A stretch of DNA of 64,000 nt from NCBI GenBank assembly GCA_006503475.1, contig RSEH01000002.1:215836-279835 (forward strand), given 5' to 3'. How positions within the stretch are numbered: the stretch's first letter is position 1; every line of letters begins with the position of its first letter. The notes beneath the pieces were generated by a model that was given only the letters and a program-made list of their open reading frames with translations, did no database searches and was not told where the DNA came from. This stretch comes from Stentor roeselii. Its lineage: Eukaryota > Ciliophora > Heterotrichea > Heterotrichida > Stentoridae. The position numbers and the translations under genes were made by a program. Positions 1 through 64,000 of this stretch are shown here, piece by piece.

Positions 1-783
1 TTTCAGTTCTGAGATACCTCCAAGTCTTTTAGTAAGATTTTTAAAGAAGTTGAGTGAAATTCTGCAAGACTCAGGCCTTATCGGCGAGTTGTGAGTTACA
101 ACAGAGATGTACTCGGACATTGAGAAGACTTTATGCACTGAGACTACATTCGAAGCCCAGTCAAACTTACTAAAGAACTCAATAAATGACTTAAAAACTT
201 CCATCGCTGTTGAATGAGGACCTTGGGTGTTAAGTACAAACAAAACAAGAACTTCTAAAGCGTAAGTTGAAAGATTTCCATATACTGCTCCTTGAATCCT
301 CCCAAAGTAAATCGCCCAGATTTTAATCAAAATAATACTTTTTTTTAACAGATTTGCTGGGAACAGTCGACTTAGCTCTTCGAAGAGAATCAAGGTGCTG
401 ATACCTGATACTTGGTTTATTGTGATATCTGCACTTATTGAGTTTATTTTCAGTTTGAGGGTCGGAACTGTCGCGGAAATTATTGAAATTTCAGAAAGCT
501 CGAAATCTGGGTCTTCGTGTTTTTCGAATTCGGATTTGAGCTGGGATAACATGCAAGAGGACAGGTCTAGGAATGAGATGCCTTCCGGGATTACTGTGAT
601 GTCGATGTCGCCGGATTTTAGGTAGGTGTTCAAAGCAAAAGAACCGTATAAACCCACTCGGGAGGAGGGGAAGGTGCTTAAGATTACTTTTTCTAGAAAT
701 TGGTAGACTTTTGACCGTTTTGCATTGTTTTGAACGCTTGGGCCGAACTCTTTTAGCAAATAGTCCTCAAGGCTATTTTCCAT
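1..783 (-). CDS. PAP/TUTase-like nucleotidyltransferase, C-terminus cut by window edge
   Basis: Reading the minus strand from the ATG at 783 gives 261 codons with no stop up to the window edge, so the gene continues outside. Around residues 45-62 the motif GLYGSFALNTYLKSGDIDIT matches the G-S plus DhD metal-binding signature of the DNA polymerase beta-like nucleotidyltransferases (non-canonical poly(A) polymerases and TUTases). The carboxylates DID would bind the catalytic metals. Further on, STYALEVLVLF resembles the substrate-binding helix of PAP/OAS1-type proteins (plants carry a very similar STYALETLVLY). The family adds nucleotides to RNA 3' ends; substrate and location cannot be told here. 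The start is the first ATG and is preceded by TTGAAATA. No intron is visible in this part. Confidence is high for the family and low for the exact role. Confidence 0.8.
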   Translation of the reverse strand, partial: MENSLEDYLLKEFGPSVQNNAKRSKVYQFLEKVILSTFPSSRVGLYGSFALNTYLKSGDIDITVIPEGISFLDLSSCMLSQLKSEFEKHEDPDFELSEISIISATVPTLKLKINSISADITINQVSGISTLILFEELSRLFPANLLKKSIILIKIWAIYFGRIQGAVYGNLSTYALEVLVLFVLNTQGPHSTAMEVFKSFIEFFSKFDWASNVVSVHKVFSMSEYISVVTHNSPIRPESCRISLNFFKNLTKRLGGISELK

Positions 784-1102
784 TATTTCAAATTTTTTTT
801 CTTATTTGAATTTGAGGGCTTTGATTGGGCTTTGGGAATTATGGTTGAGGGTAAGAATGGAGATTATTGTTGGGAGTTGGTATCTTAAGGGAAATGGAAT
901 TTGGGAATTATTTGGAGTTTAAAGTAACAGGTGTATTTTGGATTGTTTAAATTTATAGTAATTCGAATTTGGATAGTTATTGTTGACCATAAAAACAGTG
1001 GCATCTTAAAGATTTATTATCATTTAGATTTTGAATAAAAAACAACCAAAACTTCCCATTCCGCTAAAATCCACACTCCAATAAACTTTAATTAACCCTA
1101 AC
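784..1102. other. intergenic spacer, nothing recognised
   Basis: This 319-base AT-rich spacer lies between the start of the nucleotidyltransferase and the 3' end of the RapGAP gene, both on the minus strand. It should hold the 5' signals of the former and the terminator of the latter. I see no ORF, RNA gene or repeat in it. Confidence 0.5.
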
Positions 1103-4100
1103 TTAAAACATAGCAGCATAAACCTGATGTTTCGGAACCTGCTGCGAGGGATACCTCTGAATAAGTTCCTGAATTTGTTTTTTCCTAGTCTGAGTCTGTT
1201 TTTCATAATTAGAAAACTTAGCATATTTCACAAGTTGATTCGCATGAACAGCAGTTTGCCTAACAAGTCCAGGCAAAAGAGGAGCAGTGACAAGCATTCC
1301 ATCCTGAAGTGGTCCACAATTAAGATTTTCCTTCTTCATGATCTGAATTCTAAAAAGTCCTTTAACAACGGGATAAATGACAATAATAATAAAGTTGAAA
1401 TGAGTGAGCATAGTATCATGTCGATAGTCCCTCCAATGGTCACTCCAAACAATATGCACAATATCATTTCCCACATGTCTCTTCTTCTGCACCTGCTGGT
1501 CATCTGCCGGGTCAGTGGGCATCATGGGTGCAACATGAAAAATAATATCATACTGCCAGTCCGCATAAGAAATCGTTAAATTTCCAGCAGATCCACTAGC
1601 GTCAAGTCCTCCCATGTTCCCTTGATGTTCTCTAATATCCACAACTTCTCCTAAACATTTCAAAAATTCTTGAAATTCCGCAGATCCTCCTGAATTCATT
1701 AAAATTTCTCTTTCATCCTGTTGTCCAGGTGCCACATAAATAACGCCAATCTTCGGCCCTTCACGAGGCTTGAGACTGTCAATGATCCCCAAGCCTCTTT
1801 CAAATCTATCATCCACCTGCAACTGGACCAACTTATCAATAAGTCCAAAGTTCGCAATGAAAAACCTGCCCATATTAAACGGGTACTTTTCTCTTTCAGG
1901 TTTTTTCTCATCATACGAGCATTCAGACTCCATCTTCTCGACACTGTCAATCATCTTTAAAATCTCAGAAGATGACTCGACTGGCTTCTCAGGAACATAA
2001 CATTCTGGGTAATTTTCTTTGATAAAGTCAAGCAACTTTGGAAGTAACGGCTCATCCTGCAGTTGTGGAGGAGGGTCCTTGATTTGAAGCTCTATCTTTG
2101 CAGATTGCATTGAGTCCATCGCTTTTTCGATTTGTTCACTGCTTGAAGCTGGCTCGAATACCATGAAATCGTAGGCTTCCCAACAGAAACGACCGAATTG
2201 GTTGCGAAGAATGAATTTTGCCTTCTCGGTGTGAGGGATCATTGTGAAAATCACTGAGGAGCCTAAGGAATAGTGAAGTGGTTTCGATGTTGATCCTTCT
2301 GAAAAGTCAGAGTCGGAAATGATTGAGTGGAAAACTGAGGAGTCTTGGTCTTTGAATGGGAAGTTCAAGTAGTAGATGCTTATGAATGAGATCATTGTAC
2401 TTATTTCTGATTCTAATGGATTTGAACTGTCGATTTGCTGTAGTTTTAAGGACAGGGCTGAGAAGAGACTGGAGAGTAAAGAGTTCTCGCATGGGGAGGT
2501 GTTGTTTACTAGAAGCCAGTTTTGAATTGTGCATAGGACACTTTTTATCACTTTTTCTTTTGAATTTGGAATTTCTAAAAGACATCTGGTAATTAAAAAC
2601 TCTAGAATTGTTTTATTCAGTGATGGAAAAGAACTGCTCAGGCACTGAAGAGCGTCTAGGGCAGCGATAGCAACAGGTTCAACTTCATGTAGACTCTTGG
2701 GTAGTAAAACAGAAACAATGAGTTCAGAGATCCTTTCATTGCCGTATTCCAGTTCCTCTAAAATAAAAACGGTAAGTCCAAAAATAGCTTGAACAGCGAC
2801 ATTGACTTCTTCACATCCCGTGACAAGAATATCTTGAATAATCGGTTTAAGTTCCAGGTAAGTCAAATTAATATCTTCAGTATTTTCAAGTTTCGTATTT
2901 CCATAGTAATTCGGAAGGTTCATCGTATAAAAAACCATCATCATGCCTGATTGCTTCTGACTTCTACAAGCCTTCAAAAGTGAATAAATCAAAAAATGCA
3001 TTCCAGGATATTCCATGACCCTCGCCGAGTTCTCCAAGACAGTGCCAACAAGGTGTTCTTTTTCTAAAGAAATAAACAGCAAAAGGCTCAAATGTTGCAA
3101 GTAGCACTGCATAGGTAACTCATCTGACCGGGTGTAAACAAAAATATTAACAAGAACAGTAAGACTAATCTTCTGAGACTCTTTCGCCCCTTGTCTGATA
3201 AGTCTTGACAAGGTCAAAAAGAAAAACTCAAGAACCACATTCGCACTGGGTGACTGTTGCGCAGGACTAATAATGATAAAAATCAACTCCTGTAAAGCCT
3301 GTACCCATTTAATCTGCACTTTTTCTTGAAACTCTAAAAAATTTCCTAAAAGTTTCAAAAGTGAAAGCCAGCCGTCAAGTTGACAGGACTTCGCGAAATT
3401 TAAGTCTTTTTGTTCTTTTGTTATTGGTTTGAGTCGGTCAAGCCAGATCTTCACGATGAACTCGGATTTAACTGACCAGTTCTGAAGGATTTTCGTGTAT
3501 TCAACCCACTGGATCGCAGGGTTTTGGTAGTTGTAGGCCAGGGTGTTAATTAAAAATTCACTGACCATCTCGATAATATCATGTGAAATACGGTTTGGGT
3601 CTTGAGTTCCAAGTGATTTACTTCCGATTTTAAGTGCTGTGTTTAAAATTAACACCCTGTCTTGGTTATCTTTACACTTTTCAAGCATTTTCAGGTACTC
3701 CCCACACATGGCGACACGTTTAGGACTAGTATCTTTTGTGAAGTCGAATAAATTAATACTGAAATTGAGAAGTCTTTCTAATACTTGTGTCCAGGTCTTT
3801 TTCGCTGTTTCGTTTACGAAGTTGTATAAAATCCACTCCTGGTAAAGCCCAATCACGATGCTGAGGGTTTCGTAGAAGGTCGAGTTGTATCCTTCTGAAA
3901 GGTTAAAAGTGCTTCCAAAGACATTAATCAAGAACTCAGTCTCAACTTCACTTTCCAAAAGCACCGGGTTGAGTTCATTGGACTTTACAATAGAAACCAG
4001 CCACTTGACGACGATATTATGCAAGATATAAGGAACACTTTCAGTAAACCCCCAGTCATGTCCTATTTTCGGAGCTCGTTCACAGATCTTTGGATACAAC

Positions 4101-4873
4101 AAAAACAGCAAATTTCCTTTTATTTTCTGAAACCATCTCATAAAATGTTCTACTTTAAACTGTCCTTCACCAGAACAAGCGAATTCAAATGTTTTCGACA
4201 AGAAATAAAGACATTCTTTTGCAGGCTTCACCAGACCTGTCTTATCCAATTCTCCTAAAAACTTGCTGTTGAGAGGTACGACTGTATCTGCAGTTTTCAC
4301 TAAATTAATCCAACTCGCATCAGCCAAATTCATCATATTCGGCCCTGGGTTCTTGTTATTCGAGAACAACGGGACACTCTTGCTTTCTTCTGACTTTATC
4401 TGTGAAAAGTCCATCGATGACGTGAAAAGCATGCTTGGAACATCGGCCTCTATTTGGTTATTCAAAAGGTTAAGCACCAGGTTAAAGCCCATCTCGCGAA
4501 CTTCCCATCGATTTGTTTCGATCAGGCAAGCCGCTGCGATTTCATTTAAACTCTCCATGTTTGGAAGGTTCCGGAACTTTGTTATGTCGAGAAGTGTTCG
4601 GAGGACTCCTGAGATCTCCTCCCATGCCGCCTTTCCTTTTGTTCGCGTGTTGTCTTGACGCAGGCAACTCACACAGATCTCGATTGAGTGACCGTGAATC
4701 GATCGCAAAAAATCGAATAGCTTTTCTGGACCTTGAGAGGAGTTTAACTTTAGAAGATGGCAAAGCGCGGAATAGCGCTTTTTACTTGACTTTGAAGTGT
4801 CGGTGATTATCTGCATTTTTTGCTTTTCTTCTTCGTTGGATTTGCCTACTAGCCAGGATGCGAATCCTTTCAT
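1103..4873 (-). CDS. Tuberin/RalGAP-type RapGAP-domain protein
   Basis: This 1256-residue protein is one uninterrupted ORF. Residues 1 to about 1000 look like an alpha-helical, HEAT-like scaffold with no clear motif. From about 1030 to 1225 there is a Rap/Ran-GAP domain: IGVIYVAPGQ, GGLDASGSAG, IIFHVAPMMPTD, then KRHVGNDIVHIVW. The Asn in GND, near residue 1136, is in the place of the catalytic 'asparagine thumb' of Rap1GAP, tuberin and RalGAP. These proteins speed GTP hydrolysis on Rheb, Ral or Rap GTPases; the domain order (long helical part, C-terminal GAP) is that of tuberin/RalGAP-alpha. Which GTPase it acts on is unknown. The ATG at 4873 sits in CTAAATAAATG. The next minus-strand gene upstream ends 59 bases before it. 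Confidence 0.85.
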   Translation of the reverse strand: MKGFASWLVGKSNEEEKQKMQIITDTSKSSKKRYSALCHLLKLNSSQGPEKLFDFLRSIHGHSIEICVSCLRQDNTRTKGKAAWEEISGVLRTLLDITKFRNLPNMESLNEIAAACLIETNRWEVREMGFNLVLNLLNNQIEADVPSMLFTSSMDFSQIKSEESKSVPLFSNNKNPGPNMMNLADASWINLVKTADTVVPLNSKFLGELDKTGLVKPAKECLYFLSKTFEFACSGEGQFKVEHFMRWFQKIKGNLLFLLYPKICERAPKIGHDWGFTESVPYILHNIVVKWLVSIVKSNELNPVLLESEVETEFLINVFGSTFNLSEGYNSTFYETLSIVIGLYQEWILYNFVNETAKKTWTQVLERLLNFSINLFDFTKDTSPKRVAMCGEYLKMLEKCKDNQDRVLILNTALKIGSKSLGTQDPNRISHDIIEMVSEFLINTLAYNYQNPAIQWVEYTKILQNWSVKSEFIVKIWLDRLKPITKEQKDLNFAKSCQLDGWLSLLKLLGNFLEFQEKVQIKWVQALQELIFIIISPAQQSPSANVVLEFFFLTLSRLIRQGAKESQKISLTVLVNIFVYTRSDELPMQCYLQHLSLLLFISLEKEHLVGTVLENSARVMEYPGMHFLIYSLLKACRSQKQSGMMMVFYTMNLPNYYGNTKLENTEDINLTYLELKPIIQDILVTGCEEVNVAVQAIFGLTVFILEELEYGNERISELIVSVLLPKSLHEVEPVAIAALDALQCLSSSFPSLNKTILEFLITRCLLEIPNSKEKVIKSVLCTIQNWLLVNNTSPCENSLLSSLFSALSLKLQQIDSSNPLESEISTMISFISIYYLNFPFKDQDSSVFHSIISDSDFSEGSTSKPLHYSLGSSVIFTMIPHTEKAKFILRNQFGRFCWEAYDFMVFEPASSSEQIEKAMDSMQSAKIELQIKDPPPQLQDEPLLPKLLDFIKENYPECYVPEKPVESSSEILKMIDSVEKMESECSYDEKKPEREKYPFNMGRFFIANFGLIDKLVQLQVDDRFERGLGIIDSLKPREGPKIGVIYVAPGQQDEREILMNSGGSAEFQEFLKCLGEVVDIREHQGNMGGLDASGSAGNLTISYADWQYDIIFHVAPMMPTDPADDQQVQKKRHVGNDIVHIVWSDHWRDYRHDTMLTHFNFIIIVIYPVVKGLFRIQIMKKENLNCGPLQDGMLVTAPLLPGLVRQTAVHANQLVKYAKFSNYEKQTQTRKKQIQELIQRYPSQQVPKHQVYAAMF

Positions 4874-4932
4874 TTATTTAGGAGTGATGAGGGATAGTTG
4901 ATGAAGAGACTTAATTTATTGACTTAAAACTC

Positions 4933-6480
4933 TTAATTCTCTTTTTTATTAACATTAAAACTTTTGCCTCGAGGTGACTTTAAAATAAGACTCAGTAGTT
5001 TTTGTCGATTTCCAGGTTTTTTGGATTTTACTCTTTTAAAGATGTCTTTTCGCTTGTTTAGAATGTTGCTGACAAATTGAATTTCAAATTTCATTCGAGG
5101 ATAAGGCTCGACTGGCGAGGAAGACCCAGAAATATAACTTTCTTCAACAATCCTGTCAAAATTTTTCTGTTGGAGCTCCTTTGGCTGGTCAACATTGCTG
5201 ATAAACAAAGAAAACTCATCAGAAGTGATATTTGAAGGTAGTCCGAAATCTCCAGACCTGCATTCAACAGATCCTTCTTTATTTTTACAATAAGTGTTCA
5301 TAACCAGTTCAATAAAATCGTTTTCATATCCTTTTTTCGCTTTTCTATTGATTTTCGGAAGAGTTTTAATAGAATTTAACTGTCTTCGGCCTTGATTCGA
5401 CCATTTCTGAGTTTCAAGAGGCGATTTCACAGCAGGTCTTTCAGGTAAATTCGGCACAGAAAACGACTTTTTAATGAAAAAGCCCCGAAGTAGCTCATTA
5501 ATAAGTTGTTTATCAGGAGTTCGCTCATCAGCAGGGTCAGGTGATTCTGAAGCATAATTCAAGTCCACCATACTTTCAGCAGTTTTTTCTTCAATTTTTT
5601 CAGGTAAGAAAAGTTCTTCTTGCATCTGAAAACTGGGTGTTATTCTTATCGGCGAGTCTAAATTGCTATGAATATTTCTGAGTTGTCCTCTTTTAAACAA
5701 ATAAATCGATTTTTCCTTCGTACTTGAATTCAAAGGAGGCAGTTTTTCCGAGAAAGACTCTCTTATCGTCTTAGGACTTTTACTAGGAATGTTTTTCGGA
5801 AGTGACTTAATAAGAGTCTCCAAGTCTTCATTTTTGTGAAGGGAATATCCAAGGGTGTACTTCGCTTCAATTAAAACACATTTATTTACATTGCTGAGTA
5901 AGACTCGACTTGCAGATTCTTTGATAAACTCTACTTCAATGTGAACCACCCGTTTAATGAAGGAACTTTCAAAAGCGTGAATCAAAATAATTGAAATATC
6001 GAAAATCAGGTTTAATGTTATCGGGTCGTTCACTTTTGATTGCCCGAAAAAAATATCAGCAACGTATTGATTGTTAAGATAAACTAGCTTCAATGTCAGC
6101 GGCTTGTCTATCATTGATAATGGCTCGATGTACTTTTGTATGAAGTCGATGTTTAGCAGATAACGGGGCTTTGTTAAAATTTCTTTGATTCTTGTGTCGA
6201 GGATCAGAGTTCTATGCGATTTTTTGAAAAACCAGCAGATTTTATTGTTTTTTTCGCTGTGAAGACGGTTTTTCCAATCGTTTTCCTCTAGAAGTCGAGA
6301 AAAGTAGCTGTTTAGGGAAATTGGCTTGGGTATTGAACGTTTCTTCACGAATCCGGAATCGTCTGTGAATAGAATGGATTCAATCATTTCGTTTTGGACG
6401 AGAGCTGTTTCGATTATTGGGATCTGGACTTTGCTAGTTCCGAGAAACTTAAAAAAATTTCCGAATGAAATTTCTTCCAT
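4933..6480 (-). CDS. uncharacterised 515-residue protein
   Basis: I do not recognise a family. Residues 1 to about 225 have alternating hydrophobic stretches and look folded (for example LTLKLVYLNNQYVADIFFGQ). From about 230 on the protein is polar, rich in Ser, Pro, Lys and Glu, and probably disordered, with a basic tail. There is no signal peptide and no membrane segment. The ATG at 6480 follows GCGATAA and lies only 18 bases after the stop of the RING gene on the same strand, so its promoter must be within that gap or inside the upstream gene, unless the two are co-transcribed. A single ORF of this length with normal codon use is very likely a real gene; the function is unknown. Confidence 0.75.
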   Translation of the reverse strand: MEEISFGNFFKFLGTSKVQIPIIETALVQNEMIESILFTDDSGFVKKRSIPKPISLNSYFSRLLEENDWKNRLHSEKNNKICWFFKKSHRTLILDTRIKEILTKPRYLLNIDFIQKYIEPLSMIDKPLTLKLVYLNNQYVADIFFGQSKVNDPITLNLIFDISIILIHAFESSFIKRVVHIEVEFIKESASRVLLSNVNKCVLIEAKYTLGYSLHKNEDLETLIKSLPKNIPSKSPKTIRESFSEKLPPLNSSTKEKSIYLFKRGQLRNIHSNLDSPIRITPSFQMQEELFLPEKIEEKTAESMVDLNYASESPDPADERTPDKQLINELLRGFFIKKSFSVPNLPERPAVKSPLETQKWSNQGRRQLNSIKTLPKINRKAKKGYENDFIELVMNTYCKNKEGSVECRSGDFGLPSNITSDEFSLFISNVDQPKELQQKNFDRIVEESYISGSSSPVEPYPRMKFEIQFVSNILNKRKDIFKRVKSKKPGNRQKLLSLILKSPRGKSFNVNKKEN

Positions 6481-6498
6481 TTATCGCTAGTTATCTAT

Positions 6499-7182
6499 TC
6501 ACTCACAGAGATTCCTGCATATTGGGCAGGTGACGTGCGTTTGCATCCAGATATCAATACAATCATTATGAAACTCATGTTTGCAGTCAAGCACTCTAAT
6601 TTTTTCACCTTTCACAAAGCTATCCAAACAAATCGAGCAAGAACTGTCAATTAAAATCTCTCCCTTATGTCTAACCTGCCTCCACTTCTTGATCCTAGTC
6701 CTAAGTTTCATATCTTTACAAGCAGCGACCACAATAACGAAAAGTCCCCAATTACAAGCAATACTGACTAAAAAAAGTAGTCCCCAAGTAAAAATCTTCA
6801 TAGCGATGACCATGGGGTCAGTAGAGCAGCTGTCTTTATTAAGGCAAAAGTCTTTAAACTCAAAAGCATTGACACAAAGTCCGATGATGTTCCAAATGAA
6901 CAAGTTCGGTCCACAACAAACAAGAAGCAAAATCCCGATGACCTTCGCCACACGATCGAACCTAAAAGCTAAAAACGTGATAAGCACTGGAAGTGAAAAC
7001 CAGGCAATAGTCAGCGTCAGCGACATGCCCAAGGTCCAGAATTCCGAATAACTAAAAGACTCCAGGTTCTGCCAGGCAGAAATCGCTGAAATGTCCCATT
7101 TAACCAGCATGATACTGATTCCACAGACTACAACAATCGTCCAGCAGCAGTTGCAAGGGTTTCCTTCATCTTCTCTTTCCAT
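6499..7182 (-). CDS. four-TM RING-H2 ubiquitin ligase-like protein
   Basis: This 227-residue protein has about four hydrophobic helices: residues 13-30, 55-75, 85-105 and 125-155. They are followed by a C-terminal RING-H2 finger, CSICLDSFVKGEK...CKHEFHNDCIDIW...CPIC. The ligand pattern is C-x2-C...C-x-H-x2-H-x2-C...C-x2-C. Such membrane RING proteins are E3 ubiquitin ligases of the ER, Golgi or endosomes; the RING would face the cytosol. The protein ends a few residues after the last Cys, as in many small membrane RING proteins. Its ATG is 16 bases from the ATG of the divergent TMEM94-like gene, and its stop is 18 bases from the next gene on the same strand. Confidence 0.85.
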   Translation of the reverse strand: MEREDEGNPCNCCWTIVVVCGISIMLVKWDISAISAWQNLESFSYSEFWTLGMSLTLTIAWFSLPVLITFLAFRFDRVAKVIGILLLVCCGPNLFIWNIIGLCVNAFEFKDFCLNKDSCSTDPMVIAMKIFTWGLLFLVSIACNWGLFVIVVAACKDMKLRTRIKKWRQVRHKGEILIDSSCSICLDSFVKGEKIRVLDCKHEFHNDCIDIWMQTHVTCPICRNLCE

Positions 7183-7198
7183 TTAAATATATTTCTAC
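7183..7198. promoter_or_regulatory. 16-base divergent start-to-start gap
   Basis: Only 16 A/T-rich bases (including TTAAATATATTT) separate the ATG of the RING gene (-) from that of the TMEM94-like gene (+). Any core promoter for the two genes must lie here or inside the opposite coding regions, and the 5' leaders must be very short. Confidence 0.5.
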
Positions 7199-10100
7199 AT
7201 GGAAGGACTTTCCACTGCAGCTGCGAAGACCAGGTTAATGGAAATTTTAAAGAGTTTTAAAGATAAAAACAAGAAACAACCTGTGAGAAACGCTCGATTT
7301 TATGCTACGAAAATCTGGACTTTTGAGGTTTTTGTTTATTTTTATGGACTTTTCTTGGTTTTGCAGCACTTTTTGTTGAAAGCTGGAATTGAACCTCTTG
7401 TAACTGGAGCTACTTTGCTGGTCTTGCCGTTGAGGTATGTTTATTACAAGGCGAATAAGTCTAAGTTTCAATGGGAAATATTTGATGAGAGGATTGATAG
7501 AATTATTGAATTAGTTAAAGATCTTCAGGAAGGAGAGGACATGGCTGATGTCAACTTGAGGACTATGAACTTTGCTGTTGTTGATGTTTGTCGAGATGGA
7601 AAGTGGATTAAACTTCCGGCTGTTGTTCTTGTTAAGGGAGATTTGGTTTCTATTAGTTCGGGTATCGCTTTGCCTGCACCTGTTTATATTTTCGATGGAC
7701 ACTTTGCTGATAGGATTCTTGAAGCTTATGAAATTTTACCTCAGATGGAAAATAATGGGTTTTTAGAGAGTAAAGCGCATGGTGTGATCAAGGAGTCTCC
7801 TAGTAAGTTGATTTTAGAATCATTGCTGCATGATCGTGCGCTTAAGAAAAAAAAGACTCCGACTTTTTTTATGGTTAGTTTGAAACAGTCTAGAAAAATT
7901 TTTCTTTATTTTTTTTTGGTTCTTTTGAGTCTTAACCTTGTCTTTTCTGGGGTATGGTCCAGTAAATCTTCAATAGACTTCAGTGAAATCCTTCTAAACC
8001 CTACATTTTTATTCCTTTTTTTAACAGCAGTGATTCTTCCTTCACTAGTCCATTTACTTAACTGTTGGGGAAATGCTCTATTATGGTGCATTTGCGAGTC
8101 TCTAAGAAACAACCAGTCACCCCGTAAGTCGACGCGAGTCCAACACCTCGAGTCCTTATTCGACAACTCAGAGCATCCAGGTAACATCTGGAGTGCTCCA
8201 CTAGCAGAAAAAGCTGAATCCGCATTTGAAAACGAAGAAATGGTTTCATTTTTCCCTCCAGTCAGTATTTTTCAATGCTTTTCAAAATGCAGGTCATTTT
8301 TAATCGGAGGGCTTCAAAGAGACCTGAACATTTTAGACCTGATGAGCAGTTCAACAGTGATGAGTTTCATCGACAAAGACGGGGTGATAAGCGAAAACTC
8401 CAGATATGCAGATGAAGTGATAGTAATGGGACCAGAAGGCAAAATCCTGCCGTTTGATCTGGTGCATCAAAGTCCTCAAGAAGTAAAATCCAACAACTGC
8501 GAGCACGACCAGATGACTTTTATCGGCAAGGTCTGGGAAGAGCACATCAACTCTTTAAAGCCCTTGGGCCTTGCCACGTCAGTTTCTCGGAACCCTCGGA
8601 AAAACGACACTTATCACAGCTTGATTAACTTAAACGACGACCACCCTAAACTCGTTAATACTGGTGAGTTGTTTTTTGTGCAGCCTAAAGATGAAATAGA
8701 GATTTTCGAGGAATGCGCTTGTATCATAGGGAAAATCATCGGGTTCACTAATGAAGCAATTGATGAATATCATCATTGGTGCACCTTGTGGAGCACTTGG
8801 AGACCGAATGAATGTGAAAGTCTTCATGATATCAGTTATAGAAGAATTAAAAAAGGCATCGCGAATAAAGAATATGCTTTGTGTGATTATATTGAAAAAA
8901 GAATCAGTCAGGCTAGAAGGATCTCGGCTATTCAACAGAGACTTTTAAGACCTTGTCATTTGTTGACTTCTATTGTTGAAAAAGATGGAAAGTTTGAAGT
9001 TTTTAGTCAGGGAAATCCTAAAATTGTCTTGCAGAACTGTAGGAATTATTGGGAAGGTGGAGATTTGCAGGTACTTGAAGATGATGTCCTACAGCAGTTG
9101 AATACTGCTCTTTTGCAGTGGACTGCTGATGATTATGATGCTATTGGGTTTTCTTATCGACCTTTGAGTGATGAGATTGAGAAGATTATTAAGGATAAAG
9201 AGTCTTTGGTTGACTTGGATGACTTTAAGAAGGATTTGCTTCAAGGGGTGCAGAGGGAACATATTTTTTTAGGTATGGTCGCTATTACTAATCATCCCAA
9301 ATCTGAAGCGAATCATTTTATTGAAGATGTCTTTGATGCTGGGATTCGATTTGTTATTTTTTCTGAAGGGGATCTACTGGAAACCAAAGCTTTTGGAGAT
9401 GATCTTGGACTTTATACTGCTTGGAACTCTTGCATTTCCCTGAGTGATAAACCTGCTGTAATCGAGGAGTTTCTGAATCAGGACGGTAAAAAAGTACTTC
9501 CAAATGGTATTGAAGAGATAAAAAATCGACTTGTTTATGGTAATGATAACGTTCCTTTGCTGGTTAGCATGTTTTCCGATTCAACAAAATCAAGTATATT
9601 AGAAATGGTGAAAATTTACCAACAAAACGGCGAAGTTCCAATAGTAATCGGCGGTAGCCATCACTCTCAAAACGCATTTATCTACCAAGCAGCTGACATA
9701 TCAATAGGAGTAAAAACTCTGAATTGCGGTTACTGCAAATCCTGTTTCGGTTACCGTATAAACTACAAGCACACCCCTTTAATTCAAGAGCAAGTAGCAG
9801 AAAGCCTGATTTCTCTTCCATGTACTTTCATTCTAAACATCGAGCACCCACTTTACGTGATTCTTCAAATAATCAAAGAATCCAGAAAACTGATGAAAAA
9901 CATTCAAAACGGTCTGATGTTTTCAGCAAACATGTTCGTTTGTTGGAGTCTTCTTTCTTGCATCCTTCTCATCTTCGGGCTGCCTCCAGCAGTCTCTCTT
10001 TTACAATGTCTCTTCATTTGTGTCTTCCTAGTCCCTTTACTCTCATTGTCCTTCCTAAGCACGCCATGCGAGCAGAACCTAATGAAAAAATACCCAATAA

Positions 10101-10645
10101 AAGTAGACATTTACTTAGAAGTCTTTCAAAAAAGCAACTTTTTTTGGTACTTTTCTTTAAAAGTCCTAATGTTCGTGATGATTGTCATTCAAACCCATAT
10201 CTGGGGTCTTAGTTTTTTATTCAAAGATTTCAGCTTTTTCAATATAAACCCTTCAGACAATAGAATCGTTGTTGTTCAGATAAGCAACTTCTTATGTGCA
10301 GTACTTTTAATTTGCATTTACTCAAGTTCTTACGTAAACAGCTTTCAAAGCTGGCTTCAAGTCAAAAGTTTAAACAACATGCCCTGGATAGCAGTAATTT
10401 TAGTGAGCTTGTTACTTGCAGTGTTGATTTGTGTACTTTACTTGATAGTCTATGGTTTTTTTCAAGAGTTTAACGATTTCTTGATAAGAGCCTGGTATGT
10501 TTACCTTGTGACTTTTATCGAGTTTTTCGTGTTGTTTTGGGCTTTAGAAGCAGTTAACTACGCCAGCCGTCGGCTGGCGAGAGGAATGCAAAAAACCTTA
10601 GAAGTTTACTTCCAGACAAAATTAGGCGTTTACAGCCCTCGGTAG
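7199..10645 (+). CDS. TMEM94-like P-type ATPase-related membrane protein
   Basis: This 1148-residue protein has the layout of a P-type ATPase. There are two hydrophobic helices near 45-80, two near 225-290, a large cytosolic part, and about six helices from 915 to 1130. At the phosphorylation site it has FIDKDGVIS (about residue 390) where active pumps have DKTGT. The vertebrate protein TMEM94 has a very similar degenerate DKQGILS. IRFVIFSEGDLLETKAFGDD in the P-domain region also resembles TMEM94. TMEM94 has been proposed as an ER magnesium transporter (ERMA). I infer an endomembrane location and a cation-related role; whether this copy can form a phosphoenzyme is open. There are no introns. 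The start ATG at 7199 is the first in frame, and the stop is 27 bases before the PKG gene. Confidence 0.8.
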   Translation: MEGLSTAAAKTRLMEILKSFKDKNKKQPVRNARFYATKIWTFEVFVYFYGLFLVLQHFLLKAGIEPLVTGATLLVLPLRYVYYKANKSKFQWEIFDERIDRIIELVKDLQEGEDMADVNLRTMNFAVVDVCRDGKWIKLPAVVLVKGDLVSISSGIALPAPVYIFDGHFADRILEAYEILPQMENNGFLESKAHGVIKESPSKLILESLLHDRALKKKKTPTFFMVSLKQSRKIFLYFFLVLLSLNLVFSGVWSSKSSIDFSEILLNPTFLFLFLTAVILPSLVHLLNCWGNALLWCICESLRNNQSPRKSTRVQHLESLFDNSEHPGNIWSAPLAEKAESAFENEEMVSFFPPVSIFQCFSKCRSFLIGGLQRDLNILDLMSSSTVMSFIDKDGVISENSRYADEVIVMGPEGKILPFDLVHQSPQEVKSNNCEHDQMTFIGKVWEEHINSLKPLGLATSVSRNPRKNDTYHSLINLNDDHPKLVNTGELFFVQPKDEIEIFEECACIIGKIIGFTNEAIDEYHHWCTLWSTWRPNECESLHDISYRRIKKGIANKEYALCDYIEKRISQARRISAIQQRLLRPCHLLTSIVEKDGKFEVFSQGNPKIVLQNCRNYWEGGDLQVLEDDVLQQLNTALLQWTADDYDAIGFSYRPLSDEIEKIIKDKESLVDLDDFKKDLLQGVQREHIFLGMVAITNHPKSEANHFIEDVFDAGIRFVIFSEGDLLETKAFGDDLGLYTAWNSCISLSDKPAVIEEFLNQDGKKVLPNGIEEIKNRLVYGNDNVPLLVSMFSDSTKSSILEMVKIYQQNGEVPIVIGGSHHSQNAFIYQAADISIGVKTLNCGYCKSCFGYRINYKHTPLIQEQVAESLISLPCTFILNIEHPLYVILQIIKESRKLMKNIQNGLMFSANMFVCWSLLSCILLIFGLPPAVSLLQCLFICVFLVPLLSLSFLSTPCEQNLMKKYPIKVDIYLEVFQKSNFFWYFSLKVLMFVMIVIQTHIWGLSFLFKDFSFFNINPSDNRIVVVQISNFLCAVLLICIYSSSYVNSFQSWLQVKSLNNMPWIAVILVSLLLAVLICVLYLIVYGFFQEFNDFLIRAWYVYLVTFIEFFVLFWALEAVNYASRRLARGMQKTLEVYFQTKLGVYSPR

Positions 10646-10672
10646 TCTTAATCATGTTCATAAATTAATACA

Positions 10673-13336
10673 ATGGGTTGTTACTCAGGAAAATCTAAAA
10701 CTGTTCTTCAAACCACAAAACCTCTTGAAAATCGCAGCTCGTTAATCGTAACACCTTCCATCGACGGCAATGTAAAACAAGTAGAAAGAAGAACAAACAA
10801 AAGTTCGAACCCCATCGCTGATAGTCGCATTAAGTTTGAGTCTTCAGAAGCGAAAACTGCAGAGTTTCAGCCACGGGAGAAGACACAAAAGGACTATGAA
10901 CAGATCACTAAGTCTATTTCAACACATTTTCTATTCAATTCTTTATCTGATGAAAGCATTAGAGCTGTTGTTGATGAGTTCAAGTTATACTCGTTTGGAC
11001 CGAAGGAAAATATTTTCAGTCAAGGGTGTCCTGGGCAGAACTTTTATATTATTGCTTCTGGAAGGGTTGAAGTTATTGTTAATGGAAAAGCTAAAAAGGT
11101 CATGGTTAAAGGTGAACAGTTTGGAGAACTTGCTTTGTTACATGACTCGGTTAGGACTGCTACTGTTTGCACTGTGGAAAAAACTTATTTGTGGATACTT
11201 GGAGGGGATACTTTTAGATCGATTATCACTTCGCTGAATACTAAGAAACATGAGGAAAATAAACATTTTGTTAATAGTATTCCGGTCTTCAGCAGTTTCA
11301 GCAAAGAACAAAAAGACTCATTACTATCTTTAATAATAACCCACGATTTCAACGACGGTCAAACAATAGTTCAAGAAGGTGATCCAGGTAACCTTCTCTA
11401 CATAATAAAAAAAGGTTCAGTAAGTTGCAGCAAATCCGGTTCTGAGATCCGTAAACTTTGGCCAGGTGACTTTTTCGGTGAGCAAGCTTTGCTCTACAAC
11501 ACTCCAAGAACAGCGACAGTGACCGCGATCGGAAAAGTGACTCTTCTTTCCCTAGGCCGAGACGACCTTCACATCGCATTCGGAAGTCACTTACAAACAA
11601 TCATCTACCGAAACAGTAAAAGAATCGCAATTGAAAAGAGTTCAGTACTAAAATCTCTAAACAAGTCACAAGTCGAGGCAATTATTGATAAAATGGACAT
11701 CGCCTGTTATAAGCCAGGGCAAATCGTGATAGGAAGAGGGTCTTGTAAGCGAAACAAGGTGTTTATTGTTTTGAAAGGAACTATCAGGTCACAAAGCAAG
11801 TCACTCGGACTTTACTGCTGCATCGGCGATGAAGAAATTCATAAAGGATTGACGGAAAACTGGGAAGAAAATTGGGTTGCTGATGTTGAGACTGATGTTG
11901 CTACTATTTTAAGAGAGGACCTCGAAGGAGCTATTGGAGGACATCTCAGTAAAGTCACTTCTCAAAATGAAGTCTTGATGGTCTTGAGAAGGGTGCAACT
12001 GCTTAGGTCACTTCCTTTGCATAAATTGGAAAATCTGGTCTCGGCTTTGAAGTTGTATGAGTTTAATGATGGTGATGTCATTTTTGAAGAAGGAGCTGAA
12101 GGGGATGCTTTTTATATTGTGAAAGAAGGACAGGTTGAGATTTTGAGGGCTGGGGTTAGTATCAGGATGATCACTCGACATGACTTCTTCGGTGAGAGAT
12201 CAATTATCATGGACGAAAAAAGAACAGCTACAGTCATCGCCCGTGATCACGCTTTTTGCTGGAGCCTAAGCAAAAAGGACTTTTTAGCTCTAATCGACGA
12301 AGGTATCCGTAAACAGCTCAGCAAAAGAATGGAACTTCAAAACGACAAAATCGCATTAACAGAACTAGTCGTTGTAAAACTACTCGGAAGAGGAATGTTC
12401 GGCAATGTTTTCCTGACATTCAACACAAAAACTTCAGTTTTTTACGCGCTTAAAACAGTCCAAAGAAACAAAGTAATCGCTTACGACATTTACGACAACG
12501 TCGTCCTCGAACGAAAAATCCTTTTAAGTGTCGACCATCCCCTAATCGTAAAACTCGTAAAAACCTTCAAAGACGATTCAAGACTTTACTTTTTAATGGA
12601 ATTCGTTCATGGAATGGACTTATTCGACGCATTAAGAGAAATGGGTTTATTAAACAACGAAAGTTCAAAATTTTACATTTCTTGTTTACTTCTGATTTTC
12701 GAGCACATGCATGAAAGAAAAATCATTTACCGAGACCTAAAGCCAGAAAATGTGATGGTCGACAATGAAGGCTACCCAAAGTTAATTGATTTCGGCACCT
12801 CGAAGATAATCCACGCCCGGACCTTCACAATGGTTGGGACTCCTCATTACATGGCTCCTGAAATCATCAAAGGCTCAGGGTACACCTTGTCCGCCGACCT
12901 CTGGTCCTTGGGCGTCATGCTTTATGAGTTCGTATGTGGAGGGGTCCCTTTTGGAGAAGAGGAAGAAGACACTTTTAAGATTTATGGAAAAATACTTGAT
13001 AGACATTTGAAGTACCCGAGTTACATGAGCAGCACTCGATGCAAGCCGATCATTGAAAAAATGCTCGACCCTAACCCTGCCATGAGAGGCACTGTTGAAG
13101 CTTTAAAGGAACATGCTTGGTTTAATGGGGTCTCTTGGGATGGACTTCTTGGAAAACAAATAAAACCTCCTTATGTTCCTAAACTTGATGCTTTAAATGC
13201 TGCATTGCAAAAGGCGCTGAAGACTAGTAAAGGACTTCAAGAAGTGATTAGGGTTCATGAAGAACAAGATGAATTCGTTGATAATGGAAAAAACAAGAAT
13301 AAAGTACCTCCTGCTAATTGGGATGATGAGTTTTAG
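10673..13336 (+). CDS. cGMP-dependent protein kinase, four-CNB alveolate type
   Basis: This is an 887-residue AGC kinase with four cyclic-nucleotide-binding repeats. CNB1 (about 85-200), CNB2 (about 205-320) and CNB4 (about 445-555) keep the phosphate-binding cassette with FGE and RTAT, as in FGELALLHDSVRTATV. CNB3 (about 325-440) has lost it. The kinase domain (about 565-825) has a GRGMFGNVF loop, the catalytic YRDLKPEN (about 686), DFG (about 706), and TMVGTPHYMAPE. The tail ends WDDEF, typical of PKG. The N-terminus MGCYSGKSK fits N-myristoylation at Gly2 and palmitoylation at Cys3, so it is probably membrane-bound. Four CNBs with one degenerate is also the layout of apicomplexan PKG. The residue at the gatekeeper position (FLMEF) appears to be Met. 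A single ORF with no intron. Confidence 0.92.
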   Translation: MGCYSGKSKTVLQTTKPLENRSSLIVTPSIDGNVKQVERRTNKSSNPIADSRIKFESSEAKTAEFQPREKTQKDYEQITKSISTHFLFNSLSDESIRAVVDEFKLYSFGPKENIFSQGCPGQNFYIIASGRVEVIVNGKAKKVMVKGEQFGELALLHDSVRTATVCTVEKTYLWILGGDTFRSIITSLNTKKHEENKHFVNSIPVFSSFSKEQKDSLLSLIITHDFNDGQTIVQEGDPGNLLYIIKKGSVSCSKSGSEIRKLWPGDFFGEQALLYNTPRTATVTAIGKVTLLSLGRDDLHIAFGSHLQTIIYRNSKRIAIEKSSVLKSLNKSQVEAIIDKMDIACYKPGQIVIGRGSCKRNKVFIVLKGTIRSQSKSLGLYCCIGDEEIHKGLTENWEENWVADVETDVATILREDLEGAIGGHLSKVTSQNEVLMVLRRVQLLRSLPLHKLENLVSALKLYEFNDGDVIFEEGAEGDAFYIVKEGQVEILRAGVSIRMITRHDFFGERSIIMDEKRTATVIARDHAFCWSLSKKDFLALIDEGIRKQLSKRMELQNDKIALTELVVVKLLGRGMFGNVFLTFNTKTSVFYALKTVQRNKVIAYDIYDNVVLERKILLSVDHPLIVKLVKTFKDDSRLYFLMEFVHGMDLFDALREMGLLNNESSKFYISCLLLIFEHMHERKIIYRDLKPENVMVDNEGYPKLIDFGTSKIIHARTFTMVGTPHYMAPEIIKGSGYTLSADLWSLGVMLYEFVCGGVPFGEEEEDTFKIYGKILDRHLKYPSYMSSTRCKPIIEKMLDPNPAMRGTVEALKEHAWFNGVSWDGLLGKQIKPPYVPKLDALNAALQKALKTSKGLQEVIRVHEEQDEFVDNGKNKNKVPPANWDDEF

Positions 13337-13377
13337 TTAAATAACTGTCTTCTTAATTTATGGAAATTTAAATAAAT

Positions 13378-14208
13378 ATGTCGTTAGAAGTACCTGAAAC
13401 CAACGGTCCTTTCGATGAGAAGAACCCTCTTGACACCTCAAGTTCAATCAATGTCTTATCGAACTCTATTTTCAGTCGACAAGTCGACGATTTTTATAGT
13501 CCTGATGTCTCAGTCGAGATGTTTGCCCTGGGAAGACCAGTTTCAAGTAAATCTTCAAATTTTTCAGAGGTTTCTCAAAATTCTTACAATTTTCAGTCTT
13601 TAAAACTTTCACAAGAACTACAAGAAAATCAGTTAAAACTCCAAATCCCTGAAAAAATCCCGAAAAAATATCAAATCGTGATCGAATCAGCTGAAGATTC
13701 AGGAAATTCAAAAGAAAACTTGCGGCTGGAAATCCCTGGGAATAAAAATCGTTCTTCTACTATTTACACTAACCTCAGCTCTGACTCAAGCCAGGTCCTT
13801 CCAGTGTCCGCCCCAAGTGAATCATTTAAAACTATCGATGTTTTCCCTTCTTTTGAATCTAAAAACAAACGCAAGGCTGATGAAATCCTGGAAATTCTTA
13901 ATCTTTCTAAAAGAGACTCCTCGATTAATGATGTTTCCAGAAATCGCTCTGGAATTAATCGACCTGCAGCAAGTCTCAGGAACTCGACATTTGCTTTGAC
14001 TAGTCGAATATTTTGTGTTAAGTGTAATGCTGATACTTTGACTAATGTCAGTTTTCAGATGAAAGATTTGAATTTTTGGAAGTCGATTGGATTTTTCTTT
14101 ACTGCTATTAAGTGCTGTGGAGAGCCTCGAGCGTTGAGTAGGTATCAGGATATTGTTCATTCTTGTAAGAAGTGTGGAACTGTTGTTGCTAGGATTAGTA
14201 CTGTTTAA
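13378..14208 (+). CDS. LITAF-like zinc-ribbon protein with long N-terminal tail
   Basis: Residues 1 to about 200 are rich in Ser, Asn and Glu and look disordered. The last 65 residues hold CVKC, a hydrophobic stretch (FWKSIGFFFTAIKCC), then DIVHSCKKCG. This is the LITAF pattern: two CxxC knuckles forming a zinc site, with a membrane-inserting hydrophobic segment between them. LITAF/CDIP proteins are monotopic proteins on the cytosolic face of endosomes and lysosomes. The N-terminal tail is longer than in most family members (276 residues in total). The ATG follows AAATAAAT, 41 bases after the PKG stop on the same strand. Confidence 0.75.
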   Translation: MSLEVPETNGPFDEKNPLDTSSSINVLSNSIFSRQVDDFYSPDVSVEMFALGRPVSSKSSNFSEVSQNSYNFQSLKLSQELQENQLKLQIPEKIPKKYQIVIESAEDSGNSKENLRLEIPGNKNRSSTIYTNLSSDSSQVLPVSAPSESFKTIDVFPSFESKNKRKADEILEILNLSKRDSSINDVSRNRSGINRPAASLRNSTFALTSRIFCVKCNADTLTNVSFQMKDLNFWKSIGFFFTAIKCCGEPRALSRYQDIVHSCKKCGTVVARISTV

Positions 14209-14407
14209 TTATAAGGAGTAATTAAGGGATTTTTTAGAGTTTAGGTTTATGATGATGGTTTAGAAGATTTGGGGCTTGGAAGGGGTTGATGAATGTGATA
14301 TAATTTTACCATTTTTATTGAAAAAGTCTTTAAGGTTCAACTAAATTTCAATTTTTTAGACAATTCAACATGATTGTTAGGGCTTTTTTTTGTGGATTCA
14401 ATGATAA

Positions 14408-14971
14408 ATGTCTTTAGTGAAAAAGTTCTCTGCGGTTGTTCTAGATCATCCGAAGTTTAGGGACCAGGGGCAGGTCCAAGATCCTCGAGTGGTAATTTTC
14501 GCGAATAAAAGGCCTTTTCCTATCAGGCTTGATCTTTATATTGATCATGTTCTTGACCAGCTTAGTCTTCCTGATGAAATATTGATATTGACTTTTATGT
14601 TGGTTGAAAAATATTTACTCCAAGATTTACTGAATCCACTCAACTTGCATAAAATTATCTTTACTGCTCTGACAACATGCTTAAAGTTCGTAATTAACCC
14701 ATGGATAAGTAATAAGAAGCTTGAACAGATAGGAGGCTTAAGAAACGGCACTTTATCAGCAATGGAATTTTCACTTCTAAACTTCCTAAACTGGAAGTTA
14801 GAATTCAAACATTTCAAGCAAGTTAAGCAAAAACTTCTCTCTTTCATCGAAGAAGACAGCATAAATCTAGAAGAAACCGAAGAGGAAAGCGAATATTTCG
14901 AAGAAAATAACTTAAACAGCTTCTCAGAGCTGACAGCATTCTTTCCCCTCGAAGTACTAAACAGTAACTAG
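14408..14971 (+). CDS. PHO80-like (P-type) cyclin
   Basis: This is a small 187-residue protein. Residues about 35-150 match the cyclin N-terminal fold of the PHO80/P-type cyclins. They run YIDHVLDQLSLPDEILILTF, then LNPLNLHKIIFTAL with the K and A of the cyclin box, then a helix ending in FSLLNFLNWKLEF, the usual 'LE..FL..L.+.L' end of the domain. Such cyclins activate CDKs of the PHO85 kind. The C-terminal 35 residues are acidic. The ATG lies in GATGATAAATG. A 199-base spacer precedes the gene; it converges on an unknown gene on the minus strand with 17 bases between the stops. Confidence 0.8.
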   Translation: MSLVKKFSAVVLDHPKFRDQGQVQDPRVVIFANKRPFPIRLDLYIDHVLDQLSLPDEILILTFMLVEKYLLQDLLNPLNLHKIIFTALTTCLKFVINPWISNKKLEQIGGLRNGTLSAMEFSLLNFLNWKLEFKHFKQVKQKLLSFIEEDSINLEETEEESEYFEENNLNSFSELTAFFPLEVLNSN

Positions 14972-14988
14972 TAAATTATATTTTATCT

Positions 14989-15399
14989 TTAATACGAGTT
15001 AAGTTTAAGCCAAAGCCAATGAAGCAGGGTGTTAATTACTTGAGAAATCGATGAGCAAGGGTCATTTTTTCCATCATCGATAATAAAAAGTCCTAAAGTC
15101 CGTGACTCAGGGTGTAAAACTATTAACACCCTAGACTCTAAATCAAGAAGTAAATTTTCAGTCTTATCAGTAGTTTTCGCCGAAATCACACGAAACACCT
15201 CAGAAAAATACTCTAAAACTTCAGAATTAAACACCTTCAAATTCTCGAAAATTTCAAGTTCAGGGTCGATATCTGCGAATTTTTGAATATCAACAGATAA
15301 CAAAAACTCTTTCAAGCCATTCTCAGATCCAGTTGCTTGAGTCTTGACCAATGGAGTAGATTCTTCATCTAATATCAAGTCGATGATCTGAAGACTCAT
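14989..15399 (-). CDS. uncharacterised 136-residue protein
   Basis: No family recognised. It is acidic and has mixed alpha/beta character (for example RVLIVLHPESRTLGLFIIDD), which looks like a small folded domain. There is no signal peptide or membrane segment. It lies between two convincing genes, with 17 bases to the convergent cyclin stop and 31 bases to the divergent coiled-coil start. This snug fit, plus a start in TTATTTTAACATG, supports it as a real gene. Confidence 0.6.
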   Translation of the reverse strand: MSLQIIDLILDEESTPLVKTQATGSENGLKEFLLSVDIQKFADIDPELEIFENLKVFNSEVLEYFSEVFRVISAKTTDKTENLLLDLESRVLIVLHPESRTLGLFIIDDGKNDPCSSISQVINTLLHWLWLKLNSY

Positions 15400-15430
15400 G
15401 TTAAAATAACTTTATAAACCGTTTATTTAA
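15400..15430. promoter_or_regulatory. 31-base divergent promoter gap
   Basis: This A/T-rich gap lies between two divergent ATG codons (15,399 minus and 15,431 plus). The right-hand start is preceded by GTTTATTTAA. Both promoters must fit in or overlap the coding ends. Confidence 0.45.
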
Positions 15431-16642
15431 ATGATCGCTTCAGATATTTCTCGACTGGACCCAGGAAGACTAGTCCAATCAAAGTTATTCCAAAAGTTTT
15501 TATCAGAAGAGTCTTTCAAAAATCAGTCCCCTTCAAAGCCCCTTCTAAAAGAAAACCCTCAAGCCAAGCCAAAGCAATTCAGACTAAACATCTCCCCTTC
15601 TAAAGCAGAGATAAACCCTCCAACCCCTCAAGAGATCTCAGTAGAATCCTCTCGTTTATACTCAGAACACAGTGAAATCCAAGGTTTTTCCCAGCATATT
15701 TTCGCATCATCTCCTGAAAAAGCTTATTTAAACTACCCGGAGTACCCGATGTACATGTCTTTCGCAGGGGACTCAAAAAATACTGAAAAAATTAAAGAAG
15801 AGTCAGAAAGACTTAAACAAGAATTCGTTCAGGTCTTGAATGAAAAAGACTCAGAAATCTTGAAATTGAGAAAAGAACTTGAAGGGTCTCGACTTGATTA
15901 TATGGAACTTGAAGATAGGTTCAAAGCGGAGACTGGGCAAGAGTCTTTTGAATTAGAACAAAAAATCGCGAGTCTTGTGGAACAGAATCAAAAATTACTG
16001 GATTTTAATAGAAATTCTACACTTGAAGCAAAAAATCGCATGAATGACTTGGAAGCGGAAACGAGACTTGTTAAGCAGAGGAATGAAGAACTTATTAAGG
16101 ATTATTTGAGGGAAAAGGAAAAAAATGATATGCTGGAGGTTAGGATTGCGACTTTGAAGGAAAGGAGTAGTTTGTTGGAAAATACTAATATGCAGATGCA
16201 GGATAGAATCATTTCTTTGGAGAGAGAATTGGAATCGGTTAATAGGGAAATAGGATATTTGAGGAAAAGACCTGAACCTGAAGTTTTTCTTGATCTTTCT
16301 CCGAATACTACTAGAAATTGCTATGATGATTATCAGCGACCACGACTTCCTAATGAAGACCATTATACCCGTCCAAGAAATTCCTCAAACATGGACCAAC
16401 ACTGGCCAAGAGTTTCCCAAGACCGTTCACCACTTCAACGACAAAGCCTAGAGCAAAAGCTTGACTCTTTAATCCAAGACAAGCAGCGTTTAGAAAAAGA
16501 GTTCAACAAGCTTCCAGAGGTCTGTAAAAACCTAGCAGCAAAGCGCCGAAAAGAAGAACTAGATCTAGAACTAGAGATAATCGACACGAACATCCACAAC
16601 TTAAAATCCAAAATCAGAAGCCGTATCCGTCAGATAAACTAA
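15431..16642 (+). CDS. coiled-coil protein, 403 residues
   Basis: Residues 1 to about 110 are polar and Pro/Ser-rich. About 115-285 form a long coiled coil (heptad pattern, rich in Glu, Lys and Leu). About 286-335 are disordered and rich in Pro, Arg and Asn. The end has a second short helical pair around LEKEFNKLPE and KRRKEELDLELEI. That arrangement fits a structural cytoskeletal or basal-body protein, but I cannot name a family. The convergent PI 4-kinase gene stops only 12 bases downstream. Confidence 0.75.
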   Translation: MIASDISRLDPGRLVQSKLFQKFLSEESFKNQSPSKPLLKENPQAKPKQFRLNISPSKAEINPPTPQEISVESSRLYSEHSEIQGFSQHIFASSPEKAYLNYPEYPMYMSFAGDSKNTEKIKEESERLKQEFVQVLNEKDSEILKLRKELEGSRLDYMELEDRFKAETGQESFELEQKIASLVEQNQKLLDFNRNSTLEAKNRMNDLEAETRLVKQRNEELIKDYLREKEKNDMLEVRIATLKERSSLLENTNMQMQDRIISLERELESVNREIGYLRKRPEPEVFLDLSPNTTRNCYDDYQRPRLPNEDHYTRPRNSSNMDQHWPRVSQDRSPLQRQSLEQKLDSLIQDKQRLEKEFNKLPEVCKNLAAKRRKEELDLELEIIDTNIHNLKSKIRSRIRQIN

Positions 16643-16654
16643 TAATCTCTAAAT

Positions 16655-18877
16655 CTAGTAAAAGATATTCTGACAGCAGTACTGAAAGCGATCATAGCAC
16701 TTGGTGCTCCAATTATCCAGACTGATATCAATAAGTTCATTAATATACTCTTTGCAGTCTTTTTCATTCATTTTCTGTTTCGGTTTAAGTCTTTCCCTCA
16801 AGTCACTGATGGTATTATCGCCGCCAATGAAGCACCCAAAGTTACTTCCAGAGCCAGCTCTCATCATTTCAACCATCAAGATAATCTGTTCACTTTTTTC
16901 TTTCAAGGCGCGATATCCTTTTACACAGAGATGTCTGAACTCTTGAAATAATTTCGACCTTCTTCCTCCTAAAATCCTTTCAAATTCATTGGTTAACTTA
17001 AAGGGTGCCTGTTCGAAGTTCATATTCCCGCCAGGGGAATTTGAAAGTAAAAAGCCGAAGTCGATATGAATGATGTGCCCGTTTCGGTCTATCAAGATGT
17101 TGCCATTGTGTCGGTCTTTAATCTGTAAAATGTAGCAAACAAGACTGTAGCCTACAAGGGACTTCATGAAACATTGCTTTGCTAATTTAAACCTCTTTGT
17201 TTTCGGCTCTCCGAACTGCAGTAAGAAGAAGTCATATAAAGTTGCCCTGTCAGGAGGAAGTGACTTTTTGAGCCCGTCAATTGAAACCGCGTCTGGAACA
17301 CATTCAAGGATTCCGCAGTCTAGTCCAGTAGCAAGGATATCATAAGGATAAAGCCAAATTCCCAGTTCTTTTTCATCAAAAGTCTGCTTAAAAAATGAAA
17401 TCAACTGCATCGCAAATTGCTCTTGTCTAAGATCATCTCCACTTTTAACTATCACATGCATTAACCCCCAAGTTTTGAACTTGCCGTAAGGACTACTATC
17501 TCGAATTCTTTTGCTTTGTTGTTTGAAACTTTCTTTGAAAACTGAAACATTTTTACCTGCTTCATCAACTTCACCGTAAACTGCTGAAAGACTTCCTAGT
17601 TCGTTAATGAGGAACTTTTCATAGTGAAGAGGGTCGACATCTAAAGAAGTTGCAAAGGTTTGATTTCTACGTCTTGGTAAAGACTCTTCGAATAGAAGTG
17701 AGTTTCTGGTAGAGTTTGATTCAAGTGACTTGGCAATGGAGTCACTTGCGTCGCTTACTTGGAAAGAAGTCGACCTGCTGCCTGCGACAGGTACTGAGTT
17801 ACTTCTAGAAGGTTTTAACACGTTTTTAACTGGTCGAGCAGCTTCATCCTTGATTTCCTTATACGGCCTGAAAACCTCAACACAGATCTTAAAAGGCGCT
17901 CTTTCCTTGGTGGTGAACACCCTGGCTTCAGAAACAGGAATATGTAAAACTGCACTTTGTCTTGCTTTATACGAGTTAAAAGGAATATAAACCTCAGAAG
18001 GGAGTAGTTTATTGAGTTTCCTTAATTGTTCTTTTAACCACTCAGTTTTGTGAACCTGACTCAGCAACTTATGAGAAATTTCAGTCAATTTTTCAATGAA
18101 GTCCAATGTTGACATAAAGGACTTTGTGCCGTTGAATACATTTAAAGGAACGTGCTTTGCTTGCACGTCGTCGAAGTTCTCAGCAGTGTAGACTTCTGAG
18201 TTGTAGGCTGAGATCGTCTCTTGGGTAGAGTAAAAATCAGAGGATTCTCCTCGGTCTTGACTGGCGAGGCCATGTTTAATCTCGAGTTTGTCGTAAAGTA
18301 AAAAAAGCTTCTCGCCGGAGCCGATGTGAAAAAACTTGTAATAAGATGTGACGTTTATTATCTCTTTTTTTAACACTTCTGGGTCGATTAAGGGCTTGTC
18401 TACTGACTCGAAGTCAGTTGAATTTAGGAACCATAAAAGACGGTGAGCGAAAAAAAAACTTTTAGCGCAGATGTTGTGGACTTCACGGATTATGTCTTCT
18501 ACGTGGTCTGTCTCTCGGTAGAGAAGTAGGTTGCTAATTATTTCTTACCAAAGCTGCGGAATATAAAACTCCAAATCTTGTCTGTTTATATCATCGGAAG
18601 GACTGATTCTGCAGGTAGCCAGCTCTTCCACAGCAGGTTTATGCGAATACAGGTCCAGCAGAACTGTGTATATATGAGGGTCCACCTGTTTTTTATGAAA
18701 TTTCATTCTAACTTTATTCCACAAGTCACTACCCACTCCCCATTTCAGCTTTTTCTAGATAAACAATACTCCTTTTTTAGTAAAGCAGCAACATAGGCAT
18801 GACAAGAACTTCGAACAACAGCCTATTTGAGGTTTTTTCTTTTTCCGTGGAGACTGCTTATTAAGAGGAGCGTCCAT
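16655..18877 (-). CDS. phosphatidylinositol 4-kinase, type III beta-like (two 15-base introns)
   Basis: The gene has three exons: 18877-18770, 18754-18549 and 18533-16655. They are joined by removing two 15-base introns, giving 730 residues. Residues 1-36 are basic with a cysteine cluster (CCSKFLSCLCCCF), a likely palmitoylation site. The PIK accessory domain follows, with LEFYIPQL. VFTTKERAPFKICVEV is the entry to the catalytic domain of PI4K beta. The catalytic loop DRHNGNILID (about 580) and HIDFGFLL (about 595) are intact, as is the following FEQAPFKLT. The enzyme would make PI4P, most likely at the Golgi. Without the introns the reading frame stops at two places, so the introns are required. 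The start is the ATG at 18877 after CCTAAA. Confidence 0.92.
18534..18548 (-). other. 15-base intron in the PI 4-kinase gene
   Basis: On the minus strand this is GTAAGAAATAATTAG. It contains an in-frame stop. Its removal joins ...FYIPQL to CNLLLY, restoring the PIK accessory domain. Confidence 0.9.
18755..18769 (-). other. 15-base intron in the PI 4-kinase gene
   Basis: On the minus strand this is GTATTGTTTATCTAG, with an in-frame TAG. Removing it joins the Cys-rich N-terminal exon (ending TKKG) to KKLKWGVGSD. Confidence 0.85.
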
Positions 18878-19122
18878 TTTAGGTTTATACTGGGATGAGC
18901 CCGCAAGGGTCATAGGAAATCAATTATTATCATTGAACTCTATTCTGACAGTTTTTCAATGAAATTATGTGGAAAAGTTCCTTGTAGAGAAAATCCATTT
19001 TCAGTAGTTTTCAATTGCAGTAGTTTAACATCAAACATCATGAGACTTATAAGATTTCCCAATTTTCACCCATTTCTTCCTTCAAAGACTCTTCAACAAG
19101 AAAACATTCTCTTAAATAAACA
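18878..19122. promoter_or_regulatory. divergent intergenic region between PI 4-kinase and MORN genes
   Basis: These 245 bases lie between two divergent ATG codons and must hold both promoters. The MORN start is preceded by TCTTAAATAAACA. A 67-codon ORF on the plus strand overlaps this region but shows no protein-like composition, and I do not call it a gene. Confidence 0.4.
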
Positions 19123-21016
19123 ATGTCCAGACCAAAAAAAAAACAACTGCGTCACTCAATAGATTTCACTGAAAACTCATCAATCCTCGCAACGATCCGC
19201 CCAGCGACTCCTTTATTTCACAGAACTCTTCGAAGATCAGTGCAAGATTCAAGAACATTTCAAGCGGTAATCCCGTTAGGCATGGGTAGAATCCACTACA
19301 CAGCGAACCACCTTTCTGAATTAAAGTCGATGATAGCAAGTCTTTCAACTCCTCTTAGAATTCGCAGAGGCAGTCAAAGTATTCAAGATAATTCATTTCG
19401 GCCACCTTCAAAGCTTCGAAGACGACTTGTCGCAAAGTCGCCTTTTCCTTTAAGACTTGAAGGCAAAAACATGTCGCCACCTGAGACGCCTTCAAGAAAA
19501 ACTCCGACCCCGGCACTTCAAAACATGAGACTTCAAAGAGGGGTGATTGAAGAGTACGAAGGGGAGTACTTGAACGGGAATTATCATGGAGAAGGCAAAG
19601 CACTTTACACTAATGGCGATACTTATGAAGGGCAGTGGGTTGAAGGCAGAAAGCAGGGGACTGGGAGTTACTTTTACTGTTATTTTAACGCAAAGTACAA
19701 AGGTGACTGGTTCAATGATGAAAAAAACGGCTTTGGGGTGATGAAGTTCACGAATGGAGATGAAATTCAAGGCTTCTGGCATCATGGACTTGTTTCTGGA
19801 GATAACGCGTTGATGGAATTCGCAAATGGATGCTCTTATACAGGGGCAGTTGTACAGGGTGTTAGAACTGGAAAGGGAAAAATGAGGTACTTTGAAGGAG
19901 TTGACTATTTCGGAACTTTTTTAAATGATTCACGTGATGGAAGAGGACTCATGATTCATGATAACTGGATATTTGAAGGAGACTTCAGGGCGGATTCAGC
20001 TGAAGGACAAGGCATCTTGGTCTATAAAACACAAGAAGAAGCTTTAAAAGTCCCACTTGTTTTAAACAATCCAAAAAACTTTCACCCTTTGCTTGATTTT
20101 TTGACTAGTCTCTCTGGTTTCACTGAATTTTCGAAAAGAACTTTTTTTGTTGGAGATGTTTTTATTTTCACTACTGGTGGAAACTCTGGAAGTTTTATTT
20201 CTGGAAAATTGAACGGGTAAAGATTAGTGTAGGAATGGAGTCGCTATTTATGGAAAGTTTGCAGTTTATGTTGGATGCTTTCTTGATGGTAAAAGGAATG
20301 GACATGGAAAAATGATTTATACTGATCGTGATGCCGTTCTGGAGTTTTTAGGAGAAACTGAAGGTGAATATGTTGGACAGTGGAAAGCTGATCAGAGGCA
20401 TGGCAATGGAGTTATGATCTGGCCTAATGGGATTATTTATGATGGAAGATGGGCGAATAATAAAAGACATCATGTTACTGGAAAATTGATTTATCCTAAT
20501 GGGAATGTGTATGAAGGTGGCTGGGTAGAAGAAAAAATGCAAGGAGTCGGTACATTGACCATTCCATTTTCCTTAAAATTCACATCAAGATACATATCAG
20601 GTAATCCAGAGCAATCAGGTATCCTCGAATATGATGGCCACACCTACGAAGGTGAATGCGTCGACATGAAGCCTCACGGGCGAGGTAAACTTCGTTTAAA
20701 ATCCGGAGATATTTACGAAGGAGACATGAAATACGGGAACATGACAGGTCTCGGCAAAATTTTGTATTTAAATGGAGGTTGGTACACAGGCGAAGTGTAC
20801 AACGGGACACGATCCGGCAAAGGAAAAATGGTCTACACCAATGGCTCGGTCTATGAAGGCTTCTGGGACAAGGACATGAGAAACGGCTTGGGAAGCTTTA
20901 CGGACAAACATGGAGTCATTTTTTATGCAGGTGAATGGAAAGAGGATAGACAGGAAGGAAAAGCTGTCGTCAAAGGAAAACCGAGGACTAGGACCAGGCT
21001 GGTGATGAAAGTTTGA
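19123..21016 (+). CDS. long MORN-repeat protein (one 16-base intron)
   Basis: The exons are 19123-20216 and 20233-21016, giving 625 residues. The first 125 residues are basic and Ser/Pro-rich. After that come at least a dozen MORN repeats of about 23 residues (for example YEGEYLNGNYHGEGKALYTN, YEGFWDKDMRNGLGSFTDKH) in two blocks, 135-300 and about 370-610, with a non-MORN insert between. MORN repeats form long beta-hairpin rods that bind lipid or partner proteins; in ciliates and other alveolates they are common in cortical and basal-body structures. The intron lies in the MORN block boundary, and the frame is only open when 16 bases are removed, giving KLNGNGVAIYGKF. The ATG follows AAATAAACA. 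Confidence 0.88.
20217..20232 (+). other. 16-base intron in the MORN gene
   Basis: The sequence GTAAAGATTAGTGTAG contains stop codons and shifts the frame by one. Removing exactly 16 bases fuses the two MORN ORFs in frame. An 11-base alternative ending at the first AG would leave a stop. Confidence 0.85.
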
Positions 21017-21051
21017 TGTATGTTTAATTAACAGTTTTTCATAATTTAAAA

Positions 21052-22701
21052 ATGAATAGTCCTCAACGAGAGTTTCATCCGTTAAGACCCAAGAACGACA
21101 TCGAAAATCATAATTTCACCATTGTTGACGACTTACTGAACGGTCTCACTAACTGGCGAGCCGAACAAGACATAATTCGTCTAACTTTCAAAGCAATTCT
21201 CGATATTCTCAAGTGTCAATCCAGCACAATAAGAAACATCGAGCTTGATTTGCCAACAAAAGCTCTAAAATCCGACCTTTCTCATATTTTGATGTTAAAA
21301 TCAGGACAAAGTGAGTTAACGAGGTCAATAAACGACGTGAAACAAACTCTTGACAGTAAAATTTCAGCTGATGAGGTCTTTTCTCTAATGAATGAAAAAG
21401 TAAGCAAAAACGAACTTGCTTACCAGTTAAGTTCAAAAGCGAATTATGAGGAAATCAGGAGTTCTTATTGTGAAAAGTCTGAAATAAGAGAACTTCACTC
21501 AGAACTTCGCCTTCTCAAATCAGACTTTTCACAGTTTTCTGAAGAAAATTTCGTGAAAAACCAGAATTATCAGATTGAAATCGAAGAAATCCTTCAAGAA
21601 ATCAAAGCAAATCGACAGGAACTAGAACAGGCACTTGAAGAAAAAGCGAATAAACAAAGTGTCGCAAATGCTCTTCATCGAAAAGCAAATAAAGTTGATG
21701 TTGAAGCGATTTTAAATGAAAAAGTTGACTTCGAGTTGCAGAAACTTTCGGAATCTCTTCAAAATGTTCAACAAGACCTTCAAGAACAACTCAATGTTTT
21801 CGATGCAAGACTGGAAAAAACAGTCACAAAAGTCGAACATGAAGAATCAGTAAGTTCATTACATGTGCTTCGAAAAGAACTAGAAAATAAAAGCTTTTCT
21901 CATTTTTCTAGTCTTGAAGGATTTGTTTCAAGTGTAAAGTCCGAGCTTGAAGACTTGAGTTCTGTTTTTTATTCAGAAAACTCGAAAATTTCTGCAGAAT
22001 TGAAATTAAAATTAAATGAAAGCAATTTTAAAGAAGCAGAGCAGAGGTTTAAGCAAGATCAAAGCCACCTTCTTGAAACTTTTTCTCAATTCAAATCAGA
22101 CTTTCTCCGTTATCAAGACCTTTCAAGTGACCGAAACGTGAAACTCGAGCTTTGCTGTAAAGGAATTCAAGATGAAGTCCTATCTCTCCATCAAGACCTG
22201 AAACAAACAAATGAAACCATCCGACTTTCAACTGAAAAAAATCGTGAAAGTTTAGAAGAAGGGTTAAAAAGTTACCAAAACTTAATGGCCAATGTTTTAG
22301 AAGATAACAAAAAAGTCTCAATTCATCTCGAAGCAGTAAAAAGAGACCTTTCAGACCTCGACAGTAAAAAAATCGATAAACTTGATTCCAGGAAGTTAAT
22401 CGATGCGAAAGTCGACCTTCGAGACCTCCAAGAAAGTCTCGACAAGATGTACCGAGAATGCATTAAAGTCATTCTTTCTCGTTGTGAAGAGCTAAGAGAA
22501 TCTCTTAACAGAAAAGAAAAAGAACTCATTCTTTTAATTGAGGCAAAGCCAGGGGTTCACGAAGTGAACTCCTTGATACTTGACCAGAACTTAGCAAGTG
22601 TCAGAAAAACTTACGTGATTGAGAACCATGAAGACCGGTACATGCGCAGCAGTGAGTTGAAAGACTCACAGCAATATGTTGAAATATTTAAACACCACTA
22701 A
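21052..22701 (+). CDS. long coiled-coil protein, 549 residues
   Basis: It is almost entirely alpha-helical coiled coil, with a repeating 'K-A-N-K/x-x-x-V/E...L' pattern (SSKANYEEI, EKANKQSV, RKANKVDV, EKVDFEL). This pattern is common in ciliary and basal-body coiled-coil proteins. There is no enzymatic motif, signal peptide or membrane segment. A structural role in the cortex, axoneme or basal body is an inference from composition only. It starts 35 bases after the MORN gene on the same strand, with its ATG in TTTAAAAATG, and ends 14 bases before the next gene. Confidence 0.75.
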   Translation: MNSPQREFHPLRPKNDIENHNFTIVDDLLNGLTNWRAEQDIIRLTFKAILDILKCQSSTIRNIELDLPTKALKSDLSHILMLKSGQSELTRSINDVKQTLDSKISADEVFSLMNEKVSKNELAYQLSSKANYEEIRSSYCEKSEIRELHSELRLLKSDFSQFSEENFVKNQNYQIEIEEILQEIKANRQELEQALEEKANKQSVANALHRKANKVDVEAILNEKVDFELQKLSESLQNVQQDLQEQLNVFDARLEKTVTKVEHEESVSSLHVLRKELENKSFSHFSSLEGFVSSVKSELEDLSSVFYSENSKISAELKLKLNESNFKEAEQRFKQDQSHLLETFSQFKSDFLRYQDLSSDRNVKLELCCKGIQDEVLSLHQDLKQTNETIRLSTEKNRESLEEGLKSYQNLMANVLEDNKKVSIHLEAVKRDLSDLDSKKIDKLDSRKLIDAKVDLRDLQESLDKMYRECIKVILSRCEELRESLNRKEKELILLIEAKPGVHEVNSLILDQNLASVRKTYVIENHEDRYMRSSELKDSQQYVEIFKHH

Positions 22702-22715
22702 ATTATTTATATTGA

Positions 22716-23318
22716 ATGAAACCCAGACCTAAGTCTAAAGTTTCTCAGTGGAATGCCGGGGAAGTACTTCAGGCAATTCCAAGAATTCAGAAGATTTTAA
22801 CCAGTCCTCCTTTCATCAAGTTTAGAAGTTTAAGTGAGTCCTTCAGTCCTCAGGTAGGCTTTCAACAGACGATGTTAAAAAAGGTCAAAAAATCGAAAGG
22901 AATGATTTTTCAGATGAACTTGTTGATGGCTTTTGAGAAAAATAGGAAAGGATTGAAAAGTCAAGAGGACAGAAAAAGCTTTTTTAGTGATCAGGATACA
23001 CAATTGGATGGGATTCAGTTTAAAAAAATTAGTAAAAGTGTGAAGCCTCGAGAAAAATATGAAATTCCGGTTATTAAATTAGAGAAAAATCTTCCTGGAC
23101 ATGAAGAGAAGTTGAAAATTAGGGAAAAAAAGGAAACTGAAGGGAAAAAAGGGCAAAAAAGACAAAATCAGGTGTTTAGAAGGAGAATTAAGAAGAATAT
23201 GAAAGATGAGGCTGTTGGTAATGATTATCTTTTAACTCAATCCTCGGGGATACTGTCGCAAACTTCAATAGTAAACAAATACCTGATTGTTTTACCACCT
23301 GATTTAAATAACTATTAA
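22716..23318 (+). CDS. uncharacterised basic protein, 200 residues
   Basis: No family recognised. It is very rich in Lys (especially residues 100-180), Gln and Ser, with no hydrophobic core segment long enough for a membrane helix. It is probably disordered or nucleic-acid/tubulin-binding, but that is a guess from charge. The ATG is only 14 bases after the upstream stop, and its own stop is 5 bases from the convergent gene's stop, so the gene is bounded tightly on both sides. Confidence 0.6.
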   Translation: MKPRPKSKVSQWNAGEVLQAIPRIQKILTSPPFIKFRSLSESFSPQVGFQQTMLKKVKKSKGMIFQMNLLMAFEKNRKGLKSQEDRKSFFSDQDTQLDGIQFKKISKSVKPREKYEIPVIKLEKNLPGHEEKLKIREKKETEGKKGQKRQNQVFRRRIKKNMKDEAVGNDYLLTQSSGILSQTSIVNKYLIVLPPDLNNY

Positions 23319-23323
23319 TGACT

Positions 23324-23776
23324 TTAACTCAAATTTTTCAGCTTATTTATAAGGAACTTGCCTGGAGATACTAAAAATCTTTTCGCTTTTGGCAAGATTT
23401 GACCTGCCTTTAAACCAAATCTGGAAATATTTTCACTTTTTTCTTGATTCATCAGTGATGGGCTCTGATTCGCACTTCTAAATAATTTTTTCGCTTTAGG
23501 TGTTAAATGAACATCGATGATCTTCTTAACCTCATCTTGAATTTCCTCTTTTTTGTTAATAAATCTGTTTTTAAAACCCTTCATCGTAAAATTTTTTTTT
23601 TCATTCTTCTCTAAATTTTCAAAAGTCGCTGTCAACATCTGATTAGCAGCTAAAAGTTCATCTTTTTCCTCCTCCAGCGTTTCTAACAAATACTGCAAAT
23701 CCTCAACAGCGAATTCAATTCTCTCTACATTTTGTTGAAGTTCATGAATACTAAGAGTTTCAAGTTGATTTTTCAT
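23324..23776 (-). CDS. small coiled-coil protein, 2 bases downstream of the TBC gene
   Basis: This is a 150-residue protein. Residues 8-65 form a coiled coil (IHELQQNVERIEFAVEDLQY...), and the rest is basic and probably disordered. Its ATG comes just 2 bases after the TAA of the F-BAR/TBC gene (TAA-AT-ATG on the minus strand) and is in a different frame, so it is not simple readthrough. No 15- or 16-base GT...AG intron joins the two. It could be a separate gene with its start signal (TATAAATATG) inside the upstream gene's end, or the C-terminus of the TBC protein if the junction contains a frameshift. Confidence 0.55.
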   Translation of the reverse strand: MKNQLETLSIHELQQNVERIEFAVEDLQYLLETLEEEKDELLAANQMLTATFENLEKNEKKNFTMKGFKNRFINKKEEIQDEVKKIIDVHLTPKAKKLFRSANQSPSLMNQEKSENISRFGLKAGQILPKAKRFLVSPGKFLINKLKNLS

Positions 23777-23778
23777 AT

Positions 23779-26394
23779 TTATACTACTTCAACACAGTTC
23801 TTAAGCCTTTCGTATTCTTTTTTGAGTTGGTTGATAAGTCGATTGGTGATTTTTACCTTCAACGCGTCATTCACAAGGTCTTCAGTGAAGATTTCTTTGG
23901 CAGCGACATGAGGAGCAGTGAGGATCATCATGATTTCTTCGAATCTTTTAAGACTAATCCAAGGCAAGATTCTTTTAAGGATGACGACAGCGACTCGAAA
24001 AATGATTTTCCAGCCAGTCTGTTTAAATCTTACAAAAATAAAAAAATCCCAAATTCTCAGAAGTAAATCTTGCTTATTCGGTAACTGACTAGCGAAAAGC
24101 GTGATGAACCAAGTGACGCAGTAATTTGTTGAAACAATATTCTCAGCGTTTAACACTTGTCGAACTTCAGGAACATGAAGGGTAACAACTCGATCCAATA
24201 TAAAAAAAAAGACCTTCAACTGGTTCATGTCCTGCCCATAAAGTTGCTGCATTTGATGAAAACGAATCAATTCATCTAAAGACCAGAAAACTTCTTCATT
24301 ATCTCCTAAAACATGTGCTAAAGTACTTGCCAGGTAATGCATGCCTTGACAATATCCTACTTTCGGCTTGTAAAATGCGAAAACTCTTAAAACTTCTTCT
24401 ATAAACTTGCTATCCACTGCTGAATTTTGGTTAAAAGACCTGAAAATATCCATTCGAATCACTTCGGCCACGTCTTTTATCATCTGAGGATTTTTGCATA
24501 ACTGGTTTTTTAAGTCTTCGAATTTAACCTGCGACTTTTTAAATAAAGCTGATTTCCAAGCAAGTCTTCTAAATTTCAAGTTTTTGTAAAGAAGAAGAGA
24601 TTTTTTGTAGTAATGAGGAGAAAGGATCGTGTTCCATGTTTTACAAACTTGCAAAAGTTCTGAAGCTTCTGAGATTGGAAGGTAGTCGAAAGATAGTCCG
24701 AGATAGAGAAAAAGACCCCATTTTGAACGACTTTTTGCATTTACTCGAAGAGACTTGTGAATTGTTTGTAAAGGTGGAGGAGTTGTTTGGATTGAGTTCA
24801 GCTCGATTAGAAGGGAAATCACGTTTTCGGGCTTAAGCTTGTGTCGCTTTGAACAGGTTAAGATTACTTCGCTTGCGACTTGAATTGGAGTTCCCAGGTT
24901 TGTCATGTGGAAGTTGAAATGGGAGAGGATTGAACTTGTAATGCTGTTTTTTGAGTTTTTATTTGGCTTTTGAGCGGTTTTTCCAAGTTTTTTCATTCGT
25001 TGTTGAGTCTTTTTGAATAAAGCTTTTTCTGTGCTGAGTTTTCGAAGAACTGCGAAGTTTATGGTCGATGTCCAGCTTTTTGAACTTTTGAAGATTGACT
25101 GGGTTGATAGGAATTTGGACAGGTAGATTCTTTTTGAGTCGCAGGTGTAGAATTGATGGGAAAAGTGAACGATTTTATAAAATATTTCGACGTTAAATTG
25201 CTTATCGTCCATCATTATTGAAGTTATTGTTGCGATTAGGCTTGCTAAGTTGTTCATATTGATAGGCTCGAGATATCCGATATGTTTCCTAGTTTCCAGC
25301 ACATCCATAAATGTTTCCCAATGACTAGAGTCCATGATTTTCATCGAAAAATCACAAAGTAACTCACTTTCTAAAGTATCAGTAGTCGAGTCATCTAAAA
25401 CAGACCCCTTGCTAGAAGAATGACTATCAGAAGACCCTTTATTAGTGGGTATTATAGCATAAACCAGAGTTTTAATCAAAGCCAAGGAAGAATCAAGCGG
25501 TTTATACCCCGTTTCACTCGAAATGAAATTTTCATTAAATTTCATCACATTTTTCCCTTCACTCTTCATATTTTTCTTCCACTTATCATAAGAAACCCAG
25601 TTTTCCTGTTCAAGTCCTTCATTTTGCAGAAGAAATTCAAGTGAAACAGGAAGATCCTCCGCTCCAATAACAGTAAGATTATGACTAATACTTTCAACAA
25701 AGTCATTCAACAACAAAAGTTCTTTTTTTTCCACCAAAGTATATTTTTCGACACATCTTCTCAGAAACTGAACTCGAGACTCTTCAAGTTCTTTCAAAAA
25801 CCTAACAGCTTGTTTTTTCATAATTTCATATTCACCCCAAAGTTCCTTTTCACGAGCCATGGCAGACAAGTACTCTTCCGAGGCTTTCATCATCTGAGCC
25901 TTCATCACTTCAACATTTTTATTAGCAAGGGCCAGTCTCGACTCATCATCTTCAATGCTTGCCATTTGTCCAGCTTTTTCAGCTCTTAAAGATGAAAGAA
26001 AATAGTTTTGCTTTAACATTTCAAGTGAAATTCTTGATTCTTTGATTTCTTCAGTGCAGACTTGTATTGAGTTCAACATTTGACTGTACCCGTTTTTGTA
26101 ACTTTCGACGAAGTCTGATAATGGTTCAATGATCTGTGAGTCGATGCAGCTGTTTAGACCTTACTCGGCGATGTCGGCATGTAATATTGACTTGTTTTTG
26201 ATGAAAAGCAGGAACTTCTCCAGACTTTTCATCAAAGTCGAATTTTTCTCTTTCGGGTTTACAGAAGGAATAAACTCGCTGAGTTTCTGAGAGGTTTCTT
26301 CGTTTATTATTTTTAAGAACTTGAAGCAACTCAGCAAGGTGGAAAGCGTGTCGTAGTTGTCTTCGTGAAATAATGAAGCTGTTGGAAAGGACAT
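23779..26394 (-). CDS. F-BAR/F-box-like/TBC RabGAP protein (one 15-base intron)
   Basis: The exons are 26394-26165 and 26149-23779, giving 866 residues. Residues 1 to about 265 look like an F-BAR (FCH) domain: an aromatic start, a long helical antiparallel coiled-coil, and the early basic/acidic helix pattern. About 560-600 is F-box-like (YLPISEASELLQVCKTWNTI). About 600-850 is a TBC domain with both catalytic fingers: the arginine finger in RMDIFRSF (about 641) and the glutamine finger in GYCQGM (about 676). TBC proteins accelerate GTP hydrolysis on Rabs, and F-BAR domains bend or sense membrane. I infer a Rab regulator recruited to curved membrane. The middle (about 270-550) is helical and unrecognised. 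Confidence is high for TBC, moderate for F-BAR and low for F-box. The start is the ATG at 26394; upstream Met codons are absent. Confidence 0.82.
26150..26164 (-). other. 15-base intron in the F-BAR/TBC gene
   Basis: On the minus strand this is GTAAGGTCTAAACAG, holding an in-frame TAA. Removing it joins ...ILHADIA to DCIDSQIIEPLSDF within the F-BAR helix region. Confidence 0.9.
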
Positions 26395-26405
26395 GATTAT
26401 AAAGA
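26395..26405. promoter_or_regulatory. 11-base divergent start-to-start gap
   Basis: GATTATAAAGA is all that lies between the ATG of the F-BAR/TBC gene (-) and that of the small unknown gene (+). It contains TATAAA for the plus strand. Confidence 0.5.
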
Positions 26406-26816
26406 ATGATTTCAAGGGTTTTTAGCTTTTGGAAGGAAAGGGATGTGGAGGAACTTAAGACTGAGGAAGGCCAGTTGCCTTGTTATGAGGATTTGAAGGT
26501 TTTAATTATTACTTGTATTGGGAATCGCTTGAGTCCTGAGGATAAAATTGCTCTTTATTTGAAGGCTTGTGTTAAGGTTTATGAGAATCAGGTTAAGCAG
26601 AATCAGGAGATTTTGAAGAATTGGGAGGAATTTTTGAAAAAGTTTATTGATGCCAGGGCTTGTGAGTTCAGGCTTATGAAGGAGGTTAAACAAAAAGCCG
26701 CAGATGCTGGGTATTTTTTTTATTTGGCTAAGATTAAAGGTGATACGAACCCGAAAAATATGATTTTGGCTGTGGGACTGGTACCTAAAGGAAGGATTGA
26801 TGAACTTTTATATTAA
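26406..26816 (+). CDS. uncharacterised 136-residue protein
   Basis: No family recognised. It is helical and charged (LYLKACVKVYENQVKQNQEI...), with a more compact C-terminal part (AADAGYFFYLAKIKGDTNP). Its composition is protein-like throughout, and it fits exactly between two confident genes: 11 bases from the divergent start upstream and 27 bases before the kinase ATG. I therefore call it real, without a function. Confidence 0.6.
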   Translation: MISRVFSFWKERDVEELKTEEGQLPCYEDLKVLIITCIGNRLSPEDKIALYLKACVKVYENQVKQNQEILKNWEEFLKKFIDARACEFRLMKEVKQKAADAGYFFYLAKIKGDTNPKNMILAVGLVPKGRIDELLY

Positions 26817-26843
26817 TTTACTTAGTTTTTCCTATAATTATTC

Positions 26844-28691
26844 ATGGAAGAAGAAATTTGTCAGTACCTGCAATCACTTAATGATGAATTTTCTGTAAGT
26901 AATTTAGTCATACTCACAGAAAAAATCACATTTAAGGTTGTAACACATTCCTCAAAAGCCTTTCCAGAAATAGTAAAAGTGTCTCTATCAAACGAATTAT
27001 CCGAATCCTTAAATTTCTTATATCGTCTAGAAATGCTATCCGACGATTCCTTCACACGAAATAACTCACTTCTAAACAGCTTAAACCTAAAAATGAAAAT
27101 CGGTGTATTCGGCGTTTCTTCATCAACTCCAGTTCAATTTTATTTGATTTATTCAATCCCGCTCTGTCTATTTCCAAATCCCACAAAAATTCAAACATTT
27201 TTAAGCATTTTACCTTCACTATTAAAGACTTTCACGCAATTAAAAGACGAGTACTCTCGAAGTACAATAGAAACTCTAAGCACCCATATCAAAAAGTTAC
27301 AAATTCCTTCAAGTCCCGCAGAAGACCCTTCTTCAAGCAATTTCGAAGACTCATCATCTGAAAATTCCGACGACGCTTGCGAAGTCTGCTTAAACAACCT
27401 CGATGACTGTGACTGCAGCTTAAAAGCAAAGTTAAAAGAAAACATCTACAAAAACGACTTAGAAACTTTGAAAGTCTTGAAAAAGTCAGGAATTTGGAAT
27501 TACTTCGACTTTGACTCAGTATTTTTCGTACCTGAAACTTTAGAATATTATTACAACCCCGGCACTTCTCTTGAAAATCAACTGAAAAAGCATAAAATTA
27601 GTTTAAAATTTGTGAAAAAATTCGAAAACCTGATTCAAACAATGAAAAAAAACAAGATTTTTTTTAGAAGTTTTCCTCAACATCTGTTTATTGTCAGCAT
27701 TGAAAAAAATGAAATTTCGAATTTTTTCTTTGCTTTGATTTTTTCAGGATTTTCTGACTTCAAAAAAATTTTCACTTCAAATAAACCTGAAGGTTATTCC
27801 GAGTTTTTAAAGAACAAACTGATGGAACTTTGCATTATCAGTACTCAAAAATACTTATTTTCAGATGAAGATTTTATTTCACCTGAAAATCTTGAAAATT
27901 TCCAAGTCGAGTCAACAGAAACTTTAGGGTCCGGAGGTTTTGCGAATGTTTTCAAGAATCGCTTGGCAGGTTTAGAAGTTGCAATAAAAATTCCTCATCT
28001 TCGAAAAGAAGATTATAAAGAAAGCATCATGAGGGTTCAAAGAGAATTCTCAGTACTCAAGTCAATGAACCACAAAAATATTGTAAGGACCTTCGGAATT
28101 GTTGAAGTTGGTGAAAAAATTTGCATTGTTATGAAATACTGCAAAGGAAGTAGTTTAAAAAAAATCGTTGAAGTCCTTCGAGCAGATAAAATCGTTGGGA
28201 TCATGAAAGGTGTCGCTCTTGGAATGTTCAGGTTGCATAAAAGTGGAATCGTTCATCAGGACTTAAAACCTTCAAATGTTTTAATTGTTGGCGATCATCC
28301 GAAAATCATAGATCTTGGACTTGCCGTTCATGAAAGTCATTTACAGAGTGTTTCTGGATTCACTGTCGAATTTTCTGATCCTTCTCAGTTGCTTCAGTTG
28401 AGTTCTGGAAAACCTGCTGATGTCTGGAGTTTTGCTATCACTTTTATTGCTTGTCTTTTCAAAACTTATCCTTATGTGTCAGTCATTCCTAGAGATTTGA
28501 TGAACTACAATAATGAGATTAAGTTTATTTATTCTATTTTAGTGGAGAAAAAAAGACCGGTTTTTGGGAAACTTTTGAAAATTGTTATGGCTCCTGTGAG
28601 ATTTTTGATTGAGTCTTGTCTGAATTCGTGTCCTGAAAAACGCCCGAGTTTTTTGGATATTATAAGGATTTATAATAGGGATTTAATGTGA
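26844..28691 (+). CDS. divergent protein kinase (HQD catalytic loop), 615 residues
   Basis: Residues 1 to about 350 match nothing I recognise and include a short Cys cluster (CEVCLNNLDDCDC, about 180). About 360-615 is a protein kinase domain: LGSGGFANVF, VAIK (ATP-binding Lys), HQDLKPSN (catalytic Asp kept, HRD changed to HQD), and IIDLGLA (DFG changed to DLG, metal-binding Asp kept). The APE motif is not recognisable: after the activation segment the sequence reads EFSDPSQL. It is probably a lineage-specific kinase that needs no activation-loop phosphorylation (non-RD). Activity is uncertain. The stop is TGA (GATTTAATGTGA), showing that TGA terminates in this organism. Confidence 0.8.
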   Translation: MEEEICQYLQSLNDEFSVSNLVILTEKITFKVVTHSSKAFPEIVKVSLSNELSESLNFLYRLEMLSDDSFTRNNSLLNSLNLKMKIGVFGVSSSTPVQFYLIYSIPLCLFPNPTKIQTFLSILPSLLKTFTQLKDEYSRSTIETLSTHIKKLQIPSSPAEDPSSSNFEDSSSENSDDACEVCLNNLDDCDCSLKAKLKENIYKNDLETLKVLKKSGIWNYFDFDSVFFVPETLEYYYNPGTSLENQLKKHKISLKFVKKFENLIQTMKKNKIFFRSFPQHLFIVSIEKNEISNFFFALIFSGFSDFKKIFTSNKPEGYSEFLKNKLMELCIISTQKYLFSDEDFISPENLENFQVESTETLGSGGFANVFKNRLAGLEVAIKIPHLRKEDYKESIMRVQREFSVLKSMNHKNIVRTFGIVEVGEKICIVMKYCKGSSLKKIVEVLRADKIVGIMKGVALGMFRLHKSGIVHQDLKPSNVLIVGDHPKIIDLGLAVHESHLQSVSGFTVEFSDPSQLLQLSSGKPADVWSFAITFIACLFKTYPYVSVIPRDLMNYNNEIKFIYSILVEKKRPVFGKLLKIVMAPVRFLIESCLNSCPEKRPSFLDIIRIYNRDLM

Positions 28692-28867
28692 AATAATACT
28701 TGATGAATAAATTTTTAATGAAAGGATTTTAATGGATTAAATATAGTTTTAATGATAACTTAAGGATTTGATATGCTTGGTTTTGGAATAATAGGATTTT
28801 TTAATGATTTCTTGTTGTTATGATTGTTTTGATTTATGATGGATTAAAATTTGATTATAATTAAAAC

Positions 28868-29725
28868 TTAATCAATATTATCTAATTTAAAATGTTGATA
28901 GATTAATAGTCCAGATGATAATGTATAGAGAATATGAAATCCTGAATTTATTGCAACATTATATAATTCTAAAATGTTTTCTTTAGTCCCTCTAATTATT
29001 TTCATTTTTTGAGATTTCGAAAAAAAATCAGCTTTGAAGTTCTTATAAGTTATTATATACTGATTTAATTTTGGTAAAATCTTTACCTTTATTTGAAGCT
29101 GCTTATAATAATGAATAGTATTTTTTACTTTCATTTCTTGATTCAATTCATTAATTATTTTTAATTTTTCATAATCAATTGATTGATAAAGCTTTATAGG
29201 AACATCATTTTTATAAATTCCAAACATTCGATAAGACTGAGTCTTTACTTCACAAAATCCATCATATATTTTATTGATTGATTCTGTTATGACAATGTCA
29301 CGATCATCAGTAAAACAATTCAAAATTCCTAATTTTTTCTGAATGAATTCATAATTATTCAAGATTTCTCCCCTAAAGCAGCAAAGAGAAAAATGAACTG
29401 GCTCTGGAGAAAATGATTCAAAGAAGTCTCCATTAGACTCAGAAATTTTCAATGGAAATTGAAAGGAAAAGGTTTTGGGAAAGCGGATTTTGAAGATCTC
29501 AGGAAATTTTAAAAGTCTTTTTGGGTATCCCTTGGTGAATTTCACTTCTAATATTAATACACCAAAGTCTAAGAACCCAGGGCCTACTTTTAAGCCTTTA
29601 TTCCAAAAGCATTCAACTTTAATGCCAAAATGGTAAGATTTGATACCTTTTCCATGAGGAATTCCATTTTCAAGCTGTCCTATATAAACCCCTGTTTCAT
29701 CTTCAAACTTCTCAACATTATTCAT
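28868..29725 (-). CDS. short MORN protein, founder of a decayed copy at 57.5-58.1 kb
   Basis: This is a 285-residue protein. Residues 10-65 hold two MORN-type repeats (GVYIGQLENGIPHGKGI and a divergent one ending KVGPGFLDFG). The rest has no clear repeats but has two Cys (SLCCFRGEIL) and beta-like strands. The ATG is in CTATAAATG. A second copy with frameshifts and stops exists on the same strand near 57,541-58,074, with clear identity over several blocks, so this intact gene is the likely functional member of a small family. The cellular role is unknown; MORN proteins often bind membranes. Confidence 0.75.
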   Translation of the reverse strand: MNNVEKFEDETGVYIGQLENGIPHGKGIKSYHFGIKVECFWNKGLKVGPGFLDFGVLILEVKFTKGYPKRLLKFPEIFKIRFPKTFSFQFPLKISESNGDFFESFSPEPVHFSLCCFRGEILNNYEFIQKKLGILNCFTDDRDIVITESINKIYDGFCEVKTQSYRMFGIYKNDVPIKLYQSIDYEKLKIINELNQEMKVKNTIHYYKQLQIKVKILPKLNQYIITYKNFKADFFSKSQKMKIIRGTKENILELYNVAINSGFHILYTLSSGLLIYQHFKLDNID

Positions 29726-29775
29726 TTATAGACTAGAATGATATAAAAACTGACTATTTTTCATAATAAAATAAT

Positions 29776-31440
29776 CTAATCCTCTTTACTCCTTTTCATC
29801 CTATTGATAAACACAACTCCAGTATCAGTATACAAATGAAAAGACCTAAAATTTTCAGCAACTTTTTCAGTAGTTCTCATATCCCTATTAAAAGCTTCTC
29901 TTTTTTCATCTTTTACTTCTTCATTCAAGGCCAAAGCCCATTGATTTGACCTAATCCTTGCGTCTTCAACTTTACCTTCTTCAAGTAACCTAGCAGCTTC
30001 TCTTCTTCCAGCCCTCATCATGACCTCAGAATCGATTTTTTCTTCAACAGGCTCATCTCCAAACAGGACATCTTGAACTTGATTCAAAACTTTAAGGTAC
30101 TTGTTTCCATCTTTTGCCCGATAAGTGATACTTGCCTGTAAATGAAGCCTTCTGAGTTCATTTTTATTGACATTCATTTCTTGAAGTTCTTCATCACTCT
30201 TCAAAATATACTGAAATGAAAAAGCAGTAAACCGAGTCGCATTCCCGATGAACTTTTTAAAAGTCGATTCATTATTAGACAACAATTCATTTTTTTCATT
30301 GTAAAACTTGACTGATTTATGAAGATTTACCTGTAAAAACACTTCAGTTGCAATGATTTCGTCTTTAACAATATTAGAAAATTGGCTAAGGAGTGACTCT
30401 GGGTTGACTTTAACGATATCGCCCTGAGTTTGACTAGTCACAAGGTTCAAAGCTTCGAGTTTGCATTCTTGTCCTTCAATAGAAATGACCGAGACACTAA
30501 CCCCGAGCTGATTAGCGATACTTCCGATTTCCTTATAAAAGTCAAACTGTTCAGCTCCACTGCTCAAAGACCCGACACCTTCATTAGCTTCTCCATCAGT
30601 GCAAATGACTACTTTTGACCCAGGGCCTCCCTCGGAGGCCAAAATGATTGAAACTAAAAGAGCCGGTCCAAGAGCAGTGCCTCCAGAAGCTTTTAACTCA
30701 TAAAGACTACTGACTAGTTTTTTATATGAACTTCGAATGTTCAAGTTTAAAAAACGACCAGTCAAGCTTTGGGCAAAGCTCATCAACATTCCGAAGTCTA
30801 TTTGAATCATTCGGTCAACAGATAGGACTTCTTGACCGTCTCCTACAATCGTCACAGAACTGCTGAAGTGCACAAGGCCGACTTTGCGAAGTGGATAAGA
30901 TTCTTCGATTTCTTTGAGCTGGGAATCGACTGCGGCTTGGACACACTCCAGTCGAGAGACTTTCACCTGTCCTTCTTTGTTTGGGGTTTTCTTCGTTTTT
31001 ACCCATTGGCTGGAGTCTACTTCTTTTGACATCGCCATTGAACCTGAGGTGTCGATGCAGAAAACTATTGATGATGAGTCTAAATTGTTTGAAGAAGACG
31101 ACTCGCTCTTAGATGTTGATATTGTTGGAGTCACTCCCTCGAGAAGGTAGTTTTGTTCTGGGAGATTGGGAATTTCATCGTCTTCTAGAGAGATTTCGTT
31201 TGAATGGCCGCAGCAGCTGCAAGTGAATGACTTGGTGTTTGAATTGGAGTGGATCTGAGATGAGGAACTTAGGATTGAGTTGCAGATTGAACACTTGTAA
31301 GGGTCTCCTGTTGAGAGCATTGGGGTGGCATTTAGACATTCTAGATTTACTTCGAAGATGTTTGTGTCGACTTTAGCAACTTTTGGGTTCGAAGTGGCTG
31401 TTTCTGTCGTGAATCTTGAGAATTTAGTTGCACAATTCAT
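29776..31440 (-). CDS. vWA protein with N-terminal zinc ribbon (Sec23-like layout)
   Basis: This is a 554-residue protein. Residues about 48-80 form a CxxC...CxxC zinc ribbon (CSICNSIL...CSCCGHSN), resembling that of Sec23/Sec24 proteins. From about 125 to 320 it has a von Willebrand A domain with an intact MIDAS site: DTSGS, the Thr in GGTALGPAL, and the Asp in ICTDGEANEG. The C-terminal part (about 330-554) is beta-rich then helical. The order zinc ribbon plus vWA plus beta/helical tail is that of Sec23-like proteins, but Sec23 lacks a classical MIDAS, so I call only vWA/zinc-ribbon. The ATG is preceded by TTATAAAA. The gene is the last of the compact half of the window. Confidence 0.75.
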   Translation of the reverse strand: MNCATKFSRFTTETATSNPKVAKVDTNIFEVNLECLNATPMLSTGDPYKCSICNSILSSSSQIHSNSNTKSFTCSCCGHSNEISLEDDEIPNLPEQNYLLEGVTPTISTSKSESSSSNNLDSSSIVFCIDTSGSMAMSKEVDSSQWVKTKKTPNKEGQVKVSRLECVQAAVDSQLKEIEESYPLRKVGLVHFSSSVTIVGDGQEVLSVDRMIQIDFGMLMSFAQSLTGRFLNLNIRSSYKKLVSSLYELKASGGTALGPALLVSIILASEGGPGSKVVICTDGEANEGVGSLSSGAEQFDFYKEIGSIANQLGVSVSVISIEGQECKLEALNLVTSQTQGDIVKVNPESLLSQFSNIVKDEIIATEVFLQVNLHKSVKFYNEKNELLSNNESTFKKFIGNATRFTAFSFQYILKSDEELQEMNVNKNELRRLHLQASITYRAKDGNKYLKVLNQVQDVLFGDEPVEEKIDSEVMMRAGRREAARLLEEGKVEDARIRSNQWALALNEEVKDEKREAFNRDMRTTEKVAENFRSFHLYTDTGVVFINRMKRSKED

Positions 31441-33041
31441 TTTTATAAATAATAGATGAGAATAGTAGGGAAGTTAGAATTACTATTTAGGTTTTTTTAA
31501 GAAGCAGCTGTTTGATAGTAGTTGAGATATGATTTATATGATTATTTAGGTCTTGGGATCACATTATTCGTGTTGGCTAGATTAAGATAATCAATTAGCA
31601 AGAATTTATCATGATAGTTCATTAATCACCCAGTTCAGAATATTAGAATTCTGATTATCTCTAGTGAAAAAAACCTTATATTTTATGATCATTTAGTTCT
31701 TTTTGATACTAGTAAAATTTTCTTAATCCCTGCCATTGAGGCATATATGTGTTTCATTTTTCTATATTAATAATATTAGAAAAGCTATTATCAAATGGAC
31801 AAGGGTGAATCGTTTGTTTCAAGTTCTAATAATAATTTCTTTCCCTAAGTATTAAATTATAGAAGCAAAATGATTAAATTCTTTAAACTTTCCATCAATT
31901 TTCTGTTATTCCATCTCAAATATCTGAAAGTTTGAATTTTTCAACTTATATCTCATCAGAATCTCTGGACTTCTTTGAGATTTGCAAATAATTTCAATAT
32001 TTTAAAAATTTTTACTATAAAAACTTCTAGTTTTGCTTATATTAAATGTTGATTAATCAGCGAGTCAAGAAATTTAAATAATTAACTAATCAAGGTTTAA
32101 TCGATTTGATATTTTATCATTTGTGACTTAATCGGATGATTAAAAAATCAGAAGAATAAAAATAAATTTTATTAAAGAGACTTGTTCAAAATATTTCAGA
32201 TAGGAATATGGCCTGCTAATTGAAAGCATGCGAACATATATCAAATTAGAGGTCTATAATTACAAAATTCATTTAGATCATTACTAAGGAATCTGTGATT
32301 TTATTTTTTCAACATTTAGAGTTAACTACTTACAATTTTCTAATCGTTTCAGGCCATACAATTACTAAAAAAATTTAAGTTTTATGATTTTGCAAATCAA
32401 TTTTTTCAGTGGGCCATTTTACTGAAACATTTTATTAGAATTTGAAATTTATTAATCTAAGGAAAGATTGATGTTTTATTAATTGACAAAAAAAAATTAG
32501 ATTTATTCTTTGCATAATGAGAGATGTTCTGTTTCTATCACTGATATAAATACTGCAAGTTAGTCCTTATCTTGTAAATTCGGATTAAAATAACTTATAA
32601 GAGCCGAATAAAAATTTCAGTTACCTATCATCTCCAACTTTATATAATTCCTTGATAAAATTCTCATTTCAAACTGAATGTATTTACCTATTAGATGAAA
32701 ACATCAACTTAATAGGATGTTTAATAATAAACTAGAAATTAAAATATGGACTATGTTAATAAAATTCCCAAAGAAAAATAAATTTTAAGTAAGTAACTTG
32801 AGTGTAGTTTAAAAGATAGTTGTATAAGCATAACAAAATCCAAAGAATTTTCAGTGAGATAATTCTTTGTAATTAAATAAATCAACATCTATAATTTGGA
32901 ACCCAAAATTTGTATTTAGTTCAAATGCTCTAAATTGCTTAAGTATACAATTTAATCTTGCTGAATCAATACCTGTTCAAATTTTAATATATTGTAACCG
33001 GATATTAATCGTTTTCTCTTCGCTAACATAAGGTTTATAAA
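31441..33041. other. AT-rich gene-free spacer, 1.6 kb
   Basis: These are the first 1.6 kb of the AT-rich half. No ORF over about 60 codons, RNA gene or long repeat was seen. The last bases (GGTTTATAAA) form the start context of the next gene. Confidence 0.5.
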
Positions 33042-33770
33042 ATGCAAAATCAATTGAACCACTTTCACGTTGCTAGACAGCCAGATGAAATTGATATTCC
33101 AGGAAATAACCATAGACAAAGAGATAGCAGATCATCTAGTTCTGATGAAGGAGACATGATCAGTGACTCAGAACTTGCCACTGAATTGACTAGAACTCAA
33201 TATCGATATAAAGAAGCAAATAATACTTCGGTTGAACAATTTTATATAGTGCTTCCGATAGATCAAGCTAATCTGTCGGGTGCTCCTAAGAAAAATATCG
33301 TTAATTTGAAGTGTTCATGCAAAGAAGCCTCATTTGATTTTGAACATCTCTTTTTGCCTAATAAGCAAGAAAGTGATTCTGATAGTGTTGAAGAAGTAAA
33401 AATAGAAGAAGCTAAAGACAATTTAATGCAGCAGGTTGAAGAGAGCAAGGCTGAAGTTTATCAAAATAGGCCTGGCCCTGAAGAAGAGGAAAAGCATAGA
33501 GAAGAGGAAAAGCATAGAGAAGAGGAAAAGCATAGAGAAGAGGAAAAGCATAGAGAAGAGGAAAAGCATAAAGAAGAGGAAAAGCATAAAGAAGAGGAAA
33601 AGCATAAAGAAGAGGAAGTGAAAGGTTTCAAGGAGGATAAAAATACCCCAGATGTACATACCGAGGTTACTCCAGGAGTTTCGGTAGATTATTGCACTCA
33701 GGAGGAGAAAATGAAAATCGAAAAAGTTGTTACTGACTCAACTGCATACACAAGATTTTCTAACAAATGA
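33042..33770 (+). CDS. acidic protein with EEEKHR tandem repeat, 242 residues
   Basis: No family recognised. The N-terminal 135 residues are polar, with a short hydrophobic beta-like stretch (EQFYIVLPIDQAN) and two Cys (LKCSCKE). From residue 148 to 189 there are seven copies of the hexapeptide EEEKHR/K, giving a highly charged single helix, and the C-terminus is polar. The first four repeats end in R and the last three in K. The ATG follows TTATAAA, the start signature shared by neighbouring genes. Codon use is AT-rich, like the rest of this half. The function is unknown. Confidence 0.6.
   Translation: MQNQLNHFHVARQPDEIDIPGNNHRQRDSRSSSSDEGDMISDSELATELTRTQYRYKEANNTSVEQFYIVLPIDQANLSGAPKKNIVNLKCSCKEASFDFEHLFLPNKQESDSDSVEEVKIEEAKDNLMQQVEESKAEVYQNRPGPEEEEKHREEEKHREEEKHREEEKHREEEKHKEEEKHKEEEKHKEEEVKGFKEDKNTPDVHTEVTPGVSVDYCTQEEKMKIEKVVTDSTAYTRFSNK
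33483..33616 (+). repeat. 18-base tandem repeat, 7 full copies plus a partial
   Basis: The unit GAAGAGGAAAAGCATAGA (or ...CATAAA) is repeated in frame and encodes EEEKHR/K. The copies are nearly identical; only the G/A at the penultimate base differs between copies 1-4 and 5-7. This suggests recent expansion by slippage. Confidence 0.9.
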
Positions 33771-34423
33771 AGAATTTGTAAAAACTTCTTTCATGTTATA
33801 AATTAAATAATGAGGATTGGTTAAACAGGTATGAATTTAGTCTAATTGAAAGAGGTACCAATAATATATTTCAAAGCTCATCTTTTTGACTCAAATCAGG
33901 TAAAATTTAGAATAGATTAGCTTGAAACTAACAAGATGAAGACATTTTTTATCTCTTGTAGACTAGTTTATGCTTAAACTAATATTTTGTATTTCAAGTA
34001 ACTCAAATTTCTAAGAATATTATCAAATTAAATATAATAAACAAATATGAGTAAGATTATAATTATAAATCTAATGTCTAGATGCTAGGTATGCCTATAA
34101 CTAATATATTTAAATTATCTCTCGATTCTAACTAAACAAAAATTTTTCATTAAAAATTCATTATAAGGTATTTTGATTGATAGAAATGAGTAAGTCTCTA
34201 AGTTTAGATGGAAACTTTGAACTTTTTACCTTGATTCAATTAAATCAATCAAGATGTGAGCAAGTCTCAAGAATGGTTAAATTTCTACCTCCCTAAAACA
34301 TAAATAAGCTAAAAATAAGAATAACAACTCGAAGTGCTGCAAAGACTAAGCACAGTGACTGATATATACAATTAAATTTAAGGTTTAATTGAAGGTAACT
34401 CTATATTTACTAGAAATACTATC
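33771..34423. other. AT-rich spacer, nothing recognised
   Basis: A 653-base spacer between a plus-strand 3' end and a minus-strand 3' end. I see no ORF, RNA gene or repeat in it. Confidence 0.5.
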
Positions 34424-35842
34424 CTAACACCATGAAAAACACCCACGATCTTTATGATCTAGCCTTAATGAGCATCTAGGATTCATCGTTTGGCAGGAAA
34501 AGTCTTTCATTTTAGGTGTAGGTTTATAATGACAAACAACTGACCCCCTATATTCACTTTCACTCTCTGATTTAATCATCTGAAATTCATCAAAAAGCGA
34601 AGGATAAGATTCAAATCCCAATTCATCAGCTTTAAAAAATTCACGTTGACTAATCCTTTTAATCTTCTCAACTAACTTTTCATTTTCCTCTTTCAAAAAA
34701 TTATTTTTCTTTTCTAACTCCTGAACCTTATAATCATAATCATCAACTCGATCGAATTTTACTTGATGAACTTCACTTTTTTTCTTTAAATGATTAGAAA
34801 ATAACACAAGATTCAAATCGTGATCAGAAAAAGTTGCCTTATGAGGCCCAAGGTATTTTTTTTTAGGGTGAAAACTTTGTCCAAGTCTTTTTTGAGATAA
34901 TCGATTTTCTTCATTTAAATTCGCTTTTGAAACTTTTATTTCTTGTAAAGTTTTCAAAGAATTTAACTGTCGGATTTTTTTTTCCATTCTAAGAATTTCT
35001 TTTTCTTTCTCAAAAATGACTGACTCGATCTGTGTGATGTAAGTTTTGAAGTCAGTTTCTTTTTCTTCAGCTTTTACGAGTTCCAATTCGAGTTTTTTCT
35101 TTTCTTGACTTGCAAATTTTTTAGCACGGTTGATGTTTTTCTGAGTTTTTTCAAGTTCTCTGATGTTTAAGATGAGTTTGTCATTTTCTTCTAAGAGTTG
35201 ATCGTATTTTTTACGCAAGGAAATTAGTTGCGATTGAAGATCGTTGATTTCAAAGTTTTTCTCTTGAAGTAGTTTTTCGTTGAAGTGGTTTAGGTCGCGG
35301 ACTAGGTGGTATAGTTTTCTTGAGCCGTTTAATATTTCAGTAACGGGAAGGGTTTCGGATTTACTTTTATGTTTCAGACCGTCTAGACACATTCGGAGAG
35401 CTTCTAGAAGATCTTCAGCGATTGTTGATTCAAATTCAGGGATTATTTGTTTTAATATTTTGTTGAAATGGGTTATAATCATTTTCAATTTGGAGGGTAA
35501 GAAGTCGATCTCTGATTTTCTCATTGAACTTCTTTCCGAACTCTCATCACTCTGAAAATTCGTAAAATGCTCTACATGGAAATCTTGATAAAATTGATTT
35601 ATTAAAGAAGGATAATCCATGATCCCTTTACAATATTCTTCAAAAGTAAGGAATTGATCTTTTGATTTGCTTCCTGCCAGGTCTTTCAAAGAGCAGAAAA
35701 ACTGCTCTGCATCATCTTTAGACGGAAGACCAAGTGATTTGAACAGGTCTTCACGAGAAATTTTTCCATCTCTATCAACGTCAGTCCAGTCAAAGATGTT
35801 TTTCAAGATGCTTAAAGAGCTTTCATCAAGATTGAATTCCAT
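34424..35842 (-). CDS. EF-hand plus coiled-coil protein, 472 residues
   Basis: Residues about 14-45 hold one canonical EF-hand loop, DVDRDGKISREDL, which should bind calcium. A second, degenerate EF-hand may follow (residues 50-75, KDQFLTFEEYCKGI). From about 190 to 310 there is a long coiled coil and a second around 355-395. The tail is basic then Cys-containing (ends CFSWC). Calcium-sensing coiled-coil proteins of this layout act in cytoskeleton or vesicle transport, but I cannot name the family. The ATG lies at 35842 after TATAAATAATCA. It is the only intact cytosolic structural gene between the vWA gene and the giant surface-protein gene. Confidence 0.75.
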   Translation of the reverse strand: MEFNLDESSLSILKNIFDWTDVDRDGKISREDLFKSLGLPSKDDAEQFFCSLKDLAGSKSKDQFLTFEEYCKGIMDYPSLINQFYQDFHVEHFTNFQSDESSERSSMRKSEIDFLPSKLKMIITHFNKILKQIIPEFESTIAEDLLEALRMCLDGLKHKSKSETLPVTEILNGSRKLYHLVRDLNHFNEKLLQEKNFEINDLQSQLISLRKKYDQLLEENDKLILNIRELEKTQKNINRAKKFASQEKKKLELELVKAEEKETDFKTYITQIESVIFEKEKEILRMEKKIRQLNSLKTLQEIKVSKANLNEENRLSQKRLGQSFHPKKKYLGPHKATFSDHDLNLVLFSNHLKKKSEVHQVKFDRVDDYDYKVQELEKKNNFLKEENEKLVEKIKRISQREFFKADELGFESYPSLFDEFQMIKSESESEYRGSVVCHYKPTPKMKDFSCQTMNPRCSLRLDHKDRGCFSWC

Positions 35843-36710
35843 TGATTATTTATAGCCAACTAGTGTAATTTAATTTTAAGTATGTATAAATATTGAATTG
35901 TTTTATATATCTCATCTTTAGATGACTATCATTTATATTATTATGGTTAAATGTGAAATTTTTAGAATTTAGGTTCTTTATTTTATTTAAATCAAGCGAC
36001 TTAATGTTTCCTTTACTAAGAGTAAGGGGTTATATCTTCTCATACAAAATATTAATTTAATTAAACTTGAAAATTTGATTACAATTCTCAAGTTTCAGAA
36101 ATTCCAATTAAACCGATTAGCCTAAATATTAAAATCTTATAAGTTTACCGAATATCTATTAATTGAAATGATGCTAATTGTTTTATAGAATTACTATGAT
36201 AATAGATTATTATTTCTAAAAACATCGTTCCCATTATATTAATTCACATTACTTTGCCACATTATAATCTTCAAATGTCAAGTTAGCCAGCCTATAATTT
36301 TAATCTCTTAGCTAAATATGTAGCTTAAACCTATTTTATATATACATTAATAATAAGATTAAAATTTTATCTTTAATTCTGAAAGGAATCTCGTAAAAGT
36401 TAAGAATTCTTTAAAAAAATTACTATTTTAGTCTAAAAACCCTTCAAATCATCAAAAGCTAAAATTTTAAATGATTCATTCCGATTTCCACTAAAAAATC
36501 CTATAAATTTCGACTAAATTAAAATTGATCCAAATCATTATACTTAACCTTCTAAAATAAAACTCCTTCAATGACCCAAGTCAACTTTTTTTCCGGTCAT
36601 CCTACGAAAAACTATTCAAATTTTCTGAAAATATCCAAAAAAATTCTCAAATATTCCAAATTTTCTTCCAAATTTAAATATTCCAGCCATATTGAATAAA
36701 TCCTATAAAA
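35843..36710. other. AT-rich divergent spacer, 868 bases
   Basis: This spacer lies between two divergent genes, so it holds both promoters. It ends in AAATCCTATAAAA directly before the giant gene's ATG. I see no ORF, RNA gene or repeat in it. Confidence 0.5.
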
Positions 36711-39038
36711 ATGTTGTGTATGATCCTATCATTATTCTCTTGTTCAGCGCAAGACCCAACCATTGGGAGCTTAAAAATAGGAAACTTAGGTTCAAAAACC
36801 ATGAAGCTTCCAAGGTCCTCGATGGAACCTCTGAGCTTGAACTTTTCCATCGAATTATCTGAGAACAGTCAGATTCCATCAGATCCTGCCATTGTAAATC
36901 TACTGGTCTATAAAAGAGATTTGTTATGGAAGACCTTTACAACTGAGGCTTTCCAGTGGCAGAGTGGACACTTCTCACAAATCTTCTTGACTGAGGGAGA
37001 GTTCTATTTGAGTCTTAATGCAACTTTACTGAAATCTTGCATTGTAAGTAGATTTACTGTTGAGGAGCCCAGAGCTAATCTCAGTATGAAACAATTGGCT
37101 AAGAATAGTTATTTAATGGTTTACAATAAATACTGCTTTACTCTTACAGATCAGTTTTTTAATCAGTGGAATCAAAGTGTCAAGAAGTTGAACTGCTCTA
37201 CAGATGGAGCTTATTTTAATGATTTTGGCAATGAAATGTGTGTTAATCAAATTTTTATCAATAGTGGACATCAGAATATGTATGTTGAGTGTGGTGAAAG
37301 TAATTTTAGATTTCCTGTTTATGTCAATCAACTTAAAATGGAATTTGATAATTTCCAACCACCTAAAAATAGCAGTCATAGTTTCAATGTTTCGGTTTAC
37401 CTTAAGTGTAATAATACTATTTATACTGAAATAGATGCGAATTTCCAAGTTTCGATAGGAATAACAGAAAAAAAAATAGAAAATGAAACAGCTTGTTCTG
37501 GTCTCAAACTTTTTGGAGCCATAAATACCTCATTTTCATCTGGTAAAGCAATCTTCAAAAATATTAATATACTTTCTAATGGAAGATTTGTTATTAATGC
37601 AGTTTCATTTGGTTTATTAACACTTTCTTCTGGCAGTTTTGTTGTGCACAACTTTATAAAATCCATTTCCTTCAAATACCCTAATGATTCAATGCACTTT
37701 CCTTACTTTTCAATGTTTCTAGATGTCATAGGTGATGATGACGAATTGTTCACAAGGGAATTTAAAACTATACAAAAATTTAATGATATTCACTGCATTA
37801 ATTATACAAAAAATTGTAGTAATTCAACATGCTACAACTGTGTTACTTTAAGATTGGCCAATCAAAATTTATCATTAACTGTGATCGATAAACTTTACCC
37901 TATCTATCAATTAAATATCAATTATAACCATACTGTACTTCCTAATAAAAACGCTAGTGTCAAAATAGAATATATAAATAATCATAATTATGAAATGTAT
38001 CCATTTCCAGCTATGAGCTATGATTCCTTTTTTCTAATATTTTACATAAAAGATGGAAATGATTATTTTATGGACATACCTTGCTATAAAGACAATAATT
38101 ATATTGAAAAAATTTGCATTTCTGATGCATGCTCAAATAATAAATCAGTTGAAATAATTGAGACATTTTGTGAAAGGAATAAATCGTTTTATGGTGATCA
38201 AGGATGGAAAACATATGGAGTGGTGAGTAGAACAAATTATTTTACTATAAATTCAATTGGAGAATACATTTTTTCTATTCCTTTTATAAATGATCTCAAG
38301 GCAGAAACAGAGTTTTTAAGTATAACATCTTTTATATCAGGTGTTGAATGCTACAATCTTACGAGGATTTTTCCTAATCAAGAATCTAGATTCTTGTTAA
38401 ATCTCACTGGTCCTGATGGTTTTCCTTATATAAAATGCAATCATATTCATCTTAATTATATTGGCATTCAAAATAATTTAACTCTTTGGGTTTGCAATGG
38501 ATTTCTTGAATTTACAGTAAACTTTACTTCAAAAGGATCATATATACTTGAAATAAATTCGACTCATATGAAAGGATCTAGAAATTTTACATTTCAAGTA
38601 GAAAAAAGTTTAGAAAATGAAATAGAAATCCTTGACTTTAATAAGAATTTGAATACATCAGAAAATTTTAATATTACATTCAAAATTAATTCGACCAATG
38701 GCAGTACTCTAGATTGCCTATTATATAAACTTAATCTAACAATTTTATTTATAAATAATGAAAACAACGAAAAATTTATTATACAGAAAATAGCCACTTG
38801 CAAAAATAAAACATACAAGGTTTCAAATATTAGTATCCTTAATCTAGGAAATTACAGTGTTGAAATATATTCAGATGCATTTAAAACAAAAAAACTTAAT
38901 TATAAAATAATAGTTAAAGAAAAACTTAATGATATAAGATTGAATCCTCTTCCTATAATCTATCAAAATCATCCTTTCGAAATTTCATTCAGATTATTCA
39001 GCTCTCCTTCAATTCTTTATCAAGGAGACTTAACATAA
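36711..39038 (+). CDS. fragment 1 of the REJ giant: signal peptide and first repeat modules
   Basis: This ORF of 775 codons starts with an ATG after CCTATAAAA and a clear signal peptide (residues 1-14, cleaved near SCSA-QD). It contains repeat modules with the two recurrent motifs of this protein: an 'IxNFxKxI...VxGDDDEL' stretch (near residue 340) and 'GKAIFKNINILSNGRF' (near 280). It has many N-x-S/T sites. The ORF ends in TAA at 39,036, but the protein continues in another frame (from 39,029), so this is not a natural C-terminus. Confidence 0.75.
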   Translation: MLCMILSLFSCSAQDPTIGSLKIGNLGSKTMKLPRSSMEPLSLNFSIELSENSQIPSDPAIVNLLVYKRDLLWKTFTTEAFQWQSGHFSQIFLTEGEFYLSLNATLLKSCIVSRFTVEEPRANLSMKQLAKNSYLMVYNKYCFTLTDQFFNQWNQSVKKLNCSTDGAYFNDFGNEMCVNQIFINSGHQNMYVECGESNFRFPVYVNQLKMEFDNFQPPKNSSHSFNVSVYLKCNNTIYTEIDANFQVSIGITEKKIENETACSGLKLFGAINTSFSSGKAIFKNINILSNGRFVINAVSFGLLTLSSGSFVVHNFIKSISFKYPNDSMHFPYFSMFLDVIGDDDELFTREFKTIQKFNDIHCINYTKNCSNSTCYNCVTLRLANQNLSLTVIDKLYPIYQLNINYNHTVLPNKNASVKIEYINNHNYEMYPFPAMSYDSFFLIFYIKDGNDYFMDIPCYKDNNYIEKICISDACSNNKSVEIIETFCERNKSFYGDQGWKTYGVVSRTNYFTINSIGEYIFSIPFINDLKAETEFLSITSFISGVECYNLTRIFPNQESRFLLNLTGPDGFPYIKCNHIHLNYIGIQNNLTLWVCNGFLEFTVNFTSKGSYILEINSTHMKGSRNFTFQVEKSLENEIEILDFNKNLNTSENFNITFKINSTNGSTLDCLLYKLNLTILFINNENNEKFIIQKIATCKNKTYKVSNISILNLGNYSVEIYSDAFKTKKLNYKIIVKEKLNDIRLNPLPIIYQNHPFEISFRLFSSPSILYQGDLT

Positions 39039-39538
39039 AAATAGAATCAAACAGTATTTACGGTCAAACTACTTCAAATAATTTTAAAGGTTATATAAAA
39101 TTCTTCATATATTGCAAAGAGCAAGGACTAATAAATTTCTCTATAAAAAATTCTGAGAATAATTTCACTAAAGATTTTGTATTTACCTCGTTATCAAATA
39201 ATGGTAAACAACTTCTTATTTCACTAATTTTAAAAACTGTAAATTTTATTTCGCCAGAAAAGTCTTCTGATTTTTTTGATGTTCAAATTAATGTCATTGG
39301 TTCTCAGTCAAAAGTTAAATATCAAATCGGATTAATACCAATTGATAAGGTATCAGGAACCAAGATTAATGGAACAACAATTAAAGAATCAAATGAAAAT
39401 ATAATAAAATTCAACAATATAAATGTTTTATCTTCAGGTAACTTTTTAATTTGGGTTAATTCCTCTCAAAATATATTCGGAATAAGTGAAGCTCCTATAA
39501 GTATAAAAAATATAACATTAGAAACTGGTTCAAAATAG
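39029..39538 (+). CDS. fragment 2 of the REJ giant (no ATG)
   Basis: An open stretch of 169 codons without its own ATG, one base out of frame with fragment 1. It reads LNIKIESNSIYG onward and includes NNINVLSSGNFLIW, a copy of the repeat motif. It ends at TAG (39,536); the continuation is again one base out of frame. Confidence 0.65.
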   Translation, partial: LNIKIESNSIYGQTTSNNFKGYIKFFIYCKEQGLINFSIKNSENNFTKDFVFTSLSNNGKQLLISLILKTVNFISPEKSSDFFDVQINVIGSQSKVKYQIGLIPIDKVSGTKINGTTIKESNENIIKFNNINVLSSGNFLIWVNSSQNIFGISEAPISIKNITLETGSK

Positions 39539-42249
39539 CAATATTCACTGAAACATTATTAAAGGTGAAGATATATGGAGAAGATGATAATCTTTATATA
39601 GAAGATTGTAACATAACTATCAATTGTACAGGTTTTAATGGAAACAAGAATATGAATGCAACAAATGGACTAGCTGTATTTAATGGATATTTTAACGATG
39701 CCTGTATTAATGAAACAATAAATGCAAGTATCGAAGGACAAAACTTTTCAGATTCAAAAAAAGTTAATATAACTGAAGCTAATTTTGTTGCAGTATTTGA
39801 AAGAATAAGCCCAATAGTAATTTATATATAGCCTTCACTAAGCAAAGACTTTTTCAATTGTTCTATTAAAATCGTTGACAATTCCACTCAGGAGAGAATG
39901 ATGGGAAAAGAAGGAAGTCTAAACTTGTATTTAATCCCTGAGAATTCAACAATGTACTCTGGAAGTAAAATTGAAGGGAATATAATAGAGGTAAAAACTG
40001 ATAATGGGATTGCAAATTTTTTAAATCTTAAAATACTTTCTTCAGGTAATTTTAAACTCGCAGCGAATTATTCAAATGTAACAACTGGATATAGCAGAAT
40101 TTTAGCGATTACCAACTTCATTATATATACAAATTCAATAAATACTGAAGAACCATATGTTTATGATCGTTATAATCACCAAATAGATGATAACAACACT
40201 TATCTAAGATATATCAACAGTTCAATCATATCATCTAGTGGCATTCTTTCAGGATCTTATTTTAATACTACCGGTCATCATGTTATTTGCTATTCTTATA
40301 TAACATCTATGAAAAACTATAAAATAAATTTAAAAATAGAAGATTTCGAAAGTTTCATTATTGAGCATAATATAGTTCCGATACCTAATCCAAATGCATT
40401 ATTAGTTGTGAAATACAGGAATTACTATAGAGAATATCCTTTTCCTTCGTTGAGTACTGATACTTTCGGAGGATTTGAAGAGAAAGAATACATTTGTGTT
40501 CAACTTAAATCATCAAATACGGATAACGTGTTTGAGTATCATAAATATTTTTCAAATTTATTAACTGCAAATATAATATGTGCCTCAAACAGTTGTTCAG
40601 GTGAAAAACTTGAATATGAATACTTTGAATTTTATAGATGGATTTATAATGATCGCGTATTTAAGGATAATTCCATGAAATGCTTTAAAATTAAAATTTT
40701 AAGCAATGGTCACTTTAAATTGAAATTTTCTTTACCAGGAGTGAAAGATGGATTTCTTCAAGAAAATGGTACTGAAAAGTTATTCAAAATAACAAACTTT
40801 GTAAAGCTCATAACTTTTCAATCAATTTATATGAATCCTGAAGTTAATTATGATTTTCAAGTAATGTTCCTAGTTTATGGTGATGATGATGAATTATATT
40901 CCAAGAAAAATTATCTATCAATAAGTTCAGAATGCTTATCTAAAGAAATTAAGGTGCTTTGTGAAAAAGGAATAGTTATAACTATTCTAAATTTTACTAA
41001 AGGGGGTAATTGCTCAATTGAAGTTAAATCAACTCATCAACCTAAAATGTCATGGATCTTTAATATTACAATCCTGGGTGATAATAAAACAGTAAAATAC
41101 ATTAATTTTAGCTCAATGGTAAATTCAGCATACCCGATTAATTCAAGTGATAGTTTTGATATATATTTAACTACGAAATCAAATTATAGCGCAAGTTCAT
41201 TACCATTTCCTAAAGTTATGGCAAACGGAAGGCCATTTAGTTCTATAATAAATTGTAACTCAACCCAAAAAAATGAATCATTTATTATTTATAGTTCATG
41301 CAAAATTCTTTCATCAGGAAACTTCTCCATTTTTTTTGAAAGACTTGCGTTTGATGAAACTATATTTAAAATTTCAAATAATATTTTATCTGTTATCAAT
41401 AAATCTCAAATTCTTCTAAATGAGCTATTTGAAATTCGTGCTATAATTTCAGAAGAGAATAATTTTATATTTCATCATTTTATGTCTATTGAAATTAATA
41501 ATACTGAAATCGTTGGTCAAAAATATTCAAGATATGCTAATAATGAAATTATTTTTCTTGTTTCTTGTATTGAAAAAAAGGCTCTCAATTTAACATTTAT
41601 AATTAAATACCACTCTGGTAACGCTCTTACGCTTATTTCTAACGAGATAAATTGTGAACCAAGAATTAAAGAAGATTTTATGAACCTTTCAATCGTGCAA
41701 AATACGCGACCGCTCGATAAATCTTTAAATACTTCTAGTACTTTCAATGTTACAGTTGATTTTAACACTTCTAATCATTCAACTGACATAAATCAGATTG
41801 TTGAATTAAAAATATTTGAAATTATTGAAAATAAAATTACAATCCTAAAAAACGAATTTTTAAAAACACCATCACTTGATTTTAATAATATGAACATAAA
41901 AAACCCAGGAAAATATATTATCTTTGCATCCCTTACAAAAAATCTTAATTTAAGTTCATTCATTTATAGTGAAGTATTGATAATCAAAAGTCTCATATCA
42001 AATGTAACAATAATTGTTCCTGAATTTATAAGTAATATTACAAATTCCACAATTGAAGTCAGATTATTGAGATCAAATAATGATCTTTGTTCAGACGAAT
42101 CATTTAATGTCACTCTATCAGTTAATAATTCAACTATTTATACATCCCAAATCTTCAAAGGGGTAGCTTTATTCTTTATCAATTTTCAGTATCAAGTAAT
42201 TACTCATTTACCGCAACAGTTGAAAATTCAAATATCACCGGTTCACTAG
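39537..42249 (+). CDS. fragment 3 of the REJ giant, with a 15-base intron
   Basis: The frame begins at IAIFTETLLKVKIYGEDDN (a module motif) and is open to 42,249 once the 15-base intron at 39,817-39,831 is removed. It contains further modules: IANFLNLKILSSGNF, a GDDDELY loop at about 40,881, and SSCKILSSGNFSIFF. It ends out of frame at TAG (42,247); the homologous reading continues one base over with FSVSSNYSF. Its first in-frame ATG is at 39,634, but the protein context shows it is an internal part of a larger product. Confidence 0.65.
39817..39831 (+). other. 15-base intron in the REJ giant
   Basis: The sequence GTAATTTATATATAG supplies the only in-frame stop (TAG) between two ORFs in the same frame. 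Its removal keeps the frame and joins ERISPI to PSLSKDF. Confidence 0.8.
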
Positions 42250-44411
42250 AAAACATTAGTTTTAAAAAGAGTGAATTTGACTATAGTCTTAAGATTTTAG
42301 AAGTCAATGGTAAAGATTTCAATGATTTTCCATCACTTAGTTGGGATTTTTTTTATGTAGTCGTTGAAGTTTATGATATTTCTGGAAATTTCTTGATTGA
42401 TAATGATAATAAGTTAAATTTGAACTTGAGTCTAATTCCACTATCAAAATTCTCAGGATTTATCATAAATGGAAACCTTTCTATAACAAGTGAAAATGGC
42501 ACAGCAAACTTTAAAAATTTAACTATCAAATCTAGTGGGTACTTTCAATTAAGTATTAAGTGTTCTGTTTGTATCGAAGCAAAGTCCCAAATATTCGAAA
42601 TTACGAATTTCATAAATGACTTTAAATGTAAGGAATGCCAATTATCAAAAGAATATTCAATATATCAAATAAATGATTTACTTATAAATGTTACACTAGA
42701 AGATTATCATCAATACATCCGTGGAGAAAATATATTTATTAATAATATCTCAAATATTATTATAAATTCAACAGAAAATGATAGATCCATTCGCTGGTAT
42801 GGCTATAAGCTTGGACCAGCAGGATTTTCAATTTCTATTCTATCAAAGAAATATTACTATAACTTCATAATAATAAATAATCCTAATCCAATGATAAGTG
42901 TCACTGAAAGCATGGTTCCTACTAGAAGTAATCACACTTTTTATATAGATGTGACAATACCTGATGCCTTTTCTTATATAATTTTTAACTTCAGTATTGA
43001 GCTTAAAACTATGAATCGAACATACCCAGTCTTTAATGCATCAACTTTAAATATAATAAAAGAATGGGATAGAATGTGGTAATCGAGTGCCTTATACTCA
43101 GAAAATTCAAAACAAAGATTTTTTCGTTTTAATAATATAACAATATATAACTCAGGCTTTTCCTATATTAATGTTTAAATGCCTGGCCTTGAACCTGGTT
43201 TAAGTAATCTGTTCAATATAACAAATAATCTTAAGAAAATTATAGTTACTTCTGAAAAAAACACTATAAAGATAAATGTTCTATTTGATATTACAATAAT
43301 TCTGATAGCAGAAGATGATGATTTATATAAAAACTTTTTGCCGATGTTAATTGATGCTAGTGATTTAAATGTTGAAAAAAAAATTGAAAAATATAGCTTA
43401 ACAGGAAACATTACAAAAGAAATATCTTTTAATACTACTGGTCTAAAAACACTTAAAATAAGCAGTGAAAATGGACCGAAAAGCAATCAAATTTTAATAA
43501 ATGTAAGAAATCGTGTTACCTGTTCATTCAATAATCTATCAAAAAATTCATTCACAAGTAGAGACTTAATTTCAATCAGCGTTAATCTGTTCAATCCCTA
43601 CAATGAAACTATAAATGAAGGAGTATATTTGAGTTTGATTTCCAATAATTCAAATAATTTTTCTGGTTTAGTTACATCATATTTAGGAATGCAAAAAATT
43701 ATAAATAATACAGCAAACTTTAATAATATTTCTGTTTATTCATCAGGATCTTTTTATTTTGAAGCCATGACAAATAATTCATCCCCTTGCACATCACAAG
43801 AATTTACAGTGCAAAACTTCATAAAGAATATTCTGGTGAATTTACCTAAAAATTCTCAATCCGCCAATTTTGCCCTAAACCTGGAAATTACTTTACTCGG
43901 AGATGATGATAATCCTTTTCTCGGAAATGACACTTTATCAATTCAAGAATTACGACCTTCAAAAGAAATCAAATCAATTAATGCATCAAATTCAATCCTG
44001 ATGACTTCCATTTATTTTGAAACACCTGGAACGAAGTATTTATTCATAAGCTCATTAGAATCCAAAGTATCTTCATCATTAACAAGCATTTCAATTTACA
44101 AACAAAGACTTGTTTTATCTCAAATCCAAATCCCTCCAAACAACATCAGCTCACTTTCATTTAAAGTCGATGTTTGCAATTCTGAAGGCACTTTAATTGA
44201 ATCAAATCACAGAAATTACTCGATAACCTTATCAACTCTTCCACCAAACAGCTTAAAAGGAAATTTGACTCTAAAAACAGTAAACGGTACAGCAATTTTT
44301 AATGATTTATTCGCAAATTATTCAGGAAATTTCAGTGTTTTAAGTACAAAAATAAAATTCAGTGAAAGTGCACCAATAAATATAACTTTTCAAGATTTTT
44401 GGAAAGAATGA
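42180..44411 (+). CDS. fragment 4 of the REJ giant, with two in-frame TAA codons
   Basis: The frame is open from about 42,180 except for TAA at 43,080 and at 43,176. No 15- or 16-base intron explains them: no GT...AG pair of the right length covers either. Repeat modules continue (GTANFKNLTIKSSGYF, NTANFNNISVYSSGSF, GTAIFNDLFANYSGNF; LLGDDDNPF near 43,900). The flanking protein aligns well with the other modules through both stops, so these look like point mutations. It ends out of frame at 44,409, where the homologous frame shifts at a run of five T. Confidence 0.65.
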
Positions 44412-47400
44412 CTTTTAAGTTTCCGAGTTTGATTCAAACTTCAATTATTTTTATTTTGAATGTCAGTTTATTGAAAAGTGATAACAGCTTCTTTAAAGTT
44501 CCTTGTTTAGTTACCTTGTCATCTGATGGACTTAAAGGAAACACAACAAAAAATAACATGGAAGGGTTTATTTCATTTGAAGTATATTTTGAAACTGGAG
44601 GTAAAAAAGATATTAAAGCCAATTGTAGCATGTTTCAAACTACTACAGAAGCTGATGTTAGTATTTTCACTACTCCTGATGACCTTTGCCTTAACCCATT
44701 CAATTCAACTCATTGTCAGGTTTGCAGGAGTAAGGCTTATCCTATTAACGGAAAATGTGAGTGCACTAAGGAAAGCTTAAAGAGTAAAACAAATGAAGGG
44801 TGTTCATGTATCAGCAACAGCTTTGAATATGAAAATGATTGTTATGCAAATAAAAGACGATTTTTCAAACCTTCTCAGTTGCATGGATACTTCTCGAAAG
44901 ACTTTAAAAAAATTATCGTTGACTTCGACACTAGAACTAATGCAGAAGTTGGTTCAAGTTGCTTAACTCAAATTTCATTCCCTGATATATTAAAAGATTT
45001 AATAATCAATTGTTTATGGGATGATTCAAGTTTCATTATTTTATTAAGCAAAGTGATTATTGACAGCAATTTAACTATAAAAGTGAATAGTTTCGAAGTT
45101 AATTCATTAACCAATACAGAAAGTTACAATATAGAAGAACTTTCAGTGATAGTAATGAAAAAATTTAACTACTCAGCCCCGACTGCTGAAATCCTTGCCC
45201 CCTCTTACATGTCATTCAAATGCAGTTCAGATTTACTTGAAGTTTCATCTAAAGAAAAGACTTCTCTCTATATTTATTCTTGGACAGCTTCATCAAGTCC
45301 ATTCAATGAAAAACTAGAATCTCTTATAAACTCAACAAAATCACCTGAATTCACAGTTTCAACCCAATTACTTCCCTCAACAAATCTAAAAATCTTCCTA
45401 AAAGTTTTCGACCCGATTTTCAATTTAACATCAGAAGCTTTCCATAATCTATCAATATCTTCAGAGAAGACCTTGATAGTATCCTTTTCCAATCCAGGTC
45501 CTTTAAGATATTCTTCTTCAAGTGAATTTTTAATTCAATCTGTGGTGAGAAAGTCATGCGGAACGCTTGAAAACTATCAATACACGTGGAGCTACTCACT
45601 TCTTGACAATTCTCCAGACATCAACTTCCAAAAGATTCTAATGAATGGACAACGACCAGGTACATTAAAGATTTCTAAGAACATGCTACCTATCGGGCAG
45701 TATTCTTTTAAAGTCAACATTTCTTCTGAGTCAATTTCAGGAAGTAGTTCAATTAATTTAGAAATTTATTCAAGTCCTCTTATTTTGACCTTCTCCAAGT
45801 CAAATGGAACAGTTTCAGAAAATTTGAATGTTGTTGTTACTGCAAATGGAATTGATTCTGATAACTTGATTGTGCCTGTTAATGTGGCTTGGGTTTGTAA
45901 TGAGCAGAATTCTGGATTGATGACAAGAGGAAATGATTTGGTCTTGATTAGTGGATCGTTTAAAGAGGAAATTTATACTTTTACTGCAACTGCTAAGACT
46001 TCAGATCAAAGGGTGCAAAAGACCCTTGCTTTAATGGTTAATAATAAAATCAATATTGATATTTCTTTGAGGAAATTTGAGAGGAAGGTTAATATTGATA
46101 GTGATATTAAACTTGTTACGGTAATTCAAAGTACTGGGAAACCGAAATTCTATTGGAGGATTGAGGAGGGTGTTAAAATTACTGATGATTCTTATCCTTA
46201 TTTGAAGATACCAGCTATGACTTTGGAAGCTGGAAAGGCTTATAAGGTTACTGTTCAGGCAGAATTAAGTGATGAGGATAAAGTAAATAGTAGTATTTGG
46301 ATTGATACTAATATGATTCCAGTTTGCTTAAAAGTGCTAGTTGAATCCAATAGAAGCATATTTAAGATAACTGCTCTAGACTGCCAAGATCCAGACAATG
46401 ATACACCCTTAACCTATATATTCGGGATAATAAATGGGGATAAAAGAATGCCGACCACAAATAAACTATTCTCAAATTCTCTAACAACTACACTTCCCTT
46501 TTTCTCCAAAAAAGTATTTTGCAAAGTATGCGACAATTTGAACTCCTGCACAATTTATGACTCATCAGATATTCATCTCAGTTCACGACATCTTCAAAAC
46601 TTTTCAACTGAATTTTCAACTGAAATAAGAAACCCTGAATTAGTTCCAATAAATATTATCATCTTCTCTAACAAAGCAAATACATTTGACGAGCTTCAAC
46701 TTGTATTTGACGTCTTTTACAATTATTTCATCGAAGAAATAATGGACGAAGATACATTCAACATATTTGTTGAGTGTTTTCAAGCAATTTTCAATAAGAA
46801 TAAACTCTGCTCAGATGAAATGATGAGAAATGCGACTGATTTTCTGTTGGGAATGGCAGAAATGACTTTTTTTGACATCTCAAAGGAAAACAGTGAAAAG
46901 TTGCTAAAGACTATCAAGTTATACAAAGATCGATTTAGTATTGAAGAATTATTAAAGATTATCAGAAGAATCGCGAATCGCATGATTAATGAAAAACTTC
47001 CTCAGGAATATCTGGAAGTGGAAGAAATTCTGGTTTTGATTAAAGAAATCGGTAATCAACTTCCAGGACTGAACTTAATATTCGATTCAATCTCACTTGA
47101 AATACCTTTAACAAGTATTTTTGATGAATCTACTGTTTATGACATTCAAATTATTAAATTGCAGAAGATGAATTCTTCAGTTTTTGATATCAAGTTGTTT
47201 AAATCAGGGACTTACAAAGAATTTTCTTTTAAAAGCTCAGCTTTAGATGACTCTTCCGCTGAACTCGACCAAGTCATAAATATAAAAATTAATGGTGAAT
47301 TTGATGAAAATCTTCATTATGTTTGCAAATTCCTAAACGAGTCTTATGCATATGAAACTTGCAAAGTTGATAAAATAACTGAAAAAGATATAAACATCAA

Positions 47401-48241
47401 TGTGACTGTTGAAGGAAGTTTCATGATTATTTCCGGGAATTATGATGAAAGTGAATCTTTGAAAAGCTCTGATAAATCTTGTGCTGTTGGATATTATAAT
47501 ATAGGAATTATGCTTGTTATCATTTCATTTTGCTTGGGTTTAGCACTAGTTTCATTGATTTTTGGAAGAAAGGGTAAAAATGAAAGTGATTTAATATGTT
47601 TTGGATCGATCTATTTACCTTCTAGTTTCTTCTACGAGACTAAAACAACATCAAAAATTATTTCTTTCTTAGAAATGTTGACAATATTTTTGATTCTTTT
47701 ATTAATTATGAATGCATTTTTAGCTTTTTTGATAAATAATCCAGAAGATCTTGAGTTTAATGAAGACTCTGTCAGAGCTGCAGCAATCGCTTGGGCCATT
47801 TGTCAAATCTTCTCTATTTTCATTTACCTAGCCTTAAGAACCAATAAATTTCTAGAAAAGCGAATTTTGTTTTTTTCTATTTTATTTGGCTGTGTTTTAT
47901 TAATATGTTTCTCACTAATTATCACCATTTCAATGAAGTTTTGCTTAGGAAAATCTTTAGCAGTGCTGCAGCTTTATTTAATTTTGTTAGGACTAGAAAT
48001 TCTTATCGAGATGGGATATAGTGCAGCTTCGGTCTTGATAATTAGATCTGGATTAATCAATCGGTCGAAAAGTTTCAGGAAAAATTCAGGAAATCAGGAA
48101 ACATGTCGAACTACTGATAGAGGAAAAGAGTTGTTTAGGTTGAATGATGAAGTTCCTCCTTTTATCATTCATCAGAAGAGTATTGAAGGGTTTTCTGGAG
48201 ATAAAAAATGCTTTAGAGGAAAATATTCTGCATCAAAATAA
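44399..48241 (+). CDS. fragment 5 of the REJ giant: Cys-rich linker, REJ-like region, five TM helices
   Basis: The open frame starts without a true ATG near 44,399 (the first ATG codons are internal), so this is a C-terminal portion of 1,280 residues. It contains the last repeat-like stretch, then a Cys-rich segment (CQVCRSKAYPINGKCEC) and a beta-rich REJ-like region (SFSNPGPLRYSSSSEF, YQYTWSYSLLD). Next comes a helical region, and five membrane helices in residues about 1,035-1,215 (IGIMLVIISFCLGLALVSLI; FLEMLTIFLILLLIMNAFLA; others). A cytosolic basic tail of 60 residues closes it. The layout resembles polycystin-1-like/REJ proteins without the PLAT/channel part. Confidence 0.7.
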   Translation: MERMTFKFPSLIQTSIIFILNVSLLKSDNSFFKVPCLVTLSSDGLKGNTTKNNMEGFISFEVYFETGGKKDIKANCSMFQTTTEADVSIFTTPDDLCLNPFNSTHCQVCRSKAYPINGKCECTKESLKSKTNEGCSCISNSFEYENDCYANKRRFFKPSQLHGYFSKDFKKIIVDFDTRTNAEVGSSCLTQISFPDILKDLIINCLWDDSSFIILLSKVIIDSNLTIKVNSFEVNSLTNTESYNIEELSVIVMKKFNYSAPTAEILAPSYMSFKCSSDLLEVSSKEKTSLYIYSWTASSSPFNEKLESLINSTKSPEFTVSTQLLPSTNLKIFLKVFDPIFNLTSEAFHNLSISSEKTLIVSFSNPGPLRYSSSSEFLIQSVVRKSCGTLENYQYTWSYSLLDNSPDINFQKILMNGQRPGTLKISKNMLPIGQYSFKVNISSESISGSSSINLEIYSSPLILTFSKSNGTVSENLNVVVTANGIDSDNLIVPVNVAWVCNEQNSGLMTRGNDLVLISGSFKEEIYTFTATAKTSDQRVQKTLALMVNNKINIDISLRKFERKVNIDSDIKLVTVIQSTGKPKFYWRIEEGVKITDDSYPYLKIPAMTLEAGKAYKVTVQAELSDEDKVNSSIWIDTNMIPVCLKVLVESNRSIFKITALDCQDPDNDTPLTYIFGIINGDKRMPTTNKLFSNSLTTTLPFFSKKVFCKVCDNLNSCTIYDSSDIHLSSRHLQNFSTEFSTEIRNPELVPINIIIFSNKANTFDELQLVFDVFYNYFIEEIMDEDTFNIFVECFQAIFNKNKLCSDEMMRNATDFLLGMAEMTFFDISKENSEKLLKTIKLYKDRFSIEELLKIIRRIANRMINEKLPQEYLEVEEILVLIKEIGNQLPGLNLIFDSISLEIPLTSIFDESTVYDIQIIKLQKMNSSVFDIKLFKSGTYKEFSFKSSALDDSSAELDQVINIKINGEFDENLHYVCKFLNESYAYETCKVDKITEKDININVTVEGSFMIISGNYDESESLKSSDKSCAVGYYNIGIMLVIISFCLGLALVSLIFGRKGKNESDLICFGSIYLPSSFFYETKTTSKIISFLEMLTIFLILLLIMNAFLAFLINNPEDLEFNEDSVRAAAIAWAICQIFSIFIYLALRTNKFLEKRILFFSILFGCVLLICFSLIITISMKFCLGKSLAVLQLYLILLGLEILIEMGYSAASVLIIRSGLINRSKSFRKNSGNQETCRTTDRGKELFRLNDEVPPFIIHQKSIEGFSGDKKCFRGKYSASK

Positions 48242-48964
48242 AGTAGTTTAAATAAGGATAGATTTTAATTATTTTTATTTCATTAAGATAGTCAAGAATG
48301 CTCGATTGTTTATCTTTTATACCTTAATCAAGATAACTTCATTCTCAGTGTAATTGTTTATGGCTATCATATTTACTTTTCGGAAAACTGATTCAATAAT
48401 AGTAAAAAATTAAGCATTTCATTAAAAGTTCAACTTTAATTCATTCAAGAATCAAATATTTAAAATAATATAATAATCTTAGATGAATAAAACTTATTAA
48501 TCTTGAAACAGGAATATTTTTAGATATAAAAAATTTGAGACTTTTTCTGACTTTCTAAATTATGCATTCTTCACAAATTTCACAATTTTTGAAATCGAAA
48601 TCATATTAAAAATTGCAGAAGTTACAATCTTATAATCTTTTCTTATAATTTGGAAAAAAAATTCTCAGGAAATTAGAGAGGTTAGGCCAATAAAGCATAA
48701 TAAATGTAAATAAAGGTTTCGAGAAAAAAGCATTCCAGTCAACAAGTTTTTCTCTATAAGGAAATATACAATATCGCCATCAATTTCTAATAAATGATTT
48801 GTTTCAATATTACTTTGATTGATTTAAAATTACAGTGATAATAAAAGAATTCCAAATAATAATTTTTAAACAATATAAAATTTATTGAATCTACAATAAC
48901 ATGAACTAGGATTATTGAGAAAATATTCATAATTTAATTAATCAGAGAAATAGACTAAATAATC
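48242..48964. other. AT-rich spacer, nothing recognised
   Basis: A 723-base spacer between convergent 3' ends. No ORF, RNA gene or repeat was seen. Confidence 0.5.
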
Positions 48965-50329
48965 TTAAATCCAATAAAGGGGTGAATCTGGACTTAAATT
49001 TTTCCTAAGAAGAGTTCTACCACATGAGTAAGGTATTGACGACGCACAAGCACCAGACCAAAATTTATAAATCTCTTCATTCTTTGATCTTGCCTTAAAT
49101 TGTTTCATTAAAAACTGCTCTTGAAATTCAACTAAGCTCATGCTCCAACTTGAAAGGGTTATAAGAAACAAAGCTGAGCCACTATATATACCTATTTCAG
49201 TGATTGGAATAATAAGATTGTTAAATCTTGAACCATCTTCAGCTCTTTTATTGGTTTCTCCAGGAATTACAAATGAATTTACAGGTGATATATTCAGGAA
49301 TGGTCTGGGAGATATACGCTTGTATATATGAAAATTTTCGTGAAAAAGTGTAAGTACTCTAAAAGCTATTGCATGAGGTGATTTCATTTGATAGTTCCTA
49401 TTCACAAAAATAAATCCTTCATTAGAAAATCCATGGGAATTTTCGATTGTAAAGTAAAACACTTTTTCGCTGGTGAAAATCCAGTCAAATGCATAATTAA
49501 CCATTTGAGCTCCTTCTTCAATGGTTTGAAAGGGAGGGTTTTCTTTGGTTAGAGTATCGTCTATAAATCTTTCAACAGCTTCAGATATTACTCTTGAATG
49601 AGCTATTTGCCAAAATAATTCTAAATCTTTTTTTGGAATTTTCTTTGGTGGGCAGACATCAATCTGATCTATGATAGTTGGAAATTTGAGGAAAGAAACA
49701 TCTGTTTGTCTCAAATCAATAAGCAAGAAACTTCTCATAAGAATTTTTTTTTCTTGCTCAATAGAAGCATCAAAAATTTTTTCAAAGTTTTCAATAATAC
49801 AATCAAGACAAGAGGTCAAATAGAAGTTATTATCAGGGTCAAACTTTTCAACGAGTAAACAATGTTCAGCAAGTGCTTGGTAACAAGATATAATCGTAAA
49901 ATTATCTTCAAAGATAATCTTTGAATGTTTATACAAAATGCTTTTTATATCTTTTGTATTAAAGTATTTAATTGTTGATAGTAATTCATCAGCATAGTTT
50001 ATAATGTTTGAAGCAAAACAAGACTGATCATAATTTTTTACTTGATTATTTAAAAAATTGAAATACAAGAAAAGATTTTGTTTACAAAGAACTGTGGTTT
50101 CAATCAAAGCGAGTAAGGTTTCAACTCCAGATAAATCGAGATTTCCACTGGATTCATATAAATTCCATTCATTATTCAAAAATTCTGTCATTGAGAATGA
50201 AAAATCTGTCGGATTGATACCGAATTCATTCAAAATTTGATATGATTGATTTGAGAATTGGTCTTGAGTAAGATTTGGGGGAATAGAGAGAAACTTATCT
50301 GAGATTGAAGTTTTCATTAAGATATCCAT
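48965..50329 (-). CDS. uncharacterised protein with an HExxH motif, 454 residues
   Basis: No family recognised. The N-terminal 280 residues are alpha-helical. Residues about 325-335 read TLFHENFHIYKR, i.e. HENFH, which fits the HExxH zinc-protease motif. About 40 residues later ETNKRAEDGSRFNN gives a possible third metal ligand (Glu). A zinc metallopeptidase is therefore a possibility, based only on this motif and its position after a helix. There is no signal peptide, so it would be cytosolic. The ATG at 50,329 lies in ATTATAAATG. Cys residues near the end (CASSIPYSCGR) may bear on folding. Confidence 0.55.
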   Translation of the reverse strand: MDILMKTSISDKFLSIPPNLTQDQFSNQSYQILNEFGINPTDFSFSMTEFLNNEWNLYESSGNLDLSGVETLLALIETTVLCKQNLFLYFNFLNNQVKNYDQSCFASNIINYADELLSTIKYFNTKDIKSILYKHSKIIFEDNFTIISCYQALAEHCLLVEKFDPDNNFYLTSCLDCIIENFEKIFDASIEQEKKILMRSFLLIDLRQTDVSFLKFPTIIDQIDVCPPKKIPKKDLELFWQIAHSRVISEAVERFIDDTLTKENPPFQTIEEGAQMVNYAFDWIFTSEKVFYFTIENSHGFSNEGFIFVNRNYQMKSPHAIAFRVLTLFHENFHIYKRISPRPFLNISPVNSFVIPGETNKRAEDGSRFNNLIIPITEIGIYSGSALFLITLSSWSMSLVEFQEQFLMKQFKARSKNEEIYKFWSGACASSIPYSCGRTLLRKNLSPDSPLYWI

Positions 50330-50809
50330 TTATAATTACATAGAATGGGGCAATTTTGTACATTATTATATATATTGATATTATATCGAATTGAACTAGA
50401 ATTTTTTAAGAAATGTAGTTATACCTAAGTTTAACTCAATCAATCTTAAAATTAGGTAGTTTAGTACCTAAATCATTTTGATTATTTATACTCAGATCTA
50501 TTGATAGGAAAAATTTTGTAAGGGTTTGTTCTACTACTGATTTAATCACTTCAATAAGCGGTAATGTTCATGATTTAATGAGATCTATTTTACGTATAAA
50601 TTTGTATAAAATTATTATATATAAAGCTTTTAATTCGAGAAAACATTAAGTGTATACAAATTTGAGTTTTTTTCGATTATATATCAATATATGCCTTAAA
50701 TTTATTGAGCCTAGATATCTAATGCCCAAATATCACTGAAAATTTCTGGGGTACTTCAAATGAATATTCACTCTAAGCTATTAATGTTGTGGAAGTTTCT
50801 GATTATAAG

Positions 50810-50833
50810 TTTAATCAGCTTATATAAGAATTT
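50810..50833. repeat. 24-base direct repeat, copy 1
   Basis: TTTAATCAGCTTATATAAGA plus ATTT occurs here and again exactly at 50,889-50,912, 79 bases later. Copy number beyond two was not seen. Confidence 0.8.
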
Positions 50834-50888
50834 CAAAATTTTAGTAATAAAAAGACTCTCATTATATAAAGTCTCATCATTTTAAAAC

Positions 50889-50912
50889 TTTAATCAGCTT
50901 ATATAAGAATTT
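50889..50912. repeat. 24-base direct repeat, copy 2
   Basis: Exact second copy of the 24-base element at 50,810. Confidence 0.8.
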
Positions 50913-51644
50913 AAATCAAAGTGATTAGATTAAAATAGTTTGAAATATTTAGAATAAATAGTTCAAAATGATCAGAACCAACTATCATTTCTTTTCTTCT
51001 TAAGATTCTTTCGTGTTTCTTTATATATAAAACAAAAATTTAAATCTATATATTTAAATACAACTTGATTTTCAATAGTTATCTAATGATAAAATATCTA
51101 TAAATGAATAATGTTAATTCTCTTTGTAGTTCTATATTTAATCTAAAATATAGACTTAAATATTCAATATGTTTCAAGTAAAAATTTGATTGAGAGGTGT
51201 GAGGCAATTTTTTAACTCAATAGATTCTTGAAAATATTAGGGATGGGAACTCTTAATTTTATTGACTTTCTCATATAGTGCCTATATTTTTATGTATATA
51301 GATTAATCAATACAAATTTTATGTCTATAAATTTTCTCTTCATATTCTCATAGCTAAAATTAAGTTAGATGAAATTTGAATTTATTATAAATCAAAAGTA
51401 AAACTATCTCTAAAGTGTTAGCACTGGGAAAATACTTGAGAGGATAAGAGTTTTATTAGATCGAAGCAAGTCTCTGTTTTCATCCTTTCAATTCGTCAGC
51501 GACTGAGTAAAAGTTGAATCAAATAATTTAAAAATTTTTTGTAGAGATGCTAACTAATATTGAAATGAAGATATATAATTAGAACTTTTGTAAGATATTT
51601 TATTGTAAAACTTTTATATTGTTTTCCTAAAAAAATATCTATAA

Positions 51645-53678
51645 ATGGTAAAATCTGGCTCATGCATGGTAACAAGAGAAGAAAAATTCAATAATTCTGA
51701 ACAGAATGATGCTAGTCAAGAAAATGAGTTGCGAAAGAAGATCTTTAAGTACTACTCAAGGTATTCAAAATATCAAGAACAAGTTTATTCATGGCCGATG
51801 AAAGTTTTTGAGGGAAGACATTCAAATTCTGTGAACTGCTGTTGTTTCTCACCTGATGGAAATTATCTTGCAACTGGGTCAATAGACACAAAGGTTAAAA
51901 TCTGGAATATAAAAGAGCAAAAAAATGAATTTACTCTTAAAGGGCATTCAGATTGGATAAATTGCTGTTCTTACTCTCCTGACCAAAATTATCTAGCAAC
52001 TGGATCAGCAGGCGTTAATAGTAAAGGTCAAATTATAATCTGGAATCTAAAAGAACATAAAGAAGAGTTCAGTCTGAGTCAATATTCAGTATTTTGCTGT
52101 TGTTACTCTCCTGATGGAAATTACCTTGCAGCTGGATGTATTAAAACAGTTCAAATCTGGAATATAAAAGAGCGAAGAATAGAAATATCTCTAAATGGGC
52201 ATTCATATTGGGTAAATTGTTGTTGTTATTCTTCTGATGGAAATTATCTGGCAACTGGATCAGCAGACTACCAAGCAAAAATCTGGAATATTAAAAAAAA
52301 AAGAGAAAAGTTCACTCTCAAAGGACATTCAAAATCAATAATGTGCTGTTCTTTTTCTCCTGATGGAAATTATCTGGTAACTGGCTCAGCAGACAAAACA
52401 GTAAAAATCTGGAATATAAAAGAGCGAAGACAAGAAGTCACTCTGAATCAATATTCAGATTATATTAGATGTTGCTGTTACTCTCCTGATGGAAGGTACC
52501 TTGCAACTGGATCTAGTAAGATGTTTAGAATCTGGAATGTTAAAGCAAAAAGAGAAGAGTTCATTTTAAATGGACATTTATACACGGTTAGTTGCTGTTC
52601 TTTCTCTCCTGATGGAAATTTTCTGGCAACTGGATCAGAAGATAAAAAGGTTAAAATCTGGAATTTTAGAGAGTTAAGAGAAGAATTTACTATGAATGAG
52701 GATGCAAGATTGATTAACTTCTGTCTCTACTCTCCTGATGGAAATTACCTTGCAACTGGATCTTATAATATTGTTAAAATCTGGAAAATAAAAGAAAATA
52801 TAGAAGTGTTGACTCTTAAGGGACATTCAAAGCGGATAAATAGCTGTTTTTTTATTTATGATGGAAAATATCTGGTTACTGAATCAGAAGACGAAACAAT
52901 TAGAATCTGGAAAATGAAAAAAGGAAGAAGTAATTTCAAAATGAATAATTTATCTAAAGTAACCATTTATAATAAAACTAAAAACTTGAGAAATGTTTTG
53001 AAACTAGATGACTATTCGATTACTAGTATCAAAAAATCCATGAAGTATGGATTATTTCCTCTGGTATGTAATTATAATGGCACTATTTCAGTTTGGAATA
53101 TTTCAGAGATGAAAAAAAAAATCCTTTTAAACTATGATACCACTAAATTTATAGCTTTATACTTTATTGAAAATCAAAAATATCTAGTTGCTGTTTACAC
53201 CAATTATATTTACAAGATAGCTTATAGGAACAAATTGATATATATTCTAGATGAAAATCTTTCAAGGTGTATAATTCAAAGGAAAAATATTAAATTACTA
53301 TTTAAAGATGCAAAAGTAGCTACATTTATTCATAATTACTATAATCAATATAATAAAAGCAAATTTCAAATCGAGGAGCAACTACCATTAATTGTTAGTA
53401 AACTTATCCTACAATTTGAAATAAAAAAATGTCCTAAGATAGCTTTGGATTTAGCAGAATATATTGTAAAATTTACAAATTTAAATTATAGGATTTTACA
53501 TCTTAACAATGAAGCTCACGAAATCCTTAAAAACTTTTATTCTCAAACCCTAAATAATAGAGGTAATCTCCAATTGAAATATGAATCACAGATTTTAATG
53601 TTTTTACATTATTCGATAGCAGAATTTGATACTAAGCAATTGATTGCTATTTTATTAGATCATTTAATAAAATTATAA
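51645..53678 (+). CDS. WD40 repeat protein with Cys-Cys-Cys strands, 677 residues
   Basis: Residues about 45-430 hold nine clear WD40 repeats of about 42 residues (KGHSDWINCCSYSPDQNYLA, GSIDTKVKIWNIKE), with degenerate ones to about 490. Such repeats form beta-propellers used as protein-binding platforms. Odd features: the strand b positions that are normally S-V-A are C-C-C or C-C-S in most repeats, and complete GHS repeats alternate with degenerate QYS repeats. The repeats are also very similar at DNA level, which suggests recent duplication. The C-terminal 180 residues are AT-rich, helical and unrecognised. The ATG is in CTATAAATG. Confidence 0.8.
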   Translation: MVKSGSCMVTREEKFNNSEQNDASQENELRKKIFKYYSRYSKYQEQVYSWPMKVFEGRHSNSVNCCCFSPDGNYLATGSIDTKVKIWNIKEQKNEFTLKGHSDWINCCSYSPDQNYLATGSAGVNSKGQIIIWNLKEHKEEFSLSQYSVFCCCYSPDGNYLAAGCIKTVQIWNIKERRIEISLNGHSYWVNCCCYSSDGNYLATGSADYQAKIWNIKKKREKFTLKGHSKSIMCCSFSPDGNYLVTGSADKTVKIWNIKERRQEVTLNQYSDYIRCCCYSPDGRYLATGSSKMFRIWNVKAKREEFILNGHLYTVSCCSFSPDGNFLATGSEDKKVKIWNFRELREEFTMNEDARLINFCLYSPDGNYLATGSYNIVKIWKIKENIEVLTLKGHSKRINSCFFIYDGKYLVTESEDETIRIWKMKKGRSNFKMNNLSKVTIYNKTKNLRNVLKLDDYSITSIKKSMKYGLFPLVCNYNGTISVWNISEMKKKILLNYDTTKFIALYFIENQKYLVAVYTNYIYKIAYRNKLIYILDENLSRCIIQRKNIKLLFKDAKVATFIHNYYNQYNKSKFQIEEQLPLIVSKLILQFEIKKCPKIALDLAEYIVKFTNLNYRILHLNNEAHEILKNFYSQTLNNRGNLQLKYESQILMFLHYSIAEFDTKQLIAILLDHLIKL

Positions 53679-55734
53679 GTTAATTAGAATAACTAGTGAT
53701 TTTGGAACTAATGAGTGTGTTTAAGCTATGATCAAAGGGCAATCTATAATAACTAAACATGACAAAGTAGCATACATTTGATCTGATATATAAAGATTAA
53801 TCTAAATTAAAATGATGATTAAAAATTTTATTGTTAAAGATGCTTCAAGATTATTTTATCAGACAAAATAAGGAATATTATAATCAATAGATAGACCTAT
53901 CGCCTCTATGAGTAAATACTTTGAAAAGGAATTTTTAAATTATTCGTATATTTTTCATGGCTTGATTATTTCTTTTATTATGGTTATAAATTTATCCATC
54001 AAAGTAGAAGATCTAGGAAAAAAAATTCAGAAAATTAGACCTTGACCTTTAAATAGAAGATACAACTTTTGAAGTTAAATCATTTCTTAATCAAAATTAC
54101 TTCGAACTATGTATGATTCAATATGATACAGAAAAATGCAAAATGCTGGAGCATCAAGAATATTAACTATAGGATTTGACTATACTGAAGAAGGCATGCA
54201 TATTCATTCTACTTAATAGCAAGAATAAACCTTTAGATGCCTATTTAGATAATGATAAGTAGGTTTAATCAATCAATTCAACTTTTGCTATTTCAATGAG
54301 GGTTATCTGATACATTATTTTAAAATATATATGAGTTGTAAGACAATTTTATGGACATTCCAGGTTTTTCGATGCAAGAAAGGTAAACTATTTATTTTTT
54401 AATGGTTATTAAAAAAAGTATTTGATAAAACCTCAGCCTTTTAACTTTTTTGTAATTTAGCAAACCAGTAAAAGGATATGATATTAAATCTAACTAGCCA
54501 AAATGATAAATTAAAATTGAAAATATTTTTATTGTGCAGAGCTATTAATTTGTACTAGACAGTCCTCAATATTCTTGTTTAAATTTAAACTTATGAGCAT
54601 TCAGAAAGTCTGATTATATATTTTGTGTTATTTTTCATATAAATTTGGCCTTTAATATGATTTAGACCTGTTTAAGAAAATATCCTTGATATCTTTACTT
54701 ATTCTAATTTTAATTAGTAAAGAATATTTGAGCAATTTGATTATTGTTCCATATAATTAGTAGGCTGCTTAGGATTTAGGAAGTTTACATCCATTCTCTT
54801 TTCCTAAATTTAAACTTCATGCAAATACTTACTTCAGAACCTGGCGATCTTATACAACAGAAAAAAATTGAAAAACTTTACGGGAATTTACTAAATGACG
54901 TAAAAATGAGAACACTTATATCTATTATATTATTAAAAATTTGAATTTATATAAATAAATAAAGGATAATACAGTGATTTTAAAATTGCATGTTTAAACC
55001 TTATCCTTTCTAACTACTTTAAAAATTTTTGATAAAATATATAAAATACTATTGCTAATCGTTAGTACAAAATTAACAATAATTTCAATATATTTAGGAT
55101 TTTTATATATGACACGAAGTAACATCATAATTCAATAGTGTATATTAAAAGGCTTTGGAGCAAAGAAATATTCTCTAGTTTATTTCGATGTGCATATATA
55201 ATGGAAAATTAGATTACAAATTAATTAGTTTGTTTTTCTTTATGTAGAGCTGCTAGTCTAGATTTTTCCTTGTTTATCCCAGATCTTCTTCTAATTGAAT
55301 GCAGAATCTTAGTTTACTTTACGAAGTTTTAACTCTAATGTTCTTTTATTCATGCAAATAATCAAGAAGTTTTCCTTATTCTAAACTAATTAGGCTCTTT
55401 CAAATCAATTAGTAGAGATATTATTTAAGGGTTGATTTAGGGTATATAGAAATAATAATGAATCTTGTTATAAATGCAGGTTTCTTTATCTTTGATAATT
55501 AGCTGAAAGTTAAAAATATTTTGAATTTCATTCCAAGTACTAAATTTCCATAAAAAACTTGATTTTAATGCATGAAAATATAAGCCTCGATGAATAGCTA
55601 CACATTTAGTAAGACTTACACCCCGATTACGATTTATTTATACTCTATTAAAACTTATTTTGGACAAGAGAATTTAACATAATAAATTCTTCATCGAAAA
55701 TCATTCGATTTTTGGAAAGTAAGGGATAAGCATT
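53679..55734. other. AT-rich spacer, 2 kb, possible coding remnants
   Basis: No intact gene is seen. Around 53,909-54,280 there are short protein-like stretches in different frames that could be remnants of a decayed gene, but stops are as frequent as expected by chance and I do not call a pseudogene. The end of the spacer is the promoter of the GLE1-like chimera. Confidence 0.35.
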
Positions 55735-55746
55735 ATGGCTATAAAT

Positions 55747-57285
55747 ATGAGTTGTGATGAAACAGGATGTAAAAAAAGCGACATTCAAGGAATTTGCAGA
55801 AGCTGTGGAGACCTTTTTAAACTATGCATGAAACATTTACGTGATCACCAGAACAAGAAGCATAAAATAGTTTTACTCAGTGAAGAAGAATTGAAAAATA
55901 TGGTTAAGCTCAAGGGAGCGATGGCTCTTCAAAAGAATTTCTTGAAAAGACTTGAAGAATTTAAAAATAAGATTATTGAGAAAACAGATGAAATAATTAA
56001 AACTATAAATAAAACATCGAAAGAAATGCTGAACTATTTAAGGGATATAGAAAAAAACCTTGTAACACTAAAAGAACGACAAAGTGAAATAGAATATGAT
56101 TTGATAATTAAAAACTTATATCAAGATTATCAACAAAACGGATTATGTAAAGAAGACCTTGGATCTTACAATGTTCTAAGTAATGGAATAGACATCCAAG
56201 ATATTACGAATATTTTTTCTTATACAGTTTTTGAATATATTGATTATATAAACAATAATAACCTGGATAACCCTAATTATATTCATAGTAAAAAAGTGAT
56301 TCAGAAGTCTCATGATATACTAAATGAGTTCGAGAATTTCAAAACAAGTATCAAAGTTAAGAAACAAATTAGTAAATACAGAAAGCGACTTTCTGCAATT
56401 TTTACTAATATAGGAGCTAATACAAGAATTGTTGTAGACCCAAGCGAAAATCTCTACCAAGAAGGCATCCAAAAAAAAATTGACCTATATAAAACAAGCC
56501 TAGACACAACCAATCTCAACCTAGAAGTACCGACCGACATAAAAGGAATAGTAAATCAAATCACATTCGACATGAAAGATACTCATTTACAAGGTCGAAT
56601 CAAAGCACTTTTAAAAATTCTCGGATCACTTGACCTAGAGAGTCAAAAATCTGCTGTTTTCGTGTTTTGCGAGGCTTTCGTGAGCCGGGGTCTGGAAAAA
56701 TGCAGTTCACTCGAAATCGGTGCAATTTTTTCACAGAGATACACAGAATTTATCCTAAAAATCGCTAAAAGTTACCCTCAGATTCACGAAATTTACTTCA
56801 TCGCATTGATCAGCAGGAATTACTTGTTTTGCCCTCGAATCACTGAGCAAAATTTAGACGAAATCCGCAAAAGAAGCGAAATTAAAGACTTGAGTATCTC
56901 TGAAGTACTCAGTGAAAATGATAAAGAAAAACTTTCATCGTCACTTGACTTGTCCAGGGCTTTCGGGTTCTTGATTGGAAGTCTTTTTGCGAGTAGTGAC
57001 TCAAGATTCAATGAAGGAGATATTTGGAGGTACTTGGTTTATATTTTGAATTTGAAGATTGAATATGTTGATAGGGCTTACATTAGTTTTTTGTATGGGT
57101 TTCTCAAATGCACTGCTGGAAGACTCAGATGTGCTTATGGAATACAATTCAATAAATTGGCGGAGTTAATTGCTGGAGATTACGTTCAGACCTTGCAGAA
57201 TAAGTTTGGAAGCAATTATTTTGAAAATTATTTCAAACAACTCAGAGAATTAATGAATAAATTTAAAAAAAGAGTATTTAATTGA
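55747..57285 (+). CDS. chimeric protein: Cys/His zinc-binding N-terminus and GLE1-like C-terminus, 512 residues
   Basis: I choose the ATG at 55,747, the second in frame, because it lies in CTATAAATATG like the neighbouring starts; using 55,735 adds four residues. Residues 3-45 carry a B-box-like set of Cys/His (CDETGCKKSDIQGICRSCGD, then CMKHLRDHQNKKH), followed by a coiled coil to about 120. From about 260 to 505 it resembles GLE1, the mRNA-export factor: DIWRYLVYILNLKIEYVDRA, AGRLRCAYGIQFNKL, then LIAGDYVQTLQ match the end of the GLE1 core. Codon use changes near 56,440: AT-rich before, C-rich after. A gene fusion is inferred. Human GLE1 activates DBP5 with IP6 at the nuclear pore; whether this protein does so is unknown. 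Confidence 0.65.
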   Translation: MSCDETGCKKSDIQGICRSCGDLFKLCMKHLRDHQNKKHKIVLLSEEELKNMVKLKGAMALQKNFLKRLEEFKNKIIEKTDEIIKTINKTSKEMLNYLRDIEKNLVTLKERQSEIEYDLIIKNLYQDYQQNGLCKEDLGSYNVLSNGIDIQDITNIFSYTVFEYIDYINNNNLDNPNYIHSKKVIQKSHDILNEFENFKTSIKVKKQISKYRKRLSAIFTNIGANTRIVVDPSENLYQEGIQKKIDLYKTSLDTTNLNLEVPTDIKGIVNQITFDMKDTHLQGRIKALLKILGSLDLESQKSAVFVFCEAFVSRGLEKCSSLEIGAIFSQRYTEFILKIAKSYPQIHEIYFIALISRNYLFCPRITEQNLDEIRKRSEIKDLSISEVLSENDKEKLSSSLDLSRAFGFLIGSLFASSDSRFNEGDIWRYLVYILNLKIEYVDRAYISFLYGFLKCTAGRLRCAYGIQFNKLAELIAGDYVQTLQNKFGSNYFENYFKQLRELMNKFKKRVFN

Positions 57286-57540
57286 TTAATTTAGTAGTTT
57301 TAAATTTACATTTTCATGTTCTTTTTTGGTTAAAGTACTATTTCTGCCTTTAGTAATTTTGTTTGAATACCGAAAAGTTTTTGCTTCAATTTTACTTCAT
57401 TTAAATATTTTCGCTTACAGTCTGAAGTTCTGTTCGTTCTGTTTCTCTATTTCGAAGCATCCAACTGTTTTAATCTAAAGGTTTTTCCTCAAATTGGCTT
57501 AAAGAGTATTGATCTAAGTCTGTCAATTCTTGATCCTCTT
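57286..57540. other. spacer, possible distal remnant of the MORN copy
   Basis: 255 bases between the GLE1-like gene and the recognisable part of the decayed MORN copy. It may contain more of that copy, too diverged to align by eye. Confidence 0.3.
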
Positions 57541-58074
57541 AATATTTAATATTCCTGATTTTTTCTGCAACTCCATTATGAAAGACTCCAAACTTTTTCC
57601 CATTTTCCCCCCTATTTCACAAAATCCTTCGAATTCATCATTTCTGATTATGTAATTACTACCTCATCATTTTTACAAAACTTTTGAGAGTCTTGACTTT
57701 TCTTCTTAAAAACTCAAAATTTCGCCTTTGAAGCAGCAAAGTGGAAAAAGTGGTTCATTAGAGATTGATTCTGAATATTTTCCTTCTAATTCTTTAAGGA
57801 CTATTGGAATTTAAGACATAAGTTCTTGATAATAAACTTCTTGAGCAAAAAAGTAACTTTTAGTATTTTTTTGGATACCCTTTGGTAAACTTGACAGGTA
57901 GACTGAGAATTCCAAAGCCTAAGAAACCTTTTCCTGTTTTAAGACCTTTTACCCATTCACATTCAACCTTGATACCGATTTATATGATTTGATTCCTTTT
58001 CGGTGAGGAATACCGTTTTGAACCTGGCCAACGAAGACTCCAGTTTCATCAAAAAGATTTTCAAGATAATTCAT
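57541..58074 (-). pseudogene. decayed copy of the short MORN gene (28,868-29,725)
   Basis: On the minus strand from the ATG at 58,074 (TATAAATG again) the sequence reads MNYLENLFDETGVFVGQVQN, then GIPHRKGIKSY, matching the intact gene's FEDETGVYIGQLENGIPHGKGI. A frameshift follows after GIKSY. Downstream, in other frames, GFGILSLPVKFTKGYPKK and NEPLFPLCCFKGEIL match GFLDFGVLILEVKFTKGYPK and FSLCCFRGEIL. EGFCEIG also aligns with DGFCEVK. There are several frameshifts and stops, so it is non-functional. The start signature is kept. Confidence 0.85.
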
Positions 58075-60032
58075 TTATATAGACAAACTTAATTTAATAA
58101 GAAAAATCATTATTCAGTAGTTTAATGAACTGATAGTTAAAAAATAAATGTGATTAATAAAATAGATTTATATTGATAAAGATAATCATATCTATCATGA
58201 AATCTTTATAGTTATTAAGAATAGCCTTTTACAGCTCAACTAGTTATAACCTATTCGTCGAAAATGCAATCTGGATACTTTTTTCTATATTATTATTGCT
58301 TTTCCATCATAAGCGTTTGATTCTTTTATTCTTTTTCTGATTTTTTCATCCACTTCTAATGATTAAGTCTGGTTTCATAATACAATTGAGGTAAGGTTAC
58401 TTTTGATGGTTCTAAATTTGATAAATACGGGTAGCTCATAAGTTTATGATTACAAGCCTAGTTTGAATCAAAGTTCACTTTGTGAAAAAATCAACAAGTT
58501 TTATAATGGTTAATCGCTATTTTTTATGTAAAAGCTTCTAAATACCTTCTTAAATTCAATTTAATTTTTATATAAAATATGAAATACCTTAAGTATTTTA
58601 GCATTTAAGAAATCAAGGATAATTGATTTATTTAAGAAATTTTTTTTTCATTTTCTTTATATTATAACTAATCAGTTTTAACATGGACTAAACCAGCTAA
58701 TTCTAATCCAGTTGTAATTCTCCTTCATTATGAATTTAATTAGTTATAAATATAAAAAGATTTGAATTCTTTATAAGCAAAAATATATATAGATTCTTTG
58801 ACATGAGTATAAAATGGTTCAATAAATAAATTTTAAAGAATAAATAAGCTCTACCCAATAGCAAACGAAAATTAATGAAATCTCAGTAAAACAAAAATAT
58901 TTTAAATTATTTAATTTAATGATTGCAGATAGCTTTCAATTTTAATATTGATGAAAATTTTAAATTACAATTCAACTTTTCATATGTTTTTTAACAATTC
59001 CAATCTCACCGAATTTCTTTCAGCTAATACAGTAAACAAGCATCAATCCATTTATGTTCAATTCCTTGACCAAGTACATTAAAACTATAGCTATAATTTT
59101 TTTCTTCGACATAAAGCATTTAATATCTTAGTTGAAAACTTTTTTTACTTGCTTATATTTACTGGGACGATTAATTACATACTATTTATCATAAAAAAGA
59201 ATGAAATAGGATCAGATATGAAAGAGACGAACTTATCAATATAAAAGTTTTACATAATTTTATTAGAAAATGATTTTTTCTGTTTTAAAATTTGATATTT
59301 ATTCTGAAGTATGTTTGTTGTTTTATATAAGGAATTGCAATTTAAAGCTAAGTTCTCTTAATTTTATCATTTTAGAGATAACTTGAGTGGCCTTATAGGT
59401 TTAGGCTAGTTTTTTAATGGATTAATCAAGAAATTTATCAGAATAAAAGAGGGTCAAATTAGCTCAACTTCTTTTGTGGATACAGTAAGAAGACAATTTA
59501 TTTTTGTATTTGATCATCATTGAGAAATATAATTTTTGGAGTCACAATATCCAAACTATTTGCATAGTTATTTACAAATAATTAAAAATTAAAATAGGCT
59601 ATTTGCAAAAAATTTATTTTTAGATGAAATTAATATCTAATTGAAGTTTGAATATCTTTATTGGCTTACCAATCGTTTTCGATAGCCTTTTAGGTATCAT
59701 CACAAGAAAATTACCTATATTATTATTTATTTATATTCAAATAAATGATTTCATTATATTGAAATAGCCAGATCCGTATCATGATGGTCTATATTTTTAA
59801 AAGATTGAATATTAACTCTGAGCACTTAATGTAACAAATTGTAAACTCCATTATAGTTTACAGTAAGATTTACATTTTTAATTATTAAAACCTAATAGAA
59901 CAGTCTAATTATATACCTATTTATTGATTTTTTAAATTTTCTTCGATAGTATATTTTAATTTTTTGATAAAACAACCTTAATATGTATATATCCTGCTGT
60001 TAATTTTCAAATTATTTAATTATTCTAACTTT
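58075..60032. other. AT-rich spacer, 2 kb, nothing recognised
   Basis: No ORF, RNA gene or long repeat was seen. Its left end is the 5' side of the decayed MORN copy. Confidence 0.5.
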
Positions 60033-61118
60033 CTATTTATTCTTAACTAAAGAGTTACTCTTTGATGCAGAAGATTCTTTTTCATAAACATCTATAATTA
60101 TGTTTGTATAAGAATAATCATAATCTGAAATCGAATGAGAATTCCTTTTTAAATTCAAATCATTATCAATGTTTTCCTCTTTAAAAGTGATAATTAAATT
60201 ATTCGGATGAATATTTGTGATTTTATTAACATGATTTCTAATATCGTGAGCATAGATTCTCATTACTGAAAGATATCGTAAAGAAGTAATTCTAATATAG
60301 TCTTTGGTATGAATTTTTATGATTACTTCGCAAGGATCAGATCTAATATATACGATTGTTTGTTGTTGAATATTATAACTATGCATAGTTCTTCGATTAT
60401 CTTTAAGTATACCAACATTAGATGCTATTAGCATGAAAGAATCAAATCCAATTTCATCTGATATTAAAGATCTTAAATCACCAACTGTGTGTGTTTGATA
60501 AACCTCGATATAAAATTGAAAAGGCTCGAATCCTCTAACCAATAATTTTAATCTAGATTTTCTATCTGCATTACATATAAAATAACTTTCTATATCATTG
60601 ATTCTATTATATGAAATATTTATTAAATTTCTATAAGTTTGGTTATTATTAAATGTAAAATAAAACCAAGGTGTTTTTTTATAATCTTCGACTTTTTCCA
60701 ATATAGTTAATAAGTATTTATAATTAAACCTCCATTTTTCTTCAATTTGATCTTTTTCAGCGATTTGTAAAACAAATCCTTTTGAAATGTTTTTGATAAT
60801 TTTATTGATCGCTAAGCAGATTTTGGTAGAATTTAAAAGTATTTTTTTAGCCTCATCATTAATGCTACTAATTGCTTGAAGAATTTTTTTTCTAATTGAT
60901 TTTTCGTTATCCAAAATTTTCCCTAAAATATGCAAATATCCTTGCTTATCTTTTTCATCGATTTGCACTTCTAGTTTAATTGCTGAATGTTGTATGCTAG
61001 AATTGTTTGCTGCATGGACTCCATAATGTTCAACACAGCAAATGGTTATTTGGCCATTACAATCACATCTTAAACTAGGCAGCCGCAAGCATTCTTCCAT
61101 AAAGCAAGAAATATCCAT
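60033..61118 (-). CDS. Cys/His zinc-binding N-terminus with two ubiquitin-like domains, 361 residues
   Basis: Residues 5-45 form a B-box-like Cys/His site (CFMEECLRLPSLRCDCNGQI, then CCVEHYGVH). A helical region follows to about 180. About 188-260 fits a ubiquitin-like beta-grasp: FYIEVYQTHTVGDLRSLISD, then GILKDNRRTMHSYNIQQQ and TIVYI, with the usual lysine/leucine positions. About 263-345 looks like a second, more diverged beta-grasp (EVIIKIHTKDYIRITSLRYL). The C-terminus has no GG, so it is not conjugated as a modifier. It shares the zinc N-terminus with the GLE1-like chimera, so both may come from one expanded family. The ATG is in CTTATAAATG. Confidence 0.6.
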   Translation of the reverse strand: MDISCFMEECLRLPSLRCDCNGQITICCVEHYGVHAANNSSIQHSAIKLEVQIDEKDKQGYLHILGKILDNEKSIRKKILQAISSINDEAKKILLNSTKICLAINKIIKNISKGFVLQIAEKDQIEEKWRFNYKYLLTILEKVEDYKKTPWFYFTFNNNQTYRNLINISYNRINDIESYFICNADRKSRLKLLVRGFEPFQFYIEVYQTHTVGDLRSLISDEIGFDSFMLIASNVGILKDNRRTMHSYNIQQQTIVYIRSDPCEVIIKIHTKDYIRITSLRYLSVMRIYAHDIRNHVNKITNIHPNNLIITFKEENIDNDLNLKRNSHSISDYDYSYTNIIIDVYEKESSASKSNSLVKNK

Positions 61119-61744
61119 TTATAAGTAAAATGTATTAAAGAATTAAGTTCATTTGATATAGATAATAATAATTGTTATAGCACCTTTATTATTTCCATTT
61201 TTAAATATAGATCCAAAAAATATAGACACTTAATTTCATAATATAATCCTGAAGTACTTTTATTCCCAATTTATAGTTTATAATGTTTATTTGTTCGGTT
61301 TCTTTTCAATTTTTTTTTAAATCTTTATTCATCATTATATAAATTTTTTCATAGTTTTAGTCGAATTATCATCAGTAGTGCGAAGCGATTGAATTTACAT
61401 CTCTTTATCTTTTTCAGGGAATTATAATTAGGGATCATGCTAATTTAGAGATTATCACAAAACAAAACCGATCTGAAATTGCACTGAATGAATTTAAGTT
61501 AAAGAAATAGAACGGTAGTTTTAATATTTAAGAATCCCAGATGCTTCGTTCTGAATTATCTTTTCCAAAAATATTATATAAAATCTAGATAATCAAAGCT
61601 TTTTACTATTAGAGCTAATCATATTTTTCGAATAGGCTTGCTGACATTTTCACTAAAGATCATCAGTTTTAATCTCATGCCAGACAAGCTCATCGAACCT
61701 CTGCAAGCCTATTCCTGACTTGATATCCTATACCTTTAATAAAT
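61119..61744. other. AT-rich divergent spacer, nothing recognised
   Basis: 626 bases between the zinc/ubiquitin-like gene (-) and the decayed surface-protein gene (+). I see no ORF or RNA gene. Confidence 0.4.
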
Positions 61745-64000
61745 ATGAATCTAGTCTTGATCTCTCTATTCATTTCAGCAATCGTCCTTGGAAACAAGTA
61801 CTTTTCATCCTCGGATTGCTTAGCGTGCATCTGGATACAAATTCAATCAATACAGTTGCTCAGAATATTATCATTCAGGTTTCGAAAGCAATAACTCTCA
61901 TTGCACAGCATTGGTGAGCCAGGACCTTTTCATCATAAACTTCGGCTCATATCGAAAATTTGGTACGAACTCGATCTAATCCTTTTCAACTCCTAACAAC
62001 GAAAGTATCGAACTTGAATCAAAAACGAGTCCATTTCCAACAAATGACAGAGTTTTTATTTCTCTTCAAATTCTTCTCTGATTTCAAACAAATCATTGAT
62101 CTTCCTACTTTTTGTGTGCTGATAGTTGTGAGAGTTTCCAGTCTGGAGTAATATTTCAGGTGATTGAAGATTCAGATGTTTATTTTTTATCAGCTTTAAT
62201 CGCCTCTTTAAATTAGAGTATTTATACACTAATGGAACTCATGACTTTACCCAAAGCTTCGAGGTATTGGAAGGGCCATTTTGGAGAACTATTTCTTTTC
62301 TAATCGCTCAGTATCAATCAAGCATTTTGGTGCAAGCGCCCAGCATTTATAGTAATCTTATTGGCCAGGAATTTAGAAAGGACACAAAAAATGCGTTTTT
62401 ATTAGATAGGCTCAGCTAAAACTCTAGTTTTCAAGGTTTTCTATCTTTCTTTTGTATGAAAAACAACAGGAACTCTTAGAAGACTGCGATTTCGGTTCGA
62501 ATGTTTCAATAGATTCGTTTCAGTTTGTGAAAAATTGCCAGTAAGGCCAAGGTTTCAATTGTCTTCGATGCTTAGCAGGATTCGTTTCTATCAAAGGTCT
62601 TTGCCTAAGCCCACCAAGTGACTTCATTACGATCACATTGAGGTTCGACAATTTCGAGCAATACCAGGGAGGATTTTTCAAGGCGGAGAAAATGCTTCAA
62701 CTTATTCTCCATTCAACAACCCTGAGACTGACCACCCAAAAGCTTTACATATGCGAGGATACATGTTCAAACTTGGAGATTACATGCTTGCAAAATGAAT
62801 CACTTTTAATCATACCTTCACAATGACATTATAGGGGTATTTCGTGTCTATGGACATTATCTATAAAAACATGTTTAGGCTAATGAAAGACGGATCAGTT
62901 TTTATTAGGTTGTCAAATGGTGAAAGTAGAATCAATGTGATGACTAACGGAGAGTGCATTTTTTATTTAATGTGGATTTTTCTAGCAGTTGTTGTAGATT
63001 ATTAAAATAACTCAACTCATATTACAACCTATTGTCAGAGTTCTTTGTTGAGTACTGAAAGTTTTTCAGGCTATGCTTTTTATCACAATCCAGATTACAT
63101 CAAAATTTGGAATACTTATGGTCATTATAATTTGATATACAGAATGACTTTTTTCAAGTCGCGTTATATGAATTGAATGAACAAATGAACATATGTTCAG
63201 TATAGGGCCTTACTGATTACTTAGGAAGCATAAACTATAAAACAATAAAATCTCCCTATTTTGATAGCCAAATTAACTGCGACTATAGATGTATGGGATG
63301 TACTACCTTGAGTACTTGTAATCAGCGTAAGAGCATATTTTGGCTGATTTGTGATAATTTTAATAATACTTGTATAAAAGATTTCAATTACAACCCTTGT
63401 TTTGAAGACTATCATTTAAGTGAGACTAATAATTCATGTTGTTATAAAGATGCACTCTTTGTACTGGAAACACTGTTTATTCATGTACGAAATGTTTAAA
63501 TCATTACTTTTTAGCAGGATCTTTCTGCACTTTTAACTGTCCTACGAAATTTGTGCAAAACGGGAAAAAATGTAGAGCACCAGCAGCTAATTCGATATTA
63601 TTAAACATCACATTCAATAAATTTCAAAACAATTTTAACGATTCTTATTCAAACAGCTTCTCAGCAGGTTTAAATGAAAGTTTTTATCCTGATTTCGATG
63701 AAAACGACCCAATTCCTTCCTATTCTAGAGGATTTTATATCAGTGGAAATTCCTTTGTATCTACATCAAATTTCTCCATTCCTTACTCTTACATGATTAT
63801 ATTTTGGATTCTTCAGACTACTTCTGGAATTTTGTTGAAAAAAATGATTTTGAATTGAATTCAAATATTTGTCTTCAGTTTAAAAATAAAACTTTTAATT
63901 ACAAATCTTTTCCTAATGAGACCTGGGTGTTTTTAAGCTTTCGGACATATATGAGTGGAGATAATTATGTCCTTAGTATTTCATACCCTTTATTGAATTC
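61745..64000 (+). pseudogene. decayed surface-protein gene with LamG-like and Cys-rich modules, runs off the window
   Basis: At 61,745 an ATG (AAATAAATATG) opens a signal peptide (MNLVLISLFISAIVLGN) followed by a Cys pair. After that the coding sequence hops between frames. In order: EYLYTNGTHDFTQSF and FRKDTKNAFLLDRLS; a Cys-rich module with FNCLRCLAGFVSIKGLCLSP; a LamG-like module (ALHMRGYMFKLGDYMLA, then WIFLAVVVDY, then FQVALYELNEQMNIC); another Cys-rich module (DYRCMGCTTLSTCN); and a second LamG-like module (SRGFYISGNSFVST, then ETWVFLSFRTYMSG). At least eight frameshifts or stops lie between them. Several stops sit at TAA codons. The protein type, a ciliate cell-surface protein, is an inference from modules and signal peptide. 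Confidence 0.6.

Follow-up and report, generated by a model that had tools for sequence, protein, structure and literature searches.

Closest described systems

TBC domains are characterised by two finger motifs, an arginine finger (IxxDxxR) and a glutamine finger (YxQ). Both fingers are present in RABGAP1/RABGAP1L, USP6NL and TBC1D1/4, as in the protein analysed here, and the partner domains of those RabGAPs are unlike those described below. The F-BAR proteins Imp2/Cdc15, FBP17/CIP4, PACSIN, PSTPIP1 and GAS7 bear SH3, RhoGAP or kinase domains and are not known to carry TBC. The SBF2 domain (PF12335) occurs in KIAA0513 and in MTMR5/13, where it sits in a RabGEF; to our knowledge, the role of this domain is poorly known.

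Two ArfGEF subfamilies, TBS (TBC-Sec7) and FBS (F-box/Sec7), are fused GTPase regulators, like the protein studied here, and TBS, which joins TBC to another trafficking module, is reported to be unique to alveolates (PMC553965). Unlike them, our protein gave no Pfam match to the Sec7 domain, and F-BAR and SBF2 are without mention in the available part of that account (PMC553965). In yeast, the RabGAPs Gyp5/Gyl1 are described as acting in exocytosis with the BAR-domain protein Rvs167; these are separate, SH3-linked proteins with an N-BAR domain, whereas the present case concerns one polypeptide with an F-BAR domain (PMC6997364). Among openly licensed PMC papers, we found no description of a combined F-BAR and TBC RabGAP (a weak absence, given this scope), no paper on F-box plus TBC in ciliates or on RabGAPs of Tetrahymena, and none pairing an SBF2 domain with an F-BAR. 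The available portions of PMC8923023 and PMC11101121 contain no F-BAR or F-box RabGAP, and the term "f-box" occurs 0 times in both. The enzyme itself is of a known kind, while the set of domains joined to it appears to be new.

A predicted four-part RabGAP and its paralogs

The window, i.e. the whole 64,000-nt stretch of Stentor roeselii DNA analysed here, carries on its minus strand a gene with the following features:

23779..26394, minus strand: whole gene, from start to stop codon (867 codons spliced, including the stop; relatives in the same genome)
26165..26394, minus strand: exon 1 (read from the sequence)
26150..26164, minus strand: 15-nt intron, GT..AG, with an A at position 10 (same place and length in paralog C93)
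23779..26149, minus strand: exon 2, including the stop codon
25675..26358, minus strand: F-BAR domain (P0001 residues 13-240, with approximate borders; family profile, held-out profile, single-sequence fold and Foldseek)
24790..25377, minus strand: SBF2-like domain (about residues 340-535; profile-profile 6.7e-18, local profile 1.7e-11 against decoys)
24595..24720, minus strand: F-box-like segment (residues 559-600; Pfam stretch 569-592)
23971..24573, minus strand: TBC RabGAP domain (residues 608-808 by PF00566; PF23436 extends to 863)
24439..24459, minus strand: arginine finger motif IRMDIFR (D649 and R652 in 8/8 paralogs)
24346..24357, minus strand: glutamine finger motif GYCQ (Y681 and Q683 in 8/8 paralogs)

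The initial annotation had proposed the order F-BAR, F-box-like, TBC, which is largely right but incomplete, as there is a middle, SBF2-like domain, absent from that annotation, between the F-BAR and the F-box-like segment. By sequence comparison, the four-domain architecture, its occurrence in eight paralogs of one genome and the conserved fingers are established. On balance, we favour the reading that the gene encodes a dimeric four-part RabGAP positioned by its F-BAR-SBF2 half. The F-BAR half would form a homodimer and, together with the SBF2-like domain, would anchor the protein to certain membranes or to partner proteins; there, the TBC half would switch a Rab off by contributing an arginine and a glutamine; and the F-box-like segment may have been inherited from an older F-box-TBC core as an adaptor or linker, its Skp1 binding probably weakened or absent.

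The TBC domain with both fingers was annotated correctly from the outset: the window protein matches Pfam RabGAP-TBC with an E-value of 4.4e-39 (134.8 bits against a cut-off of 25.2), and D649, R652, Y681 and Q683 (P0001 numbering) are identical in all eight family members. Searched alone against the PDB, the protein gave 13 matches at E≤1, all of them TBC proteins and none F-BAR; with the family profile, the best solved TBC relatives are RABGAP1L (1.5e-38) and RABGAP1. The domain looks catalytically competent, and the proposed Rab inactivation is well supported at the sequence level. The Ras family model, which covers Rabs, gave at least 150 matches in the genome and also matches in 12 of 14 prokaryote controls, so that single rows are no proof of a Rab. 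Clusters of Ras-family matches were seen at C119:58721-62705 and C292:4143-7071; the latter, which may consist of Rabs beside a RabGAP, lies some 2 kb away from the TBC match at C292:1576-2091.

The genome searched was the 44.4-Mb assembly of 522 contigs that contains the window. For C93, C248 and C254 the match covered most of the window protein; C302, C86 and C153 were each matched as two pieces sharing a frame, and the match to C257 was confined to residues 410-864. C257 counts as a member because its whole open frame aligns and because the profile of stand-alone F-BARs described below reaches it at 1.4e-6. The eight fused proteins can be aligned along their whole length, their identity to the window protein being 19-34%. 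The TBC model gave 92 genomic matches, some of which are fragments of a single gene, and 43 domains were taken from them for a tree; C516 was dropped for length, leaving 42 rows. In this tree a branch (98/98) sets the eight fused proteins apart from all other rows, and the same clade was obtained (99/97) with 40 rows, leaving out C27 (flagged as long) and C338 (our choice). The four-part family probably arose once, through the joining of an F-BAR-SBF2 gene to an F-box-TBC gene, and was then duplicated. That a natural F-BAR/RabGAP fusion has been kept in eight copies suggests that coupling the two is useful, and with the paralogs one could ask whether Rab inactivation is gated by the assembly of the F-BAR or by the shape of the membrane. 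Two other genes of the tree, L017 (C184) and L024 (C92), carry RCC1-like repeats (by eye) followed by TBC and are sisters (100/100).

The SBF2-like domain and stand-alone F-BAR-SBF2 proteins

The middle domain presumably resembles KIAA0513 and MTMR5/13, which led to SBF2. Pfam SBF2 matched one of the eight middle segments (0.057), not that of the window protein, and was absent at E≤10 among the matches listed in the whole-protein scan of the family. Other Pfam candidates for the middle segments, namely Imm30 (0.0039, window protein), VWA (0.028) and others, each matched one of eight weakly, and the profile matches of this domain to RPAP3 (0.034) and to interaptin and RidL (from 0.41) in the PDB were taken as chance.

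The genome search with SBF2 (PF12335) gave seven places, all over the cut-off, four of which (C52, C81, C10 and C163) share frames with FCH matches that are likewise over the cut-off. Stand-alone F-BAR-SBF2 genes, with open frames of about 470-540 residues, were found on C52, C81, C10, C246, C163, C476, C521 (two) and partly on C83 (L061-L065, L067, L071-L077). Eight of the encoded proteins were aligned, the ninth (C83) being left out because its frame ends early. At E≤1, Pfam recognised SBF2 in seven and FCH in six of these eight, and their profile matched F-BAR structures of the PDB from 2.3e-19. In a profile-profile comparison, the fused family and the eight stand-alone proteins share 491 co-linear columns (E = 3.3e-34); for the middle segment of the fused family alone against the stand-alone SBF2 half, the E-value is 6.7e-18. 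The stand-alone SBF2 profile reaches the window protein (1.7e-11) and six of the seven other fused proteins (E-values for a set of 1000), missing C257 (E = 2.5); the best decoy, among 300 shuffles and 63 decoy ORFs, scored 0.23. Through the stand-alone proteins, the middle domain is thus linked by homology to the SBF2 domain of PF12335 proteins. Unlike in MTMR5/13, it is placed in a RabGAP, and there was no sign here of a DENN, phosphatase or PH domain. The stand-alone F-BAR-SBF2 proteins, which provide a context for the SBF2 domain, are a likely source of the fused N-terminal half.

Charge of the F-BAR region and membrane binding

Summed over the F-BAR region, the net charge of the window protein is -5; among the eight fused proteins it ranges from -7 to +4 (negative in six of them), compared with +2 to +10 in the eight stand-alone proteins (Mann-Whitney p = 0.0011, an optimistic value, as the rows are related). 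The fused F-BARs are therefore mostly net acidic, which tends to speak against electrostatic membrane binding, and it is because of this difference from the stand-alone proteins that a dimeric, positioned RabGAP is preferred. Membrane sensing by the F-BAR of the window protein is possible.

The same shift in charge is what one would expect if the F-BAR half were now only a scaffold for dimerisation and protein binding, with membrane binding and sensing lost and partners placing the RabGAP. We regard this as possible and as the first of the alternatives, yet unlikely, for net charge is a crude proxy and a local basic face could persist (the AlphaFold2 models are of low quality). Slightly more doubtful is an arrangement in which F-BAR dimers would gather on curved membrane, so that TBC reaches and inactivates Rabs only there, the SBF2-like and F-box-like parts would add partner choice and turnover, and the eight variants would serve different Rab compartments.

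The F-box-like segment

On the whole window protein, Pfam F-box-like scored 0.079 (13.2 bits against a cut-off of 24.3), and on the segment alone 0.0021 (18.3 bits), again below the cut-off. In the genome, this model gave 62 matches at E≤1, of which four lie no more than 400 nt upstream of a same-strand TBC match, against 0.026 expected (a Poisson estimate, with the 400-nt limit set after viewing the list). These four (window, 0.225; C248, 0.835; C339, 0.17; C219, 0.225) are all below the cut-off, and two belong to the fused family. At E≤1 the model also matches in three of 14 prokaryote controls, for which chance is the likely reason.

Besides this first line of support, two more come from profiles of the segment. 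When the segments of the eight family members were trimmed to the surroundings of the Pfam stretch, their profile found six PDB matches at E≤10, five of them F-box and none significant alone. With seven segments of further TBC genes added, which were picked by eye and so lean towards the pattern, 16 of 17 matches were F-box proteins, the best at 1.6e-4; ten of these 16 rows are named F-box, C85627 was assigned since its entry includes named FBXW proteins, and Cdc4 and four KDM2A/KDM2B rows we take to be F-box proteins. Pfam recognised F-box in eight of the 15 segments (best 3.1e-6) and F-box-like also in eight, the rest being placed by alignment. The segment first proposed from the window sequence thus stands by way of its relatives (best 1.6e-4; 8/15), while the single protein stays below the Pfam cut-off.

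The 15 genes with an F-box-like segment and TBC form one side of a branch in the TBC trees (90/73 with 42 rows, 92/82 with 40 rows), and their shared branch is suggestive but not firm. Since F-box-like segments precede TBC in 15 related genes, F-box plus TBC may be the older core. Four genes, L046 (C149), L056 (C92), L060 (C365) and L082 (C219), encode an N-terminal region, a likely coiled coil (by eye), an F-box-like segment and TBC. Inspection by eye had suggested a PH domain in C219, C149, C365 and C92, but Pfam gave no match to one at E≤1.

Binding of Skp1 by an F-box needs an LP motif at the usual place. None of the 15 segments has LP at the usual Skp1-contact spacing (judged by eye); the letters occur elsewhere in five, namely in C254, C302 and C257, and also in the window protein and C248, where they immediately follow the conserved leucine region. 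An F-box that works and binds Skp1, making the protein either an SCF adaptor for Rab-linked substrates or a target of SCF turnover, would agree with the homology seen through the relatives and with the six Skp1 matches in the genome, and FBS, in which a putative F-box accompanies Sec7, is reported as a precedent on a trafficking GTPase regulator (PMC553965). We nevertheless consider it improbable, given the missing or misplaced LP and a Pfam match in the window protein that spans only profile positions 13-36 or 13-38 of 47. SCF-dependent turnover of the window protein is weakly supported and SCF coupling unlikely, and under the preferred reading of a dimeric, positioned RabGAP the segment would be retained as an adaptor or linker.

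Identity of the F-BAR domain

At Pfam cut-offs, the single window protein has neither an F-BAR nor an F-box match, a picture that changes once the paralogs are used. When the window protein was scanned by itself, no Pfam FCH row appeared at E≤10. Across the family, FCH was found in three of eight members (best 0.016) and GMIP-like_FCH in two (best 0.0084); in the genome search none of these was over the cut-off, and the two that matched there sit below it. The eight-member profile, searched against the PDB, gave 37 rows with E below 1e-4, comprising 24 F-BAR and 13 TBC rows. The F-BAR rows align within profile positions 4-315, the best at 5.1e-14 (Imp2, 5e-14; FBP17, 2e-13).

A held-out profile, built from six paralogs without the window protein and C93, reaches the N-terminus of the window protein at 1.4e-18, compared with 0.47 for the best decoy (300 shuffles, 63 decoy ORFs and the reversed window protein). 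Of the fused proteins, the F-BAR profile of the stand-alone F-BAR-SBF2 proteins reaches six out of eight (E-values between 6.4e-17 and 1.4e-6; best decoy 0.37), missing the window protein and C93. For both profiles, E-values of fused proteins and decoys were computed for a set of 1000. By these comparisons, the most diverged pair for F-BAR consists of the window protein and C93 and, because the stand-alone profile misses the former, the link of the window protein to F-BAR runs through its paralogs. The F-BAR initially proposed is accordingly upheld by the paralog profiles (5.1e-14; held-out 1.4e-18) and not by Pfam on the single protein.

The single-sequence AlphaFold2 model of residues 1-273 has a mean pLDDT of 59 and contains long helices at 89-147 and 151-217, with pLDDT >90 mid-helix. 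In a Foldseek search with this weak model, 17 of the 20 best PDB matches were F-BAR, several being chains of one protein; the best was the FBP17 F-BAR (E = 5.5e-3), with none at E≤0.001, TM-scores ≤0.46 and large rmsd. A model of the whole protein (pLDDT 41) was set aside. The helical module at the family's N-terminus can be aligned, for most of its length, with the F-BAR domains of Imp2/Cdc15, FBP17/CIP4, PACSIN, PSTPIP1 and GAS7, from which the window F-BAR differs in its net acidic charge and strong divergence.

It is very improbable that the N-terminal match reflects a generic coiled coil, with the F-BAR label an artefact of composition. The long-helical character of the region, the missing FCH match of the single protein and the failure of the stand-alone F-BAR profile to reach it would all suit such an origin, but every family-profile match there below 1e-4 is an F-BAR structure (24/24), shuffles and decoys score 0.37 at best with either F-BAR profile, and the Foldseek result, though weak, again favours F-BAR (17 of the top 20). 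As an unmatched control, a second coiled-coil protein of the window was searched as a single sequence and gave one PDB match at E≤10, which is not an F-BAR.

Gene structure and surroundings

The two-exon reading and the coordinates given in the initial annotation proved right, yielding an 867-codon CDS once the 15-nt intron is removed. In Stentor coeruleus, 92.81% of introns are reported to be 15 nt long, and a branch-point A at position 10 was recorded in 8005 introns (90.90% of all) (PMC9505925); the size of the window intron and its position-10 A fit this pattern. Paralog C93 has a 15-nt intron at the place aligned to it. The spliced CDS contains 13 TGG codons, no in-frame TGA or TAG and a single TAA, which is the stop; the 13 TGG and the lack of in-frame TGA/TAG mean that the standard genetic code fits. 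As judged from these sequence features, the RabGAP gene is confirmed as real. A false joining of two adjacent genes, or a pseudogene, is hardly tenable even with ORFs extremely near on both sides, as six of the seven paralogs have the entire domain order in one open frame and C93 has it in two exons, and the sole premature in-frame stop sits inside the typical 15-nt intron common with C93.

Upstream, the RabGAP gene has a divergent neighbour on the plus strand, an ORF whose ATG (26406) lies only 11 nt (26395-26405) from the RabGAP start codon and which matches PTH2 peptidyl-tRNA hydrolase (23.1 bits against a cut-off of 23). Downstream, an ORF of 150 residues on the same strand (23324-23776, minus strand) begins 2 nt past the RabGAP stop; it gave no Pfam match at E≤0.01, and no 15- or 16-nt intron joining it to the RabGAP gene was seen by eye. 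Towards the far part of the window (about 28000-64000), the GC content per 2 kb declines: it is 0.35-0.40 in the first 20 kb and 0.23-0.33 after 32 kb.
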